Positions 1 through 64,000 of a stretch of 64,000 nucleotides of DNA are shown here, one piece after another (positions within the stretch are counted from its first letter, which is position 1; each line of letters opens with the position of its first letter). The notes under the pieces were generated by a model. It did not search any database. It saw nothing but the letters and a program-made list of their open reading frames with translations, and was not told the origin of the DNA. This DNA comes from Bradyrhizobium sp. NAS80.1. GTDB taxonomy: Bacteria; Pseudomonadota; Alphaproteobacteria; Rhizobiales; Xanthobacteraceae. The stretch spans positions 1-64,000 of the forward strand of contig NZ_LGHL01000065.1 of assembly GCF_001908205.1 (NCBI RefSeq), written 5' to 3'. Position numbers and translations under genes: made by a program.

Positions 1-79
1 CACGTGGCTTCAACTTAGACGACGAACTGAAGAATGTAATTCTAGCCGTGTCTCGATCATTCGCGTTTTTACACAGCCA

Positions 80-138
80 GGGTCATTCTCGACCGACTCT
101 GCGGGTTCGGCTGGCGTTCGATGTCTGCTTTTCCCCGA
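80..138. repeat. Degenerate intergenic repeat, left copy
   Basis: This segment opens with GGTCATTCTCGACC and closes with GATGTCTGCTTTTCCCC. It matches positions 2321-2380, which read GGTCATTTTCGACG and then GATGTCCGCTTCTGCCC, in the same order and orientation. The two copies bracket the regulator and DUF1127 genes. Similar 'GATGTCCGCTT' segments are scattered between genes in Bradyrhizobium-type genomes (recall, not searched). I see no gene in positions 1-252; the short open frame there reads through this repeat. Confidence 0.5.
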
Positions 139-252
139 ACCGACTAGCTTACTGCGCGGCAACGAAATGACGCGAAGGGCCAACAGCAAACTCATGCGCC
201 GCGCGGCAAATCGCGCCCTATAGATCAGCCTGTCGATGCGGACGAGCACGGC

Positions 253-1806
253 TCATTCGGGCAATCCCGCTTTCCGAAAACCCTCAATCATCAGCTTCGC
301 ATTCTTTAATAGCTGGCTCCGAGCGATCCACGTCGCTATCGTGAAGGCGGGGTCGATCTCAAGCATACGAGCCGCCGCCTCACGGGCCTCAGCGTCGCGC
401 CCGAGATGGGCGAAAGCGGATGCGAGGCAGCGATATGGTCCTGGATAGCAAGGGTTGTGACGCTGGGCTTTCTTTCCTGCACTGATGGCCTCATCAAAGC
501 GACGAAGCTCAATAAGGGCAAATCCCATCCCGGTTAAGACAGTGTATCGTTGCGGGTCTAACGGGCTCATTCGCACGGCACGTTCAAAGCTCCGGATAGC
601 TTCTTCTGGCTGCCCCGCAATCTTATAGACCCAACCTCTGCAGTTCCATGCACGATATGAATTTGGGTTGAGCGCAACCGCCCGGTCGGACATCTCGATC
701 TCAGTCTCACAATCGCCGACCATAAGTGCCGAGATCAACGCAGCAGTTGCTAACGTGTCTGGATCACCATCGTTGAGGTTCAACGCCACGCGCATAAGCC
801 GAACGGCTTCCTTGCGTTCGAATTGGGGGTTGATGGCATAGCTCCTGACCACATTTTCCGAGTGACAAGCACCTGCCAGAGCAGCAGCAGCAGCAAATCC
901 AGGATCAAGCTCCAAGGCGCGCTGGACCAATCGGAGTGCCTCGGCCAAACCTTCGCGGGTCGCTAGGACGGCTTGCTGTATAGCCCGGAGATAAAGGTCA
1001 TACGCGGTGAGGTCTTCCGGCCGCCGCCGCCTCGTCAGTGCTATTTCTGCTTGAAACAACTTCGGCTGAATAGCCAAGACAACGGCAAGCGTGACTTCGT
1101 CCTGCAACGCGAAAATATCCGTCACGTCACGCTCGAACTTGTCCGCCCAAATATGTGCGCCCGTAGCCGCTTCAATCAACTGGCCCGTGATGCGAACTTT
1201 CCCCGACGCCTTGCGCACCGCCCCCTCGAGGACATAGCGCACGCCAAGCCTGCGCCCGACTTCCTTGATGTCGACGGCTTTGCCCTTGAAGGTAAAACTC
1301 GAATTTCGAGCGATCACGAACAACCATCCGAACCGCGAAAGTGCGGTAGTGATCTCCTCAACCATCCCGTCCGCGAAGTACTCCTGCTCCGGATCGCCAG
1401 ACATGTTCGCGAACGGCAGCACGGCGATGGAGGGCTTGTCGGGAACTGCAGGAGCGCTCTCGGGCGCATCGCCCGGATTTGAGCTCGCAACTCCTCGCGC
1501 CTCCCGCACCTGCCCGACGAAGCGGAAGCTCTTGCGCGGTAGTGTTTTGATGAAGCGCTGTTCCTCACCGGAATCGCCGATTGCGCTTCGTGCGGGATTC
1601 AGCCGGGTCGTCAATGCTGCATCCGAAACGCTGCGCCCATTCCAAACGGCATTGATGAGGTCGTCTTTACTGACGACGCGCTCCCTGTTGCGGATCAAGT
1701 AATCGAGCAGGTCGAATACCTGTGGCGTGACAGAGACCACGGCCGCCCCGCGATGCAACTCGCGCCGGTCAGTGTCGAATGCGTAGTCCTCGAAGAGATA
1801 GCGCAA
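253..1806 (-). CDS. Winged-helix regulator with TolB-like and TPR domains
   Basis: Encodes about 517 residues. Residues 1-95 look like an OmpR/CadC-type DNA-binding winged helix (VVSVTPQVFDLLDYLI, then an RFVGQV wing). Residues about 115-260 carry the TolB-like block often annotated as adenylate cyclase (PSIAVLPFANMSGDPEQEYF). The remainder is TPR repeats of LELDPGFAAA type. No cyclase catalytic domain is present, so it is probably a transcriptional regulator with a protein-interaction tail. I chose a TTG start at 1806 because AAGGGGA lies eight bases upstream and the N-terminus then begins RYLFEDYAFD, as is usual in the family. A longer frame to 2196 has no family-like sequence. It is divergent from the DUF1127 gene at 2024. 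Confidence 0.8.
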   Translation of the reverse strand: MRYLFEDYAFDTDRRELHRGAAVVSVTPQVFDLLDYLIRNRERVVSKDDLINAVWNGRSVSDAALTTRLNPARSAIGDSGEEQRFIKTLPRKSFRFVGQVREARGVASSNPGDAPESAPAVPDKPSIAVLPFANMSGDPEQEYFADGMVEEITTALSRFGWLFVIARNSSFTFKGKAVDIKEVGRRLGVRYVLEGAVRKASGKVRITGQLIEAATGAHIWADKFERDVTDIFALQDEVTLAVVLAIQPKLFQAEIALTRRRRPEDLTAYDLYLRAIQQAVLATREGLAEALRLVQRALELDPGFAAAAALAGACHSENVVRSYAINPQFERKEAVRLMRVALNLNDGDPDTLATAALISALMVGDCETEIEMSDRAVALNPNSYRAWNCRGWVYKIAGQPEEAIRSFERAVRMSPLDPQRYTVLTGMGFALIELRRFDEAISAGKKAQRHNPCYPGPYRCLASAFAHLGRDAEAREAAARMLEIDPAFTIATWIARSQLLKNAKLMIEGFRKAGLPE

Positions 1807-2023
1807 GATGCGAATCCCCTTGGATGAGAGCCCCCGTAGCCGGGTAGCGCTTTGGCCTGGTTGGAAACCGCAAGAATAGGCTGCAGGTGAGGAAAATGTA
1901 AGCCGCCGGTAAAGCATACCCTCCGCTCTCGCCCCACTTTCGTGCCGGCTATGACGGCTCCTGACACAATGGTGGCATCGGGCCAAAGCCGAGGAGGAAG
2001 CGCCATCCCATGGAGACTTCGCA

Positions 2024-2320
2024 ATGAGCTCGATGCACGGCACAACGTGGCTGAAACGGACATCCGTATCGACCCGGCATGTCTCCAGCTTTATCTGGAA
2101 ATATTGGGACGCCTTTCGGGAGCGCCGCGAACGCCAAGTATTGCGCGCCACCTTGTCCAACTTAAGCGACGCGGAGCTGATGGACATCGGCACCACGCGC
2201 GGGGAGATCGACTACGTCGCCTCGCACCGAGGTCTTGAACCGCGAGGCATCCGACCCGGCGAATGGCTCCAATACCTGCCAACGGCAGACGGCCAGATTG
2301 GGCCCATCGACTTCCGGTAA
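2024..2320 (+). CDS. DUF1127 family small protein
   Basis: A 98-residue protein whose second half (YWDAFRERRERQVL, LSNLSDAELMDIG, TTRGEIDYVA) matches the arginine-rich DUF1127/YjiS pattern, in which a short helix is followed by a 'D..L.DIG..R.EI' motif. Such proteins are small and often RNA- or membrane-associated; the exact role of this one is unknown. The N-terminal 25 residues are not family-like, so the true start may be internal. It diverges from the winged-helix/TPR regulator, which could control it. Confidence 0.65.
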   Translation: MSSMHGTTWLKRTSVSTRHVSSFIWKYWDAFRERRERQVLRATLSNLSDAELMDIGTTRGEIDYVASHRGLEPRGIRPGEWLQYLPTADGQIGPIDFR

Positions 2321-2380
2321 GGGTCATTTTCGACGGTTTCGGAGCGGACTTTCGGTTGTTTGATGTCCGCTTCTGCCCGT
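2321..2380. repeat. Degenerate intergenic repeat, right copy
   Basis: It is the partner of the copy at 80-138, sharing GGTCATT-T-CGAC at one end and GATGTC-GCTT near the other, in direct orientation. It lies just after the DUF1127 stop and before the beta-glucosidase leader region. Confidence 0.45.
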
Positions 2381-2507
2381 AAACGCCGTACCAGGGGGAA
2401 GTCTAGGGGCGTTGCTTTCGGCGCCGCAAGTTCCAACGTCATCGCTTCCCAAACGGCTTCCAACCCGCCATTGTGCCGCGGCAACAATCATCTCAGGGGC
2501 AGTATCA

Positions 2508-3974
2508 ATGTCGGACAAGGTCTCGCGTCGCCAGTTCGCGAAAATCGCGGGATTGTCCGCGGCCGGAATCGCAAATCCTCTGGAGATCGCTGAAGCCAAG
2601 GCGGCAGCGGCGGCGGCGCGTAGCGCGAACGACTTTCCGGCGGGCTTTGTCTGGGGCACCGCGACCTCGTCCTATCAGGTCGAGGGCGCGGTCAACGAGG
2701 ACGGGCGAGGGGCATCGATCTGGGACAAGTTCGTCCGTATCCCCGGCAAGATCGAGGATGGCAGCACCGGCGACCGCGCCAACGAGCATTATCACCGCTA
2801 CAAGGAGGATATCGCGCTCATCAGGGAACTCGGCTGCAGGGCCTATCGCTTTTCGGTGGCCTGGCCGCGGGTGTTTCCGGACGGCGACGGCAAGCCGAAC
2901 CCTGGGGGGATCGACTTCTACAATCGCCTTGTCGACGAACTGCTGAAGAACGGCATCGAGCCGTGGCTGACGCTCTATCATTGGGACCTGCCGCAATCGC
3001 TCCAGGATCGTTTCGGCGGCTGGCGCTCGGCGGAGACCTGCAAGATCTTCGGCGACTATGCAGCCTATGTCGCGGAGCATCTGACCGATCGCGTCAGGAA
3101 CGTGTTCACGCTGAACGAGAGCGGCCGCTTCGTCCATTTCGGCTACGGCCTCGGCATCGACGCGCCGGGCGCGACGCTGCCGCAGGCCGAGGTCAACCAG
3201 ATCAGGCACAACAGCGCGCTCGCGCACGGGCTTGCGGTGCAGGCGGTGCGCGCCCATGGCCGCCGCGGCACGAGGGTGGGGCCGGCCGAGAACATCGACG
3301 TCTGCGCGCCCGCGATCGACACGCCGGAAAACGTCCGCGCGGCCGAGATCGCGCTGCGCGAGATGAATGCCGGCTATCTCAACGTCATCATGACGGGCCA
3401 GTATACCGACGCGTTCCTGAAATTCGCCGGGCCCAACGCGCCGAAATTCACCGATGCGGAGTTGAAGATCATCTCCTCGCCGGTGGATTTCCTCGGCCTC
3501 AACATCTACGCGCCGCAGAACTACGTGGTGGCCTCCGACCAGGGCGCGGGCTTCATGCCGCTGCCGATCCCGAAATCCTTCCCGCATATGAACTCGGACT
3601 GGCTGCGGGTTGGTCCTGAGTCGATGTACTGGGTGCCGAAGCTGGCTGCGAAGATCTGGAAGACGGATGCGATCTATATCAGCGAGAACGGCGCCTCTGG
3701 CGACGATGTGGTCACGCCCGACGGCAAGATCTACGATACCGACCGCATCATGTATCTGCGCAACTATCTCGCCCAGCTCCAGCGTGCCACGGCCGAAGGC
3801 GTGCCGGTGCGCGGCTACTTCCTCTGGAGCCTGATGGACAATTTCGAATGGGTGTTCGGGCTCAACAAGCGCTTTGGTCTCTATCACGTCAATTTCGACA
3901 CGCAGGTGCGCACGCCCAAACTCAGCGCGAGCTTCTATCGCAACGTGATTGCGACGAACGCGGCGGGGGCGTGA
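2508..3974 (+). CDS. Tat-exported GH1 beta-glucosidase family protein
   Basis: About 488 residues. The N-terminus MSDKVSRRQFAKIAG carries a twin-arginine motif followed by an alanine-rich stretch, so export by the Tat pathway is likely. The rest is a full-length GH1 barrel: FVWGTATSSYQVEGA near residue 47, YRFSVAWPR near 113, LYHWDLPQ near 156, the nucleophile motif YISENGAS with Glu about 392, and the aglycone loop FLWSLMDNFEW near 437. The acid/base motif is TLNES (Glu about 204) rather than the usual T(L/F)NEP, an unusual Pro to Ser change. The start at 2508 is preceded by AGGGGC. Substrate cannot be told from sequence. Confidence 0.9.
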   Translation: MSDKVSRRQFAKIAGLSAAGIANPLEIAEAKAAAAAARSANDFPAGFVWGTATSSYQVEGAVNEDGRGASIWDKFVRIPGKIEDGSTGDRANEHYHRYKEDIALIRELGCRAYRFSVAWPRVFPDGDGKPNPGGIDFYNRLVDELLKNGIEPWLTLYHWDLPQSLQDRFGGWRSAETCKIFGDYAAYVAEHLTDRVRNVFTLNESGRFVHFGYGLGIDAPGATLPQAEVNQIRHNSALAHGLAVQAVRAHGRRGTRVGPAENIDVCAPAIDTPENVRAAEIALREMNAGYLNVIMTGQYTDAFLKFAGPNAPKFTDAELKIISSPVDFLGLNIYAPQNYVVASDQGAGFMPLPIPKSFPHMNSDWLRVGPESMYWVPKLAAKIWKTDAIYISENGASGDDVVTPDGKIYDTDRIMYLRNYLAQLQRATAEGVPVRGYFLWSLMDNFEWVFGLNKRFGLYHVNFDTQVRTPKLSASFYRNVIATNAAGA

Positions 3975-4345
3975 TCGCTTCCCTCACGCGTAAAGCCATC
4001 GCACTCCAAGTCGTCATGCCCGGGCTGTCCCGGGCATCGATGTTCGCGCATAGAGCGCGTCTAGCCTTGTTTTTCAGGGTGAATCGCGACCGGTCTCCGT
4101 CAAAGAGGCCGGTCGTCGCTTGTCGAAAGCAGCGAATCAGCTTTAGCAAGATGGCTTGCGGGCCTTTGAAACAAGGCAAAAACCGCTGCCCGAGGCGCCG
4201 TCCGCTCAGGAAGCCGCTAAAATGCAGGGTTTTTTGCCACAGGGGGCCAAAAAAGCCCGTAAAACCGCGACAAAACTGTGCAGAAGGCTATAGGCCTTCG
4301 CCGGTTGGTCTAATATGCAACCGGCAACGAATCAGAGGAGACACG
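3975..4345. other. Intergenic region with HU-gene promoter
   Basis: These 371 bases have no convincing gene. An imperfect hairpin, CGACCGG...CCGGTCG, lies at about 4088-4117 and could end the glucosidase transcript, although no T-run follows. Close to the HU-like gene, TAATAT at about 4310 is a plausible -10 element, and GAGGAG precedes the ATG. Confidence 0.4.
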
Positions 4346-4648
4346 ATGCCAACCCAAATGTCGAAATCGCAGCTGATCGAAAAGATTGCGACCGCCACCG
4401 AGCTTTCCAAGCGCGACGTCAAGAGCGTCATGGAGACGCTGACCGACGTCGGTCACAAGGAGCTCAAGAAGAACGGCTTGTTCCTGGTGCCGGGCTTCGC
4501 CAAGTTCGTGGTCATCAAGAAGCCCGCGACCAAGGCGCGCAAGGGCACCAACCCGTTCACGGGTGAAGAGATGATGTTCAAGGCCAAGCCGGCCCGGAAG
4601 ATCGTCCGCGCCCGCCCGGTCAAGGCCGCCAAGGACGCCGTGGCCTAA
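4346..4648 (+). CDS. HU/IHF family DNA-binding protein
   Basis: A 100-residue histone-like protein. It has the HU architecture: two N-terminal helices (SKSQLIEKIATATELSK), then the beta-arm (NGLFLVPGFAKFVV), then the arm tip and C-terminal part (RKGTNPFTGEEMMFKAKPAR), where G-NP-TGE is the family signature. A basic tail (KIVRARPVKAAKDA) extends past the normal 90 residues. It is probably a nucleoid-associated protein. The start at 4346 is preceded by GAGGAG, and a strong terminator follows directly. Confidence 0.93.
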   Translation: MPTQMSKSQLIEKIATATELSKRDVKSVMETLTDVGHKELKKNGLFLVPGFAKFVVIKKPATKARKGTNPFTGEEMMFKAKPARKIVRARPVKAAKDAVA

Positions 4649-4654
4649 GAACGC

Positions 4655-4688
4655 AAAGGCCCCCTCGAAGGAGGGGGCCTTTTATATT
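4655..4688 (+). terminator. Rho-independent terminator of the HU-like gene
   Basis: AAAGGCCCCCTC-GAA-GGAGGGGGCCTTTT is a long, nearly perfect GC-rich stem with a short loop followed by a T-run, seven bases after the stop codon. Its A-rich left flank means it may also act on minus-strand transcripts from lon. Confidence 0.9.
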
Positions 4689-4718
4689 TGACGACCGCGA
4701 GGGCTGAAGCGGAGGGGT

Positions 4719-4874
4719 TCAGCCCTTGCGGCGCTTCACCCGAACCGGGACCGGCTGAAGTCGCGGCTCCGGTGCCGCCAGTGCATCACGAACCCGGTCG
4801 ATCGCGCGGTCCAGTAACTGACGCAGTCGCTGCGACTTCCGCGATCTCTTTGCTCCTTCCAGCAGTTTCTTCAT
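4719..4874 (-). CDS. Small basic protein downstream of lon
   Basis: A 51-residue, strongly basic frame that starts MKKLLEGAKRSRK and ends VPVRVKRRKG. Its ATG sits five bases after the lon stop codon, with GGAG about ten bases upstream, which overlaps the end of lon and suggests translational coupling. No family is recognised; a nucleic-acid-binding or Lon-associated role is only a guess. It could be a chance frame, although the spacing and ribosome binding site argue for a gene. Confidence 0.45.
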   Translation of the reverse strand: MKKLLEGAKRSRKSQRLRQLLDRAIDRVRDALAAPEPRLQPVPVRVKRRKG

Positions 4875-4879
4875 CGCAT

Positions 4880-7261
<2,382 letters not shown>

Positions 7262-7269
7262 GATCGACC

Positions 7270-7653
7270 TCAGGATTTGGCGAGGCGCAGTGCGACGCAG
7301 CCGTCCATCACGAAGCGGCTGATGGCGTAGCGGCCAACGGGAAGCGCGATGCGGCGCTCGAAGCGGCCCTGCGGCAGCTCGAGCCGGTGGATACGGGCGT
7401 TGCGAAGCTCCGGCGGAAGGGTGCGCTGGCCGGAGATGACGAGCACGCCGTCAAGGATCACCGTCTCGACATTGTCGGGATTGACCCCGGGAAGCGCTAC
7501 CAGGATCAGGAGCTCATGCTCGGTTTCGAGCACGTCGATCGGCGGCTCCCAGCAGGCTTCCTGACGGCCGAACTGCTGCCTCAGCCGTTCGGCGCGGGTC
7601 AGCGAGTCCAGGGCTTCGGACAGCATCCAGTCGAGGGGATTTTTGGGTTGCAT
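7270..7653 (-). CDS. Hsp20/alpha-crystallin family small heat-shock protein
   Basis: 127 residues with an alpha-crystallin core: EPPIDVLETEHELLILVALP near residue 36, the L-GV-I-G motif in ILDGVLVISGQR, and the closing strand RFERRIALPVGR. It is shorter than typical IbpA proteins and has no I-x-I tail, so oligomerisation may differ. The start at 7653 (MQPKNPLDW) gives a family-like N-terminus. It is cotranscribed upstream of lon with an eight-base gap, pairing a holdase with a protease. Confidence 0.88.
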   Translation of the reverse strand: MQPKNPLDWMLSEALDSLTRAERLRQQFGRQEACWEPPIDVLETEHELLILVALPGVNPDNVETVILDGVLVISGQRTLPPELRNARIHRLELPQGRFERRIALPVGRYAISRFVMDGCVALRLAKS

Positions 7654-7841
7654 GGGCAAACTCTGGGGGAAGGCGCTGCGATTGGAAAACCAGCATATGG
7701 GGACGGTTCCACGGAATTCCAGCATCGCGCGTCTGGAGCATGTCTGGCCCCCCGAACCAGAGGTGGCCTTGCAGTCAGACGCATCGACGCCGCGGCGATG
7801 CTCTGCGGCGCCGGAGGCAATAGTGAGGCGCGGCGTCCATA

Positions 7842-8033
7842 TCAGACGGCGGTGCGATACTCGTCTTCCGCTTCGAGAGTGATGACAGAAGTGGCGAGCT
7901 CGGTGAGCGCATCGTCGGTCGCGTCGGGCGTCTCCGGAAGCAGCCTCGCCGCCCTCGGGCGATCAAGAGGCTGCGTAAGCAAATGTTCCTCGCGAAGGGC
8001 CTCGCGAGCCGCTGTGGCTTGCCGCCAGACCAC
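7842..8033 (-). CDS. Possible small hypothetical protein
   Basis: A 63-residue frame with a GTG start (MVWRQATAAREAL...), acidic toward the end (LEAEDEYRTAV). It faces away from the marC-like gene at 8055 across about 20 bases, so the two genes would share a promoter region. No family is recognised and the ribosome binding site is weak. The rest of the 400-base gap between hsp20 and marC shows nothing I can support. Confidence 0.25.
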   Translation of the reverse strand: MVWRQATAAREALREEHLLTQPLDRPRAARLLPETPDATDDALTELATSVITLEAEDEYRTAV

Positions 8034-8054
8034 GCCTGCCGAGACGCATAACCC

Positions 8055-8678
8055 ATGCTCGACTTCGCCCTGTCCGCCTTCGTGACGCTGCTGCTGGTGG
8101 TCAATCCCGTCGGCCTTGCGCCGGCCTTCCTCGCTGCGACCGGGGGCATGCCCGACAAGGTCAAGCGGACGGTCGCGCTGCGTGCGCCGCTGATCGCGGC
8201 TTCCATCCTGGTCGTGATCGCGCTGGTCGGAAACTGGCTGTTGCGCCAGCTCGGGATCGGCATCCCGGCCTTCCAGATCGCCGGCGGGCTGCTGTTGTTC
8301 GGCGTGTCCTACCAGATGATGTTTGGCGACCGCCCGCATCGTGAGGCCCGCGAGGCCGACAAGGCGACGTCGGAGCATGCGTCTGATGTCGCGGTGTTCC
8401 CCCTGGCCATCCCCATGATGGCCGGCCCTGGCGCGATCGCAACCACGCTGCTTCTGGCGGGCGATGCCGGCTACGGGGCGAGGCTCGCTCTCATCATCGC
8501 GGTCGTTGTCTCCGTGTGCCTGCTCTGCATGCTGTGCTTTGTCTCCGCGAGCCTGATCGCGCGGACCCTCGGGCGCACCGGCAATGCCGTGCTCTCGCGC
8601 GTGCTCGGCATGCTGCTCGCCTATTCGGTGCAGTTCGTGATCAATGGCATAGCTGCCGTCCGGGCGAGCCTGCCGTAG
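8055..8678 (+). CDS. MarC family integral membrane protein
   Basis: 207 residues with six hydrophobic segments. The N-terminal VNPVGLAPAFLA, the middle IAGGLLLFGVSYQMMFG and the second-half FPLAIPMMAGPGAIATTLLL are the hallmark MarC/UPF0056 blocks, the last repeating the first as an inverted pseudo-repeat. It sits in the inner membrane; the substrate is unknown, and the historical link of MarC to antibiotic resistance has not held up. Confidence 0.92.
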   Translation: MLDFALSAFVTLLLVVNPVGLAPAFLAATGGMPDKVKRTVALRAPLIAASILVVIALVGNWLLRQLGIGIPAFQIAGGLLLFGVSYQMMFGDRPHREAREADKATSEHASDVAVFPLAIPMMAGPGAIATTLLLAGDAGYGARLALIIAVVVSVCLLCMLCFVSASLIARTLGRTGNAVLSRVLGMLLAYSVQFVINGIAAVRASLP

Positions 8679-8836
8679 GGGCGCGGCAATCTGCTAATGT
8701 GTTGATTTTAGGTCCTATTTTGTGGGGCGGCGGGCCTGGCGGCGCAACGGCGCACGACCCGGTCGCTTTCGCTTGCACTGCCATATTGCTTTGACGTACT
8801 TCCGGTCTGACAAACGTCCATCGCCAGGAAATCGGG

Positions 8837-9490
8837 ATGTCGATGACAGCGGACGAGCTCGACAAGAGACAGGCCATCATCGACGCCTGCCGCCGCATGA
8901 ATGCGCTCGGCATCAACCAGGGCACCTCGGGCAACATCAGCGTGCGTTTTGGAAATGGGCTCCTGATCACGCCGACCAGCGTGCCCTACGATGCCATGAC
9001 GCCGGAGCTGATCGTCTTCATGGCGATGGACGGCTCGCATGCACCCAGCCAGAAGCCGTCGAGCGAGTGGCGCTTCCATCGCGACATCCTGATGTCGCGG
9101 CCAGACGTCAACGCCGTGGTGCACGCCCATCCGACCTATTGCACCATCCTGGCGATCATGGGCATGGAGATCCCGCCCGTGCACTACATGATCGCGGCCG
9201 CGGGCGGCGACAGCATCCGCTGTGCGCCCTATGCCACCTTCGGCACAGCTGAACTCTCCGAGCATGCGGTGCGGGCGTTGGAAGGCCGGCTCGCCTGCTT
9301 GCTCGACCACCACGGCATGATCGCGGTCGGCAAGACGCTGGACAAGGCGATGTGGCTCGCCGTCGAGGTCGAGACGCTGGCGCGGCAGTATCACGGCTGT
9401 CTCCAGATCGGGACACCGCCGCTGCTCTCGAGCGGCGAGATCGAACGGGTTCGCCAGCGCATGGCCGGCTACGGCATGTCGGAAGGCTAG
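8837..9490 (+). CDS. Class II aldolase/adducin family protein (fuculose-phosphate aldolase-like)
   Basis: 217 residues. The fold markers are NQGTSGNISVRF near residue 29, the SSEW acid residue near 74, the zinc-binding HAHPTY motif near 94, and a third histidine in LLDHHGMI near 155. These fit a zinc-dependent L-fuculose- or ribulose-phosphate aldolase or epimerase; the actual sugar phosphate is unclear. A ClC channel gene follows after twelve bases, so the two are probably cotranscribed. Confidence 0.88.
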   Translation: MSMTADELDKRQAIIDACRRMNALGINQGTSGNISVRFGNGLLITPTSVPYDAMTPELIVFMAMDGSHAPSQKPSSEWRFHRDILMSRPDVNAVVHAHPTYCTILAIMGMEIPPVHYMIAAAGGDSIRCAPYATFGTAELSEHAVRALEGRLACLLDHHGMIAVGKTLDKAMWLAVEVETLARQYHGCLQIGTPPLLSSGEIERVRQRMAGYGMSEG

Positions 9491-9502
9491 GACGGGCAAG
9501 CG

Positions 9503-11290
9503 GTGTTCGCGCGGATCAGATATTTCGTCGATCGCAAGGGGACGAACCGCACCATGGTTCGGCTGCGGGCGCTCCTGCGCAGCAACGAGTTCTACTTGAT
9601 CCCGCTCGCGCTCGTGATCGGCACGCTGGCCGGCGCGGTCGTAACGCTGATGGCCGAGATCGCGCAGATTGCCCATGTGGTGATCTACGGCATTCCCGTC
9701 GACGTCCGCCTTTCCGCCAATGCGCGCGTGAATCCCTGGGCGGCGCTGAGCGCTCCTGCACTCGGCGGGCTGGCGCTCGGCATCATGGAATGGTCGCGGC
9801 GGCGGATGAAGATATCGAACGCGGTCGACCCGATCGAGGCCAACGCGCTGCGCGGCGGCAATCTGTCGATGCGCGACAGCGTCGTGGTGTCGAGCCAGAC
9901 GCTGATCTCGAACGGCTGTGGCGCCTCCGTCGGCCTCGAGGCCGGCTATACCCAGATCGGCTCCGGTATCGCCTCGCTGCTCGGCAAGTTCTTCAATCTT
10001 CGCCGCAACGATTTGCGTCTGATGGTCGGCTGCGGCGCTGCCGCGGCGATCGCGGCGGCGTTCGGCGCGCCGATCACTGGCGCCTTCTACGCCTGCGAGC
10101 TAATCGTCGGCGTCTACTCGGTCGGCAGCGCGGCGCCGATCCTGGCGGCCTCGCTAGCGGGTGCCCTGACCGCGCAATGGCTCGGTGGCGCGCCGTACTC
10201 GATCGAAATACCGAAGGTCAGCTCGGTCGGCGTCGAGCAATATCTGGCGTTGATCGGGCTCGCGCTTGTCACCAGCGGCGTCGGTATCGCCGTGATGCGC
10301 TCGTCATCGACGTTCGAGCGCCTGTTCGCCTGGCTGCCGGTCTGGTTCCGCCCCGTGGTCGGCGGCCTCATCGTCGGCGGTTTCGCCATTGTCACGCCGC
10401 AGGTGCTCGCGGCCGGCCACGGCGCCATGGTCCTCGATCTCTTTCACGACATGACGATCGGCTTCGTCGCGCTGATCATTGGCCTGAAGCTGACGGCCTG
10501 TCTGATCTCGCTCGCCTCGGGCTTCCGCGGCGGTCTGTTCTTCGCCTCGCTGTTCGTCGGCAGCCTGATCGGAAAATTCTTCGCTGGGGTTCTCCTGCTG
10601 ATCAGCCCGAACTTCGCGATCGATCCGCTGGTCGCGATGCTGACCGGCATGGCGACGCTCGGCGTTGCCGTCGTCGGCGGTCCCTTGACCATGTCGTTCC
10701 TCGTGCTCGAGATGACGCGCAACGTCGACGTCACCGCGGTGGTGCTGGCCGGCTGCATCGTCACCTCGATCTGCGTCCGCTTCATGTTCGGACACTCTTT
10801 CTCGACCTGGCGCCTGCATCTGCGCGGAGAGACCATACGGAGCGCCAACGACGTCGGTTGGCTGCGAAACCTGACCGTCGAGCGGCTGATGCGCTCTGAC
10901 GTCGGCAAGGTGCCCTCGACCACGACGATTGCTGCCGCGCGTCGCGAGTTCGCGCTGGGATCGCGGCCCGGAATCGTCATCGTCAACAATGCCGACGAGT
11001 ATGTCGGCCTCGTCATGCTGCCCGATCTGTTCTCGGGCGATCTCGATACCATCGCCGACGACATCCAGGTGATCGAGCTCGCGCGCCTGATCGACATCGT
11101 GCTGATCCCGGAAATGAACGTGAAGTCGGCGATGGCGGTGTTCGACGAGGCGGAGGCCGAGATGCTGGCGGTGGTCGATTCCACCGACAGCCGCAAAGTG
11201 GTCGGCTTCCTCACCGAGACCTTTGCTCGCCGCCGCTACGTCGAGGAGATCGACAAGGCCACGCGCGGCGTGCTCGGCGCGTTGTCTTAG
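9503..11290 (+). CDS. ClC family chloride channel/antiporter with CBS domains
   Basis: 595 residues: about ten membrane helices (residues 30-440) followed by a C-terminal pair of CBS domains (about 455-580, VERLMRSDVGKVPSTTT). The external-gate glutamate is kept in GASVGLEAGYTQ, and a second acidic residue lies in APITGAFYACEL, which favours proton-coupled exchange. The signature loops are divergent: SNAVDP replaces GSGIP, GLEAGY replaces GKEGP, and GGLFFASLF lacks the usual proline. Gene order with the aldolase suggests one operon. Ion preference is open. Confidence 0.9.
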   Translation: MFARIRYFVDRKGTNRTMVRLRALLRSNEFYLIPLALVIGTLAGAVVTLMAEIAQIAHVVIYGIPVDVRLSANARVNPWAALSAPALGGLALGIMEWSRRRMKISNAVDPIEANALRGGNLSMRDSVVVSSQTLISNGCGASVGLEAGYTQIGSGIASLLGKFFNLRRNDLRLMVGCGAAAAIAAAFGAPITGAFYACELIVGVYSVGSAAPILAASLAGALTAQWLGGAPYSIEIPKVSSVGVEQYLALIGLALVTSGVGIAVMRSSSTFERLFAWLPVWFRPVVGGLIVGGFAIVTPQVLAAGHGAMVLDLFHDMTIGFVALIIGLKLTACLISLASGFRGGLFFASLFVGSLIGKFFAGVLLLISPNFAIDPLVAMLTGMATLGVAVVGGPLTMSFLVLEMTRNVDVTAVVLAGCIVTSICVRFMFGHSFSTWRLHLRGETIRSANDVGWLRNLTVERLMRSDVGKVPSTTTIAAARREFALGSRPGIVIVNNADEYVGLVMLPDLFSGDLDTIADDIQVIELARLIDIVLIPEMNVKSAMAVFDEAEAEMLAVVDSTDSRKVVGFLTETFARRRYVEEIDKATRGVLGALS

Positions 11291-11475
11291 GGTTATTCGG
11301 GCTGATCGACCTCCCGCCGCGTCGGGAATGATCGTGCCGAGCATCGCGAGATCAGGACGGGGCGAGCCAATTCTTTGGTCCCGGCCAAATATTCAGCAAT
11401 GGCGTCCGCAGCGCCGATGGACTTGGCTCATGCAATCCGGTTGAATGGGGCGTATTGAGTTCCTAGGCGACAACG

Positions 11476-11754
11476 ATGTCGAGATATCCGCTGGTCCTTC
11501 GCCTGATCGCCTCGCCGGCGGCGGCGCAAGTCAAGCTGACTCCGAAGACCTCGGCGGCGCATCCGGACCCTTGTGCCCCGTTCGGGCACACCGCAGGCGG
11601 CAAGCTGGTCTACTCGATGAAATGCGAGAATCTGCCGACGTCGCCTCCGCCACCGCCGCAGGCTGAGCTGAAGGAGGCACCCGCGCCGGCCGCCGAGCCC
11701 GAGCCGGAGGTGCGGCGGAGCGGCATTTTCGGCTGGTCCTACGACCGCAGGTGA
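11476..11754 (+). CDS. Small secreted hypothetical protein
   Basis: 92 residues. The N-terminus is short and hydrophobic with an ASPAAAQ signal-peptidase-like site, then a cysteine-containing segment (DPCAPFGHTAGGKLVYSMKC), a proline/alanine/glutamate-rich stretch, and IFGWSYDRR at the end. The signal peptide looks shortened, so the annotated start may be wrong. Function unknown. Confidence 0.5.
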   Translation: MSRYPLVLRLIASPAAAQVKLTPKTSAAHPDPCAPFGHTAGGKLVYSMKCENLPTSPPPPPQAELKEAPAPAAEPEPEVRRSGIFGWSYDRR

Positions 11755-11844
11755 CGGGGCGCGCCACTTGCGCGATCCGGTCTGGAGTGCTCTTTGCTTG
11801 AAAGTTCCCCGTGAGGCCCATCGCCTCCGATCCAGAGAGATGAG

Positions 11845-12258
11845 ATGAGCAAACTCGTTATCCGCGCCGGCGACTACACCTTCGATGCCCGCTTCGAGGA
11901 GAAACTGGCACCCAAGACCGTCGCCGCATTTCGCAAGGCGATGCCGTTCGAAAGCCACATCATCCATGTGCGCTGGAGCGGCGAAGGCGTCTGGATGCCG
12001 CTCGGCGACCTCGATTTCGGCGTCGGCTACGAGAACCACACCAGCTATCCCGCGCCCGGTCAGATCATTCTCTATCCAGGCGGCATCAGCGAGACCGAAA
12101 TTCTGCTCGCCTATGGCGGCGTGCACTTTGCGAGCAAGATGGGCCAGCTCGCTGGCAATCACTTCATCACGCTGACCTCGGGGCTGGAGAATCTCGCGCC
12201 CCTCGGCAAGAGCGTGTTGTGGAAGGGCGCGCTGCCGATCCGCTTCGAGGAAGTCTGA
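11845..12258 (+). CDS. DUF3830 cyclophilin-like protein
   Basis: 137 residues. The whole length looks like the DUF3830 family: a start like LVIRAGDYTFDARFEEKLAPKT, then MPFESHIIHVRWSGEGVWMP, then the central HTSYPAPGQIILYPGGISE. The family has a cyclophilin-like beta-barrel and no assigned reaction. It is the first gene of a run with puuE and uraD-uraH; the puuE GTG follows its TGA without a gap, so the products are probably made together and a role in purine or allantoin metabolism is likely but unproven. Confidence 0.8.
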   Translation: MSKLVIRAGDYTFDARFEEKLAPKTVAAFRKAMPFESHIIHVRWSGEGVWMPLGDLDFGVGYENHTSYPAPGQIILYPGGISETEILLAYGGVHFASKMGQLAGNHFITLTSGLENLAPLGKSVLWKGALPIRFEEV

Positions 12259-13194
12259 GTGACCGACGCCCGCTACCCGCGCGATCTCCGCGGCTACGGC
12301 CGCAACCCGCTGCATCCGCAATGGCCTGGCAATGCGCGGATCGCGGTGCAGTTCGTCGTCAATTTCGAGGAGGGCGGCGAGAACAACATTTTGCATGGCG
12401 ACCTCGCCTCGGAAGCCTTTTTGTCCGACGTGCTGGGCGCGCAGCCCTGGCCGGGTCAGCGCCATGCCAATATCGAATCGATGTTCGAATATGGCTCGCG
12501 CGCGGGCTTCTGGCGGCTGTGGCGGATTTTCACCGCGCGCAACTGGCCGACGACCGTGTTCGGCGTCGCCACCGCGCTGAAGCGCAATCCGGAAATCGTC
12601 GCAGCGATGAAGGAGGCGGGCTGGGACATCGCGAGCCACAGCCTGAAATGGATCGAGCACAAGGACATGACCGAGGCGCAGGAGCGCGCCGAAATCGCCG
12701 AGTCGATCCGCGTCCACACCGAGGCGACCGGGTCGCGGCCGCTCGGCTGGTACACGGGGCGCTCCTCGATCAACACCAACCGTCTCCTGATGGAGGAGGG
12801 TGGCTTCCTCTATCTCTGCGACTCCTATGCCGACGATCTGCCCTATTGGATCAAGGGCGTGAGCGGCAAGCAGCTCGTCATTCCCTATACGCTTGATGCC
12901 AACGACATGCGCTTCATCAACCCGCAGGGGTTTGCCGAGGGCGAGCAGTTCTTCACCTATCTGAAGGACGCGTTCGACGTGCTCTACGCCGAGGGCGAGA
13001 GCGCGCCGAAGATGATGTCGGTCGGCCTGCACTGCCGCCTCGCCGGTCGGCCCGGCCGCGCCGCCGGGCTGATCCGCTTCCTCGACTATATCGGCAAGCA
13101 CGAGCGCGTCTGGGTGCCAACGCGATTGCAGATCGCGCAGCATTGGCACGACAAGCACGCGCATCTTGCCGCCGACGCATTCGAGATCGAGTGA
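12259..13194 (+). CDS. puuE: Allantoinase PuuE (polysaccharide-deacetylase fold)
   Basis: 311 residues starting with GTG. It has the PuuE pattern: YPRDLRGYGRNPLHPQWP at the N-terminus, then VQFVVNFEEGGENNILHGD, FEYGSRAGFWRLWRIF, and DIASHSLKWIEH, which carries metal- or substrate-binding residues of the NodB-like barrel. It hydrolyses allantoin to allantoate, in the cytoplasm, by a cofactor-independent or metal-assisted mechanism unlike classic amidohydrolase allantoinase. It lies between DUF3830 and the uraD-uraH fusion in one operon. Confidence 0.93.
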   Translation: MTDARYPRDLRGYGRNPLHPQWPGNARIAVQFVVNFEEGGENNILHGDLASEAFLSDVLGAQPWPGQRHANIESMFEYGSRAGFWRLWRIFTARNWPTTVFGVATALKRNPEIVAAMKEAGWDIASHSLKWIEHKDMTEAQERAEIAESIRVHTEATGSRPLGWYTGRSSINTNRLLMEEGGFLYLCDSYADDLPYWIKGVSGKQLVIPYTLDANDMRFINPQGFAEGEQFFTYLKDAFDVLYAEGESAPKMMSVGLHCRLAGRPGRAAGLIRFLDYIGKHERVWVPTRLQIAQHWHDKHAHLAADAFEIE

Positions 13195-13201
13195 GAGAGC
13201 A

Positions 13202-14089
13202 ATGTCGCAAATCTCGCTCACCGATCTCAATGCCGCCGATAAAGCCAGCTTCGTCGCAGTCCTCGCGAATGTCGTCGAATACTCGCCGTGGATCGCCGAG
13301 CAGCTCGCCGGGAAGCGGCCGTTCGCCGGCATCAATCAGTTGCACGCGTCGCTGATGGCTGCGATCCAGAGTGCCGAACCTGACGTGCAGCTGGCGCTGA
13401 TCCGGGCGCATCCCGATCTCGCCAACAAAACCCAGCGCGCGGCAGGCCTCACCGCGGAATCGACCGAAGAGCAGAACAGCGCCGGGCTCGATCGACTTTC
13501 GAGCGCCGAATACGCGGCCTTCGAGCGCGTCAACAACGCCTATCGCGACAAGTTTGGTTTCCCCTATATCGTCTGCGTGCGCCGTCACACCAAGGATTCT
13601 GTCCTGCGCGACTTCGAGATGCGGCTGCGCAATATTGCGAAGACCGAGATCCGGCGCGCGATCGAGGAGATCGGCCGCATCTCCGCGCTGCGGCTCGATC
13701 AGCTCGTCGTGGCCGACGACAGATTGAAAGTGCACGGCCGGCTCTCGACCCATGTGCTGGACAATCACGCCGGCAAGCCCGCGCCCGGCATTGCGGTCGA
13801 GCTGGTCGAGCTCGCAAATCTCGGCGAGAGCCGCGTCATCGCACGCGCCGTGACCAATGCGGACGGTCGCACCGACCAGCCGCTGATCGGCGGCCGGCCG
13901 TTGCCGATCGGCCGCTACGAGCTCAAATTCAGCGTCGGAAAATATTACGCCGAGCGCAGCGTGCCGATGTCCGACCCGCCATTCCTCGACGAAATTCCGC
14001 TGCGCTTTGCGATCAGCGAGCCGGAAAGCCACTATCACGTGCCGCTACTCGTCACGCCCTGGAGCTATTCGACCTATCGCGGGAGTTAG
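13202..14089 (+). CDS. Fused OHCU decarboxylase / 5-hydroxyisourate hydrolase
   Basis: 295 residues. Residues 1-165 match OHCU decarboxylase (UraD), with the catalytic-type His70 in LIRAHPDLANKTQRA and FGFPYIVCVR. Residues about 180-295 match the transthyretin-like 5-hydroxyisourate hydrolase (UraH), with KVHGRLSTHVLDNHAGKPA and the C-terminal signature YHVPLLVTPWSYSTYRGS. Together they convert 5-hydroxyisourate to S-allantoin, with the second enzyme of the path placed first in the chain. The start at 13202 is seven bases after puuE. Its stop overlaps the convergent xdh gene by four bases. Confidence 0.95.
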   Translation: MSQISLTDLNAADKASFVAVLANVVEYSPWIAEQLAGKRPFAGINQLHASLMAAIQSAEPDVQLALIRAHPDLANKTQRAAGLTAESTEEQNSAGLDRLSSAEYAAFERVNNAYRDKFGFPYIVCVRRHTKDSVLRDFEMRLRNIAKTEIRRAIEEIGRISALRLDQLVVADDRLKVHGRLSTHVLDNHAGKPAPGIAVELVELANLGESRVIARAVTNADGRTDQPLIGGRPLPIGRYELKFSVGKYYAERSVPMSDPPFLDEIPLRFAISEPESHYHVPLLVTPWSYSTYRGS

Positions 14090-16812
14090 TCACCGAACCT
14101 TTCGAGCAGCGCGGGAAACAGCCGGTCTGGCTTGAAAGGTGTCGCCGTGAAGCGGATGCCGGTGGCGTCCGCGATCGCGTTGCCGAGTGCGGCTGCGACC
14201 GGATTGTACGGGCTCTCGCTCATCGACTTCGCACCCAGCGGTCCGATCGTGTCGGATGTGTCGGCGAAGAAGACTTCCGTGCGAGGAACGTCGGCGAAGG
14301 ACGGCAGGTGGTAGTCGCGGAATTTGGCATTGGTGACGCGGCCGTTCGCATCGATCACCATCTCCTCATAGAGCGCGGCACCAAGCGCCTGCGCGACACC
14401 GCCTTCGACCTGGCCGCGGCATTGCATGGGATTGGCGACGACGCCTGCGTCCGCCGCCTGCACGCTCCTCAGAATTTTGAGCTCGCCGGTGCCCGTGTTC
14501 ACGGCAACGCGAAAGCCTTGGACATTGAAGCCGACCGAGCGCGGCGTGCCCCCGGAGTTGCCGCCGGCCGCGAACGGTTGTCCGCGTTCGCGCGCGAGCT
14601 TCGCAAGTTCCACGAAGGACATCCGCCGCACGCCGCAGACGACGGCCTCGCCTTCGAGCATGCAGCTCGTGGCGTCGCATAACCAGGCGCCGGCAGCGAC
14701 GGCCTTTAGCTCGATTGCAAGCTGCATGGCCGCCGCATGTGTCGCTTTGCCGGCAACGAAGGTGCCGGCGCTGCCATAGGCGCCGGTGTCGTGGCCGCCA
14801 TGGGCAGTGTCGGACTGAAGCAGGCGGATCTTGTCCACGGTGGTCGCGAGCATGGTCGCTGCGATCTGCCGGTGCACGGTGCTGGTGCCGTTACCGAACT
14901 CCGCGGTGCCGACGGTGAGGTCGAACCCGCCATCCTCGCGCAGCGCGATCGTCGCGTCGGCGATATGGCCGGCGGGCGGCGCCGTGTCGATCATGGTCAG
15001 TGCGATGCCGTCACCGATCAGCCATTCCGGCGACAGGTCCGGCTGCGGGCCGTCAGCCTGCATCGCACGCTCGACGAGGTCGAGGCACTGATCGAGGCCG
15101 TAGGAGCCATAGAGCACATCGTGAAATTCGGACGGGGGCGGCGACAGCATGGGATCGCCGGGCCTGACGATGTTGCGCCGGCGCATGTCGTAAGGGCTGA
15201 GGCCGAGCTGCTTTGCCAGCTCGTCGATCGCGGCCTCCACCGCGATCAACGCCTGCGGCAGCCCGTAGCCGCGAAATGCGCCTGATGGCACCGTGTTGGT
15301 GTAGACGGCAGCGCCGTCGACCTTCTTGTTCGGGCAGTTGTAGACGCTGATGCTCTCCGCCAGCGCGTGAAACATCACCGGGCCGGCGTGATTGCCGTAA
15401 GCCCCAGTGTTGGAGAGCACGTCGAGCTGAAGCGCGGTGAGCTTGCCCTCGGCATCGGCGCCAGCCTTGATGTGGACGCGCATCGGGTGCCGCGTCGAGG
15501 TTGCGATAAACTGCTCCTCGCGGGTGAGCTCCAGCTTCACCGGCCGTCCGGTCTTGATCGCGGCGAGGGCCAGAATGTCCTCGACGAACATCTCCTGCTT
15601 GCCGCCGAACCCGCCGCCGACGCGCTCGCAGAACACGCGGACCTTGTCCATCGGTAGCTTGAAGATGTCCGACAGTGCGCGCCGGGTCAGGAACGGGACC
15701 TGCGTCGAGGTGCGGACGTTGAGCACGCCGGCGGCGTCGAGCCAGGCGAGGCCGCCATGGGTCTCGAGCGCCGCATGCTGCACACGATGACTGTGGAAGG
15801 TGCCCTCGAAGGTCACGGCGGATGTAGCGAGCGCGGCCGCCACGTTGCCGAACTCGCCGTGCGTCTCCGCAGCGAGGTTACGCTGGGCATCGGCGATGCG
15901 GTTCGAGGCGGTGCGGTCGGGATGAATGATGGGAGCGCCCGGCGCCATCGTCTGCTCCGGATCGATCAGGGCAGGCAAAATCTCGTAACTGACCTTCAGC
16001 CGGCGGCACGCTTCCTCGGCGGCGGCTTCGCTTTCGGCGACGACAGCGGCGACCTTCTGTCCGATGAAACGGACGACGTCGTCGAGGATGCGGGTGTCCT
16101 CGGGGTCCATCCAGTCCTTCTCATGCCGCGCGGTCGAGATCAGGACCGATGGCGCATCCTCATGCGTCAGCACTGCGTGCACGCCGGGGACGCTCAGCGC
16201 TTCCGACTTGTCGATCGCGACGATCTTCGCGTGGGCGTGAGGTGAACGCAGCAGCTTGATATGCAGCAGGTCGTCAATCTGCGTGTCGAAGGTATAGCGC
16301 GCCTTGCCGCGCACGATTTCGGGGCCCGCGTGGGCCGGCAGGCTGCGGCCGAATGCGGCGCCGGCCTCGACGCTTTCCTCGACATTGGTCTTGCCGAGAA
16401 GTGCGTCCTCGATCGAGCGATAGCCGGTGCAGCGACAGATGTTGCCCTTCAACGCAGAGCCGAGCTCGGTGAGCTGCGCCTGGTTCAGCGAGGCGCAGGT
16501 CAGGATCATGCCGGCGGTGCAGAAGCCGCATTGAAAGCCTTGCGCATCGAGGAAGGCCTGCTGCATCGGATGCGCGCCGCTGTCTCCGCCAAGCCCCTCG
16601 ATCGTAGTAACGGCGCGGCCTTCGGCGCGGAACGCCGGGATCAGGCAGCTATGCACCGGCTCACCGTCCAGCAGCACGGTGCAGGCGCCGCAATCGCCGG
16701 CATCGCAGCCTTTCTTCACGCCGAAATGACCGAGTTCGCGCAGGAACGTGCGCAGGCACTGACCGGCGCGGGGCTCTTGCGAAAACGGCTTGCCGTTGAC
16801 CTCGAAACTCAT
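14086..16812 (-). CDS. Xanthine dehydrogenase-type fused FeS-molybdopterin subunit
   Basis: 908 residues. Residues 1-160 hold both [2Fe-2S] sites: Cys36/41/44/56 (plant-ferredoxin type) and Cys95/98/126/128 (CGFC...CRCTGY). Residues about 160-908 are the molybdenum hydroxylase: RGKARYTFD, RVGGGFGGKQEMF, AFRGYGLPQ, and the catalytic glutamate region GAKSMSESPYNPV near the end. It would hydroxylate hypoxanthine/xanthine or a related heterocycle. The FAD domain is on a separate gene just upstream (four-base ATGA overlap). Fusing FeS to the Mo chain, instead of FeS with FAD (XdhA), is uncommon. Neighbouring urate and allantoin genes favour a purine substrate. Confidence 0.9.
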   Translation of the reverse strand: MSFEVNGKPFSQEPRAGQCLRTFLRELGHFGVKKGCDAGDCGACTVLLDGEPVHSCLIPAFRAEGRAVTTIEGLGGDSGAHPMQQAFLDAQGFQCGFCTAGMILTCASLNQAQLTELGSALKGNICRCTGYRSIEDALLGKTNVEESVEAGAAFGRSLPAHAGPEIVRGKARYTFDTQIDDLLHIKLLRSPHAHAKIVAIDKSEALSVPGVHAVLTHEDAPSVLISTARHEKDWMDPEDTRILDDVVRFIGQKVAAVVAESEAAAEEACRRLKVSYEILPALIDPEQTMAPGAPIIHPDRTASNRIADAQRNLAAETHGEFGNVAAALATSAVTFEGTFHSHRVQHAALETHGGLAWLDAAGVLNVRTSTQVPFLTRRALSDIFKLPMDKVRVFCERVGGGFGGKQEMFVEDILALAAIKTGRPVKLELTREEQFIATSTRHPMRVHIKAGADAEGKLTALQLDVLSNTGAYGNHAGPVMFHALAESISVYNCPNKKVDGAAVYTNTVPSGAFRGYGLPQALIAVEAAIDELAKQLGLSPYDMRRRNIVRPGDPMLSPPPSEFHDVLYGSYGLDQCLDLVERAMQADGPQPDLSPEWLIGDGIALTMIDTAPPAGHIADATIALREDGGFDLTVGTAEFGNGTSTVHRQIAATMLATTVDKIRLLQSDTAHGGHDTGAYGSAGTFVAGKATHAAAMQLAIELKAVAAGAWLCDATSCMLEGEAVVCGVRRMSFVELAKLARERGQPFAAGGNSGGTPRSVGFNVQGFRVAVNTGTGELKILRSVQAADAGVVANPMQCRGQVEGGVAQALGAALYEEMVIDANGRVTNAKFRDYHLPSFADVPRTEVFFADTSDTIGPLGAKSMSESPYNPVAAALGNAIADATGIRFTATPFKPDRLFPALLERFGD

Positions 16813-17636
16813 GACGGCGTCGCCCCCAGGAGTTCGCCGCGAATCTCTTCGGCGAGCCGTAGCGTCATGTGCTTGCGCCAGAGCGGCTTGCCGTGGAGGT
16901 CGGTGTGGTACAGATCATCCGGGATCTGCTCTGCGATCGCGTCGCGAAGCGCGCTCGCGTCCGCTGGCTTGGCAAAGGACAGCTGGATCGGCCGCACCGT
17001 CGATGCGGTCACCGTCAGCGTCAGCGTGCCATCGGAATCCAGGCTGCCGGTCAGGAGCGCCGCCGAGCGGCCGACCGGTGCCAGCGAGATCTGGCGAAAG
17101 GCCGTGCGGCGCTTCAGCGCGGCAAGTGGGATATCGATCTGTCGGAGCAAGTCTCCCGGCGTCAGGCGGTTGCGCTGGTTGCCGGTGACGAAGTCGACGA
17201 CGGGTATCTTCTGTTCGCCGCCGCCGGCCTTCCAGATGATGCAGACGCCATCGAGCGCGGTGGTGAGTGAGATCATCGGTCCGGCCGGCAGCGACATGCA
17301 GAGATTGCCGCCGATCGTCGCCGTCTTCCAGATCTTGAATGAGGCGAGGAAGGCGCGGCAGCACTGGCCGATCAGCGGTGCTGCGAGCCAGTCGGGCGGG
17401 CAGGCAAGTCCATCGAGCTGAGCGACGGTGCAGGTGGCGGCGATGGAGAGATGGCTGTCCGTGACTGTCAGCGCCGGCCATTTCAGATCGGTGAGATCAA
17501 TCAATCGCCTCAAGTTGACCTGCGGCTCCGAGAACAGCCAGGTGCCGCCCGCGAGCCAAGCATCACCTGCCGTCCAAACAGGCAGCTGCGCGCGCGTTTG
17601 CGGATGGGCTATGGCTGTGATGGTATTCAAGTCCAT
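16809..17636 (-). CDS. Molybdenum hydroxylase FAD-binding subunit
   Basis: 275 residues of the CoxM/XdhB-like FAD domain. WLAGGTWLFSEP near residue 24 is the first FAD contact, and KIWKTATIGGNLCMSLPAG near 98 is the TIGGN-type motif. Residues about 165-270 form the C-terminal CO-dehydrogenase-flavoprotein-like domain. It passes electrons from the FeS centres of the fused partner to NAD or another acceptor. The start at 17636 excludes a non-family upstream extension. Its stop overlaps the partner's ATG. Confidence 0.9.
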   Translation of the reverse strand: MDLNTITAIAHPQTRAQLPVWTAGDAWLAGGTWLFSEPQVNLRRLIDLTDLKWPALTVTDSHLSIAATCTVAQLDGLACPPDWLAAPLIGQCCRAFLASFKIWKTATIGGNLCMSLPAGPMISLTTALDGVCIIWKAGGGEQKIPVVDFVTGNQRNRLTPGDLLRQIDIPLAALKRRTAFRQISLAPVGRSAALLTGSLDSDGTLTLTVTASTVRPIQLSFAKPADASALRDAIAEQIPDDLYHTDLHGKPLWRKHMTLRLAEEIRGELLGATPS

Positions 17637-17777
17637 GGCTGCGCCAACGCTTCCGCCGGGTGAATCGTACGGGAGAGTCTTGCAAGACCGGAGCCAAGTC
17701 GCAACAACAAGTCGCAGCAGGAAAGCGTTCGGGCTAGCGGCTGGCCTGCCGTCAGCGGATGTGAGGAGAAGCAGGAT

Positions 17778-19127
17778 ATGAGCGAGCCAAAGCCGATCTG
17801 GATCAGGGATCCCCTGGCCATTCTCGCCGACGGTGCGGAGCGCGGGATCGTGGTCAGGGATGGCCGGATCGTCGAGCTCGTGCCGGCTGGTGGTACACCT
17901 GCGACCGCGGATGTCGCGGTGTTCGATGCGGGCGATTATGTCGTGCTGCCGGGCCTGATCAATACCCACCATCATTTCTACCAGACGCTAACGCGGGCGC
18001 TGCCGGCGGCGATGGATCGTGAGCTGTTTCCCTGGCTCCAGGCGCTCTATCCGGTATGGGCGAAGCTGACACCGGAAGCGCTCGAGCTCGGCGTCACGGT
18101 GGCGATGTCCGAGCTCCTGCTCTCCGGCTGTACCACCACGACGGATCATCACTACGTGTTTCCGGCAGGACTCGAGGACGCCGTCGATATCGAGGTCGCA
18201 GTCGCAAAGCGGCTCGGCGTCCGCGTGCTGCTGACGCGCGGCTCGATGAACCTGTCGCAGCGCGACGGCGGTCTGCCGCCTGACAGCGTCGTGCAGGACG
18301 AGGACACCATCCTCGCCGACAGCGCGCGCGTGGTCGCAAAGCATCACCAGCGCGGCGCGGATGCGATGGTGCAGATTGCGCTGGCACCTTGCTCGCCCTT
18401 CTCGGTGAAGACGTCCTTGATGCGTGCCACTGCCGATCTCGCCGAAAAGCTCGACGTCCGCCTGCATACCCATCTCGCTGAGACCGAGGACGAGAACAGG
18501 TTCTGCCAGCAGATGTATGGCTGCCGCCCGCTCGACTATCTCGAGCAATGCGGCTGGCTCAATGCGCGGACCTGGCTTGCCCACGGCATCTTCTTCAATG
18601 CTGACGAGATGAAGCGGCTCAGCAGGGCCAAGACGACCATCAGCCATTGCGCCTGCAGCAACCAGCTTCTGGCGTCGGGTTGCTGCCCGGTGTGCGAGAT
18701 GGAGGAGGCCGGCGTCGGGATCGGCATTGGCGTCGACGGCTCGGCGTCCAACGATGGATCGAACCTGATGCAGGAGGTGCGCGCCGCCTTCCTGCTGCAG
18801 CGGGCGCGCTATGGGGTGACGAAGGTCAGCCACAAGGATGCGCTGCGCTGGGCGACCAAGGGCTCGGCGACATGCGTCGGCCGGCCGGAACTCGGCGAGA
18901 TCGCTGTCGGCAAGGCTGCCGATCTTGCGCTGTTCAGGCTCGACGAGTTGCGCTTCTCCGGCCATGGCGATCCCTTGGCCGCGCTGGTGCTGTGCGGAGC
19001 GCATCGGGCCGACCGGGTCATGGTCGCGGGAAAATGGGCCGTGGTCGATGGCGCAATTCCTGGCCTCGATGTCGCTGGCCTCATCCGCCGCCACAGTTCC
19101 GCAGCGCGGGCGATGCAGGCGGGATAA
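17778..19127 (+). CDS. 8-oxoguanine deaminase-like amidohydrolase
   Basis: 449 residues. A zinc-dependent amidohydrolase of the TrzN/8-oxoguanine deaminase group: NTHHHFYQTLTRA near residue 59, GCTTTTDHHYVFP near 120, HTHLAETEDE near 234, the AHGIFF histidine, and GVDGSASNDGSNL near 321 with the metal-ligand Asp. It would hydrolytically deaminate an amino-purine such as 8-oxoguanine to urate, feeding the urate genes. It is divergent from the xdh FAD gene across about 140 bases, an intergenic stretch likely to hold both promoters. Confidence 0.9.
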   Translation: MSEPKPIWIRDPLAILADGAERGIVVRDGRIVELVPAGGTPATADVAVFDAGDYVVLPGLINTHHHFYQTLTRALPAAMDRELFPWLQALYPVWAKLTPEALELGVTVAMSELLLSGCTTTTDHHYVFPAGLEDAVDIEVAVAKRLGVRVLLTRGSMNLSQRDGGLPPDSVVQDEDTILADSARVVAKHHQRGADAMVQIALAPCSPFSVKTSLMRATADLAEKLDVRLHTHLAETEDENRFCQQMYGCRPLDYLEQCGWLNARTWLAHGIFFNADEMKRLSRAKTTISHCACSNQLLASGCCPVCEMEEAGVGIGIGVDGSASNDGSNLMQEVRAAFLLQRARYGVTKVSHKDALRWATKGSATCVGRPELGEIAVGKAADLALFRLDELRFSGHGDPLAALVLCGAHRADRVMVAGKWAVVDGAIPGLDVAGLIRRHSSAARAMQAG

Positions 19128-19139
19128 TTCCCAAGCAGA

Positions 19140-19190
19140 ATAGAAAGAGGGGGCGACCACAAGTGCCGGGTGCTTCTGGCCACCCCCTCC
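19140..19190 (-). terminator. Convergent-region terminator hairpin
   Basis: GAGGGGGCGACCA and TGGCCACCCCCTC pair as a long stem between the stop codons of the deaminase gene (plus strand) and the transporter binding protein (minus strand). Read on the minus strand, the stem is followed by TCTTTCTATT, as expected for termination of the transporter operon. Confidence 0.55.
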
Positions 19191-19238
19191 GAACCTCCTC
19201 CGGGAGGAGCAGGTGATCTCGGCAATGCAAGAAGCGTG

Positions 19239-20318
19239 CTACTTGCCCGGCAGCTTGTCGTCGATGCCCTTCACGTAGAAATTCATGCCGAGGATCTGGC
19301 CGTCGTCGAGGTGATCGCCGCCCTTGCACTCGATCTCCTTGCCGTCCTGCCCAATGACCGGGCACTTGAACGGGTGCAGCTTGCCCGCAATGATCGCAGC
19401 CTGGGCATCCTCGGCGATCTTCTTCACGTCGTCAGGCATGTTGGTGTAGGGCGCCATCGCGAACATGTGGCTGTCGAGGCCGCCCCAGCTGTCCTCGGAC
19501 TTCCAGGTGCCGTCGAGCTCGGCCTTGACGCGGGCGATGTAGTAGGGGCCCCAGGTGTCGAGGATCGACGTCAGCTGGGTCTTGGGCCCGAACTTGATCA
19601 TCTCGGAATCCTGACCGAAGGCGAGCTTGCCGCGTTCGCTGGCAATCTGCATCGCTGCCGGCGAATCCGTGTGCTGCATGATGACGTCGGCGCCCTGGTC
19701 GATCAGCGCCTTGGCGGCGTCGGCTTCCTTGCCCGGATCGAACCAGGTGTTGGCCCAGATGATCTTGACCTTGATATTCGGGTTGATGGTCTGCGCCGCG
19801 AGGACCGTCGCGTTGATGCCGGAGACGACTTCGGGGATCGGGAATGAGCCGATATAGCCGAGCACGCCGGACTTCGACATCTTGGCCGCGATCAGGCCCT
19901 GGATGTAGCGCCCCTGATACCATTTGGCCGAGTAGGTCGACATGTTCGGGTTGCGCTTGTAGCCGGTGGCGTGCTCGAAATGCACGTTCGGATATTTCTT
20001 CGCGACCTTCAGCGTCGGATCCATATAGCCGAACGACGTGGTGAAGATCAGCTTGTTGCCGGCGCGGACGAGCTGCTCGATGGAACGTTCGGCGTCGGGA
20101 CCTTCAGGCACGTTCTCGAGAAAGGTGGTCTCGATCTTGTCGCCGAGCTCCTTCACCAGCGCCTGGCGGGCGAGCTCGTGCTGATAGGTCCAGCCGAGAT
20201 CGCCGACCGGGCCAAGGTAAATGAAGCCGACTTTCAGCTTGTCGGCGGCGGAAGCTGCACTGACGCTGCCGGCAAGCAAGAGCCCCGCAGCCAGCGCAAG
20301 AAGTGATTTCCTCATCAT
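19239..20318 (-). CDS. BMP family ABC transporter substrate-binding protein
   Basis: 359 residues. The signal peptide (MMRKSLLALAAGLLLAGSVS, cleavage near ASA/AD) is followed by the BMP/PnrA-like fold: KVGFIYLGPVGDLGWTYQHE, IFTTSFGYMDPTLKVAKKYP, and IPEVVSGINATVLAAQ. These proteins bind nucleosides or related compounds in the periplasm. The ATG at 20318 has GGAGAT just upstream. It is the last gene of a four-gene transporter operon. The purine neighbourhood suggests a purine or nucleoside ligand. Confidence 0.93.
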   Translation of the reverse strand: MMRKSLLALAAGLLLAGSVSAASAADKLKVGFIYLGPVGDLGWTYQHELARQALVKELGDKIETTFLENVPEGPDAERSIEQLVRAGNKLIFTTSFGYMDPTLKVAKKYPNVHFEHATGYKRNPNMSTYSAKWYQGRYIQGLIAAKMSKSGVLGYIGSFPIPEVVSGINATVLAAQTINPNIKVKIIWANTWFDPGKEADAAKALIDQGADVIMQHTDSPAAMQIASERGKLAFGQDSEMIKFGPKTQLTSILDTWGPYYIARVKAELDGTWKSEDSWGGLDSHMFAMAPYTNMPDDVKKIAEDAQAAIIAGKLHPFKCPVIGQDGKEIECKGGDHLDDGQILGMNFYVKGIDDKLPGK

Positions 20319-20389
20319 CAATCTCCAAACATCAGGGGAAAGTCACGATCCGCAACGTGCGCGCCCCATCGCGCCCGCCGCGGAAAAGA

Positions 20390-21307
20390 TCAGCGATCAG
20401 GCACGAACACGGTGCCGAGCGCGGCCGGCGCGGTCGAGCCGCCGGTGCGCGCCCGGGAGAGCAGGACCAGGACGATGACAGTCGCGAGGTAAGGCAGCGC
20501 CGACATGAACTGCGAGGGAATGCCGACGCCCCAGCCTTGCGCGTGCAGCTGCAGGATCGTCACTGCGCCGAACAGGTAGGCGCCGACGACGAGCCGGCCC
20601 GGCCGCCAGGACGAGAACACGACCAGCGCCAGCGCGATCCAGCCGCGGCCGGCGGTCATGCCGGGAATGAAGAACGGCGTATAGGCGAGCGGCAGATAAG
20701 CGCCGGCAAGACCGGCGCAGGCGCCGCCGAACATCACGGCGAAGGTGCGGATGCGCAGCACGGGATAGCCGAGCGCATGGGCGGAGACATGATTGTCGCC
20801 GCAGGCACGCAGGATCAAGCCCGGTCGCGTGCGGTACAGAAACCACCAGACGCTGATAATCAGCGCCAGCGAGAAATAGACGAAGGCATCTTCGCCGAAC
20901 AGCACGCGGCCGATCAGCGGGATGTCGGTGAGGCCGGGAATGGAGAGATGCACCGCCGGCGCGATGCGCTCGCCGACGAAGCCGGCGCCGATAAGGCCTG
21001 AGAGCCCGATCCCAAGGATGGTCAGCGCGAGACCCGTTGCGACCTGGTTGACCGCCAGCCCAAGCGCCATCAGCGCGAAGACCAGCGACATCAGCATGCC
21101 CGCCACGATGCCGAACAACGCGCCGATGAAGATCGAACCGGTCAGCCAGGCGCCGGCAAAACCGCAGGCGGCGCCGACGATCATCATGCCCTCGACGCCG
21201 AGATTGAGCACGCCGGAGCGCTCGGTCACGAGCTCGCCGGTCGCCGCGATCAGGAGTGGCGTCGACGCGGCGAGCACCGCCAGGATGATGGCCTCAATGA
21301 GTTCCAC
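20390..21307 (-). CDS. ABC transporter permease (BMP/nucleoside type), second subunit
   Basis: 305 residues with about nine membrane helices. GELVTERSGVLNLGVEGMM near residue 24 is the signature of the BPD_transp_2 permeases of nucleoside/simple-sugar systems. LRACGDNHVSAHALGYPV near 167 is the cytoplasmic coupling loop. It overlaps the upstream permease by 14 bases and precedes the binding protein by 71 bases. Confidence 0.93.
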   Translation of the reverse strand: MELIEAIILAVLAASTPLLIAATGELVTERSGVLNLGVEGMMIVGAACGFAGAWLTGSIFIGALFGIVAGMLMSLVFALMALGLAVNQVATGLALTILGIGLSGLIGAGFVGERIAPAVHLSIPGLTDIPLIGRVLFGEDAFVYFSLALIISVWWFLYRTRPGLILRACGDNHVSAHALGYPVLRIRTFAVMFGGACAGLAGAYLPLAYTPFFIPGMTAGRGWIALALVVFSSWRPGRLVVGAYLFGAVTILQLHAQGWGVGIPSQFMSALPYLATVIVLVLLSRARTGGSTAPAALGTVFVPDR

Positions 21308-22385
21308 GGGCCACCTGTCGGTTCGGGAAGACCAGCCTGAAGCGGTAGAGAATGAAGGAATCGCAGGCGAGCACGTAGAACAGCAGAATACCCTGAAAAA
21401 CCTTGGTGACGTCCAACGGGATCTTCATCGCGATCTGCGCCTGTTCGCCGCCGATAAAGGTCAGTGCAAGGAGAAGGCCCGCAATTAATATTCCAAGCGG
21501 GTTCAGCCGGCCGAGGAAGGCAACGATGATCGCGGTAAAACCGTAGCCGGGTGAAATGCCGGGCTGGAGATGTCCGACCGGGCCCGCGACCTCGATGATG
21601 CCGGCGAGGCCCGCGAGTGCTCCGGAGATCGCGAAGGTCAGGACGACCAGCTGATCGGCATTGAAGCCGCCGAACCGTGCAGCGCGGGGGGCGGCGCCGA
21701 CCACGCGGATCTCGAACCCCTTGATGGTCCGTCCGAGCAGGATCGCGGCGGCTGCAACGACAAGCAGGGCGATGATCGAGCCGAGATGCAGCCGGCCGCC
21801 TTCGATCAACAACGGTACCGTTGCGACCGGATCGAATTCGGCCGTGGTCGGGAAGTTGAAGCCGTGCGGATCGCGCCAGGGGCCGCGCACGAGATAGTCG
21901 AGGAAGAGATCGGCGACATAGACCAGCATCAGGCTGGTCAGGATCTCGCTGGCGCCGAACTTCACCTTGCAGATCGCCGGGATCAGCGCATACAGCGCGC
22001 CCGCGGCTGCCGCGAGCACCAGCATCGTCGGCAGCACCCAGGCGCCGGCATCGGTGCCCTGTGTCTTTACCGCGATCCAGCTTCCGGCGACCGCGCCGAT
22101 CAGGAATTGCCCTTCTGCGCCGATATTCCAGGCATTGGCGAGATAGCAGAGCGACAGCCCGATCGCGATCATCACCAGCGGCGTCGCCTTCACAGCGATT
22201 TCCTGCAGCGAATAACCGTCAGTCAGGGGCGCGATGAAATAGGCGTGCAGGGCGAGGAGCGGATTCTTGCCGAGGATCGCGAACAGGATGATCATGGTCG
22301 CGATCGTGAGGCCGATCGCGACCAGAGGCGAGACCAGCGCGATCGTGTTGGAGCGCTCGGCGCGCTTCTCAAGTACCAACTGCAT
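21294..22385 (-). CDS. ABC transporter permease (BMP/nucleoside type), first subunit
   Basis: 363 residues starting MQLVLEKRAERSN. Hydrophobic helices surround LCYLANAWNIGAEGQFLIGA near residue 85, the family loop in which 'N-GAEGQ' is diagnostic, and the coupling loop EIRVVGAAPRAARFGG near 225. It pairs with the second permease to form the membrane channel. The start at 22385 lies within the 3' end of the ATPase gene (17-base overlap), a sign of tight coupling. Confidence 0.93.
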   Translation of the reverse strand: MQLVLEKRAERSNTIALVSPLVAIGLTIATMIILFAILGKNPLLALHAYFIAPLTDGYSLQEIAVKATPLVMIAIGLSLCYLANAWNIGAEGQFLIGAVAGSWIAVKTQGTDAGAWVLPTMLVLAAAAGALYALIPAICKVKFGASEILTSLMLVYVADLFLDYLVRGPWRDPHGFNFPTTAEFDPVATVPLLIEGGRLHLGSIIALLVVAAAAILLGRTIKGFEIRVVGAAPRAARFGGFNADQLVVLTFAISGALAGLAGIIEVAGPVGHLQPGISPGYGFTAIIVAFLGRLNPLGILIAGLLLALTFIGGEQAQIAMKIPLDVTKVFQGILLFYVLACDSFILYRFRLVFPNRQVARGTH

Positions 22386-23961
22386 GCGCGGCCTCCTTCG
22401 GCTCCAGCCTGCTGCCGCCCATGAGTAGGCCGAGCTTCTCTCGCGTCGCTTCGCTGGTCGCGAGCGGAGCGGACAGTCGGCCATGGAACATCACGGCGAT
22501 GCGGTCGGCGATCTCGGCGAGTTCGTCGAGATCCTGGCTGGTCACGAGCACGGCGGCGCCCGCGGTTGCCAGATCGAGCAGCGCCTGGCGGATCACGGCG
22601 GCGGCGCCGGCATCGACGCCCCAGGTCGGCTGGCACACCACCAGCACCGCCGGATTGCGCAGGATCTCGCGTCCCACAATGAATTTCTGCAGATTGCCGC
22701 CGGAGAGACTCGCAGCTTCCGGATCGCGCTTGGCCTTGCGTACATCGAAGGTTTCGGTCGCACGGTCCACGGTCTCCAGCGTAGCCGCGGTGTCGATGAA
22801 GCCGTGATGGACCATGCCACTGGCGGCATGTCCGGTCAGCAGTGCGTTCTCCGACAGCTTCATGCGCGGCACGGTGCCGTGGCCCAGCCGCTCCTCGGGC
22901 ACAAAAGCGGCGCCTAGCTTGCGCCGCTGCGTGATCGAGAGGTGGCCGGCAGCGATGCCTTCGATCACCACCGTGCCGGGGTCCTGGGACAGACGTTCGC
23001 CGGAGAGCGCGGCGAACAGCTCGTCCTGGCCGTTGCCGGCGACGCCGGCGATGCCCAGGATCTCGCCGCCCTTCAGCTCGAATGAGATGTGCTCGAGCCG
23101 CACGCCGTGCGCTTCGCTTGGGGTGAGCGAGAGATCGTTGACGACGAGCCGCGGCACCGTGGTCTTCCGGTCGGCGGCCGCCGCCTTCACTTCCTTGATC
23201 TCGCTGCCGACCATCATGCGCGCAAGCGAGGCGGCGGTCTCGAGCCTTGGATTGCAGGTCTCGACCTTCTTGCCGCCGCGCAGGATCGTCGCGGTGTCGC
23301 AGAGGCGTTTCACCTCCGCGAGCTTGTGGCTGATGTAGAGGATGGCGCGGCCTTCGGCCTTGAGCCGCTCCAGCACGATGAAGAGTTGGTCTGCTTCCTG
23401 CGGCGTCAGCACCGCGGTGGGCTCGTCCAGGATCAGGAATTTCGGATCCTGCATCAGCGCGCGGACGATCTCGATGCGCTGACGTTCGCCGACGGACAGT
23501 TGCCAGACCTCGCGCCTGGGATCGAGCGGCAGCCCATAGGTCTTCGACACCTGTTCGAGGCGCGCCGACATGTCCTTGAAGGATTCCGTGCGGTCGAGAC
23601 CGAGTGCAACGTTCTCGGCTACGTTGAGATTGTCGAACAGCGAGAAATGCTGAAACACCATGCCGATGCCACGGCTGCGTGCTTCCGACGGACCCGACAG
23701 CACGATCGGCGTGCCCTGCCAGCGAATCTCGCCGGCGCTGGGCTGGATCAGCCCGTAGATCGCCTTGACCAGCGTCGACTTGCCGGCGCCGTTCTCACCC
23801 AGCAGCGCGTGGATCTGCTTCGGCCAGATGTCGATGTCGATGGAGTCGTTGGCGAGGAAATCGCCATAGTGCTTGGTAAGCCCGATCGCCTGAAGCAGCG
23901 GGGACTCGTCGGAATGCAGGCCGTTGGGCGTCGGATCTAACATTCGCTGATGCGCTTGCAT
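22369..23961 (-). CDS. ABC transporter ATPase, duplicated nucleotide-binding domains
   Basis: 530 residues, two NBDs as in RbsA/NupO proteins. NBD1 has Walker A GENGAGKST (55-63), signature LSVGERQR and Walker B LILDEPTAVLTP. NBD2 has a degenerate P-loop (GVAGNGQDEL), signature LSGGNLQK, and VVCQPTWGVD in place of the usual Walker B 'EPT'. The asymmetry is normal for the family: one site hydrolyses ATP. It is the first gene of the operon. Confidence 0.94.
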   Translation of the reverse strand: MQAHQRMLDPTPNGLHSDESPLLQAIGLTKHYGDFLANDSIDIDIWPKQIHALLGENGAGKSTLVKAIYGLIQPSAGEIRWQGTPIVLSGPSEARSRGIGMVFQHFSLFDNLNVAENVALGLDRTESFKDMSARLEQVSKTYGLPLDPRREVWQLSVGERQRIEIVRALMQDPKFLILDEPTAVLTPQEADQLFIVLERLKAEGRAILYISHKLAEVKRLCDTATILRGGKKVETCNPRLETAASLARMMVGSEIKEVKAAAADRKTTVPRLVVNDLSLTPSEAHGVRLEHISFELKGGEILGIAGVAGNGQDELFAALSGERLSQDPGTVVIEGIAAGHLSITQRRKLGAAFVPEERLGHGTVPRMKLSENALLTGHAASGMVHHGFIDTAATLETVDRATETFDVRKAKRDPEAASLSGGNLQKFIVGREILRNPAVLVVCQPTWGVDAGAAAVIRQALLDLATAGAAVLVTSQDLDELAEIADRIAVMFHGRLSAPLATSEATREKLGLLMGGSRLEPKEAAHAVGT

Positions 23962-24104
23962 GGGATGAAGTGCCTCAATAGTGGGCTAGTTTGAACCGCC
24001 GCGTAAGGTGTGAAAAAGCGTCATCCCTTGCTTAGCTGCACCGAGTCCACGGTCTATAGTGGTGTTACTGTGAAGTTCTGATCGACGGAGGTCTCACGGC
24101 TCGG

Positions 24105-24134
24105 ATGCCGCCGCGCGGGAATGCGCGGCGGCAT
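24105..24134. other. Perfect GC-rich hairpin
   Basis: ATGCCGCCGCGC and GCGCGGCGGCAT are fully complementary arms separated by six bases. It sits between the nucleoside transporter ATPase and the guanine-deaminase-like gene. It may be a terminator or an RNA-stabilising element. A short T-rich tail follows only on the plus strand. Confidence 0.5.
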
Positions 24135-24160
24135 GTGTGTTTGCGGAGCGAAACGCTGGC

Positions 24161-24253
24161 GTAGAGTGGGCAAAGCGAAGCATGCCCACCACTTCTGCTT
24201 CTATTTCATTCGGATGGTGGGCACGGCGCAAGGGCGCCTTTGCCCACCCTACG
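24161..24253. repeat. Intergenic inverted repeat of GTGGGCAAAGCG type
   Basis: The left arm GTAGAGTGGGCAAAGCGAAG is mirrored by the right arm GCGCCTTTGCCCACCCTAC, with internal CATGCCCACCA and TGGTGGGCACG also complementary. The whole 93-base unit can fold into a long hairpin. I recognise this type from many intergenic spaces of Bradyrhizobiaceae (from memory). The remainder of 23962-24272 shows no gene. Confidence 0.7.
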
Positions 24254-24272
24254 GTACAGGCTGTTGGGACGC

Positions 24273-24758
24273 CTACTTCGTCCACACGCCATCATGCAGC
24301 GCTTCGGCCTCGTCCTCGAGCAGGGGGCCGACGACCCCCGTCGGCCGCTGGCCGCTGGCAAAGACCTCACGGCACGGCAGGTCGAGCGTAGGGTTTTCAG
24401 GATGGTTGCCGGTGACGCCGCGCAGGCGGTGCTCGCTGAGGCCATAGACGACGCGGCCGATGCCGGCCCAGTAGATCGCGCCGGCGCACATCGCGCAGGG
24501 TTCTGCCGAAGAATAGAGCGTGGCCTTCGCCAGCACGTCGCGACCAAGCGTGCGGCAGGCCAGCGTTGCCGCGAGGCGTTCGGCATGCGCGGTGCCGTCA
24601 TGATCCGGCATGTAGCCGTTCTCGGTCTCGATCAGCACCTTGCCGTCGGCATCGACGACGATGCAGCCGAAGGGATGATTGCCGTGGGTCAGTGAACGCC
24701 GGGCGACGGCGAAGGACAGACGCAGGAAATGCTCGTCTCGTCCAGCTGTGCCGCTCAT
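24273..24758 (-). CDS. Guanine deaminase-like, cytidine-deaminase-fold protein
   Basis: 161 residues. Zinc-site motifs are TAHAERLAA near residue 54 (His plus the proton-shuttling Glu) and AEPCAMCAGAIYWAGI near 85 (two zinc cysteines). The set matches the guanine deaminase/tRNA-adenosine deaminase branch. The purine setting favours a small-molecule guanine or related deaminase yielding xanthine. The start at 24758 has AGGGAGTGG upstream. It follows a decayed ABC ATPase by 13 bases, implying that it was once the downstream gene of that transporter operon. Confidence 0.87.
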   Translation of the reverse strand: MSGTAGRDEHFLRLSFAVARRSLTHGNHPFGCIVVDADGKVLIETENGYMPDHDGTAHAERLAATLACRTLGRDVLAKATLYSSAEPCAMCAGAIYWAGIGRVVYGLSEHRLRGVTGNHPENPTLDLPCREVFASGQRPTGVVGPLLEDEAEALHDGVWTK

Positions 24759-24771
24759 CGCCACTCCCTGG

Positions 24772-25107
24772 TCAATGCCCCGCCATGTGCCGGCCGACCA
24801 CCGTGAGGTCAGCCTCGCTCGTCCGTGCTTCATACACGAATTCGCCATGGAACATCACCACCAGCCGATCGGAGAGCTCGAGCAATTCGTCCAAATCCTC
24901 GCCGACCAGCAGCACAGCGGCGCCGCGGTTGCGCGCGGCCATGATCTCGGCATGGATCTGCGCGACTGCCGCGAAATCGAGTCCAAAGCAGGGATGGCGG
25001 CGATCAGCACCTCGGCGTCGCCGGCGTGCGGGTCTTGATCTTGTATTGGCGATCTTCTTCCTGGCGTCGTCGCGGAAGGCGCTGCGATTGAGCCACCAGC
25101 CACTACT
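24772..25107 (-). pseudogene. Remnant of a second BMP-type ABC transporter ATPase (C-terminal part)
   Basis: Reading the minus strand, short pieces of a duplicated-NBD ATPase appear in changing frames. WWLNRSAFRDDARKKI is followed after a frame change by KIKTRTP, then DAEVLIAAIP, then CFGLDFAAVAQIHAEIMAAR, and finally the tail AVLLVGEDLDELLELSDRLV to HMAGH and a stop. The signature-motif region (LSGGN) expected before DAEVLI is missing. At least two frame changes and an internal deletion make it non-functional. It ends 13 bases before the guanine-deaminase-like gene. Confidence 0.75.
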
Positions 25108-25166
25108 GGCTAAAGGTCGAATATTGCTCAGAAAGATTACTGATTAAATAATAGGCAGTATCTACT

Positions 25167-25180
25167 TATTGTATGCAATA
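25167..25180. promoter_or_regulatory. Palindrome TATTGTATGCAATA, candidate operator
   Basis: The 14-base inverted repeat has arms TATTG and CAATA around TATG, inside the AT-rich leader (about 25120-25200) of the M20 hydrolase gene. It resembles GntR-family operators of the ATTGTATnCAAT type. No GntR gene lies in the window. Confidence 0.4.
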
Positions 25181-25369
25181 GAGTTAAGCAGTCTTAACGG
25201 TCTGGGGTGTGCATGGCGAGCGCTAGACGTCCGCCGGCTCCGCGCATTCATGCTAACCACGCACTGATTGAGACGGGCGCCAACCCCGGGCGATTTTCGC
25301 TGGCACCGAACTTGTATCGATGTTCGTAAGGACGGGGCGCAGTCCCCTCAGGATGGAAAGCTCGCCGCG

Positions 25370-26644
25370 ATGGGTGCTGGTAACGCCGTTCAAGACGCAT
25401 CGCTCGGTGAAGAGATCGTGCAGCGGATCAATAAGCTCGCTGCGATCTCGGAAGAGGCCGGCAAGCTCACCCGCATCTATCTCAGCAAGGAGCTGCGCGA
25501 GGCCGCGGACCTCATCCTGAACTGGATGCGCGAGGCCGGCATGAGCGCTCGTCTCGATGCGATCGGCAATGTCTGTGGACGCTACGAGGGCGAGCGGCCG
25601 GGTGCGCGCTGCCTGATGCTGGGCTCGCACTACGACACAGTGCGCGATGCCGGTAAATGGGATGGTCCGCTGGGCGTGATCACCGCGATCGCGTGCGTTG
25701 CGGACCTCAATCGCCGCGGCAAGCGCTTGCCGTTTGCGATCGAGGTCGTCGGCTTTGCCGACGAGGAAGGTGTGCGCTTCGCCTCGACCCTTCTCGGCAG
25801 CCGTGCGGTGGCCGGCACTTTTGACGAGGCCGTCCTCAACGCGCGCGACCGCGACGGCGTGTCGTTGCGCGATGCGCTCGTCACGTTCGGCCTCGAACCC
25901 GATCATATCGGCGCGGCGGCGCGGGCCCGGCGCGAGCTGCTGGCCTATCTCGAATTGCACATCGAGCAGGGGCCGGTGCTGGAAGCGCAGAACCTGCCCG
26001 TCGGCGTGGTCACCGCGATTGCGGGCGCCACACGGCTTGCAGCGCGACTGACCGGCATGGCCGGCCACGCCGGCACCGTGCCGATGGCACTCCGGCGTGA
26101 TGCGCTCGCGGGGGCTGCCGAATGCATCGGCGCAATCGAGCAGTTTTGCCACACCGACGAGGGTGGGCTGGTCGGTACCGTCGGCTACATTCAGGCGAGG
26201 CCCGGCGCAACCAATGTCATTCCCGGCGAAGTGTCGTTCACCATCGACATGCGCGCGCCGACCGACATGCACCGCAAGCGTGCGGTGGCCGATGTTGTCA
26301 GGCAGATCGAGGCGATCGCAAACCGCCGGCAACTTGCGCTCCAGCTCGACGTCACCCACGAGAACCGCACTGTACCTTGCGCGGCCTGGCTGAAGGACCA
26401 GATCGCGCAGGCGATCGGAGCGGAGGGTTTTCCCGTATTCGAGCTGCCGAGCGGGGCCGGGCATGATGGCATGGCGATGATCGATGTCGCCGATGTCGGC
26501 ATGATCTTCGTTCGTTGCCGCGGCGGCATCAGCCATCATCCGGACGAGCATGTCGAGCTCGCCGATGCCGACGTCGGTGCGCGGGTGCTGCTGCGGGTGA
26601 TCGAGAACTTCAGGCCGCGGGAGGACCGCGCCGGCACGAACTGA
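25370..26644 (+). CDS. M20 family Zn-dependent hydrolase, allantoate amidohydrolase-like
   Basis: 424 residues. Metal-site motifs of the hydantoinase/carbamoylase group are LGSHYDTVRDAGKWDGPLGV near residue 85 (His and bridging Asp), GFADEEGVRFASTLLGSRA near 126 (Glu-Glu), LELHIEQGPVLE near 200, and SGAGHDGMAM plus ISHHPDEH near the end. They fit allantoate amidohydrolase or N-carbamoyl-amino-acid hydrolase; neighbouring allantoinase makes the former likely. I chose the ATG at 25370. A longer upstream frame is out of keeping with the family. Confidence 0.87.
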   Translation: MGAGNAVQDASLGEEIVQRINKLAAISEEAGKLTRIYLSKELREAADLILNWMREAGMSARLDAIGNVCGRYEGERPGARCLMLGSHYDTVRDAGKWDGPLGVITAIACVADLNRRGKRLPFAIEVVGFADEEGVRFASTLLGSRAVAGTFDEAVLNARDRDGVSLRDALVTFGLEPDHIGAAARARRELLAYLELHIEQGPVLEAQNLPVGVVTAIAGATRLAARLTGMAGHAGTVPMALRRDALAGAAECIGAIEQFCHTDEGGLVGTVGYIQARPGATNVIPGEVSFTIDMRAPTDMHRKRAVADVVRQIEAIANRRQLALQLDVTHENRTVPCAAWLKDQIAQAIGAEGFPVFELPSGAGHDGMAMIDVADVGMIFVRCRGGISHHPDEHVELADADVGARVLLRVIENFRPREDRAGTN

Positions 26645-26746
26645 CTGTCAGGAGCCCGCAAGTCATCGGGTAGAGACACGAATCAGACTTGGTTAGAATG
26701 GTGTCGCCCATCACCGGGATCACGACACATTAGCCGACTGACGCAT

Positions 26747-28120
26747 ATGAACAGCGACATCTCTTTTCCATCGCATCGCGGGAACCGATTTTACCAGGGG
26801 ACGGCCGCGACCTTCGTCGCCAACGCCATCCAGGCGGTCAATTTTCTCGGCGATCGATTCCTGAGGAAGTCGCATCATTCGTCGACGGTCATCGAAGACC
26901 TTTACCGGCACTCGATGGACAGCGCCTTTTCGGTGACCGAGGCGTTCCTCGTCACCGGAGCCCCGCACGCTTCCGCCTATTACCCGCGCGACTTCGCCTG
27001 GTTCTATCCCGATGTTCTCGATCCTGAAACCATCATGGATGCGCAGGACGCGGTGCGGCGGGTGCGCCTGCTCGAAAAGAGCGTTCGGCTGTTGCTGGAG
27101 GCCGTTCGCGCTGGCGTCGTCACGACAACCATTGTCCCGGCAGGGCGCGGTCGATATCTCGGCGTGAACTATTTCTCGCGCCCCTCCGATACGCTGCTCG
27201 GCATTCTGGCCGGTCTCCAGCAGATGATCACTGCGGACGAGAGGGCGTCGTCCTATCTGGCGATGTCACAATGCGCGCATGCCGGCCGCCTGCTGCTGGC
27301 CGAATACGGCGTCGACCTGAAGCGCGCAATCCTGCAGCTCACAGGCGAGCTGGAGCCTTTCGACGCTGACAGGACCAGGTATTTGCTGTGCGATGTCAAC
27401 GCGCCTCGCTCCGCCGCGACGGATACCCGCGCCGAACGCAGGCGTTTCGTGACCAATGCCTGCGTCTACACGACCTTCGTGTGGGGCGTGCAGCTCGGGG
27501 TCATCGATGAGAATGAGCTGAAGCGGCTAATGGGGCGCGACCTCGCACAGTACAAGAAGGACCTGCTCCGCCTGTTCGGTAAGGACGGTTATATCAGGCA
27601 TTCGCTCGATGGTCCGGCAGGTTCGCCGGTGTCCTCGGTTGCTCTGGATTTCGTCAGCGTGCACCGCGGATTTTGGGATCTGAACGATGCAAGCGAGCGC
27701 GCGCTGTTTGCCGCCACGACGGATCTGATCATTGCGGAGCCGCGGTTTCGCGTACCGAGCACGTTCCACTTCCTGGTGTCCGCGGATAATCCGCGGAACA
27801 AGATAATCCACAAGATTGCGGCTCCGGCCTATCAGGGACGTTCCTCCTGGCCGACGTTCAACGTCGAGTTCGCGGATCGCATGCTGGACTTTGATGAATT
27901 CTCGGGAAGCGAGACCTACCGGGGCTGCGCCCAGGGAATTCTGAAAGACATTCGCACCGCGACCGAGGTTCACGGCGGATATCAGGAACTGATCTCGGAA
28001 CAGGGTCTGAAATATCGCACCTGGGCCTACAAGGGCGCCGTGGCTCATTCCTGGTTTCCGCGCTTTCTGTCGGTCTGGAGGAGGGCGTATGGAACGCCGC
28101 TCCTCCAGTGGAATGACTGA
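26747..28120 (+). CDS. Unrecognised 457-residue protein, possibly six-hairpin glycosidase-like
   Basis: No signal peptide. The middle shows aromatic-rich loops between helices (SAYYPRDFAWFYPDVLDP near 77, LGVNYFSRPSDTLLGI near 137) and the C-terminus has GGYQELISEQGLKYRTWAYK near 415. These resemble the helix-loop pattern of (alpha/alpha)6-barrel glycosidases such as GH15, GH100 or trehalases, but I cannot assign a family or catalytic acids. It stands alone between the purine cluster and small genes, with its own 100-base leader. The coding pattern is typical of its neighbours, so it is a real gene. Confidence 0.75.
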   Translation: MNSDISFPSHRGNRFYQGTAATFVANAIQAVNFLGDRFLRKSHHSSTVIEDLYRHSMDSAFSVTEAFLVTGAPHASAYYPRDFAWFYPDVLDPETIMDAQDAVRRVRLLEKSVRLLLEAVRAGVVTTTIVPAGRGRYLGVNYFSRPSDTLLGILAGLQQMITADERASSYLAMSQCAHAGRLLLAEYGVDLKRAILQLTGELEPFDADRTRYLLCDVNAPRSAATDTRAERRRFVTNACVYTTFVWGVQLGVIDENELKRLMGRDLAQYKKDLLRLFGKDGYIRHSLDGPAGSPVSSVALDFVSVHRGFWDLNDASERALFAATTDLIIAEPRFRVPSTFHFLVSADNPRNKIIHKIAAPAYQGRSSWPTFNVEFADRMLDFDEFSGSETYRGCAQGILKDIRTATEVHGGYQELISEQGLKYRTWAYKGAVAHSWFPRFLSVWRRAYGTPLLQWND

Positions 28121-28154
28121 TCCATAGCGTCAGGTGAGTGATCCGTCCGGCCCG

Positions 28155-28376
28155 TTACGCCACGAGATCCAGTAGCCGGCACGATCCACGTACCAGCACC
28201 TTGCGTCCCGTTGGCGTCATCGCAGGCACGCCGTCGTCAATGACAACGAGGCCGAGCTTGACGAGGGTTTCGACGAGATAGGCCTTCGAGAGGCGACCGT
28301 TTGGCAACGGGTTGCGAAGCGCCTTCAGCGCTTCCCATTGATCGTGCGAAAGATTGAAGTCGACGTCGTCGTTCAT
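28155..28376 (-). CDS. Small hypothetical protein, winged-helix-like
   Basis: 73 residues. The sequence LSHDQWEALKALRNP, LSKAYLVETLVKLGLVVIDD and MTPTGRKVLVRG reads like two helices followed by a beta-wing, as in small MarR-like or phage winged-helix proteins. GAGG lies six bases before the ATG. Function unknown. Confidence 0.6.
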   Translation of the reverse strand: MNDDVDFNLSHDQWEALKALRNPLPNGRLSKAYLVETLVKLGLVVIDDGVPAMTPTGRKVLVRGSCRLLDLVA

Positions 28377-28728
28377 GTTGCCTCAAGCGATAGTACCGTT
28401 CGCGCGCCCCTGTTAGCGGCGCTGCATGAAGACCATGCGACGACAATGAGTCAGGAGTTCGGTGATCTGTTTGGAACGTCTCTTCACAAATTGCCGCACT
28501 CTGTTGCGCCACAAGAGTTAAGATCGCTCGCGGACGAGTATCGTCCCGGTCTCTGATCACTAATTGATGATTTCCAGTTGATGCTGCACTGCGAACTGCC
28601 GCAGTGCACGGGAAGCGCCGTTGTCCCATTCTGCGTCGCGATATGTACAGAAATGATGAGACGAGACGTTCAGGACTCTGTTAGGTTGGCTGGTGGGGAA
28701 TGACTTCACACGACAGGAGTGTGAGTGC
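28377..28728. other. Intergenic region without a supportable gene
   Basis: These 352 bases have lower GC than their neighbours. A 72-codon plus-strand frame starts inside the preceding small gene and ends at 28556, but it has no ribosome binding site or family resemblance. The promoter of the small gene at 28729 must lie here. I see no clear repeat. Confidence 0.35.
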
Positions 28729-28899
28729 ATGAACAGGCTGGTGGAAATTCGCAGTCAGGAATCCCTTTGCCGTGAGCGTGCCGCGCTGGATTCGGAGCGC
28801 CGGGCGTTCTGGCTTGCGCAAGCCCAGGAATGGGAACAGCGCGCGCTCGACGAAATCGCGTATCACTTTCGGGAGTGCCATCCCGCGCAGGCGAACTGA
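28729..28899 (+). CDS. Small hypothetical protein
   Basis: 56 residues, charged and probably helical (MNRLVEIRSQESLCRERAAL, then RRAFWLAQAQEWEQRALDEI). AGGAG lies ten bases before the ATG. No family recognised. Confidence 0.55.
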   Translation: MNRLVEIRSQESLCRERAALDSERRAFWLAQAQEWEQRALDEIAYHFRECHPAQAN

Positions 28900-28935
28900 G
28901 CGCCGCCTGACGCAGCAGCGGGCGTGATCGCTGCT

Positions 28936-30312
28936 TTACTGGTAAGTCGCTACGATGTCTGACACAGCGCGCTCGAGCTGCTGGGCGGTGGCGCATTGGC
29001 GCACGACGCTGCAAAAGGTCGCATAGCGCGGCATCTCGGAATCGCCAAAGCCCCAGGCCAACCGTCCTTCGGGATTGAGCCAGACCAGCCGCTTCGAGCG
29101 TTCGGAGACACGTCGCAAGATATCGGCGCGCGGGTCGAGATTATTGCTGCGGGCGTCACCGAGCACGATCACTGTGGTCTGTGGCGTCAGCGTGCTCATC
29201 CATTCCTTCTCGAAATCGACCAGCGAAGAGCCGTAGTCGGACGAGCCGAAGCCGACCTTGGACATGATCTCGGCCATCGCTTCTTCCGGCGACTTCTTCT
29301 CAAGGATCTCGCTGACCTCGATCAGATGCGAGGAGAAGGCGAAGGAGCGGACGTCGTCGACCACTTCATGCAAGGAGTGGATCAGGAGCAGGAAGAAATC
29401 CGAGACTTGTGCGACCGAGCCGGAGACATCGCACAGCGCAACGATCTTCGGCCGGTCGCGATGCTTCCGCTTCCACGCGGTGAGGAAGGGCACCCCGCCC
29501 CAGGCGGCGTTACGGCGTAACGTGCGCCGGACGTCGAGATGGCCACGGCGCTGGCGCTTGCGCGGCTTCGAGTAGCGTTCGCGCAGGCGGCGCGCGATCT
29601 GGCGGATCAGCGCGCGCATCTCGGCAACCTGGCGCCGCTCGATGCGGGCAAGTGGCGCGTTGCGCAGGATCTCGTTGCGGAGGTTTTCGGCCTCCTCGCG
29701 GGCATAGAGCGCAAGCCCCTGCGAGACCGTGTCACGGACCGCTTCGCGCAAGGCGTCGAGCGCGTTGCGCAGGCGCTCGGCAAGTGCGGGGTTGGTCGCG
29801 GTCAGGTCGTCGAGATCGTCGCGCAGGCGCTGAAGGCCCATAGCGTCGAGGATGCGGCTGGAGAAGATGCCGCGCTGGGTGGAATAGCGGATGTCAGACA
29901 GGGAGGCTGCGCCGGAAGCGTTGGCGATCGCGGCTGCGATCGCATTGCGGTCCTGCGACAGCAGCATTTGTGCGAGCGAGCCCAGTCCTTCGGGCGGCTG
30001 GCCTTGGCTCGCCTCGCTCGCCGCGCCGGAGGAAGGCGACTGATCGGCGTCCTGCGAAGCCTCGTCGTTATCGGCCTCGGGCTGATCCTGCCGCGGTTCC
30101 GGCTGGCTGAAGAAGAGGTCGAAGCAGTCGCCGAGTGCGAGCTTCTCGTCCTGCGATTTGGCAAGCGTCAGGAGTAGCGCGTCGCGTAGGATGGCCCGGT
30201 CGGAAATGCCGACCTGCTTGACCGCGCGCATCGCATCGATGCTTTCGGCAGGCGAAACGTGCACGCCTGCCCCGCGCGCCGCCCGAAAGAAACGATGAAG
30301 ATTCTCGCGCAT
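28936..30312 (-). CDS. VWA domain-containing CoxE-like protein
   Basis: 458 residues. The N-terminal 65 residues (HRFFRAARGAGVHVSPAESI) are followed by an acidic, Gln/Ser-rich linker (about 70-110), a helical middle, a basic patch RERYSKPRKRQRRGHLD, and the VWA domain with MIDAS motif VALCDVSGSVAQVS near 288. Proteins of this type work with MoxR AAA+ ATPases in metal-cofactor insertion or complex assembly. The start is the ATG at 30312; a TTG at 30321 overlapping the upstream stop is an alternative. It directly follows the MoxR-like gene. Confidence 0.88.
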   Translation of the reverse strand: MRENLHRFFRAARGAGVHVSPAESIDAMRAVKQVGISDRAILRDALLLTLAKSQDEKLALGDCFDLFFSQPEPRQDQPEADNDEASQDADQSPSSGAASEASQGQPPEGLGSLAQMLLSQDRNAIAAAIANASGAASLSDIRYSTQRGIFSSRILDAMGLQRLRDDLDDLTATNPALAERLRNALDALREAVRDTVSQGLALYAREEAENLRNEILRNAPLARIERRQVAEMRALIRQIARRLRERYSKPRKRQRRGHLDVRRTLRRNAAWGGVPFLTAWKRKHRDRPKIVALCDVSGSVAQVSDFFLLLIHSLHEVVDDVRSFAFSSHLIEVSEILEKKSPEEAMAEIMSKVGFGSSDYGSSLVDFEKEWMSTLTPQTTVIVLGDARSNNLDPRADILRRVSERSKRLVWLNPEGRLAWGFGDSEMPRYATFCSVVRQCATAQQLERAVSDIVATYQ

Positions 30313-30317
30313 CGGCG

Positions 30318-31265
30318 TCAACCGAAGACGTTGGATCGCGCCGCCTTGGCAATGAAGGTCGTAACTTGCGGCGCTGCTGCCTCTATATCGGCCTCGTATT
30401 TCAGGAGCACGTTGAGCGTGTCCTTGACGATCTCGGTATCGAGCTCTCCCGCCTGGAGCAGCACAAGCACGCGTGCCCAGTCGATGGTTTCGCTGACCGA
30501 GGGTAGCTTCTTCAGATCGAGCGAACGGATCTCGTGAATGAAGCCGACCATTTGCCGGCGCAGCGCCTGCGAGATGCCGGGGACACGGCTCTCGACGATA
30601 CGCTCTTCGAGCCGCTGCTCGGGGAAGCCGATATGCAGATGCAGGCAGCGCCGTTTCAGGGCGTCGCCAAGATCACGCTCGCTGTTGGAGGTGAGGATCA
30701 CGGTCGGCGGCGTGATTGCGGAGACGGTTCCGAGCTCGGGGATCGTGACCTGGAAGTCCGAGAGGATCTCCAGGAGAAGCGATTCGAATTCAGCGTCCGA
30801 CTTGTCGATCTCGTCGATCAGGAGCACGCAGCCACCCGGCTGCTCCAGCGCCTGAAGCAGCGGCCGCGGCTCGACGAATTCCTTGGAGAAGAACACGTCG
30901 CCGAAATCATGGAGCTGGTCGAGCGCGGCATGTAGCGTCTGCGCGCCGCCCAGGACTTCGCCAAGCTTGTCCTTGAGGATCTGGGTGTAGAGAAGCTGCT
31001 TGGCGTATTTCCACTCATAGAGCGCCTTGGCCTCGTCGAGGCCCTCGTAGCATTGCAGGCGGATCATCTTCATGCCGCGCCAGGCGGCGATGGCCTTGGC
31101 AAGCTCGGTCTTGCCGACGCCAGCGGGACCCTCGACCAGGATCGGCTTCTCGATCTGTTGCGACAAATAGACGGCGGTCGCGATCTGCCGGCTCGCGATG
31201 TAGCCTTGCGCGGCGAGGCCGCTCTCCACTGCCTCGATCGACGTCGAGGCCTTCTGTTCTGCCAC
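30318..31265 (-). CDS. MoxR-type AAA+ ATPase
   Basis: 315 residues. Walker A GPAGVGKTELAKAIAA near residue 46, Walker B GCVLLIDEIDKSD, and sensor-1 TSNSERDLGDALKRRCLHLH match the MoxR branch. It is likely to remodel or activate a target complex together with the VWA partner five bases downstream. I chose the GTG start at 31265 (MAEQKASTSIEAV) because GGGAG lies upstream and the longer frame to 31346 adds non-conserved residues; the longer form cannot be excluded. Confidence 0.88.
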   Translation of the reverse strand: MAEQKASTSIEAVESGLAAQGYIASRQIATAVYLSQQIEKPILVEGPAGVGKTELAKAIAAWRGMKMIRLQCYEGLDEAKALYEWKYAKQLLYTQILKDKLGEVLGGAQTLHAALDQLHDFGDVFFSKEFVEPRPLLQALEQPGGCVLLIDEIDKSDAEFESLLLEILSDFQVTIPELGTVSAITPPTVILTSNSERDLGDALKRRCLHLHIGFPEQRLEERIVESRVPGISQALRRQMVGFIHEIRSLDLKKLPSVSETIDWARVLVLLQAGELDTEIVKDTLNVLLKYEADIEAAAPQVTTFIAKAARSNVFG

Positions 31266-31412
31266 GAAGGGGCGCTCCCAAAGGTCTTGCTTGAGGCTTG
31301 TTCTGCCTGCGTTCCCGGCAAAGAACAAGCCTCGTTTGGGAGGCATCAGACCCGCGTGAACGGCGTTTTTTCCGTTTAACGCAAATACTTGAGCGGTTCG
31401 CCGATCGCGCGA

Positions 31413-31613
31413 TCAGTGCCGCAGCAGCTCCGGCTTGCGGATGGTCTGTCTGACCTCGGCGCCGCAATCGGCGCATTCATAGACGAAGTCGATTTCGGCA
31501 AGGCTCCAGTGCGGTTCGACCTCGCGCACATACATCGGCAGGAACCCCATGCAGGTAGGGCAAATCACAGGCGCGATCTCGATATCCAGATGATGCTGTA
31601 CATAAGCTGGCAT
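31413..31613 (-). CDS. Small zinc-ribbon protein
   Basis: 66 residues with two CxxC knuckles, ICPTCMGF and YECADCGAE, spaced as in a rubredoxin-like zinc ribbon. GGAGAG stands six bases before the ATG. It lies about 150 bases upstream of the MoxR-like gene on the same strand and could be part of that unit, but function is unknown. Confidence 0.7.
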   Translation of the reverse strand: MPAYVQHHLDIEIAPVICPTCMGFLPMYVREVEPHWSLAEIDFVYECADCGAEVRQTIRKPELLRH

Positions 31614-31839
31614 CTCGGCTCTCCTTCGCAGGCGACCCAGTAAACCCCGCGCAGAAGCTACCGCCGGTCGGCCCAAGGCCGTCATCAACTCTTTCGAACA
31701 GAGACGGAACGGCGGGCATTTGTCCTTCGCTGTGACATTCTTGTTACGTCTCTGTACTGTAACGGGCGGACCGAATGCCTATTTCACAGGCCGACCCGCA
31801 TTCCTCGGACCTTCATTCCAACGATAAGGGAGCACCCCA

Positions 31840-32814
31840 ATGACCCATGCCATTCGTTTTCACAAAACCGGCGGCCCGGAGGTTCTGGTTTGGGAGCAGG
31901 TCGAGGTCGGCAAGCCCGGACCGGGCGAGGCGCGTATCCGCCACACCGCAGTCGGTCTTAATTTCGTCGATATCTACAATCGCTCCGGCCTGTATCCTGC
32001 GTCATTGCCGAGCGGCCTCGGCAGCGAAGCGGCGGGTGTGATCGAGGAGGTCGGTCCCGGCGTCACCGATCTGAAGCCCGGCGATCGCGTTGCCTATGGC
32101 GCTTCGCCGCTCGGCGCCTATTCCGAGGCGCGGCTGATCCCCGCTGATCGGCTGTTGAAGCTGCCCGATGGCGTCGACGACAAGACGGCGGCCGCGATGA
32201 TGCTCAAGGGGCTCACTACACAGTATCTGATTCGGCAGACCTATCGGGTCAAAGCGGGCGATACGATCCTGCTCCATGCTGCGGCCGGCGGCGTCGGATC
32301 GATCCTGAGCCAGTGGGCAAAACATCTCGGCGCAACCGTGATCGGCACGGTCAGCAGCGACGAGAAGGCGAAGCTCGCCAAGGCGCATGGCTGCGACCAC
32401 GTCATCATCTACACGCGGGAGGATTTCGTGAAGCGCGTCGATGAGATCACCGGCGGCAAGAAGGTGCCGGTGGTTTACGACTCCGTCGGCAAGGACACGT
32501 TCCTGAAATCGCTGGATTGCCTCGCGCCGCTCGGCGTCGCTGCGCTGTTCGGCCAATCCTCCGGCGCGGTCGAGCCGCTCAATCTCGGACTGCTCGCGCA
32601 GAAGGGGTCGCTCTACGTCACCCGGCCGACGCTGTTCACTTACGCCGCCAAGCGCGAAAATCTGGTTGCGATGGCAGGCGAGCTGTTCGACGTCGTCAAG
32701 TCCGGTGCTGTCAAGATCGAGGTAAACCAGACCTATCCGCTGAAGGACGCGGCAAGGGCGCACGCCGATCTCGCCGCGCGCAAGACCACGGGATCGACCG
32801 TTCTCACAGTGTGA
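31840..32814 (+). CDS. NAD(P)H:quinone oxidoreductase (zeta-crystallin type)
   Basis: 324 residues of the medium-chain dehydrogenase family without structural zinc. The N-terminal GroES-like domain (NFVDIYNRSGLYPASLPSG) is followed by the Rossmann motif LLHAAAGGVGSILSQWAKHL near 145 and YDSVGKDTFLKSLDCLAPLG near 212. It reduces quinones with NADPH in the cytoplasm. An imperfect inverted repeat, TTGTTACG...TGTAACGG, at about 31739-31764 in the leader may be an operator. Confidence 0.92.
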   Translation: MTHAIRFHKTGGPEVLVWEQVEVGKPGPGEARIRHTAVGLNFVDIYNRSGLYPASLPSGLGSEAAGVIEEVGPGVTDLKPGDRVAYGASPLGAYSEARLIPADRLLKLPDGVDDKTAAAMMLKGLTTQYLIRQTYRVKAGDTILLHAAAGGVGSILSQWAKHLGATVIGTVSSDEKAKLAKAHGCDHVIIYTREDFVKRVDEITGGKKVPVVYDSVGKDTFLKSLDCLAPLGVAALFGQSSGAVEPLNLGLLAQKGSLYVTRPTLFTYAAKRENLVAMAGELFDVVKSGAVKIEVNQTYPLKDAARAHADLAARKTTGSTVLTV

Positions 32815-32852
32815 TCTCCGGCCGGCGGTGGCGCAGGCCGCTTGAGCCTGCG

Positions 32853-33128
32853 TCACGTCCGTTCGTGCTTGCGCAGGTCGCGGGCGTGATCGAAACGAAT
32901 CGCCTGGAGATCGACATCTTCGGGCGGGATTTGGGGGAGGGCCGCTTCCGCCAGGATGGCGTCGGTCACGTCTTCGACCGAGCTCTCCACGATCTCGTGG
33001 ATGAACGAGATGTTCCGGTATTCACCCGAAGCTATGCGGGAGACGACCTCGCGCCTTGTGATCTCGGGATCGACGATCGCCTCGCGGCCGCGACGTCCGT
33101 AGTCGATCATCACGACGAAATACTGCAT
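32853..33128 (-). CDS. Small hypothetical protein
   Basis: 91 residues starting MQYFVVMIDYGRRGREAIVD, with a following charged, helical stretch (SVEDVTDAILAEAALPQ) and a basic C-terminus. It looks like a soluble, intact protein found in its own transcription unit between the quinone oxidoreductase and the S24-type regulator. No family recognised. Confidence 0.6.
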   Translation of the reverse strand: MQYFVVMIDYGRRGREAIVDPEITRREVVSRIASGEYRNISFIHEIVESSVEDVTDAILAEAALPQIPPEDVDLQAIRFDHARDLRKHERT

Positions 33129-33189
33129 GAAACAACTCTGCCGCACCCCTGTGGTCGGAGCGCGGCAGAGTATTTCCGAAAAGCAGAAT

Positions 33190-33798
33190 TTACTTGCTCT
33201 TCTTGCGTGGGCGGGCCGACTTGGCGCGCAGCCGCTCGAGCTGGCCCTTGGGCATGGAGAGGCAAATCTCTCCGACCCAGTCGAGCTTGACGCCGACGAT
33301 CGGCTTGGCGTTGAAGCTGGTGAGATTGACGACGGAGGGGGATTTGCCCCGTTCGATGGTCTTCAGGTAGCGCTCGCCGGTCTTGAGCCGGACCACGGCC
33401 TCTTCGCCGTAGAAGCTCGACAGCGGGTGGCGCTGGTCCTTGTAGACCACGATCACGTCGCCGCTCTCGTATTTGGGCAACATCGAATCGCCCACGATCT
33501 CGAATGCGACCGTTTCTTCCATGATCGGGAAGGGCAGTGCGATGTCGCCAAGCCCCTCCGGGGGGACCTGCTCGTAATCCGGCTCGATCACCGCGCCAGC
33601 ACCGACCCGGCCCATGATCGGCGCGAGATTGAGCTCAAGATATTCCATGATCGGCAGAATTTCCGAGGCCTTCACCAGGCGCTCGCCGCCGAGGATCTCC
33701 GACACTGCGCCGGGACGCACGCCCATGGCCGCTGCCAGGCCGCCCTTGCTCTTGCCCGTCTTCTCGAGGCCTCGCTCGATCATCGCAACGTCCAACAT
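33190..33798 (-). CDS. S24-family (LexA/CI-like) transcriptional regulator
   Basis: 202 residues. The N-terminal helix-turn-helix (SKGGLAAAMGVRPGAVSEIL near 16) is followed by an S24 peptidase domain with the catalytic serine in VGDSMLPKYESGDVI and the lysine in EEAVVRLKTGERYLK. The architecture is that of phage CI-like repressors that self-cleave or act as plain repressors. The ATG at 33798 has GAGGGATAT upstream. The gene is divergent from the GcrA-like gene, with CGGAAT repeats between them. Confidence 0.88.
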   Translation of the reverse strand: MLDVAMIERGLEKTGKSKGGLAAAMGVRPGAVSEILGGERLVKASEILPIMEYLELNLAPIMGRVGAGAVIEPDYEQVPPEGLGDIALPFPIMEETVAFEIVGDSMLPKYESGDVIVVYKDQRHPLSSFYGEEAVVRLKTGERYLKTIERGKSPSVVNLTSFNAKPIVGVKLDWVGEICLSMPKGQLERLRAKSARPRKKSK

Positions 33799-33838
33799 GG
33801 TGATATCCCTCGATTGCCAATCGCTCCGCCTCTTGTAA

Positions 33839-33910
33839 TCCGAAATTCGGAATTGATGCAATTATGAATATCAGAAATGTCGCTTGACTTCGACTTCGGA
33901 ATACCGGAAT
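33839..33910. promoter_or_regulatory. CGGAAT repeat cluster between divergent regulators
   Basis: A perfect palindrome TCCGAAATTCGGA stands at 33839-33851. The hexamer CGGAAT recurs at 33848, 33898 and 33905. TTGACT at 33884 may be a -35 element. The sites fit an operator for the neighbouring S24-type repressor. Confidence 0.45.
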
Positions 33911-33964
33911 GTGTGTTCCGTCTGCCGGTCGTTCGACCGGCAGGGCGCATCACAGGATAGCAGC

Positions 33965-34498
33965 ATGGAACCGGGCCATTGGCCGTCGGAGCACTCCGAC
34001 GCGCTTCGCGAGTATTTTATCAAGGGAATGTCTTATGCGGAGATCGGACGACAGATTAATGCAAGGTTTGGAGCGGCTTACACGCGCAATGCTGTGGCCG
34101 GCCGCGCCAAGCGGCTGGGGCTCCTCGCGTCGGCACCGATGACGAGTCCGTCGATCGTGCCGTCTTTGCCGTCTGGAGCCTGTCTTGTTTCCCCGCATCG
34201 CTCCGCGCTACCGAATCTGAACCTGCCGCCGAAATCCGCGCTGAAGCCGGCCGCACCGGTCAAGTTGCGCTGCGTCGGCGTCCAGCCGCGCCTGATCTCA
34301 CTGGTCGAACTTGCGCCCGGCGACTGCCGTTATCCCTACGGTGGCGACAAGGACGAGGAGGAGATCACCTTCTGCGGCCATCCGCGCCAGCCGGACTCGA
34401 GCTATTGCACGCCGCATGCACGCCTGACGCGCCGGTCTGAAGTTGCGTCCACCCGTGTCGCCGGTCCCGTCGTGCTGAGGTTGATCTCCGCTGCCTGA
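33965..34498 (+). CDS. GcrA-like cell cycle regulator family protein
   Basis: 177 residues. The N-terminus (HWPSEHSDALREYFIKGMSY) and ARFGAAYTRNAVAGRAKRLG match the GcrA helix-turn-helix with its RNAV-G--RLGL motif. The C-terminus has the GcrA-type zinc-like element, GDCRYPYGG...FCGHPRQPDSSYC..H. Typical GcrA activates sigma70 promoters at methylated GANTC sites; this divergent copy may be a phage-type paralogue. The ATG at 33965 is preceded by AGGATAG. Confidence 0.78.
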   Translation: MEPGHWPSEHSDALREYFIKGMSYAEIGRQINARFGAAYTRNAVAGRAKRLGLLASAPMTSPSIVPSLPSGACLVSPHRSALPNLNLPPKSALKPAAPVKLRCVGVQPRLISLVELAPGDCRYPYGGDKDEEEITFCGHPRQPDSSYCTPHARLTRRSEVASTRVAGPVVLRLISAA

Positions 34499-34544
34499 CC
34501 GAGCGGCGACCCATTTAATCGTCAAACTCTCAAGGAGCCTCCGA

Positions 34545-35120
34545 ATGGCGCGTGCCCGACGCAACAAGTCCTACAAGATGGCGAATATCTACGACCGGCG
34601 GTCGCGCGACGTGCCGTTCAATGCCGAGATGGTGGAGGTCGAGGTCGACAATCCCCTGGCCCTCGATCCCGGCGAGAAGATTGTCGCCATCCGCTCGATC
34701 CGCAGCGATCCGCTCGGCCGGTTGCACTCGCACCACCAGATTGACGAGGCGCAATATCGCGGCGGGCGAGCCTATCAGAACGATTGGGAGAGGGCGGAAC
34801 GGGGGCCTCAAGCGATGGATCCGACCCGCGAATATGTCGACGGCGCGCGCACGCGCGAGCCTGTCACCGAGAGCCAGCGCCAGGCAGTGCTGCGGCTGAA
34901 TCGGGTGGAACGCGAACTCGGCACCGACGGGGCGGCGCTGGTGCACGACGTGCTGGTGCTGGGGCTGACCATGGACCAGATCGGACAGCGCCGCGACGTC
35001 CGCACCCAGCGCTGGAACGACTATTTTGCGCGACGTTTTCGTGAATGCCTGGACCGGCTGGCGCTGATCTACGGCTTTGCGACGGAAGCCCGGACACAGC
35101 GTGCAGAGCGGCGCAGATGA
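34545..35120 (+). CDS. Hypothetical protein following GcrA-like gene
   Basis: 191 residues. A basic N-terminus (MARARRNKSYKMANIYDRRS) precedes a conserved-looking core. The C-terminus, LVHDVLVLGLTMDQIGQRRD and RFRECLDRLALIYG, could be a helix-turn-helix. It resembles small regulator-like proteins near prophage modules but I cannot name the family. It lies 46 bases after the GcrA-like gene, probably in one unit. Confidence 0.65.
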   Translation: MARARRNKSYKMANIYDRRSRDVPFNAEMVEVEVDNPLALDPGEKIVAIRSIRSDPLGRLHSHHQIDEAQYRGGRAYQNDWERAERGPQAMDPTREYVDGARTREPVTESQRQAVLRLNRVERELGTDGAALVHDVLVLGLTMDQIGQRRDVRTQRWNDYFARRFRECLDRLALIYGFATEARTQRAERRR

Positions 35121-35166
35121 CGACGGCACGCCGGCGGCTTCGGCCGCCGGCGGACCAGTCTGCTGC

Positions 35167-35523
35167 TTACGGATGCGGTGCGATCTGGTAAGGCGTCGTA
35201 TAGGGCTCGACACGAAGCGAAGCGTTGGCCAGAAGCCCGATCCTGGCAGTCGGCGCCTGCTGCAATTCACCGTTCGGGCCGCGGTGCATGTTATACTGCC
35301 AGACCGTGAGATCGCCCTTCTGTGCCAGCGCATGCGCAACCGCGCTCGCATCATTGCCGCCAAGCGCCTGAAGCTCCTCCGTCGACAAGCCGACGACGAT
35401 TTCGTCCTTGATAGTGACGATCTTGAACAGGTTCATCTTGGTCTCCTGCGCCCATGCGCCTTGTATCGAGAGGGTGAGAAGCGCGAGCGCGGCGCCCTTG
35501 ATGAGATCGCAGCGAGAAAGCAT
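35167..35523 (-). CDS. Secreted hypothetical protein
   Basis: 118 residues. The N-terminal signal (IKGAALALLTLSIQGAWAQE) has a clear AWA/QE cleavage site. The mature part starts TKMNLFKIVTIKDEIVVGLS and contains no recognised domain. AAAGGA precedes the start at 35523. Probably periplasmic. Confidence 0.65.
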   Translation of the reverse strand: MLSRCDLIKGAALALLTLSIQGAWAQETKMNLFKIVTIKDEIVVGLSTEELQALGGNDASAVAHALAQKGDLTVWQYNMHRGPNGELQQAPTARIGLLANASLRVEPYTTPYQIAPHP

Positions 35524-35723
35524 GCTGTCGTCCTTTGGTGCTGACGCGCGCCCGAATCGGTGAGTGTCCATCAGCCATGGCGCCCGTGATCTGCGTGGCC
35601 GTTTCGCGACCACTTGGTCGTTCGCTCCCCAACAACGGTTCACGGGCGTAAATATAACCGGGGCCGATGAACCTTGATGCGAAGACGTGCGTCCAAATCG
35701 GGAAGCTCGAGGGGATTCGTCAG

Positions 35724-36188
35724 ATGAAATTCACCGGCATCGCTGGCCTTTTGGTGTCGCTGGGTATCGCAGGCACTGCCCTGGCTGCCGATCCGTTCTA
35801 CGTCGGAAGCTGGACATTCACGACCGCTGTGGTCGCGCCATGGGCCGATCCGCAACGCAAGCCTGACGATACCGAGCGGGCGCGGCTGATGGGACGGGCG
35901 GTCGTCTTCAAGGCGAGAGCGATCTTAGGGCCTCGTCCCTTTGCCTGCGCCAAGCCGCAGTACAAGGTGACGGATTATGGTCCCGACATGATCTTTCAGG
36001 GCGCATTCGACGTGATGCAACGTGCCGACAAGAAGGCCGATCCGAAGGCGATTGCCGCCTCCCTCGGCTTCACCGGTGCCGTGATCAAGACGCTGGAGAC
36101 CGGCTGCGAGATCGACGTTCATTTCGTCGACGAGACAACCGCCGAGGTCGGACTCAACAATTACGTGTATACGCTGAAGAAGCGCTAA
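35724..36188 (+). CDS. Secreted hypothetical protein
   Basis: 154 residues. MKFTGIAGLLVSLGIAGTAL is a signal peptide with cleavage near ALA/AD. The mature part (DPFYVGSWTFTTAVVAPWAD) may be lipocalin-like, with two cysteines (FACAKPQY, ETGCEID). GAGGGG lies upstream. Divergent from the secreted protein at 35167; function unknown. Confidence 0.65.
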   Translation: MKFTGIAGLLVSLGIAGTALAADPFYVGSWTFTTAVVAPWADPQRKPDDTERARLMGRAVVFKARAILGPRPFACAKPQYKVTDYGPDMIFQGAFDVMQRADKKADPKAIAASLGFTGAVIKTLETGCEIDVHFVDETTAEVGLNNYVYTLKKR

Positions 36189-36606
36189 TTTGCGTCAGCC
36201 GCTGTCCGTTCACATCAGAAACATGGTGAAACGCCGCGCCGGTTGACTGCGATCAAGGCTGTGGCGTGTGGATGCAGCTTCTTGACGCAGGTGGGTGACG
36301 GCGGTCCATATTCCTGTTACCGGGAATTGCCGTGGCGCGATGCATGCGAAGCGTCACTACACCACTGGTTGGGCTTGCCGGAGGGGTTGTTCTTTGGCAT
36401 AAGTGCAACTTGTTGGGTTGAGCCTGTCCGTTCGGACGTATCGTTCGGCCCGCTAACCCTCCGGGGCCGCCGGCCGAGGGTTTGTGGTCAAGCATGGCGT
36501 CCGGCTATGGCGTTCGGGTCTTGAGCCGGACCTCGACGACAGATCACCTCGACGACAGACCACAAAGGCCGATACTTGTCATGGGTGCGAGATTCATAGG
36601 TGCGAG
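36189..36606. other. Intergenic region with short tandem repeats
   Basis: These 418 bases hold no convincing gene; a 93-codon frame here is not family-like and shifts composition. An inverted repeat AACCCTC...GAGGGTT is found at about 36458-36485. CCTCGACGACAGA occurs twice in tandem (36531-36546 and 36547-36562), and TGCGAGAT occurs twice just before the next gene. Confidence 0.4.
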
Positions 36607-36792
36607 ATGAAGAACCTCAATTTCGCGGCCGAACTGCACCTCAAGCTCGGTGCGCCTGCGAGCGGTACCGTGGAAAGCCTGCGCCTGCTTCGCGCGTTTC
36701 TCAAGCTTGAGCCGCGACAGCGTTTCGAGGTGATCAGGCTCGTCGAAGACCTCGCCACCGAAGAAGCACTTCCCGAGCGCCCCCTGTCCTGA
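36607..36792 (+). CDS. Small hypothetical protein
   Basis: 61 residues, probably helical (MKNLNFAAELHLKLGAPASG, then FLKLEPRQRFEVIRLVEDLA). It sits just upstream of the phasin gene on the same strand. No family recognised. Confidence 0.5.
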   Translation: MKNLNFAAELHLKLGAPASGTVESLRLLRAFLKLEPRQRFEVIRLVEDLATEEALPERPLS

Positions 36793-36937
36793 GCCAGGCC
36801 GCGCGCCGGCGCTAGGCCTTCTCCCTCGCTTTCCCGCCGGATCCCGGAACGCCGGGTGACGTCTGCCCCAAGGCAGACCGCTGGAACGCGATCCGGCAAG
36901 TGTGGTATTTAGTTAGGAAAAAGGGAGGAGTGCGACC

Positions 36938-37279
36938 ATGATCGAACCGAAGCTCGAAGTTCCGGCCGAACTGCGCGACCTGGCCGAGAAGACGATCGAC
37001 CAGGCGGAAAAGGCATTCGGCATGTTTTTCGAGGCCGCCACCAAATCGATGTCGTCCGTTCCGGGCTCCAGCACAGAGGTGTCGAAGCAGGCGCTTGCTT
37101 TCACCGAGCAGAACATGAAGTCGGCGTTCGAGCATGCACGCAAGCTTGTTCATGCCACCGACCTTCAGGAAGCGATGCGAATCCAGTCCGATTTCCTGCG
37201 CAGTCAGTTCACCAGTGCCGGGGACCACATGCGCCAGATGACCGGCAATTTCATGCAACCGGGCAAGGGCAAATCCTGA
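36938..37279 (+). CDS. Phasin family protein
   Basis: 113 residues. An amphipathic helical protein with the phasin core: AEKTIDQAEKAFGMFFEAAT near residue 16 and ALAFTEQNMKSAFEHARKLV near 51. Phasins coat polyhydroxyalkanoate granules or act as stress-related proteins. GGGAGGAG precedes the ATG. The hairpin at 37422-37447 may end the transcript. Confidence 0.88.
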   Translation: MIEPKLEVPAELRDLAEKTIDQAEKAFGMFFEAATKSMSSVPGSSTEVSKQALAFTEQNMKSAFEHARKLVHATDLQEAMRIQSDFLRSQFTSAGDHMRQMTGNFMQPGKGKS

Positions 37280-37421
37280 TTCATGGCGTGCGCGCCGCGT
37301 GCCTGCAAATTGATCTTGTGTGGGGTGGCGATCCGCACTTCGGTGCTGGCGCGCATCCATGATGGAAGGCTGCGCGCCGCACCGAATGGTTTCCATTCGC
37401 CGTCCATCATCCATTCTACTG

Positions 37422-37451
37422 ATCCCTGCCGGTCCTCCGGCAGGGATTTGC
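37422..37451 (+). terminator. Hairpin between phasin and cytochrome genes
   Basis: ATCCCTGCCGG-TCCT-CCGGCAGGGAT is a perfect 11-base-pair stem followed by TTGCACTTT. It may end phasin transcription, although the T-run is poor. Confidence 0.5.
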
Positions 37452-37485
37452 ACTTTGTGGCGGGTATCGCGATGGGCCGGTGGCC

Positions 37486-37806
37486 CTACGGACGCAGCGA
37501 TCCGATATAGGCCGCGATATCGGCGGCTTCGATCCGGCTCAGGGGAAAGTTCGGCATCTTCGGATGCGGGTCGAGCAGGAAGAAAGCGAGCCTCTCCGGA
37601 CTGAAGTCCAGCGTGCCCGCAACCGAAGCAAAGGAGGGGACGTCGGCGCTCGCCGCGGTCTGGCCACTGGCCACGACATGGCAGCTCGCACACCAGCGCT
37701 TGGCGAGGTCGGCTCCGTGATTGGCATCGGCGGCGAGAGCGCACGACGTGCCGAAGCTCGAGACTACGGCAAGCGGAAGGCAAATTCGTTTCAAATGCCG
37801 GTGCAT
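37486..37806 (-). CDS. Secreted monohaem cytochrome c
   Basis: 106 residues. The signal peptide (HRHLKRICLPLAVVSSFGTS, cleavage near ALA/AD) precedes a class I cytochrome with haem motif CASCH and the axial Met in PKMPNFPLS. IAAYIGSLRP at the end is the usual C-terminal helix. Periplasmic electron carrier. AGGAAGG lies upstream of the ATG at 37806. Confidence 0.9.
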   Translation of the reverse strand: MHRHLKRICLPLAVVSSFGTSCALAADANHGADLAKRWCASCHVVASGQTAASADVPSFASVAGTLDFSPERLAFFLLDPHPKMPNFPLSRIEAADIAAYIGSLRP

Positions 37807-37835
37807 CAGGCATCCTTCCTGCGCTCGCTTGCGGC

Positions 37836-38027
37836 TCATCCGCAGCACGATCCTGGAAATTGGGAGAGATCGATGCGGGCGATGACCGACCGCAGCAGCC
37901 TTCGGGTCGAACGATAGAGATGCCGCACGAATCCCGGCGTCCTCGCGGCGGGCAGGCCAAGGCTCCTCGTATCAAGGCTTGCCGTATCAAGGTTTTTCGT
38001 ATCAAGGCTTTCGATATAGTGCGACAC
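37836..38027 (-). CDS. Possible small protein with LDT repeats
   Basis: 63 residues from a GTG with GGAGAGG just upstream. The N-terminal third, ESLDTKNLDTASLDTRSL, is encoded by three tandem copies of a 15-base unit. The rest is basic (RHLYRSTRRLLRSVIARIDL) and may be an amphipathic helix. It could equally be a chance frame across a repeat. Confidence 0.4.
   Translation of the reverse strand: MSHYIESLDTKNLDTASLDTRSLGLPAARTPGFVRHLYRSTRRLLRSVIARIDLSQFPGSCCG
37968..38012. repeat. 15-base tandem repeat, three copies
   Basis: CGTATCAAGGCTTGC, CGTATCAAGGTTTTT and CGTATCAAGGCTTTC follow one another at 37968, 37983 and 37998. The length, a multiple of three, keeps any overlapping frame open. Confidence 0.75.
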
Positions 38028-38105
38028 GTGCCTCTCCGAGCTTGTAAGGCCGTTGCTATCATGGCTGGCCAGGAGCTGCCTTGATCTGCCGCAAAGGGTT
38101 CCCGG

Positions 38106-38936
38106 CTAATAGTCTCCGGGATTCGTGATCATCGGGCTTTTCGTATCGGCCGGCGCGAGCGCGCTGCTGGCACTGTCACGCAGGAAGCGGTCAAGCGTCG
38201 CCTGGATCTTCTGCTTGACCGCGTCGGGACCGCGGTCGCTCATATCGGTGTGCTGCGCGCCAGTGTGGACGATGTCGATGCCGAGAGCCTTGGCCTCTTC
38301 CGGCGTCGGCAGTACGCCGGGGTCAGTCTGGAAGTGCGGATCCTTGGAGCGGAACGACAGGATCTTCAAGTTGTCGCTGAGCACGAAGGGCACACGGAGA
38401 TTGTCGAGTGTGATTACCTTCGACACCATCTCCGGATGCTGATGGGCGACATACATCGACACGTCGCCGCCGTTCGAATGGCCGACGAGGGTGATGTGGT
38501 CGTAGTCGGCGTTCTCTTGCCGGCTCTTCAGTATGCCCAGCACGTAAAGAATGTTGGCCTCGCAGCGCATATAGACCTCGCGCCGTCCGACATATTGTTG
38601 GCCGACATGGGTCATCAGCGGTGGATCGCTGGGCAGGTCCTGCTGGATGCTGGCAACGAGATAGCCGCGCGCGGCGAGCACGTTGGCGAGGAAGGAGTAC
38701 TCGGTGGCCTTGACGGTGTTGCCGTTGCTGATGATGGCAAGGGGAAGCTTCCAAAGGCCGAGATTGGCTTTGGTCTCGTAATCGCGCCGCACGGAGATCT
38801 CGACCGAGATCGGCCGCTGACGCGAGGCGTCAAACAGGGTCAAAGTCTCATGGCGGATCGCGAACCGGCTGACGACGAAATATTCGCCAACGCCGAGGAC
38901 GCAGAGAAACGCCAGGATTGCAAACACCCTCTTCAT
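38106..38936 (-). CDS. Alpha/beta hydrolase, membrane-anchored or secreted
   Basis: 276 residues. The N-terminus (MKRVFAILAFLCVLGVGEYF) is a signal peptide or membrane anchor. The nucleophile elbow is LVGHSNGGDVSMYVAHQHP near residue 150, with a candidate histidine in GAQHTDMSDRGP. The fold fits a lipase/esterase or platelet-activating-factor acetylhydrolase-like protein. Substrate unknown. Confidence 0.82.
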   Translation of the reverse strand: MKRVFAILAFLCVLGVGEYFVVSRFAIRHETLTLFDASRQRPISVEISVRRDYETKANLGLWKLPLAIISNGNTVKATEYSFLANVLAARGYLVASIQQDLPSDPPLMTHVGQQYVGRREVYMRCEANILYVLGILKSRQENADYDHITLVGHSNGGDVSMYVAHQHPEMVSKVITLDNLRVPFVLSDNLKILSFRSKDPHFQTDPGVLPTPEEAKALGIDIVHTGAQHTDMSDRGPDAVKQKIQATLDRFLRDSASSALAPADTKSPMITNPGDY

Positions 38937-39332
38937 GGTTCCGTCCCAGATCACTTTTGACTGAACATGGTCATTTGGACTCGCGGATCGAGCGATCGTG
39001 AGCAGGTTGCGGGATTAAATTTAGGCAAGTCTGTGAGCAAGGTCCCAAATGGGCCGCATGCCGGGCGATCGCGCGAAGGACAAGGGTTAGAGGCAGCCGG
39101 ACCTGCCGCGATCGGGGCAGAGTCGGAAGGCGCTCGACAGTGTGAACAGGAAGCGCGGGCTGCGGCGCTCATGTCTGGCGCCTGGAAGCTCAGGGGGATG
39201 GCCACGCCGAGATCAACCTGGAGATCGTCCCACAGGAAGAACCGCGAGCCGGCTCCGGCCGATGTTAGCGACGGTAGTTACTGGCGGCCGAGCGCGCCCG
39301 CGTCGACGCCGCCCAGACCGCCGCGTATCCAG
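38937..39332. other. Intergenic region, nothing identified
   Basis: These 396 bases carry only overlapping open frames without ribosome binding sites or family-like sequence. The hydrolase promoter is expected at the left end. I see no repeat or hairpin of note. Confidence 0.3.
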
Positions 39333-39596
39333 TCAGGAGCGCCGGCGCGCCACCGCGACGCCGAATAGGAAGGCCACGAAGAGACTGGCCAAGGGGGCCT
39401 CGCGCGTGATCGCCGCGACTGTCGAGAGTGGCCGGCCGGGCTTTCGCGCTTCCTCGATCGCGACTGTGAGACGGCCGACGGCTGCATGCAAACCGCCGGC
39501 GACTTCGCCGATCGTGCGGGATACATCCGTCGCTGCATCGATGGCGCGCTCGGCCATACCGGGTTGGGGAATGGGCTGCGGTATTTCCGTGCTCAA
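39333..39596 (-). CDS. Small membrane-anchored protein, DUF883/YqjD-like
   Basis: 87 residues from a TTG start with GGAG upstream; the start is uncertain. An amphipathic helix (ATDVSRTIGEVAGGLHAAVG, VAIEEARKPGRP) precedes a C-terminal membrane segment (APLASLFVAFLFGVAVARRR). This resembles ribosome- or membrane-associated ElaB/YqjD-like tail-anchored proteins. Function is inferred from shape only. Confidence 0.5.
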   Translation of the reverse strand: MSTEIPQPIPQPGMAERAIDAATDVSRTIGEVAGGLHAAVGRLTVAIEEARKPGRPLSTVAAITREAPLASLFVAFLFGVAVARRRS

Positions 39597-39867
39597 GCGC
39601 GCGATCTCCACGTCCAGACCACAGGTCAGACGACGTGATGGAGGCCGACACCTTTGGCTATCCGCGCGAGCGCTCGTTCTGAACAGCGGGTCTGACGACC
39701 TTTGGCTATCCGCGACAGGCGCCGTGTTCTTACGGCGGGTGCCGGCCTTGGATGTGCAATTCGGCGCGCGGGATTTTGTTCCGGCTGGGGGCGGAGCGAT
39801 CCCCGTGCAACGACGGATGCGAATCTCTGCTAGGTTGGCTGAACCTTGCTGAACTCGGGAGGCAGCC

Positions 39868-40845
39868 GTGACCGATCGAACCATGGCGGATCGAGCCCGG
39901 CGCATCGCCTTACTGGGCGCGCCCATCGATATGGGAGCTTCGCAGCGCGGCACCCTGATGGGCCCTGCGGCGCTGCGCACCGCCGGCCTCACGGCAGTGC
40001 TCGAAAGCCTGGATTTCGAAGTCGTCGACTATGGCGATCTCTCCGTGGCCGAGGTCACAGACCTTGCTGACCGGCCGCCCGAAAAAGCCAATCACTACCG
40101 CGAAATCCAGCGCTGGACGCGCGTGCTCAGCCGCAGAGGCTATGAGATCGCGAAAACCGGCGCGCTCCCGATCTTTCTCGGCGGCGACCACACGCTGTCC
40201 ATGGGCTCGGCCAATGCGATGGCGCGTCATTGGCAGGAACGCGGGCGCGAGCTGTTTGTGCTCTGGCTCGATGCGCATGCCGATTACAATACGCCGGAGA
40301 CGACGATCACCGCGAACATGCACGGTATGTCGGCGGCGTTCCTGTGCGGCGAGCCGGGCCTTGACGGCCTGCTCGGCGACGATCCGCGCGCCTCGATCGA
40401 CCCTGACAGGCTCGATCTGTTCGGCGCGCGTTCGATCGATAAGCTCGAGAAGGAGTTGATGCGCACGCGCCGGATCAGGGTTGTCGACATGCGCCAGATC
40501 GACGAGTTCGGCGTTGCCGTTTTGATCCGGCGCGTCATCGAGCGGGTCAAGGCGAGCAACGGCGTGCTGCATGTCAGCTTCGACGTCGATTTCCTCGATC
40601 CATGTGTGGCGCCGGGTGTCGGCACCACGGTGCCGGGCGGGGCGACCTATCGCGAGGCGCATTTGATCATGGAGCTGTTGCACGATTCCGGCGTGGTCGG
40701 ATCGGTCGACATCGTCGAGCTCAATCCGTTTCTCGACGAGCGCGGCCGTACCGCGCGCACCGCGGTCGAGCTGATCGGCAGCCTGTTCGGTCAGCAGATC
40801 ACCGACCGGCCCACGCCAAGCAATGCCATCGCGCCGGGCGAGTGA
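39868..40845 (+). CDS. rocF: Arginase
   Basis: 325 residues starting with GTG, with GGGAGG just upstream. It has all three manganese-binding signatures: GGDHTLSMG near residue 109, WLDAHADYNTP near 133, and SFDVDFLDPCVAPGVGT near 236. It hydrolyses arginine to ornithine and urea. The N-terminal LLGAPIDMGASQRG is typical of bacterial arginases. The gene stands alone, with no ornithine cyclodeaminase or transport gene beside it. Confidence 0.95.
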   Translation: MTDRTMADRARRIALLGAPIDMGASQRGTLMGPAALRTAGLTAVLESLDFEVVDYGDLSVAEVTDLADRPPEKANHYREIQRWTRVLSRRGYEIAKTGALPIFLGGDHTLSMGSANAMARHWQERGRELFVLWLDAHADYNTPETTITANMHGMSAAFLCGEPGLDGLLGDDPRASIDPDRLDLFGARSIDKLEKELMRTRRIRVVDMRQIDEFGVAVLIRRVIERVKASNGVLHVSFDVDFLDPCVAPGVGTTVPGGATYREAHLIMELLHDSGVVGSVDIVELNPFLDERGRTARTAVELIGSLFGQQITDRPTPSNAIAPGE

Positions 40846-41004
40846 AGCGCGAGCCGCTTGTGCATCGCAAAGAACGGAACTGCTGTCGGGCTGCCGGATT
40901 TAGATCAGTCCTGATCGAAATCGCCTGCTTTTGAAATAGCTGCGAATTGCAAATCCGCTTCGCGGAAGGTTTCATGCGGGTTGAGCTTCAGCCGAGGGCC
41001 CGCA

Positions 41005-42276
41005 ATGAGCAGCACGATCGACGCCGACGATGAATCCGCGCGAACAACCCGCCGTCGTTTCCTGCAGGGCGGCACCGCGATGGCGGGTGGTGCAGTGCTG
41101 GGCGCAAACGCCGCGGTCGCAGCGGAGACGGATAATCTTCCGCCTGCCGTCCCTGAATGGATGAAAAGGCCGGGCGAGCCGATGGGAAGCCAGCCCTACG
41201 GCGCGCCGTCGCCATTCGAGAAGGGCGTCGTCAAGAACATCTCGAAGAATCTCAAGCAATACATTTCCGCATCCGGTCGGACGCCATTGCAGGAGCTCGA
41301 CGGCATCATCACGCCGAACGGCCTGTTCTACGAGCGGCATCATGGCGGCGTCCCGACCATCGATCCGGCGCAGCACCGGCTGATGCTTCACGGCCTTGTC
41401 GAGCGTCCCCTGATCTTCAGCATGGACGATCTGCGCCGCTTCCCGTCGGAGTCGCGCATCCACTTCCTCGAATGTTCCGGCAATCCGGGTTACACCAAGC
41501 CCTATGGCAAGACCGCATCAGACCTCGTCGGTCTCCTGAGCTGCGCGGAATGGACAGGCGTGAGCCTGAAGCTTGTGCTTCAGGAGGCCGGGCTGAAGCC
41601 GGAGGCCAGATGGGTCATTGCTGAAGGCGCCGACGCGGCAGCTCTGACCCGAAGCATCCCAATCGAGAAGTGTCTCGAGGACGCCATGCTGGTCTACAGC
41701 CAGAACGGCGAGCGGCTCCGCCCGCAGCAGGGCTATCCGCTAAGGCTGTTGCTGCCGGGCTTTGAAGGCAATATGAGCGTGAAATGGCTGCGCCGCCTGC
41801 ACGTGACTGCGGAGCCGGCTTATTCGCGCGAGGAGACCTCGAAATACACCGACCTCTTGCCGGATGGCACGGCGCGGGAGTTTTCCTTCTACATGGAAGC
41901 GAAGTCGATCATCACGCATCCTTCGGGCGGTCAGCGCCTGAGCGGATACGGCTTCCACGAGATCACCGGCATCGCCTGGAGTGGCCATGGCAAGATCAAG
42001 CGTGTCGAAGTATCGGTCGATGACGGCAAGAGCTGGCAGGAGGCGCGATTGCAGGAGCCGGTGCTGACGCGCGCCTTGACGCGTTTCCGACTGCCCTGGC
42101 GATGGGACGGCAAGCCCGCCGTGATTCAGAGCCGCGCCATCGACGAGACCGGCTATGTGCAGCCGACGTTGGCCGAGCTGCTTGCAGTACGTGGCGAGAA
42201 TTATTTCTACCACAACAACGCGATCTGGCCCTGGCGCATCGCAGCCGATGGCGAGGTGACAAATGCGCTGGCGTGA
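41005..42276 (+). CDS. soxC: SoxC-like sulfite dehydrogenase molybdopterin subunit
   Basis: 423 residues. The twin-arginine signal TTRRRFLQGGTAMAGGAVLG precedes the molybdopterin domain with Mo-ligand Cys157 in FLECSGNPGYTKP, then NMSVKWLRRLHV and the dimerisation domain (about 290-400). SoxC works in the periplasm with SoxD in thiosulfate/sulfite oxidation. The partner cytochrome overlaps its stop by 14 bases. No other sox genes are in the window. Confidence 0.9.
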   Translation: MSSTIDADDESARTTRRRFLQGGTAMAGGAVLGANAAVAAETDNLPPAVPEWMKRPGEPMGSQPYGAPSPFEKGVVKNISKNLKQYISASGRTPLQELDGIITPNGLFYERHHGGVPTIDPAQHRLMLHGLVERPLIFSMDDLRRFPSESRIHFLECSGNPGYTKPYGKTASDLVGLLSCAEWTGVSLKLVLQEAGLKPEARWVIAEGADAAALTRSIPIEKCLEDAMLVYSQNGERLRPQQGYPLRLLLPGFEGNMSVKWLRRLHVTAEPAYSREETSKYTDLLPDGTAREFSFYMEAKSIITHPSGGQRLSGYGFHEITGIAWSGHGKIKRVEVSVDDGKSWQEARLQEPVLTRALTRFRLPWRWDGKPAVIQSRAIDETGYVQPTLAELLAVRGENYFYHNNAIWPWRIAADGEVTNALA

Positions 42277-42802
42277 GACTTGCTGCGTTGCCTTTACGAT
42301 CCTGCTCGGTGCTTGGGCGAGCGGAGCGCAGGCGCAGAGTCCCTACGGCATCGGGCGGCCGGCGACGGCCGCCGAGATCGCGGGCTGGAATATCGATATC
42401 GGACGCTACGGCAGCAATCTCCCGACAGGAAGTGGTTCAGTCAGCCATGGACGCGAGGTGTTTGCCCAGCAATGTGCCTCATGCCATGGCGACAAAGGCG
42501 AGGGCGGATTGGGTGACCGGCTCGTCGGTGGTCAAGGCACGATCGGAACGACCAGACCTATCCGCACCGTTGGCAGCTATTGGCCCTATGCGCCGACATT
42601 GTTCGACTACATTCGCCGCGCCATGCCGCAGAACGCGCCGCAGTCGCTGAGCGATGACGACGTCTATGCAGTGTCCGCCTATGTCCTGAACCTCAACGGG
42701 CTGGTGGAAGCGGATGCGACGCTCGATGCCAAATCGCTTGCGGGGGTCAGAATGCCGAACCGGGACGGGTTCGTCGGCGATGCACGACCTGATGTGAAGT
42801 GA
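42263..42802 (+). CDS. Secreted cytochrome c, SoxD-like partner
   Basis: 179 residues. Signal peptide (RETCCVAFTILLGAWASGAQ, cleavage near AQA/QS), a single haem site QQCASCHGDKGEGGLGD near residue 70, and axial Met in RRAMPQNAPQ. It is the electron acceptor of the SoxC-like dehydrogenase. A single haem and 179 residues fit the C-terminal part of SoxD better than the diheme form. The 14-base overlap implies coupled translation. Confidence 0.88.
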   Translation: MRWRETCCVAFTILLGAWASGAQAQSPYGIGRPATAAEIAGWNIDIGRYGSNLPTGSGSVSHGREVFAQQCASCHGDKGEGGLGDRLVGGQGTIGTTRPIRTVGSYWPYAPTLFDYIRRAMPQNAPQSLSDDDVYAVSAYVLNLNGLVEADATLDAKSLAGVRMPNRDGFVGDARPDVK

Positions 42803-42902
42803 ATGCGCAGACGAGCGAGTTCCGCACGGTGGCTCGGAACCTGCTTGAACAAAAAGCGGAACTCGCGGGACGCATTTGAATTAACCCGCGAGAGGAAAAA
42901 GT

Positions 42903-43199
42903 GTGGGTTCTTCGATGGCAACTGATAGCTTCGCAAACTCCCTGTCCTCAGCGCTTCGCCATCCCGGCGTGATCGCGTTGATTGTGGCGGGCCTGACGAT
43001 TGCTGCGATGTTGATCGTCGATCACGGGCCGTGGAGCCGCGCCAAGACACAGCCGGCTCATGTCGCGATGTATGCGACGACGGGTGAGGCTGCGCACGCG
43101 GTCGGCGCCAAGGTGCTTCCGACCGAGCCCAAATCGTCGATCGAGCCGGAGCGGCCGGGGCCAGAGACGTCCTCGACAGTCAATCCCGTGACGCCGTAG
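42903..43199 (+). CDS. Small single-pass membrane protein
   Basis: 98 residues. AGAGG precedes the GTG at 42903, and an ATG at 42915 is the alternative start. A single membrane helix (GVIALIVAGLTIAAMLIVDH near residue 22) is followed by a proline/glutamate-rich hydrophilic tail. It sits just after the sox genes but is not known to belong with them. Confidence 0.6.
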   Translation: MGSSMATDSFANSLSSALRHPGVIALIVAGLTIAAMLIVDHGPWSRAKTQPAHVAMYATTGEAAHAVGAKVLPTEPKSSIEPERPGPETSSTVNPVTP

Positions 43200-43219
43200 C
43201 AGGCCTCAGCTCTTGGGTC

Positions 43220-44434
43220 TCAGCTCTTGCGCCCGTAGCTCAGAAGCCCGCCGCTCGTCTTCGGCGGATGCGCACGCAAGGCCTCCTCGTTCGGTTCGGT
43301 GCCCCAGCCAGGCCGGTCCGGAATGACCAAGTGGCCGTTCTGAATCTCAGGCTCGTGCGTGAAGAGCTCGCGGTCCCAGGCGAGACGATCGATATCGATC
43401 TCCATGATGCGCAGGTTCGGCACCGCGGCGCAGAAATGCGCGTTCATCATCGAGCAGAGATGACCGTAAAAATTGTGCGGAGCGACGTTGACCTCAAACG
43501 CTTCCGCGGCGGCGGCGATCTTCATCGATTGCCAAACCCCGTTCCAGGGCGTGTCGATGATCGCGACGTCCATCGCCTGCTCATGGAAATAGGGTAGAAA
43601 TTCCCGCAGGCCCAATAGCGTCTCGCAGGACGATATGGGATGCGGGCTCTGCCTGCGGATATAGCCGAGTGCTTCCGGATTGAAACTGTCGATCTCGATC
43701 CAGAACATGTCGAGATCCGCGATGGTGCGCAGGATCTTCAGATAGCCTTCGGTCTTGGCGTTGAAGTTGCAGTCGAGCAGGATATCGACGTCGGGCCCCG
43801 CGCCGTCGCGGATTGCTTCGAGATGCATGCGCAGGTCGCGCAGGATCTTGCGATCGATGTTGATTTCGGGCGCGAAAGGTGAACCGAAGCCGGGGCGCCA
43901 GCCGGTCAGCCTGCCGTCGTCATAGGAGAAGATGTTGGTCTTGAGCGCGGTGAACTTCTTCTCGCGCACCTCGCGTCCGATCGCCTTGACGCCGTCAAGG
44001 TTTTCGATCGGTGGCTTGTACCAGGACGGGTGATTGATCCGCCACGTCGCGCAATGCGACCAGTAGACGCGGACGCGGTCGCGGATCTTGCCGCCGAGGA
44101 GTTCGTAGCAAGGCACGCCAAGGCACTTCGCCTTGGCATCGAGCAGCGCATTCTCGATCGCGCCGAGCGCCTGCGCCACCACGCCGCCGGCGGCGGGACG
44201 CGTAGCCGCGAACAGTTCGGCATAGATGCGCTCATGCTGGAAGACGTTCTGCCCGATGATCCGGGCTGACAGGCGCTGGATCGCAGCGCCAACGCCGGGC
44301 GAGCCGAAGCCCTCGTCGAACTCGCTCCAGCCGACGACGCCGTCTTCCGTCGTCAGCTTGACGAAGTGGTAGTTTCTCCAGCCGGCATCGCAGGCGAGGA
44401 TTTCGAGGCTTGTTGCTTTTGACGATTTGGTCAT
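43220..44434 (-). CDS. Enolase-superfamily dehydratase (mandelate racemase/muconate lactonizing group)
   Basis: 404 residues. The N-terminal capping domain (ILACDAGWRNYHFVKLTTED) precedes the barrel with metal ligands in DILLDCNFN, FWIEIDSFN and SSCETLLG. A candidate catalytic histidine is in APHNFYGHL. The KxK position reads FTALKTN, so only the first lysine is kept. These features suggest an acid-sugar dehydratase. Substrate cannot be told. Confidence 0.85.
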   Translation of the reverse strand: MTKSSKATSLEILACDAGWRNYHFVKLTTEDGVVGWSEFDEGFGSPGVGAAIQRLSARIIGQNVFQHERIYAELFAATRPAAGGVVAQALGAIENALLDAKAKCLGVPCYELLGGKIRDRVRVYWSHCATWRINHPSWYKPPIENLDGVKAIGREVREKKFTALKTNIFSYDDGRLTGWRPGFGSPFAPEINIDRKILRDLRMHLEAIRDGAGPDVDILLDCNFNAKTEGYLKILRTIADLDMFWIEIDSFNPEALGYIRRQSPHPISSCETLLGLREFLPYFHEQAMDVAIIDTPWNGVWQSMKIAAAAEAFEVNVAPHNFYGHLCSMMNAHFCAAVPNLRIMEIDIDRLAWDRELFTHEPEIQNGHLVIPDRPGWGTEPNEEALRAHPPKTSGGLLSYGRKS

Positions 44435-44637
44435 ATCGCTCCCTGTCGTCCGGCTGTGCCTGTTTTTCTTATGGTCCGGTAGCAAGCCCGGCCCCGGCCG
44501 CAATTGTTAAGCTAACGGCACTGCGTCGTGAAGCCCGCCAAGATGCGGCTGGAAGCGCCATTCGGTCTTTTGCAGCGGAAAATTCCGTAGGATCCAGTGG
44601 GGATAGCCAATGACGGCACTATCGCCGGTCTAGCTAA

Positions 44638-45885
44638 TCAGCCGAACAAGGACGACCCGAGCAGGGCGAGGACGGCGAACGCCATCAGCGCGGTGCCGAG
44701 CCAGCCCAGCGCGATCAGCCATGAGCGAGCCCTGAAGCGGCCCATGATGGCGGCGCTCGAGACGATCAGCATCATCATCGCCATGAGGGGAACGGCGACG
44801 ATGCCGTTGAGCACCGCGCTCCACACCAGCATGCGGATCGAGTCGATCCCGGTGAAGCCGAGACCGAAGCCGATGATGGTCGCTGCAGCGATGATAGTAT
44901 AGAAGCCGACCGCCTTCTCGGGCTTGGCTTCCAGCGTAGCGCGCCAGCCGAAAATCTCCGCAACGCCGTAAGCCGCCGAGCCTGCCAGCACCGGGATCGC
45001 CAGGAGGCCGGTGCCGATGATGCCGAGCGCGAACAGCGCGAAGGTGAAGTCGCCGGCGAGCGGCCGCAGCGCTTCGGCGGCTTCCGTTGCCGAATTGATG
45101 TTGGTAACGCCATTTGCGTTCAGCACCGCCGCCGTGGTCAGGATGATGAAGAAGGCGATGCAATTGGAGAGCAGCATGCCGACGATGGTGTCGGCCCTGA
45201 TGCGCGCGATTTCGGGATCGCCGCCGCTCTGAAGATCGCGCAGCGGCTTGTCGCGCTTGCCCTGGTTCATCTCCTCGACCTCCTGCGAGGCTTGCCAGAA
45301 GAACAGATAGGGGCTGATGGTGGTGCCGAGCACGGCGACGACCATCATGAAATAGTCGGCGCTGACATTCGCCGTCGGCCACACCGCGGCGAGCAGCGCC
45401 GTGCCCCAGGGGATTTCCACGGTGAAGGCGGTCGCGACATAGGCGAACAGCGTCAGCGTCAGGAATTTCAGCACCGGCGCGTAGCGGCGGTAGGGCAGGA
45501 AGACCTGGAGCAGGGTCGAGCCGGCGGCGAAGATCAGCGCATGCTCGTGGTTGAGCCCGCCGATCACCAGCGAGAGCGATTCCGCCATTGCGGCGATGTC
45601 GGCGGCGATGTTGAAGGTGTTGGCTACGACCAGCAGCGAGACCAGCGTCATCACGATCCAGCGCGGCCCGAGCTGCATGACGTTGGCGGCGAGGCCCTTG
45701 CCGGTGACCCGGCCGATCCGCGCGCTCACGAGTTGAATCGCGATCATGAACGGCAGGGTCAGAAACACCGTCCACAGCAGCCCGAAGTCGAATTGCGCGC
45801 CGGCCTGCGAATAGGTGGCGATGCCCGACGGATCGTCGTCCGCCGCGCCGGTGATGAGGCCGGGACCAAGCCGCTGCAGCAGCAT
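44638..45885 (-). CDS. Nramp-related divalent metal transporter, non-canonical
   Basis: 415 residues with about eleven membrane helices. The first helix carries the metal-site motif as AADDDPSGIATY, where classic Nramp proteins have DPGN. The sixth-helix region reads TTISPYLFFWQASQEVEE, where classic members have a Met-Pro-His motif. These changes put it among Nramp-like proteins with altered metal selectivity (perhaps Mg2+ or another ion). The ATG at 45885 leaves a short cytoplasmic N-terminus; a longer form has no clear start. Confidence 0.85.
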   Translation of the reverse strand: MLLQRLGPGLITGAADDDPSGIATYSQAGAQFDFGLLWTVFLTLPFMIAIQLVSARIGRVTGKGLAANVMQLGPRWIVMTLVSLLVVANTFNIAADIAAMAESLSLVIGGLNHEHALIFAAGSTLLQVFLPYRRYAPVLKFLTLTLFAYVATAFTVEIPWGTALLAAVWPTANVSADYFMMVVAVLGTTISPYLFFWQASQEVEEMNQGKRDKPLRDLQSGGDPEIARIRADTIVGMLLSNCIAFFIILTTAAVLNANGVTNINSATEAAEALRPLAGDFTFALFALGIIGTGLLAIPVLAGSAAYGVAEIFGWRATLEAKPEKAVGFYTIIAAATIIGFGLGFTGIDSIRMLVWSAVLNGIVAVPLMAMMMLIVSSAAIMGRFRARSWLIALGWLGTALMAFAVLALLGSSLFG

Positions 45886-46256
45886 CGGCCTGAACTTCGT
45901 CGGCGCGTCGGAGCGGTCGTGCTTGGCCGGGCGGTGTTGTGATCGGGTCGACAGGGCTGATCTTCCGGAATTGCGAATTTACGCTTCAATTGCGATCATC
46001 GCTGCAAAGTTCCATCGGCGGCGAGCGTCGCGCCGTCTGCTGAAGCGGCACGGTCCGTCATGCGTTTGGCACGTCGGGCAAAACACCAGTAGATTTCTAC
46101 CATCACAGAACTCGTCGAGCCCGCACTGTCACCGGCCACGCACCGGTCGCGGGCTTTTCTTTTGCGGTTGCCTGGCTCCACCTTGAACGAGTCTCGCGCC
46201 CTTGGGCGGGCGCGTGAAGCCCTTGCATACAGCACGTTGAGATTGTAGGGAGCGGC
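45886..46256. other. Intergenic region with repeat copy A
   Basis: This 371-base gap holds the first copy of the GTTTGAC-type repeat (46064-46162) and the leader of the damaged dioxygenase gene. No gene is supported; overlapping minus-strand frames are shadows. Confidence 0.4.
46064..46162 (+). repeat. GTTTGAC-CGTCGGGCAAAACACC repeat, copy A
   Basis: The head GTTTGGCACGTCGGGCAAAA is followed 40 bases later by a terminator-like stem AGCCCGC...GCGGGCTTTTCTTTT. The head differs from the consensus by TTTGGCA in place of TTTGACA. Confidence 0.7.
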
Positions 46257-46926
46257 ATGAGCCTTTGCGTGCCGCCCACCAAAGTCGATGCGCTGAACGC
46301 GGAAGAGGCTGCCGTCCTCGACCGCGATGGCTATCTCCTGCTGCGGGGCGTCGTCCCCGCGGCGTGGCGCGATGCGCTGCGAGCCGCCTTCGATGCCGGC
46401 GTGGGGACCTTGGATCAATGGGCCGCCCCGCGCGGCGCCGGCTGGCGCCACGCCCTCGTCGATCTGGATCCGACAGTGCAGCGAACCTGCCGCCTGCCGC
46501 CGCTGCTGGCGGCGGCCGCGCAGATGCTGGGCGGTCCGTTCTTTCTCTGCCAGGTCGAGGGCCGCGAGCCGCTGCAGGGCGGCGGCCACCAGCCCCTGCA
46601 TCGCGATGGCGCAGGCATGAAAGCCGTCGCCGCCCTGGTCTTCCTCGACGGCTTACGGGCCGGACAACGGCGCCACGCGTATCGTTCCGCGTCATCTCGA
46701 CGGCGGCGAGCCGGACGAGACCCTGTCCCTGACGACGGCGGGCGAGGCGGGGGACATCCTGGTGTTCGACGCCGATCTGCCGCACGGTGCGACCTGCAAT
46801 CACTCCGGCGCGCGGCGGCGCTCGCTGCTGCTGAGCTTCATGCAGGAAGGCAATCGCGCGAGCATGGAGGCCTGCCGCGCCATTCGCAACGTGCGCATGG
46901 ACACCGGCGAGGTGTTCATCCCCTGA
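46257..46926 (+). pseudogene. Frameshifted phytanoyl-CoA dioxygenase family gene
   Basis: The first frame ([20 protein letters not shown] to [20 protein letters not shown]) carries the HxD iron ligands. At about 46650-46654 the reading frame must shift by one for the homologous sequence to continue: [20 protein letters not shown], then the distal histidine in [14 protein letters not shown], and [13 protein letters not shown] with the stop at 46926. All iron ligands are present once the shift is corrected, so it is a recent inactivation or a sequencing error. The product would be an Fe(II)/2-oxoglutarate dioxygenase. Confidence 0.8.
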
Positions 46927-46999
46927 GAGACGTAGGACTTCATCGGCAGCAAGGAACGAGCAAGGCGGAGGGAAGTTTGTTCGCCAGGAGGAAACACCG

Positions 47000-47245
47000 A
47001 TGAAAGCGACAGCTCTTGTTTTGGCCGTCCTGCTCGCCATCCCCGCCGGCAACGCCTCGGCCCATAGCGCCAAGCGACACCATCATGGCTGGTGGAATTC
47101 GATGAACATGATGCATGGCCCCGGCCGCACCGCCGCGCGAACCGATCCGAACGGGACGGCCAGGGGCCCGACGAGCGTCAGCGGTACCGGCCCGTCGAAG
47201 TTCGGCGGCCAGATTCCGGGATCGAGCGGCGCTAGCCGGCAGTAG
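47000..47245 (+). CDS. Small secreted hypothetical protein
   Basis: 81 residues: signal peptide ([20 protein letters not shown], cleavage near ASA/HS), then a His/Trp-rich start ([17 protein letters not shown]) and a Gly/Ser/Pro-rich tail. GGAGG precedes the ATG. Function unknown. Confidence 0.65.
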
Positions 47246-47302
47246 GCCTGGCGGAAGCTTGAACGATGCCGCTCGGCCTCGAGTTGGGGCCGGGCTGTCG
47301 TC

Positions 47303-47488
47303 CTACTTGATGCTGACGAACATGCCCCAGGCGGCGGCGAGCGCCGCGCCGGAAAAGACGATCATCGGGTTTTCGCAGAACGAGCTGCCATAGGTGCACA
47401 TGGTGACACCGAACGAGCCGATCTCGTGCTGGCTCGCGGAGTAGAACAGTCCCGACAGCACCAGCAATGCAGCGGCGACGTAGTACAT
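47303..47488 (-). CDS. Small two-helix membrane protein
   Basis: 61 residues with two membrane helices (YYVAAALLVLSGLFYSASQH and MIVFSGAALAAAWGMFVSIK) joined by a loop with two cysteines. GGAGAG precedes the ATG. Conserved-looking but unnamed. Confidence 0.65.
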   Translation of the reverse strand: MYYVAAALLVLSGLFYSASQHEIGSFGVTMCTYGSSFCENPMIVFSGAALAAAWGMFVSIK

Positions 47489-47597
47489 CGGTCATCTCTC
47501 CGAAATTGTCCCGATTGCGTCTGCGCAAGGGGCATGTCCCAGCATGGCGCGAAGAGATTTCATTTCGCCAAATTGGCTTCGCTGCATTTTAGATAAA

Positions 47598-47631
47598 GTT
47601 TGACCCGTCGGGCAAAACACCGATCTGATGG
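47598..47631 (+). repeat. GTTTGAC-CGTCGGGCAAAACACC repeat, copy B
   Basis: GTTTGACCCGTCGGGCAAAA then CACCGATCTGATGG. No terminator stem follows, so this is a head-only copy. Confidence 0.75.
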
Positions 47632-47944
47632 CAGCAGGCGTCCCTCGCGAAAGCCGGTTTCGGGTCGCTAGAAGCGGACGAAACACTGGACGGCTTCTTT
47701 CTCTTTCGGCTGGCTATGTGCGACTGGCGGCGGTTAGAAGCAGAACAAGGGCGCGAGGTATGGGGACCAAGCGCCCTTGCACGCCCAATCGTCGGTTGCC
47801 CTGAGTGTGAGTTCTTGGGGATCGCGGGGCAACCCACGAACGCCGGCTACCGGGACGAATCACTACCTCATGCTGTTGTCATGATTGCGGCGCTTTTCGA
47901 TTTTGGCACAAACTGCACATCACCGTGGTCCGATCGGGGAGTAC

Positions 47945-47977
47945 TGTTCGACCGACGGGCGAAACACCGCGTGATGG
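47945..47977 (+). repeat. GTTTGAC-CGTCGGGCAAAACACC repeat, copy C (diverged)
   Basis: TGTTCGACCGACGGGCGAAA then CACCGCGTGATGG. Several substitutions, and no terminator stem follows. Confidence 0.6.
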
Positions 47978-48022
47978 TTGTTGTTCCTCACAGCGGTCCT
48001 CGTTCTGATGTTTTGACAGAAC

Positions 48023-48361
48023 ATGCGCGATCCGCATGCGGTTGCGACTATCGTTGATGTGTTGCGGCGGGCCTACGGCGACAGCCATGCACGCCTGCTT
48101 CTCCGCGATGGCATAAGCGTCGAGGCACTGATCGATGCGCTGCTGTCCGCCCCGCTGAGCGAACGTGATGTGGCGCGGCTGATAACCGTCGCGCTGGAGT
48201 CGGGCGACTTCGAGATGACGCCGGATTTCACCACGCGTCCTTCGCATCTGAAGTTTATCTACGATCCGCCAAACTCACTGCGGGTGGTCGACATCGTCAT
48301 GCTGACGGAATCGCGCGCATTTTCGAGCGCCGATATCTGGCTGCGTCTGCGGGACGTCTAG
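48023..48361 (+). CDS. Hypothetical protein
   Basis: 112 residues, soluble and mixed alpha/beta (ATIVDVLRRAYGDSHARLLL, SERDVARLITVALESGDFEM, SLRVVDIVMLTESRAFSSAD). No family recognised. It reads as one intact frame among small accessory genes. Confidence 0.55.
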   Translation: MRDPHAVATIVDVLRRAYGDSHARLLLRDGISVEALIDALLSAPLSERDVARLITVALESGDFEMTPDFTTRPSHLKFIYDPPNSLRVVDIVMLTESRAFSSADIWLRLRDV

Positions 48362-48473
48362 CCCGCCGGGCCCTGCACGGAAGCGTTCACGTTCGGTCTC
48401 GAGGCCGCCACTGGCCGATGGAAGGTCATGGCGGCGGTCCTTCCCATGGCAGCTAGTGGACCCGATACGGACT

Positions 48474-48998
48474 TCAGCGGTCGGTCTCAGTCTCGGCAGT
48501 GTCCGTCCAGACTGCATTGAGCGCGAGTACGAAGACCGTTGCCCCACAGCCCAGAGTCCAGGTTGCGGCGACAGCTATCGGTCCAATCGTCGGTCGATGC
48601 GGAAACCCGGCGGCGTTGCTGACGAGCGCGACGACGACGAGCATCGAGACTGAGACGATTGGCATCCAGCGAGCGCACGGCACCGGGCCCGCCATGATGG
48701 CAGCGCGACGCATTGGATAGGTCGCGCCGAAGCAGAGGAATACCGTTGCAATGATTGCGCTTGAGATACGCCAAACCGCGGTCTCAGTCAGGCCGCAAAG
48801 TGCCAACAATGGAGGCAACATGCAGAATGCCGCCGAGAAGAGTCCAGACTCCAGGTACAATCGGGTCAGAACAAGGTGGAAGCCCGATATATCGTGTCCA
48901 GTCGTTTGACGCAGGACGATGACGATTGCGCAGAAGCCGGCAAATGTCATTGCCAGAGTCGCAAGCGTGTACAGATATGCCGATCCAAGTAGTTCCAT
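48474..48998 (-). CDS. Hypothetical integral membrane protein
   Basis: 174 residues with five hydrophobic segments (SAYLYTLATLAMTFAGFCAI; CMLPPLLALCGL; AIIATVFLCFGATYP; IVSVSMLVVVALVSNAAG; GCGATVFVLALNAVW). GGGGAG precedes the ATG at 48998. Function unknown. Confidence 0.65.
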   Translation of the reverse strand: MELLGSAYLYTLATLAMTFAGFCAIVIVLRQTTGHDISGFHLVLTRLYLESGLFSAAFCMLPPLLALCGLTETAVWRISSAIIATVFLCFGATYPMRRAAIMAGPVPCARWMPIVSVSMLVVVALVSNAAGFPHRPTIGPIAVAATWTLGCGATVFVLALNAVWTDTAETETDR

Positions 48999-49062
48999 CG
49001 TTTCCACTCCCCGTCTCAAATTAGGATCGCGAAGGCAAACCGCTTGATGGGGGAGATCTCAG

Positions 49063-49225
49063 ATGAAGACCAAGACGCCGCAACAGACGGTCACCTTCAA
49101 GGCTTCACCACGCCAAGTGTACGACATGCTGATGGTTTCGAGGAAGCATCAGTCGTTGTCGGGGCAGCCCGCAAAAATCGGCCGCAACGTCGGCGGAAAT
49201 TTACAGCCTGGGATTCGCACACCTC
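49063..49225 (+). pseudogene. Decayed SRPBCC (AHSA1-like) gene
   Basis: An ATG preceded by GGGGGAG opens MKTKTPQQTVTFKASPRQVY, the typical start of an AHSA1/SRPBCC ligand-binding protein (a ~150-residue fold). After IGRNVGG a one-base loss at about 49195 shifts the frame; KFTAWDSHT continues the family sequence in the next frame, after which homology stops. Only about a third of the domain remains. The next 160 bases show nothing I can identify. Confidence 0.65.
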
Positions 49226-49387
49226 GGCGCTGCTCCAGCATGCCCGCCTCACTCGAAGTTCACGCGGCATCAAGCACTGCTTCGTGTCGAGTATAGTTTC
49301 TAGAAGCTGCTTGCGAAACGTCTGCTTGGGCCCTTGGCGGACGCCGCGTCGATTCCGCTCGATCACTGCTTCTGATCCGAGCTGTGG

Positions 49388-49705
49388 GTGGGGGCAGTCG
49401 TGCTCGGCACGATGGGATTTGGCGTGGGAGCGCTTCTTGCCGCGCGGGTGAGAGCCATGCCGGGTTTGGCAGATTGCCAGAGCCTCTTGCGTCTGTTGAT
49501 CGCAAGGGGAGATCCGAAAGCGATCCCGCTCGCGGAAGGCGCCATCGATCAATATCTGAACATCACGCCGGTCAGCGCCCGCGGGCGCGGCCTGCGCGTG
49601 CTCCAGCGCGATGCGCTCGACCAGCACATTGCCGCGGTCGGCGTGCAGCGCTCGTTCGCCGAGACGGTGGACGCCTACATCGCGCGGAAGCTTGCGGAAG
49701 AGTGA
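49388..49705 (+). CDS. Small protein with N-terminal membrane helix
   Basis: 105 residues from a GTG. A glycine-rich membrane helix (VVLGTMGFGVGALLAARVRA) is followed by a soluble part with ALDQHIAAVGVQRSFAETVD. No ribosome binding site is obvious. It may be a truncated gene at the edge of decayed DNA. No family recognised. Confidence 0.42.
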   Translation: MGAVVLGTMGFGVGALLAARVRAMPGLADCQSLLRLLIARGDPKAIPLAEGAIDQYLNITPVSARGRGLRVLQRDALDQHIAAVGVQRSFAETVDAYIARKLAEE

Positions 49706-49803
49706 CGTGCGCGTCCTCGCCCCGGCTGTAATCCAGTTCACAAGGCCGATCCTGCTGGTGCCGCTAGGTTCGCGCGCCCCTCAGGCGCACGCTGGAGCTG
49801 CCG

Positions 49804-49962
49804 ATGATGACTGCACTTGCAAAGGCAATGTCCCGCGCAACGGGAGCCAACGTTGAGGTCGAAACGCTTAAAGTGCTGGTGACCTTCTCGGGGGCGGGCC
49901 TGCTGCTCTGCCTCGTGGCCGCGATGATCTACGCAACATATCTCGGCGTTGCGCTGGACTGA
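49804..49962 (+). CDS. Small single-helix membrane protein
   Basis: 52 residues: MMTALAKAMSRATGANVEVE, then a membrane helix (LVTFSGAGLLLCLVAAMIYA) and a short tail LGVALD. GGAG lies nine bases upstream of the ATG. No family recognised. Confidence 0.55.
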   Translation: MMTALAKAMSRATGANVEVETLKVLVTFSGAGLLLCLVAAMIYATYLGVALD

Positions 49963-50060
49963 CTTCCGCTCGGCGAGCTGCTGCGCATCTGCTGGCGCTC
50001 CGCTGTTTACTCCTTCTCGCCCGCTGAACCGGACGATGGCGACGAGGCCATGCGACGCGA

Positions 50061-50543
50061 TCAGTCCGGGAGTTTCAGGTGCAGGAATTGATTGAAGGCG
50101 CTCGGCTCGTAATCGGCGAAGGCCTCCCCGTTCACGAATCCATACTTGCGGTAGAGCGCCAGCGCCGGTTCGAACGCCGGGCCGCTTCCGGTCTCGAGGC
50201 TCAGCCGGGTCAGCCGGCGCGCTTTGGCCTCGCGGGCGATGTGGTCCAGCAGCAGCACCGCGACGCCCCGGCGCAGATGATCGGGATGAGTCCGCATCGA
50301 CTTCACCTCGGCGCTGCCGTCGCCCAGCTCCTTCAGCGCGCCGATGCCGATCACCTCAAGGCCGTCGCGCACCGACCAGACCGTGACGCCTGGGGCTTTC
50401 AGCCCGGAGAGGTCGAGCGCGAATACGCTGCCGGGCGGCGAGTTCGCGCGCATGCCGGCGAGGTGCACTGCGAGGAGGCGGCGGGTCGGCTCGCCGGTGA
50501 GGTCGTCGACGTGGATTTCGAACATGGGCTGGCTAGGGCTCAT
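50061..50543 (-). CDS. GNAT family N-acetyltransferase
   Basis: 160 residues. Acetyl-CoA binding motif SMRTHPDHLRRGVAVLLLDH near residue 90, then RLSLETGSGPAFEPALALYR and the usual C-terminal YGFVNGEAFADY. The acetyl acceptor is unknown. The ATG at 50543 is used; a second ATG at 50525 is possible. Confidence 0.88.
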   Translation of the reverse strand: MSPSQPMFEIHVDDLTGEPTRRLLAVHLAGMRANSPPGSVFALDLSGLKAPGVTVWSVRDGLEVIGIGALKELGDGSAEVKSMRTHPDHLRRGVAVLLLDHIAREAKARRLTRLSLETGSGPAFEPALALYRKYGFVNGEAFADYEPSAFNQFLHLKLPD

Positions 50544-50586
50544 TGAAGCCGCTCGGGAATAATCTTGTGGCCATTTGACGAGCCCA

Positions 50587-50847
50587 CTAAGGAGAAAATT
50601 TAAGCCCACATCTTATGCTGCGGTGTTTGTGATCTATCCGCTCGGATACGCGGTCCACGAATGCATGCACCTTGGTGTAGGCTCGCAACGCTCGTCGGTC
50701 GTCATACAGTTTGCATACATGCATCACTTGACTGCGATATTCACCGTTGAAGCCACTTAGATCGGCCAGTGCCCCACTGTAAAAGGACAAAGCGTCGTCT
50801 TTAGCCTTGCCTGCTTTGGCTTTGTATGTGGGCCGTCGTAATCGCAT
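50587..50847 (-). CDS. HEPN-like protein fragment
   Basis: 86 residues. The stretch FNGEYRSQVMHVCKLYDDRR contains R-x4-H (RSQVMH) on a predicted helix, the signature of HEPN-type domains, then ALRAYTKVHAFVDRVSERID. Family members I recall are longer, with this part at the C-terminus, so it looks like a 3' remnant or a small stand-alone HEPN protein. Composition is more AT-rich than neighbours, suggesting transfer. No toxin/antitoxin partner is visible beside it. Confidence 0.45.
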   Translation of the reverse strand: MRLRRPTYKAKAGKAKDDALSFYSGALADLSGFNGEYRSQVMHVCKLYDDRRALRAYTKVHAFVDRVSERIDHKHRSIRCGLKFSP

Positions 50848-51004
50848 TGAAATTCATCATGCGAACTTTTTCCCAATGCAACTCACCGTCGCACCACGGG
50901 TATGCGAAGTACTCCGTAGATGACCAGACCTGACACGTTTTTTTGCTATCTTGACTCATTGTTCATGTTTTGTTCTTATTCGTCATCTTCGAATGGAGAT
51001 GGCT

Positions 51005-51286
51005 ATGGACAACCGCATCAGTGAAATCCGCAGAATAATCAGAGCCTTACGCGTGAGTATGCTGGAGGCGGAGGCCATCATGCGCGAGCAGATCAACCGG
51101 GATGAGGACTGCGTCTTCGTGGCGGAGGAGGTCATGAAGATGCGCTCCGTCATGAGCCATCTTGCCCAGGAACGGACGACGCTTGGAGACACGGATCCCA
51201 TCCTCGTCAAAAGCTTCTTCGTTCAGCGCCGGCTTTCGGCACAGAAGCCGGAAGCCCGGCCGCTCAAGCTCGTCGGGAGGCTCTGA
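51005..51286 (+). CDS. Small hypothetical protein
   Basis: 93 residues, mostly helical and charged (ISEIRRIIRALRVSMLEAEA, CVFVAEEVMKMRSVMSHLAQ). GGAG stands eight bases before the ATG at 51005. It precedes another small gene by two bases, so they form a pair. Confidence 0.62.
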   Translation: MDNRISEIRRIIRALRVSMLEAEAIMREQINRDEDCVFVAEEVMKMRSVMSHLAQERTTLGDTDPILVKSFFVQRRLSAQKPEARPLKLVGRL

Positions 51287-51288
51287 TC

Positions 51289-51492
51289 GTGAAGGAGAGG
51301 CCGAAATGGTTTTCCGACAGCAACGATCACCCCGAGTTCATCAAGGCGTTGGACAAGGCGAGACGGCTCTCTTGTCATGAGGGCTGGTGTCGAGCGCACA
51401 TCGAGGCCATCCAGGTTGCGATCGATCAATACGCCGAAGCTGCCTATGGCAATCGGGAGTTCTTCCTGAACAAGCCGCACAGCGTCGGTTAG
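51289..51492 (+). CDS. Small hypothetical protein
   Basis: 67 residues from a GTG with GGGAGG upstream. Contains CHEGWCRAHIEAIQVAIDQY and ends AYGNREFFLNKPHSVG. Cotranscribed with the preceding gene. No family recognised. Confidence 0.62.
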   Translation: MKERPKWFSDSNDHPEFIKALDKARRLSCHEGWCRAHIEAIQVAIDQYAEAAYGNREFFLNKPHSVG

Positions 51493-51645
51493 CGAACCGA
51501 TGGCGCCGTAGGAACTTTCAGCTTCAACCTCGAATTTGCTACGTGGCCGGTCTACCGTCGATTGACCGGCCTGAAATGACGGCTCCGGCGCGCCGAGCCC
51601 CCCGTCTCGCGCCGGGGCCGTTTCCGCTATTCAATGTTTGATTGA

Positions 51646-51740
51646 GTTTGACTCGTCGGGCAACACACCGGCATGATGGCATCGTCGAAAGAGTTCGGTT
51701 CAGCCCGCGTGGAGCAATCCGCCGCGGGCTTTTGATTTTC
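51646..51740 (+). repeat. GTTTGAC-CGTCGGGCAAAACACC repeat, copy D
   Basis: Head GTTTGACTCGTCGGGCAACA, then ACCGGCATGATGGCATCGTC and GTTCGGTTCAGCCCGC, ending in the stem AGCCCGCGTGGA...TCCGCCGCGGGCTTTTGATTTT, a terminator-like element reading on the plus strand. Confidence 0.8.
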
Positions 51741-51761
51741 GCCTTTGCGTCCAACCTGCAA

Positions 51762-53288
51762 CTACGCCGCGTCAGCCTGCCCGAACCATTTGGTCAGCGC
51801 CTCCATAAGTCCGCGCTGGCTCGCGTCTCCGACCCAAGCCACGTGCCCATCTGGCCGCACAAGCACGGCTTCGGGCGCCGCGACGTGCCCGATGGCCGGA
51901 AGCTCCCACGGGCCGTCGTAATCGGCGTCGATGCATCTGACACGATCCGCCCAGGGCGCGATGTTGACGCGGCCGGGCTTGCCGAAATTGAGCAGCAAAC
52001 CTCGCGCACCGTGCAGCAATGTGAATAGCCTTTCGGGGCGGCCCTCGACCGTCAGGTCGAGATCGGGCATGCGGCGTCCAAGCAGCTGATGTCCTTCGCC
52101 AAGATCGTATTGAATGTCGAGCCCGGACATCATTGCGCCAAAGCCCTTGCGTGGCTCGTCCATGCCGAGCAGTTCGGAGACGACGTCACGCGCGGCCTTG
52201 AGGCCGTCGTCGGCACGGCGGAGCAGGGCGATCTGCGCCATGGTGTTGCGCAGCACGCGCGCTGCGACGGGATGGCGCTCGGCGTGGTAGGTGTCGAGCA
52301 GGCTGTCGGGCGAAATGCCCTTGACCACCAGCGCCAGCTTCCAGCCGAGATTGACGGCGTCCTGCACGCCGGTGTTGAGGCCTTGCCCGCCCACGGAGTG
52401 ATGGACATGCGCAGCGTCGCCGGCGAGCAGCACGCGCCCGGCGCGATAGGACGCAGCCTGCAGGCTGACGTCGGTGAAACGGGAGATGAAGGACGGGGTG
52501 TGGAGTCCATAGTCTGTGCCGTACACGGCGATGAGCGCGTCGCTGAGATCGCGCAGCGTAGTTTCGCCGGTACGGTCGAGTGTCCGCTCCGTCACGAGGA
52601 CCCGCACGCGTCCGTTCTCCGATTTGCTGAGGCCATGAAAGCCGAGTGCGTCGTGACGCAGACCCCATGCGGGCTCCCCGGTCATCTCGACCTCGGCCAT
52701 GAGGTTGCTGAGCGTGGGATCGGAGCCGGCAAAGTCGATGCCGGCGGTCTTACGCACCAGGCTGCGACCGCCGTCGCAGCCGACGAGGTAATTTGCCCGC
52801 AACGTCTTGCCGCCGGACACCGCGACGTCGATGCCGGTGTCGTCCTGAACGAAGCCCGTCACCTCGGACTTGCGATAGACCGGCACCGCGAGCTCCTCGA
52901 CCCAGGCGGCCAGGATGCGCTCGATGTGGCCTTGCCACAGCGCGAGCCCGTAATTATGCCGGGTGGGCAGATCGCTGATGTCGAGCCTGGTCCAGGCAAA
53001 GCCGGCGAGCTGGGCAATCTGCCCTTCTCGCAGGAAACGATCCGCGACGCCGCGCTGATCGAGGATCTCGATGGTACGCGCATGTAATCCGCCGGCGCGC
53101 GTGCCGACGAGCTCCTGGTTGGCGCGTCGCTCGACAATCGCGACGTCGACATGCGCAAGAGCCAGCTCCGCGGCCAGCATCAGGCCGCTGGGCCCGCCGC
53201 CGGCAATGACGACCTCATGGTCGGTGGCTGCCGCGCGTTCTGCGCTCGCCCGGTCGCGCGACCGGGACGTGGGAACCAATACTGGCAT
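51762..53288 (-). CDS. FAD-dependent aromatic/antibiotic monooxygenase
   Basis: 508 residues of the p-hydroxybenzoate hydroxylase-type group. FAD-binding VVIAGGGPSGLMLAAELALA near residue 26, the DG motif NYLVGCDGGRSLVRKTAG near 167, and the GD motif RVLLAGDAAHVHHSVGGQGL near 282. The C-terminal thioredoxin-like extension (residues about 385-508) is typical of rifampicin monooxygenase and polyketide hydroxylases. Substrate unknown. GAGAGG precedes the ATG at 53288. Confidence 0.9.
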   Translation of the reverse strand: MPVLVPTSRSRDRASAERAAATDHEVVIAGGGPSGLMLAAELALAHVDVAIVERRANQELVGTRAGGLHARTIEILDQRGVADRFLREGQIAQLAGFAWTRLDISDLPTRHNYGLALWQGHIERILAAWVEELAVPVYRKSEVTGFVQDDTGIDVAVSGGKTLRANYLVGCDGGRSLVRKTAGIDFAGSDPTLSNLMAEVEMTGEPAWGLRHDALGFHGLSKSENGRVRVLVTERTLDRTGETTLRDLSDALIAVYGTDYGLHTPSFISRFTDVSLQAASYRAGRVLLAGDAAHVHHSVGGQGLNTGVQDAVNLGWKLALVVKGISPDSLLDTYHAERHPVAARVLRNTMAQIALLRRADDGLKAARDVVSELLGMDEPRKGFGAMMSGLDIQYDLGEGHQLLGRRMPDLDLTVEGRPERLFTLLHGARGLLLNFGKPGRVNIAPWADRVRCIDADYDGPWELPAIGHVAAPEAVLVRPDGHVAWVGDASQRGLMEALTKWFGQADAA

Positions 53289-53426
53289 GTGATGACCTCT
53301 CGACTTATTGCTTTGGTTGGTTTCCTGGGCCGAGGGTTCTACGCGATGGTCGGGGACTTGAAGCAAGCCCGGTGCACGCCACATATCAAGCTGGGAAGAA
53401 GGACTTCTTCTCTAGCGTTCGACGAA

Positions 53427-53520
53427 GTTTGACACGTCGGGCAAAACACTGGCAGAATGGCATCATCGAAACGAGTTTGGTTCAGCCCGCGCGGAACGGT
53501 CCGCGGCGGGCTTTTTCATT
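53427..53520 (+). repeat. GTTTGAC-CGTCGGGCAAAACACC repeat, copy E
   Basis: Head GTTTGACACGTCGGGCAAAA, then CACTGGCAGAATGGCATCAT, CGAAACGAGTTTGGTTCAGC and the terminator-like stem CCGCGCGGA..TCCGCGGCGGGCTTTTT. It is nearly identical to copy F. Confidence 0.85.
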
Positions 53521-53899
53521 TCAACGCCGGATCGGAGTCGGCCTCGAGAGGGCGCTCGGCCGGGTTCATCTCTGTCCATGAAGGATCGCGCGAGCAGCGG
53601 TAATACATCAGCCAGGCATCTGGAATGTCGACACGCCGCACGCGGATCTCCGTCTCCGACACAACCTTGAACTTCGGGTCGCCCGCGATCGGCGTATTGG
53701 GAATCCAGGGCTTGCTGCCGCAGCCAGTGGGATAGCAGAACGTGACCGAGAACTGGCTTGCTTCGGCGCGCGAGACCTTCAGGCCGTAGGCCTTCGCGCA
53801 GTCGCGCTTCCACGCGCCGGAGAAATCCGGAGAGGATTCTTCGGCAACCGCCGGGCGGATCGTGATCATCAGTGAAAGCAGGATACCAAAGAACTTCAT
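53516..53899 (-). CDS. Secreted hypothetical protein
   Basis: 127 residues. Signal peptide (MKFFGILLSLMITIRPAVAE, cleavage near AVA/EE), then FSGAWKRDCAKAYGLKVS and four cysteines in two pairs (DCAK, FCYPTGC, YRC). It is likely a disulfide-bonded periplasmic protein. Its 3' end overlaps the tail of repeat copy E. Function unknown. Confidence 0.68.
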   Translation of the reverse strand: MKFFGILLSLMITIRPAVAEESSPDFSGAWKRDCAKAYGLKVSRAEASQFSVTFCYPTGCGSKPWIPNTPIAGDPKFKVVSETEIRVRRVDIPDAWLMYYRCSRDPSWTEMNPAERPLEADSDPALK

Positions 53900-54386
53900 C
53901 GGCGAACTCCTGACGCGGCTCCGATTCCGGGATGACGTGCCTTGCGCACGGTTGATGCCGCGATCGGAAGCTATGCTAAGGCAATATGCCCTTTGCTAGC
54001 GTGATCGCCGGCACATTGCGATCACGGTGATGAGCGATCCCGTTGCAAACTTGGTTTGACACGTCGGGCAAAACACCGGCAGAATGACATCATCGAGACG
54101 AGTTTGGTTCACCCGCGCGGAGAGCATCCGCCGCGGGTTTTTTTCGTTCTCGATTCCAGAATCGGACGGTGGCCGCGCATCCGGCCATGCACTCGCTGAA
54201 CATGGAGCGCCGATCGGCGCGCAGCAGTCCGAACCATTGATGGCCGTGCACGCGCGAACGTGCCTCGCGGCGCGAGCCCGTTGCTCGCGCCGCTGCGGTC
54301 TCCGAGAACGGAGATAGGGTTCGCGCCCGAAACGATCGCGCTTTGTCACGCGATTTGCCGCGTATTTTCTTTTTCGTGGAGAGTCG
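53900..54386. other. Intergenic region with repeat copy F
   Basis: These 487 bases hold repeat copy F (54054-54146). The rest shows no gene I can support; a 132-codon minus-strand frame crosses the repeat and is a shadow. GGAGAG at about 54378 serves the next small gene. Confidence 0.4.
54054..54146 (+). repeat. GTTTGAC-CGTCGGGCAAAACACC repeat, copy F
   Basis: Head GTTTGACACGTCGGGCAAAA, then CACCGGCAGAATGACATCAT, CGAGACGAGTTTGGTTCACC and the stem CCGCGCGGAGAGCATCCGCC GCGGGTTTTTTT. The strongest terminator-like tail of the six copies. Confidence 0.85.
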
Positions 54387-54518
54387 ATGACCACCTATCT
54401 GATATCGCTCGCGCTCGCGGGCCTGGTTGCAATCGTGCTGTGCGAGACGTCTTCTTTAGCGGGGAGATCAATCTCGTGGTCTCTTTCTACTTCGCCAAGC
54501 GCAGTTCTGAGAGTGTAG
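54387..54518 (+). CDS. Small single-helix membrane peptide
   Basis: 43 residues: MTTYLISLALAGLVAIVLCE is a membrane helix, the rest is serine-rich. GGAGAG lies just upstream. It may be truncated. Function unknown. Confidence 0.4.
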   Translation: MTTYLISLALAGLVAIVLCETSSLAGRSISWSLSTSPSAVLRV

Positions 54519-54534
54519 CAAGGATCACCAAGCG

Positions 54535-54834
54535 ATGAAAATTCAAGACGACGATGTTCGAGCGATCGTCGCCGAGACGCTGGCCGAGCAGCACAGGATT
54601 CAGCAGGAGAGCGTCGACGGCATCGTATTGAAGGCGGTGGCATCAGTGCTCGCCTCGTTTGGGATTGAAGACGACGACCGGAAAGAGCTTCGAGCGGACT
54701 TCCTGCACTTGCGGAGGTGGCGAAAGAGCGTGGAGCAGGCGCAGAGCTACACCTTCAAGGCCGTGATTACGGTGATCGCCACCGGCTTGATGGTGGCCGT
54801 TTGGCTAGGCGTCAAGGTCGTGCTGGGTAAGTGA
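54535..54834 (+). CDS. Small phage-like membrane protein
   Basis: 99 residues: a charged helical N-terminus (MKIQDDDVRAIVAETLAEQH, FLHLRRWRKSVEQAQSY) and a C-terminal membrane helix (FKAVITVIATGLMVAVWLGV). Proteins of this build occur in prophage tail/lysis regions (DUF6127-like, from memory). Its TGA overlaps the GTG of the next gene (GTGA). Confidence 0.6.
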   Translation: MKIQDDDVRAIVAETLAEQHRIQQESVDGIVLKAVASVLASFGIEDDDRKELRADFLHLRRWRKSVEQAQSYTFKAVITVIATGLMVAVWLGVKVVLGK

Positions 54835-55544
54835 GCTTCTCATGGCGGCGACGCCGCAACGCGCCCGATCAAGATCGTTCCTCGCCAATGAGCCGTTGCA
54901 TGTACAGAATTCGTATCGTCGATGCATCTGATGATGACGTCGCCGACAACTTGGCCGATCTGCACCAGCTGACGTTCTTCGATGCCGCGGCTATGCCGCA
55001 GTTCGACTTTGGAGCGCGGTGGCTAGCCTATAACGGCAATAACGCGGTCGCGTTTGCGGGTGTTGTGCCGTCGACGCATGCGCGGAACAGCGGGTACTTT
55101 TCAAGGGTCGGGGTCTTGCAGCGGCATTGGGGGCAGGGACTGCAACTCAGGCTGATGCGGGCGGTCGAGGCGCGGGGGCGGCGTATTGGATGGGACAGCA
55201 TTGTCTCCGGCACGACGGACAATCCGGTGGTTGTAAATTTCATCCTGGCGGGCTATCGGCTCAACCAACCCGAGGTACCCTGGGCTTGGTCGCATGGCTA
55301 TATTGGCGAAGGTCCCTTCGCTGAGCAATGCGAGCAGGTTTCCCGTGATGCGGAACGTGACTTTCGCAAATTAGAACGGCGCGCGAGACGTGGCGCAGCT
55401 TCAGAAGCCCCAGAACGCTCAACGGCCCGGCACCTTGATGGCTGCCGGGTCGTTTTTCCATTTCAGGTGAGGTTCGTGAAGCACTTGCGAAGTTGGCGGT
55501 GCCGGGCTTTAAGTTTGCTCCTGCAGGAAATTCGGCGACCATAA
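54831..55544 (+). CDS. GNAT-like acetyltransferase, possibly with a read-through tail
   Basis: 237 residues from a GTG overlapping the previous stop. Residues about 20-170 look like a GNAT domain (ARNSGYFSRVGVLQRHWGQG, the acetyl-CoA loop, then VVNFILAGYRLNQPEVPWAW). After about residue 190 the sequence is unlike any domain and crosses a terminator-like hairpin at 55422-55456, so the natural C-terminus may have been lost by a frame change. An ATG at 54888 is an alternative start. Confidence 0.65.
   Translation: MSFSWRRRRNAPDQDRSSPMSRCMYRIRIVDASDDDVADNLADLHQLTFFDAAAMPQFDFGARWLAYNGNNAVAFAGVVPSTHARNSGYFSRVGVLQRHWGQGLQLRLMRAVEARGRRIGWDSIVSGTTDNPVVVNFILAGYRLNQPEVPWAWSHGYIGEGPFAEQCEQVSRDAERDFRKLERRARRGAASEAPERSTARHLDGCRVVFPFQVRFVKHLRSWRCRALSLLLQEIRRP
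55422..55456 (+). terminator. Terminator-like hairpin inside the GNAT reading frame
   Basis: ACGGCCCGGCA and TGCCGGGTCGT form a stem of about ten pairs around CCTTGATGGC, followed by TTTTT. It lies before the apparent stop of the GNAT frame. Confidence 0.65.
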
Positions 55545-55567
55545 GCCGATGTAAGGGAGCGCTGTCG

Positions 55568-56833
55568 ATGTCCACCAAGCCTCAATTGCCGGAACGTTCG
55601 TCGCGGGCGACGGGAAGGCCGACTGCACTCGATGGTCTTCTCGTCGTCGACTTTACGCGCGTCGTGGCGGGGCCAGCCTGCACGCAGACCCTTGCCGATT
55701 TTGGCGCGCGCGTCATCAAGATCGAAAATCCGGACGGTGGCGACGACACGCGCGCCTATGAGCATGCCGAAATCGGCGGCGAAAGCGCGGCCTATCTCAG
55801 CCTGAACCGCAACAAGCGAGGCATTGCTCTCGACCTTGCCGTGCCGGAGGCCCGCGAGATCGCGCTGGATCTGATCCGTAAGGCGGATGTGGTCGTGGAA
55901 AATTTTTCGAGCGGGGTCATGAAGAAATTCGGCCTCGACTATGAGGCTGTCGCGCCTCTCAACCCGCGTCTGGTCTATTGCTCGATCTCCGCTTATGGAC
56001 GGACCGGCCCGTTCGCCTCGCGCCCCGGCTTCGACCCCATCACCCAGGCAGAAAGCGGCTTCATGTCGCTCAACGGGTTTGCCGATGGCCCGGCGGTTCG
56101 TACCGGCCCACCCATCGTGGACATGGCGACAGGGATGTCTGCCTGCAACGCCATCCTGCTGGCGCTATTGGCGCGGGATCGGCTCGGCCGCGGACAGCAT
56201 GTCGAAGTCGCCCTGTTCGACATCGCCATGGCGATGACCGGCTTCTACGGCATGGCCTATCTGATCAACGGCGAGAACCCTGGCCGGTTCGGCAATTCGC
56301 CGAGCGGGTCTCCCACGGTCGGCGTCTATGAGGCCTCCGATGGGCCGCTTTACATGGCCTGCGCGAACGACCGGCTCTATCGCCGGCTGGTGGTCGAGGT
56401 GCTGAACCGGCCCGACCTGATCGCCGATCCGCAGTTCGCCACGCGCAAGGCGCGCTCCGAGAACAAGGAACTCTTGCGTGCGGCCATCGCGGAGGTCTTC
56501 GCGAGCGATACCCTCGAGAACTGGATGGCGAAGATGAAGCTGGCCAATATTCCAGTCGGTTATCTCCGGACGGTCGAGGAGGGCTTCAACGCGCCGGAGG
56601 CGCGTCAGCGCCACCGCCTGAGCAGGATTCCGCATCCTACGGCGGACTGGGTCCCCAATATCGAGACCCCGATTACCATGAGCCTGACCGGCGCGATTGA
56701 TCCCGTTGCCGCACCTCTGCTCGGCGAGCATACCGAGAATGTCTTACGCGACACACTTGGTTACGACGAGCGTCAGATCACGGAGCTTGCCCAAAAGGGA
56801 GTCTTTGGATCAGGCAAGCCTTCGCCGGCTTGA
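55568..56833 (+). CDS. Class III (CaiB/BaiF) CoA-transferase
   Basis: 421 residues. The N-terminus (LLVVDFTRVVAGPACTQTLA), IKIENPDGGDDTR, YLSLNRNKRGIALDL and the catalytic aspartate in GPPIVDMATGMSACN match formyl-CoA/succinyl-CoA transferases. It activates an organic acid by CoA transfer. AAGGGAG precedes the ATG at 55568. It opens a run of catabolic genes; the acid could be the substrate or product of the monooxygenase downstream. Confidence 0.93.
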   Translation: MSTKPQLPERSSRATGRPTALDGLLVVDFTRVVAGPACTQTLADFGARVIKIENPDGGDDTRAYEHAEIGGESAAYLSLNRNKRGIALDLAVPEAREIALDLIRKADVVVENFSSGVMKKFGLDYEAVAPLNPRLVYCSISAYGRTGPFASRPGFDPITQAESGFMSLNGFADGPAVRTGPPIVDMATGMSACNAILLALLARDRLGRGQHVEVALFDIAMAMTGFYGMAYLINGENPGRFGNSPSGSPTVGVYEASDGPLYMACANDRLYRRLVVEVLNRPDLIADPQFATRKARSENKELLRAAIAEVFASDTLENWMAKMKLANIPVGYLRTVEEGFNAPEARQRHRLSRIPHPTADWVPNIETPITMSLTGAIDPVAAPLLGEHTENVLRDTLGYDERQITELAQKGVFGSGKPSPA

Positions 56834-57020
56834 ACCGGAGAGGTTGATTCCGCGGCACCAAGCATGGCGCAGCTTGCGGATCGCCGCTTCGCGATGCCGA
56901 CGTTCGCGACATCGCATCCTTTTGGGCTCAGGGTATAGGGCAACCGCGGCCCGTCGACGCTGCCCCAGCTTGATTTAGCGAGGTTCCCGCCGCATAACTG
57001 TGTGAAAGCGAGGGACACGA

Positions 57021-58250
57021 ATGGCGCCTGGTCAAGAGCCAAGCATGGGCCAGCCCACCGGGCCGGAATCCGGCGAACGCGCCTACGCGGCAATGCTCGC
57101 GAAGACCCGGGCGCTCGTGCCACGGCTGCGAGAGCGGTCGGTCCGGACCGAAGAGCTGCGGCATCTACCGCCCGAAACCGAACAAGACCTGCACGACGCC
57201 GGCCTGTTCCGGATGCTCCAACCCAGGCGTATTGGCGGGGCTGAGCTCGACTATGTCGCCTTGATCGATTGCGCAGACCTGCTCGGACAGGCCGACGCGT
57301 CGGTAGCCTGGAATTTCGCCAATCTGGCAAGCCATCACTGGATGCTCGGCATGTTCGAGCAAAAGGCGCAGGATCTCGTCTGGGGTCGTGATCCGGATAC
57401 GCTGATTGCATCCTCATTCATCTTTCCTGCCGGCCGGGCCACGAAGGTTGACGGCGGATACCGACTGCACGGAAGCTGGCCATTCTCCTCGGGAGTCGCG
57501 TCCTGCGAATGGAACATGCTTGCAAGCGTGGTCTCCACTGACGATGAGGCAGACGGCATCGAGTATCGGATATTCCTGCTCCCGAAAGGCGATTACAGAG
57601 TCCTCGACACCTGGAATGTCGCGGGATTGCGCGGAACGGGTTCCTGCGATGTGGAAGTGCGGGACGCCTTCGTGGCCGACCATATGACTGTCACCGTCGG
57701 TGAACTCATCGGTGGCCGGACGCCGGGAAGCAAGATCAATCCCAATCCGCTGTATGCGTTACCGGTGTTCTCGCTGTTTCCTTACGTGCTGTCCGGCGTC
57801 GCGCTGGGGAATGCGCAGGCGTGCCTGAATGACTACGTCGAGGTCGTGCGTCATCGCATTTCCACCTACAACCGTGCCAAGCTGAGCGACTTTCAGAGCA
57901 CACAGATCAAGATCGCGGAGGCCTCGGCCAAGATCGACGCTGCGCGCCTGATCATGCGTTCGGCTTGTATCGATGCCATGGAAGATGCCAGGCGTGGTCA
58001 TGTTCCCGATATGGCGGCCAAGACCAGATATCGACGCGACGGGGCTTTCTCAGTGAACTTGTGTACGGACGCGGTCTCGATGCTGTTTGCGGCGAGCGGG
58101 GCGCGCGGCCTGTTCACGACGGGCGTGTTGCAGCGGCAGTTCCGCGATGCTCACGCAATCAACTCGCATCTCGCGTTCAATTTCGATGCGGCCGGTACCA
58201 ATTATGGACGCGTGGCGCTGGGCCTGCCGTCCGAGAATCTCACGTTGTGA
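57021..58250 (+). CDS. Flavin-dependent monooxygenase, oxygenase component (acyl-CoA dehydrogenase fold)
   Basis: 409 residues of the HpaH/HsaA-like group D flavin monooxygenases. The N-terminal helical domain (AYAAMLAKTRALVPRLRERS) precedes VAWNFANLASHHWMLGMFEQ, the beta-domain around GYRLHGSWPFSSGVASCEWN, and C-terminal helices (IRTYNRA-type ISTYNRAKLSDFQSTQIK). It uses reduced flavin from the flavin reductase encoded ten bases downstream to hydroxylate an aromatic or related substrate. Confidence 0.9.
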   Translation: MAPGQEPSMGQPTGPESGERAYAAMLAKTRALVPRLRERSVRTEELRHLPPETEQDLHDAGLFRMLQPRRIGGAELDYVALIDCADLLGQADASVAWNFANLASHHWMLGMFEQKAQDLVWGRDPDTLIASSFIFPAGRATKVDGGYRLHGSWPFSSGVASCEWNMLASVVSTDDEADGIEYRIFLLPKGDYRVLDTWNVAGLRGTGSCDVEVRDAFVADHMTVTVGELIGGRTPGSKINPNPLYALPVFSLFPYVLSGVALGNAQACLNDYVEVVRHRISTYNRAKLSDFQSTQIKIAEASAKIDAARLIMRSACIDAMEDARRGHVPDMAAKTRYRRDGAFSVNLCTDAVSMLFAASGARGLFTTGVLQRQFRDAHAINSHLAFNFDAAGTNYGRVALGLPSENLTL

Positions 58251-58259
58251 GGCCGGCCG

Positions 58260-58823
58260 ATGAACGATCTGCCGAAGCAGCCGGCCATCCCTGATCCAGC
58301 CAACGAACTTGCGAGCGACAGCTCGCCGATCGATCCCCGTGATTTTCGCAACGCGCTTGGCACCTACGCCACGGGCGTAACGATCATCACCGCCGCCGCC
58401 CCCGATGGAAGGCCTTATGGCATCACCTGCAATTCGTTTGCGTCGGTCTCCTTGAATCCGCCTCTGGTCCTCTGGAGCCTCGGAGTTTACTCTTCGAGTC
58501 TGCCCGTGTTTCAGAACGCCAGCCATTTTACTGTGCACGTACTCGGCACTTCGCAGCAGGCGCTTGCGAACAAATTCGCAAAATCGTCCGACGACAAGTT
58601 CGCCGGATTAGACTGGGCGCCGGGTCTCGGCAACGCGCCGGTGCTCGCCGAGAGCGTCGCTAATTTTCAGTGCAGATCAGTCAACCGCTATTATGGCGGC
58701 GATCACGTGATCTTTCTCGGCGCGGTCGAGGCCTATGCCTACAATACCAAGGCCCCTTTGCTGTTTGCGCGAGGGACCTACGGCCGGTTTCTTGCTGATG
58801 ACGAGCGCAAGAAATCGCCGTAA
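58260..58823 (+). CDS. Flavin reductase (NADH-dependent, monooxygenase partner)
   Basis: 187 residues. The FMN-binding split-barrel motifs ALGTYATGVTIITAAAPDGR, GITCNSFASVSLNPPLVLWS, and the GDHxxxxG element GGDHVIFLGAVEA are all present. It reduces FMN/FAD with NAD(P)H and hands it to the oxygenase encoded immediately upstream. Nine bases separate the two genes. Confidence 0.92.
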   Translation: MNDLPKQPAIPDPANELASDSSPIDPRDFRNALGTYATGVTIITAAAPDGRPYGITCNSFASVSLNPPLVLWSLGVYSSSLPVFQNASHFTVHVLGTSQQALANKFAKSSDDKFAGLDWAPGLGNAPVLAESVANFQCRSVNRYYGGDHVIFLGAVEAYAYNTKAPLLFARGTYGRFLADDERKKSP

Positions 58824-58847
58824 CGCGCTTCAGGTCGCCTCGACACC

Positions 58848-59756
58848 TTAGCGCTCTGCCGCTGAAAGCTTGTAGATCTCCAGCGCATCCGCATCCGCCC
58901 CCCGCGCGGCCTTGGCGAGCCTGAAAAGTTGTCCCGCAAGCGAGGCCATTGGCACAGGCGTGGACGTCGTCTGCGCGACATCGGCGACCGTATCGAGGTC
59001 CTTAAGCATCGTGGCGATGTGACCGAGCGGCGGTGAATGAATCCCCTGGACCATCCGCGGCACGAAGAGTTGGAGCGGAATGGAATCGGCGAAGCCGCCG
59101 GCCAGAGCTTCCGGCAATCGATTGGCGTCAATTCCGGCGTTCACGGCAAGGCGCGTGGCCTCGGCAAGCACGGCCATCGCACATCCGACAATCACCTGAT
59201 TGCAGAGTTTTGTGGTCTGGCCGGCGCCGGTCGGGCCCATATGGGTGAACCTGCGCGCCATGGCCAGCACATAAGGCCGCGCCCTCTCGATGTCGGCTGC
59301 TTCGCCGCCGGCCATGATCGCGAGCGTGCCTTCCTCGGCGCCCTTGGTGCCGCCGGACACCGGCGCATCGATCCAGCCTGCGCCGTTCGCAGCTTTCAGT
59401 CGCGTTGCAAGATCGCGCGCGGCGTCCGGATGAATCGACGAGAAGTCGACGACAAGCTTGCCAGCGCCGGGAGCCGCTGCAAGACCCTCAGGCCCGAAGA
59501 TCACCTCTTCGACGGCAGCGGCATCCGTCACGCACATGAAGACGATCTCCGAGTTCGCCAACAGGTCACGAGGCGTGGCTGCGCGCTTGGCGCCGGTCTC
59601 GACGAGCGGAGCGACCTTGCCCTCCGAACGGTTCCAGACCGTGACCTGATAGCCAGCCTTGAGCAGGCGCCGGGTCATGGGTGTCCCCATGAGTCCAAGG
59701 CCGAGATAGCCGAGCCTCTCGACGCCTTGCGAGTTTGCCTTGCTCACATCAGCCAT
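58848..59756 (-). CDS. 3-hydroxyisobutyrate dehydrogenase-family oxidoreductase
   Basis: 302 residues. NAD(P)-binding LGYLGLGLMGTPMTRRLLKA at 15-34, DAPVSGGTKGAEEGTLAIMA near 130, and the catalytic lysine in GAGQTTKLCNQVIVG near 187. It oxidises a beta-hydroxyacid or reduces an aldehyde acid. It is convergent with the flavin reductase and divergent from the transporter binding-protein gene across 174 bases. Confidence 0.9.
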   Translation of the reverse strand: MADVSKANSQGVERLGYLGLGLMGTPMTRRLLKAGYQVTVWNRSEGKVAPLVETGAKRAATPRDLLANSEIVFMCVTDAAAVEEVIFGPEGLAAAPGAGKLVVDFSSIHPDAARDLATRLKAANGAGWIDAPVSGGTKGAEEGTLAIMAGGEAADIERARPYVLAMARRFTHMGPTGAGQTTKLCNQVIVGCAMAVLAEATRLAVNAGIDANRLPEALAGGFADSIPLQLFVPRMVQGIHSPPLGHIATMLKDLDTVADVAQTTSTPVPMASLAGQLFRLAKAARGADADALEIYKLSAAER

Positions 59757-59930
59757 AGGTTGCCTCCTTCTACCGCGGCGTAACGCTGCGCGACCGCCGC
59801 TCTACCATACATGGCGCATCCCACAGCGAAACCGCCCGGCTCGCATGGCTTGCCTGACTGTTTGAACCATGAAACATTTGAGGCGGTCGGGTTGGGTGGC
59901 GCCGGTCGGCGCCGGAGCAGCGGAGTGGGC

Positions 59931-60917
59931 ATGATGCGAACCGTTTCGAAGTGGATCCTGGCTTTGGGGGCGGCAGCGGTCGTGAGCGCGGGCGCAGCCC
60001 CGTCATGGGCCCAGCAGACGATCCGCGTCGGCTGGACGATCCCGGCCGAGGAGTCCAAATACTGGATGATGCGCCGTCCGGCTGAATTTCCCGATATCGG
60101 CAAGACCTACAATATCGAATGGACCCAATTCCAGGGCACCGCGCCGATGACGCAGGCGCTGGCAGCCGGTGCACTGGATTGCGCGACGCAAGCGCCGCTA
60201 TCGCTCGCCAACGGCGTGGTCGGCGGCAATCTCAAGGCCTACATCGTGGCGCAGCATGTCTTCGAGAAGCCCGGCGGCTTCTCGGTCTACTGGGCGGTCA
60301 AGGATGACTCGCCGATCAAGACGATTGCCGATCTCAAGGGCAAGACGGTCGGCATTTCCGTCATCGGCGGCGGCACGCAAGGGCCGTTCAACCTGCTGCT
60401 CAAGCAGAATGGCGTCGATCCGGCCAAGGACATCAAGCTGGTCGAAGTCGGCTTTGCCGTCTCCGAAGATGCGCTGCGTCAGGGGCGCGTTGATGCAGTC
60501 AACCTGAACCAGCCGTTTGCCGCGCGTGCGGAGGCGAAGGGCGGCACAAGGAAACTGTTTTCGCTGTCGCAGGCCATGCCGAACATTGTGCACATCCTCG
60601 AAGCCTGCCGTGCCGATTTCGTCGACAAGAACCCGGAGTTGGTCAAGGCTTATGTCCGCGACATCACGTCAGGCATGAAGAAGGCGCTGGCAAACCGCGA
60701 AGAGACCTTGAAGGTCGTGTCCGAAGTGCTGAAGGCGCCCGTTCCTGTACTCGAGACCTATCTGCTCAAGGACAACGATTTTGGTCGCGACCCTGGTGCT
60801 GCTCCGAACTTTCCAGCGATCCAGAAGATGCTGGATATCTACGCGGAGACGGGCATGCTGCCGAAGCTGGACGCCGCGCAGTTCAAGCATCCGACGATCG
60901 TCGCACCGCTGCAATAG
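59931..60917 (+). CDS. ABC transporter substrate-binding protein (SsuA/TauA-like)
   Basis: 328 residues. Signal peptide (KWILALGAAAVVSAGAAPSW, cleavage near WAQ/Q) and a NitT/TauT-type two-lobed fold: IRVGWTIPAEESKYW, ALAAGALDCATQAPLSLANG, and ADLKGKTVGISVIGGGTQGP. It binds a small anionic or polar organic molecule in the periplasm. The ATG at 59931 has GGAGTGGGC upstream. Its ATPase and permease follow after the dehydratase. Confidence 0.9.
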   Translation: MMRTVSKWILALGAAAVVSAGAAPSWAQQTIRVGWTIPAEESKYWMMRRPAEFPDIGKTYNIEWTQFQGTAPMTQALAAGALDCATQAPLSLANGVVGGNLKAYIVAQHVFEKPGGFSVYWAVKDDSPIKTIADLKGKTVGISVIGGGTQGPFNLLLKQNGVDPAKDIKLVEVGFAVSEDALRQGRVDAVNLNQPFAARAEAKGGTRKLFSLSQAMPNIVHILEACRADFVDKNPELVKAYVRDITSGMKKALANREETLKVVSEVLKAPVPVLETYLLKDNDFGRDPGAAPNFPAIQKMLDIYAETGMLPKLDAAQFKHPTIVAPLQ

Positions 60918-60995
60918 GCGACAGAGCCAATTAATCCCAGAAGGAGACCGCGGCGTCCTGGTTGGCTCAGGACGCTGCATCAAGAAGATGAACGC

Positions 60996-62690
60996 ATGAA
61001 GAAGTTGCGATCACGGGTCACAACAGACGGCCTCGACCGGGCCCCGCACCGCGCATTCATGCGCGCAATGGGTCTCGACGACGCTGCGATCGGCAAGCCG
61101 ATGGTGGGCATCGTCAGCATGAAGGGTGAACAGACGCCCTGTAATATGACTCACGACTTCCAAGTGGCCGCAGCCAAGACGGGAATCGAGGAGGCCGGCG
61201 GCACGCCGCGGGAATTCTCGACCGTGTCGGTCTCCGACGGTATCAGCATGAATCACGAGGGAATGAAGTTCTCTCTGTTTTCGCGCGAGCTGATCGCCGA
61301 TTCGATCGAGGCCGTCGTCCATGGTCTCGCCTACGACGCGCTGATCGGATACGGCGGATGCGACAAGACGCTTCCCGGCGTCATGATGGGCATGGTTCGT
61401 TGCAACGTGCCATCCATTTTCATCTACGGCGGCAGCTCACTGCCGGGGCGCGTGGACGGGCGGACCCTGACGGTGCTCGACTCCTACGAGGCTGTCGGCA
61501 GCTTCATGACTGGCGAGATCGACGGCGCCACGCTCGAACGGATCGAGCGCGCCTGCCTGCCGACCATCGGCGCTTGCGCCGGCCAGTTCACCGCGAACAC
61601 CATGGGGATGGTGTCGGAGGCGATGGGCCTCACCATTCCCAACGTTTCGATGGTGCCAGGTGTTTATGCCGAACGCGCGCAGATATCCCGACGCGCCGGG
61701 CGGTTGATCATGGAGATGCTGGAACGTGGCGGGCCATTGCCACGCGACATCGTGACGCGGAAATCCCTGGAGAACGGCGCAGCGATAGTTGCAGCCACGG
61801 GCGGCTCGACCAACGCCGCCCTGCATCTGCCGGCGATCGCGAACGAGGCCGGCATCGCGTTCACGATCGATGATGTCGGCGAGGTCTTTGCCAGGACGCC
61901 GCTGATCGGAAACCTGCGGCCAGGCGGCAAGTACACGGCAAAGGATGTCTACGACATCGGTGGCGCGGCCGTTGTGATCCGCGAGCTGATCCAGAGCGGG
62001 CATATCGATGGTAGCTGCTTGTCCATCACAGGCCGCACGCTTGCCGAAGAATATGGCGCGGCCAACGCGCCCGATGGCGAGGTTGTTTACGCGACTCGCG
62101 CACCGATTATGCCCGACGGCGGCGTGGCCGTGCTGAAGGGAAATCTCTGTCCCGATGGTGCGGTGATCAAGGTCGCAGGCCTGAAGAGCCAGTTCTTCGA
62201 AGGCGTGGCACGCGTGTTCGAGGACGAGGAGGCTTGCGTCGCAGCGGTGCGAGACCGCAGCTACAAGGCGGGCGAGGTGCTGGTGATCCGCAATGAAGGG
62301 CCGGTCGGTGGCCCCGGCATGCGCGAGATGCTTGGCGTGACCGCGCTGATTTACGGGCAGGGCATGGGCGAGAAGGTGGCCTTGATCACTGATGGCCGGT
62401 TCTCCGGCGCGACCCGCGGCATGTGCATTGGTTACGTATCCCCCGAAGCGTTTGTTGGCGGTCCGCTAGCGCTTGTTCGCGACGGAGACAAGATCCGGAT
62501 CGATGCCGCAAACCGCCGGATGGATGTGCTGGTCGACGAGCAGGAACTCATTGGACGCCGGCGCGATTGGAAGCCACGGCCGCCTCGTCACCGCGCAGGT
62601 GCGCTCGCGAAATATGCGCGACTGGTCGGCCAGGCTCCGGGCGGAGCCGTTACGCATGAGGGCCCGGCAGAATGGCCCTGGTTCGAATGA
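60996..62690 (+). CDS. IlvD/Edd family dehydratase
   Basis: 564 residues, full-length. The FeS-cluster cysteines are Cys49 ([10 protein letters not shown]), Cys122 ([11 protein letters not shown]) and Cys194 ([16 protein letters not shown]), as in dihydroxyacid dehydratase. The N-terminal [20 protein letters not shown] also fits IlvD. The setting (ABC uptake and catabolic enzymes, not ilv genes) suggests that it may be a paralogue acting on a sugar acid or another dihydroxyacid. Hence I do not assign the ilvD symbol. Confidence 0.87.
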
Positions 62691-62815
62691 CCCGCCGTAC
62701 CCATGTGGATGCAGCCAGTGGCCTGGCAAGTTTCTTGCTAAGCTCGTGCCGCTGAAGGAGGACTTTCAGCAGGCTAACGAAGCGACGTGTGTGCGGGAGT
62801 GAAGCGAGAGACGGG

Positions 62816-63661
62816 ATGAAGGTAGTGCCTTCGAGATCGAGTGAATGGGTGAGACCGGTGGCATCGCAAAAGCCGGCTTCCGCGATTATCGAGATCGACC
62901 GCGTCTCGCAGGTTTTTCAGACCTCGACGCGCAAGGATCATTTGGCGTTATCAGACATCTCGCTGACGATCGAAGAAGGAGCCTTCGTCTCCATTCTCGG
63001 CCCATCCGGTTGCGGCAAGTCGACACTGCTTTACATCGTCGGCGGCTTCGTCAGCCCAACCAGCGGCGCGGCCAAGATAAAGGGACAGGCGATCACGGGG
63101 CCGGGGCCGGATCGCGGTCCGGTGTTCCAGGAGTTCGCTCTATTTCCATGGAAGACCGTGCTCGGCAACGTGATGTATGGCCCGCGCCAGCAAGGTGTGC
63201 GCGCCACCGAGGCAGAAGCGCAGAGCCGGGGTTTGATCGAGATGGTCGGCCTCAAAGGCTACGAGAACTTCTATCCCAAGGAACTTTCGGGCGGCATGAA
63301 GCAGCGTGTGGCACTGGCCAGGACGCTGGCTTACCACCCTGAAGTCCTGCTGATGGACGAGCCGTTCGGCGCGCTCGATGCTCACACCCGGACGCGCTTG
63401 CAGAATGATCTCCTCAACATCTGGGAGCGTGACCGCAAGACGGTCCTGTTCGTCACCCACTCGGTCGACGAGGCCGTATTCCTGTCGGACAAGGTCGTGA
63501 TGATGTCGAAATCGCCCGGCCGGATCCGGCAGGTCATCGACATCGACTTGCCGCGGCCGCGGCGCCGCAACGAGCTTTTGCTCGATCCGCGCTACCAGAA
63601 GTACGTCGTTGATATCGAGCGCATGTTCGATGAGAGCGACGAGACTGGATCTCCTTCATGA
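62816..63661 (+). CDS. ABC transporter ATPase (SsuB/TauB-like)
   Basis: 281 residues. Walker A SILGPSGCGKSTLLYIVGGF near residue 60, Q-loop EFALFPWKTV, signature LSGGMKQRVALARTLAYHP, Walker B VLLMDEPFGALDAHTR, H-loop FVTHSVDEAVFLSD. It energises uptake by the binding protein at 59931. GAGAG precedes the ATG at 62816. Its TGA overlaps the next gene's ATG. Confidence 0.94.
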   Translation: MKVVPSRSSEWVRPVASQKPASAIIEIDRVSQVFQTSTRKDHLALSDISLTIEEGAFVSILGPSGCGKSTLLYIVGGFVSPTSGAAKIKGQAITGPGPDRGPVFQEFALFPWKTVLGNVMYGPRQQGVRATEAEAQSRGLIEMVGLKGYENFYPKELSGGMKQRVALARTLAYHPEVLLMDEPFGALDAHTRTRLQNDLLNIWERDRKTVLFVTHSVDEAVFLSDKVVMMSKSPGRIRQVIDIDLPRPRRRNELLLDPRYQKYVVDIERMFDESDETGSPS

Positions 63662-64000
63662 TGTCGGCGGCTGCCTTGACCAGACGAGCTGCCCCGGCGC
63701 TGGCTTGCATCGGATTGCTGGCGACGTGGCAGGTCGCGTCGCTGGCGCTGAAGAATGACAGCTTTCCAACGGCGATCGAGGCGATCCGCGCGATCCCGGA
63801 CATCCTTGGTGACAAGGAATCGCTGATCAACATCCTCGCCTCGCTCCGCCGCATGGCGATCGGGTTCGGCATAGCCGTGCTCGTTTCGATTCCACTCGGC
63901 CTTTTGATGGGGCGCAGCCGTGCGGTCGCAGCCTTCTTCAATCCGCTCCTGATGGTGATCTATCCGGTGCCGAAAGCGGCCCTGATGCCCATCATCATGC
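63658..64000 (+). CDS. ABC transporter permease, partial (SsuC/TauC-like)
   Basis: The first 114 residues of a permease that continues past the right edge. Its ATGATG start overlaps the ATPase stop. A first helix (ALACIGLLATWQVASLALKN) is followed by MAIGFGIAVLVSIPLGLLMG and YPVPKAALMPI, typical of the BPD_transp_1 domain of sulfonate/nitrate-type systems. Confidence 0.92.
   Translation, partial: MMSAAALTRRAAPALACIGLLATWQVASLALKNDSFPTAIEAIRAIPDILGDKESLINILASLRRMAIGFGIAVLVSIPLGLLMGRSRAVAAFFNPLLMVIYPVPKAALMPIIM

Follow-up and report, generated by a model that had tools for sequence, protein, structure and literature searches.

The array described here lies in a 64-kb window (the whole stretch of DNA that was analysed) from Bradyrhizobium sp. 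NAS80.1. Its left edge is marked by an Nramp transporter gene (44638..45885, minus strand; PF01566), which is found beside the array in some relatives too, and its right edge by a gene on the plus strand (55493..56833), which we take from its sequence to be CoA-transferase-like and which served as a synteny anchor and for a tree. An FAD monooxygenase gene (51762..53384, minus strand; PF01494, PF21274) is located between units D and E. A search with CGTCGGGCAAAACACC allowing up to 3 mismatches yields exactly 6 matches in the 64-kb window, all on the plus strand (46072, 47606, 47953, 51654, 53435 and 54062), each head starting 8 bases before its match position. None of 100 shuffled windows reaches 6 matches (mean 0.70, largest 3). 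The search thus recovers the six plus-strand heads that a first-pass annotation had placed at 46064, 47598, 47945, 51646, 53427 and 54054, and the statement that there is no further copy holds true for the window only, since the genome has ~40 heads.

Concerning the individual copies, Unit A (46064..46163, plus strand) shows a -35 TTGGC at 46066, the core CGTCGGGCAAAACA at 46072-46085 and a -10 TAGATT at 46090-46095, with a predicted start at ~46102 and a terminator hairpin at ~46117-46156; in locus L100 this site is likewise occupied by a unit, ahead of a phyH-like gene. Unit D (51646..51737, plus strand) presents TTGAC at 51648, the core with one mismatch at 51654-51667 and CATGAT at 51672-51677, followed by a predicted start at ~51684 and a hairpin at ~51702-51730. 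The corresponding elements of Unit E (53427..53520, plus strand) are TTGAC at 53429, the core at 53435-53448, CAGAAT at 53453-53458, a predicted start at ~53465 and a hairpin at ~53484-53512, and those of Unit F (54054..54156, plus strand) are TTGAC at 54056, the core at 54062-54075, CAGAAT at 54080-54085, a predicted start at ~54092 and a hairpin at ~54111-54138, after which come a U-run and a 3' arm. This arm (54143-54154 in the fold) is able to pair with the RNA 5' end, and the fold has a z of -2.64 for the short RNA and of -4.55 when the arm is included. Copy B (47598..47621, plus strand) is a head only (TTGACCCGTCGGGCAAAACACC), with a poor -10 and no close terminator; its upstream flank is conserved in some relatives, and similar heads are found in USDA 110 at 6728136 and 6728672. 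Copy C (47945..47968, plus strand) is a degenerate head (TTCGAC-CGACGGGCGAAACACC), also lacking a close terminator, and is weak, with 2 core mismatches and a GAC-to-core gap one base shorter. An intrinsic terminator with conserved pairing, as expected of an sRNA gene, is present in A, D, E and F, in agreement with the GC hairpin and T-run noted there at the outset, and B and C fail the same test. Judged by their sequence, B and C are degenerate copies, and the other four are each probably a gene for an RNA of ~50 nt.

Genome-wide, the 23-mer at up to 3 mismatches occurs at 40 places (reversed control, 0), 23 forward and 17 reverse, a strand count which is meaningless in a 532-contig assembly of arbitrary contig orientation, and exact CGWCGGGCRAAACA cores number 47; hence, the copies in the window are a local cluster within a family that is dispersed over the genome. 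Five of the 47 exact cores fall in the window, where 0.33 would be expected (Poisson P 2e-5, computed post hoc). The outcome that the first-pass annotation had named as refuting its idea was found only in part: heads lie on both strands of the genome, but the stem is conserved. The hairpin and T-run test finds a terminator after 10 of the 47 distinct heads in the loci covered from the NAS80.1 genome, leaving 37 without one. By flank comparison the core occurs in at least three settings, namely terminator units (A, D, E and F in the window, and a pair on contig 80, locus L085), heads ~65 bp downstream of the repeat AACAACCCCATGCAMAGTA, which has 60 genomic places and precedes 27 of the 43 heads in the context table, and sites with TTGCCCGTCGGGCAA and then AAATATTCCACTTTACCGAAATTCGG. 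The palindromic TTGCCCGTCGGGCAAAACA sites are without evident promoter. According to a codon-based gene caller, trained on 20 long ORFs and applied to short loci, 42 of 43 heads in the NAS80.1 genome and 170 of 173 in relatives are intergenic. Heads have no fixed orientation relative to neighbouring genes; a general role as promoter of these genes was rejected, given that units stand in every orientation to them.

The head is laid out as TTGAC, an 18-bp spacer with a near-invariant CGTCGGGCAAAACACYGG, CAnaAT and then GGCATCATCGAAA, which matches a sigma-70 promoter with a start ~7 bases past the -10, so that a promoter-like element stands at the proper distance from the predicted start. The main head statistics come from units picked by core letters alone; in the exact-pattern scan, which gave at least 80 loci, letters inside the pattern are biased. 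Exact TTGAC is found in 153 of 164 core-selected units with a terminator, and in 34 of the 39 among them that were missed by the exact locus-scan pattern. Conservation drops in the columns before TTGAC, with T at 71% (69% in the 39), G at 51% and C at 51%, and beyond the T no letter exceeds 61%. Of 66 units that do not match the exact scan pattern, 56 have a terminator; these were selected by allowing 3 mismatches at most to the 20-letter head, and their -10 letters, lying outside that choice, are C (94%), A (98%), G or T (51% and 33%), A (75%), A (76%) and T (94%). By eye, genomes with the AAATCA form of the core often show C as the last -10 letter, and some of their units have no terminator. 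Transcription through the head would need a conserved upstream promoter and none is seen, hence the head is read as the promoter itself; with TTGAC-18-CAnaAT and little conserved upstream of TTGAC, this is how it reads best. Conservation of the spacer equals that of the promoter boxes, and the RNA middle is highly variable. Such spacer conservation is beyond the needs of any ordinary promoter, and may reflect selection on a DNA site, not on the RNA. Against the present reading stands the de novo motif search of USDA 110 start sites in PMC4842269, which describes only RpoD- and RpoN-like motifs as conserved.

A hairpin with a T-run closes 181 of 207 distinct units (220 before identical ones were merged), mostly 78-84 nt past TTGAC, with extremes of 71 and 117. 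The hairpin begins ~20 nt downstream of the predicted start, and the two positions together give predicted RNAs of ~50 nt. In the stem, 94.6% of cells are paired (0 of 500 shuffles), a percentage that is partly due to construction, the units having been selected for the hairpin. Two-sided changes are present in 19 cells (0 of 500 shuffles) and at 5 of 11 pairs (18 of 500), the covariation score is 0.202 (0 of 500) and there are 14 further pair types (62 of 500). Both this pairing analysis and the frame test exclude 3 of the 181 terminator units (T-run beyond 95), and alignment A2 comprises 40 units, 3 from the window and 37 of 54 diverse ones. The covariance check of the stem that had been called for therefore brought out compensatory changes, beyond those of shuffles. 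A 5' mini-hairpin is visible in D, E and F, yet it is weak family-wide (mean -1.42 vs -1.21, sd 0.08, barely above chance). An inverted repeat round the terminator stands out at the F site and is clear in a few other units, hence not family-wide; its duplex energy averages -8.2, compared with -7.1 (sd 0.14) when partners are swapped, a difference owed mostly to F. At the F site, L104 and L164 have GAAACG/CGTTTC in place of GAGACG/CGTCTC, and the same paired change is seen in a different unit of L179.

The window anchors were found by blast in at least 53 loci, nearly all in Bradyrhizobium records, 10 of them with one anchor only. Monooxygenase relatives adjoin units in many loci, and this gene is an anchor in 36 of the 53. 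In outline, the order is Nramp, unit D after an interval, monooxygenase, unit E, variable genes, unit F and a conserved right flank. The gene content between units varies, which fits the accessory region supposed in the first-pass annotation. Among the loci listed, 182 of 186 units have the window orientation and 4 the opposite one (three in L136 and one in L180), although the 186 are not independent, because some loci overlap or share a genome (L096 with L168 and L169, L100 with L134). An 8-kb locus usually has 2-5 units, and 24.5 kb of one genome (G014) has 10. Among these loci, and with NAS80.1 included, a terminator is present in 16 of 17 rows at the D site, in only 22 of 29 at the E site and in 35 of 35 at the F site. 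The six loci L314-L319 from AAATCA genomes, which were picked for holding clusters, all have two or three anchors (CoA-transferase in 3, the small gene g473 in 4 by blastn or tblastx, Nramp in 3 and part of the F flank in 6), and their 21 units lie on a single strand within each locus. Two or more related sRNA genes per genome, as in sibling sRNA families, are thus present as predicted genes. Of 265 genomes of the genus, 126 contain the terminator-unit 35-mer in its AAAACA form with no more than 1 mismatch. In an order-wide draw, all 9 Bradyrhizobium genomes, NAS80.1 among them, have 8-46 copies of the head (up to 2 mismatches), and outside the genus it is at control level, with one or two hits in 10 of 288 genomes of the order against 8 of 288 for the reversed pattern. 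A record named 'Frankia sp. RB7' bears units as well; it groups inside Bradyrhizobium in a flanking-gene tree.

RNA-body identity between same-site rows is 0.82 for F, 0.70 for D, 0.68 for the unit after F and 0.63 for E, and paralogues within one genome show 0.52-0.68, which is at most 0.013 above paralogues of different genomes. Both figures indicate inheritance of the units at their sites, without homogenisation. As the same-site identity of E is below the E-F paralogue value (0.68) and part of its rows have no terminator, only F and D have clearly site-specific bodies. Four units of L315, spaced 165-166 bp and with shared flanks, look like a recent tandem duplication.

The core itself exists in two main states that differ by one letter. 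Exact TTGACNCGTCGGGCAAAACA is found in 57 of 117 genomes of the genus and its AAATCA counterpart in 60; 51 genomes have only AAAACA, 54 only AAATCA, 6 both and 6 neither. Copies of the minority form amount to 6 of 1751 in 111 genomes, each mixed genome having a single one, and the exact AAAACA head has 0 to 45 copies per genome. The A/T change affects the array and the dispersed heads, and the palindromic sites less strictly. Palindromes with AAAACA occur in 13 of 60 genomes, and every one of these genomes has AAAACA heads; those with AAATCA occur in 7 of the 60, of which four carry AAATCA heads, two AAAACA heads and one neither. In both flanking-gene trees, which are small, midpoint-rooted and built from hits of at least 900 bases only, all AAAACA rows lie on one side with full support (17 AAAACA vs 3 AAATCA rows for the CoA-transferase; 6 vs 3 for Nramp, in whose tree the AAATCA rows do not form a single clade), which suggests that AAAACA was derived once. 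USDA 110 is mixed in another manner, having 15 AAAACA heads alongside 14 with AAGACA, and two of these 14 belong to the array; this mixture is not predicted by a strict co-evolution model, which it fits poorly.

Since the RNA bodies are not homogenised, they lend no support to gene conversion as the source of the uniform core, and a trans-acting factor is the preferred explanation; short conversions limited to the core may be compatible with the data. More tentatively, and with somewhat less than even confidence, we suggest that the core is the site of a putative Bradyrhizobium-specific transcription factor governing a class of non-coding promoters that takes in the array together with dozens of dispersed heads. 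The AAAACA/AAATCA split would then correspond to one change in DNA preference, followed by nearly all sites, and USDA 110, where about half of the heads are AAGACA, may be in a further change.

Taken together, the promoter-like profile, the compensatory stem changes, the intergenic placement, the D, E and F sites shared across species, the same-strand synteny and the uniform core lead to the reading that intact units are free-standing non-coding RNA genes, with their own sigma-70-type promoter and terminator and with the core as the operator of a shared factor, to which we assign a probability of roughly 70%. In this mechanism, the promoter (TTGACn, 18-bp spacer, CAnaAT) would fire, the RNA would start at about the second A of CATCATCG and, stopping at the intrinsic terminator, would be ~45-50 nt long. 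The spacer core would act as operator for one trans-acting factor, serving array and dispersed heads alike. The short RNAs might act in trans via their 5' part (AUCGAAA...), in the manner of sibling sRNAs, and the position-specific bodies would give them different targets. Units would multiply by local tandem duplication and then diverge, accessory genes coming and going between them. Our best guess, drawn by analogy, is therefore of trans-acting base-pairing sRNAs under a shared regulator. Of the three options offered by the first-pass annotation, the small RNA family is the best supported, by the promoter-like head and the covarying terminator stem; the protein-binding array survives in a different sense, for a head core that lies inside the promoter spacer, is uniform within nearly all genomes and differs between groups of species; and the mobile terminator finds no support, as D, E and F lie at the same sites in many species and only 10 of the 47 NAS80.1 heads have a terminator by the test used.

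The main rival to the RNA-gene reading is a DNA-level role, in which the core CGTCGGGCAAA(A/T)CA would be bound by a genus-specific protein for a chromosomal purpose (folding, partition or recombination), promoter and terminator being incidental. The occurrence of the core in three settings (terminator units, behind AACAACCCCATGCAMAGTA and in palindromic TTGCCCGTCGGGCAAAACA), the 37 of 47 NAS80.1 heads without terminator, the nearly uniform core state per genome and a spacer more conserved than the RNA body all favour such a site, but it would leave the TTGAC and CAnaAT at promoter spacing, and the terminator of 181 of 207 units, unexplained. Moreover, no strand pattern is seen by eye on the USDA 110 chromosome (21 forward, 32 reverse), and we regard this role as unlikely. 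A selfish mobile element of MITE or REPIN type that happens to end in a terminator is considerably less probable still. Many dispersed heads per genome, up to the 45 exact AAAACA copies mentioned above, and the tandem units of L315 at 165-166 bp spacing would agree with it, whereas little is conserved ahead of TTGAC, the D, E and F sites are occupied in many species, the strand bias is 182:4, and within-genome paralogues are no closer than between-genome ones, unlike what recent transposition would give. Terminal inverted repeats common to all copies, typical of MITEs and REPINs, were not seen among the units, being clear at the F site and in a few others.

Two further explanations involve the neighbouring or encoded proteins and are both very improbable. 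That the units are ordinary terminators of neighbouring protein genes with a conserved decoration would account for the good terminators in which A, D, E and F end, but neither for their own promoter-like head nor for their every orientation to the neighbouring genes. The same variety of orientations counts against reading the units as short leader ORFs (ATG GCA TCA TCG ...) followed by an attenuator-like terminator, the least probable of the alternatives. An NTG does overlap the -10 in most AAAACA-type units (T 94%, G 80%), and in the window it opens a frame starting MTSS in F and MASS in D and E. However, NTG is absent from many AAATCA-type units, no ribosome-binding site is apparent by eye, and body lengths spread over all three frames (67/64/47 modulo 3, chi-square P 0.14), hence there is no reading frame, and a conserved short ORF, which should keep its frame, was rejected.

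Should the RNA-gene reading hold, very short RNAs without a match in Rfam would be encoded in a conserved array of several genes across a large bacterial genus of soil and nodules, alongside matched sites throughout the genome, a few to 45 in each, whose one-letter state is nearly uniform; this would constitute a natural record of a regulator and its many sites changing together. A scan with the 4227 Rfam families gave none above the gathering threshold in the window, and the relaxed search two hits below threshold (E 0.18 and 0.21). Unit D with its flanks had no match in phage records, nor did Unit E with its flanks in plasmid records, and no such array was found among the literature titles and abstract starts listed. 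In open-licence PMC text, GTCGGGCAAATC is printed only in two works, titled on Neisseria pili and Borrelia detection, and neither GTCGGGCAAAAC nor the complements of GTCGGGCAAATC and GTCGGGCAAAAC are printed.

Concerning known systems, mobile promoters place the same promoter sequence at many places in one genome, whereas the units of the array keep their sites from species to species and stand in every orientation to their neighbours. Two groups of Bradyrhizobium elements are described in PMC5082802. The first comprises the orphan sRNAs BjsR1-BjsR10 of B. diazoefficiens USDA 110, some of which occur in 2-4 imperfect copies (PMC5082802); they share with the units the genus and the presence of copies in the genome, but 14 published start-site windows in USDA 110, covering nine of the ten families (all but BjsR8), have no core at up to 2 mismatches, so that identity with these nine was rejected. 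The second, Br-REP1 and Br-REP2, are intergenic repeats with stem-loops (PMC5082802), as the units are, but their consensus is different: at up to 3 mismatches to the published consensus, no Br-REP1 was found in the window and no Br-REP2 inside units, which rejects this identity too. The first 17 letters of the Br-REP2 element do occur in the window at 47209 and 5785, outside the units. RpoD-like promoters of USDA 110 are given in PMC4842269 as TTG-N16-18-TATA; these and the units have -35 and -10 boxes and 18-bp spacing in common, although the unit -10 starts with C and the unit spacer is near-invariant. A parallel to the proposed function is found in sibling sRNAs (AbcR, Qrr, PrrF and csRNA), related short RNAs within one genome, some in tandem, whose targets may differ, with 2-6 members per family among the rows listed (PMC4211561); AbcR was compared by sequence through Rfam scans alone. 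The array differs from them in having its units, usually 2-5 per 8-kb locus and 10 in G014, set between accessory genes, in the small size of its predicted RNAs (~50 nt) and in that its most conserved part is the promoter spacer.

The AACAACCCCATGCAMAGTA-centred second repeat occurs at 60 places across the genome of Bradyrhizobium sp. NAS80.1 (for example at the loci L001, L002 and L022), with no copy on contig C417, which carries the window, among the matches listed for this genome. Many copies have the promoter-like head of the window's repeat family about 65 bp downstream; some stand without one. By eye, in the genomes whose heads carry the AAATCA core (loci L249, L250, L258, L259 and L268), several of the heads lying behind the AACAACCCCATGCAMAGTA repeat also have some 90 further downstream bases in common, which contain a GC-rich, hairpin-like stretch and a GCGATTGCAGGCAAAATCC-like end, so that, judging from the sequence, these heads may give rise to a longer structured RNA.

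The core, a near-invariant stretch of the head spacer, has a third state in the genome taken as that of USDA 110, where, counted genome-wide, AAGACA is found in 14 heads versus AAAACA in 15. Palindromic, TTGCCCGTCGGGCAAAACACC-like sites, present at L045, L053, L059, L070, L071 and other loci, are mostly followed downstream by AAATATTCC...TTTACCGAAATTCGG and CCCATCCCGG, and are a separate dispersed element that has the core in common with the heads. At L255 several cores follow one another consecutively.

Concerning unit F, the repeat copy at 54054..54156 (+), the bases directly past the T-run are able, within the stretch 54087-54156, to pair with the 5' end of the predicted RNA. The same pairing is possible in many of its same-site relatives, a few of which show matching changes in the pairing arm.

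The reading frame at 46257-47003, which we take to be phytanoyl-CoA dioxygenase-like, has no Pfam match; the coding signal changes frame close to the end of the reading frame, and in a relative at L100 the open stretch comprises 246 codons.

Units are also present in a record labelled Frankia sp. RB7 (L105, L123 and L160). A gene tree places the L123 gene within Bradyrhizobium, and the record is probably either misnamed or derived from a mixed assembly.
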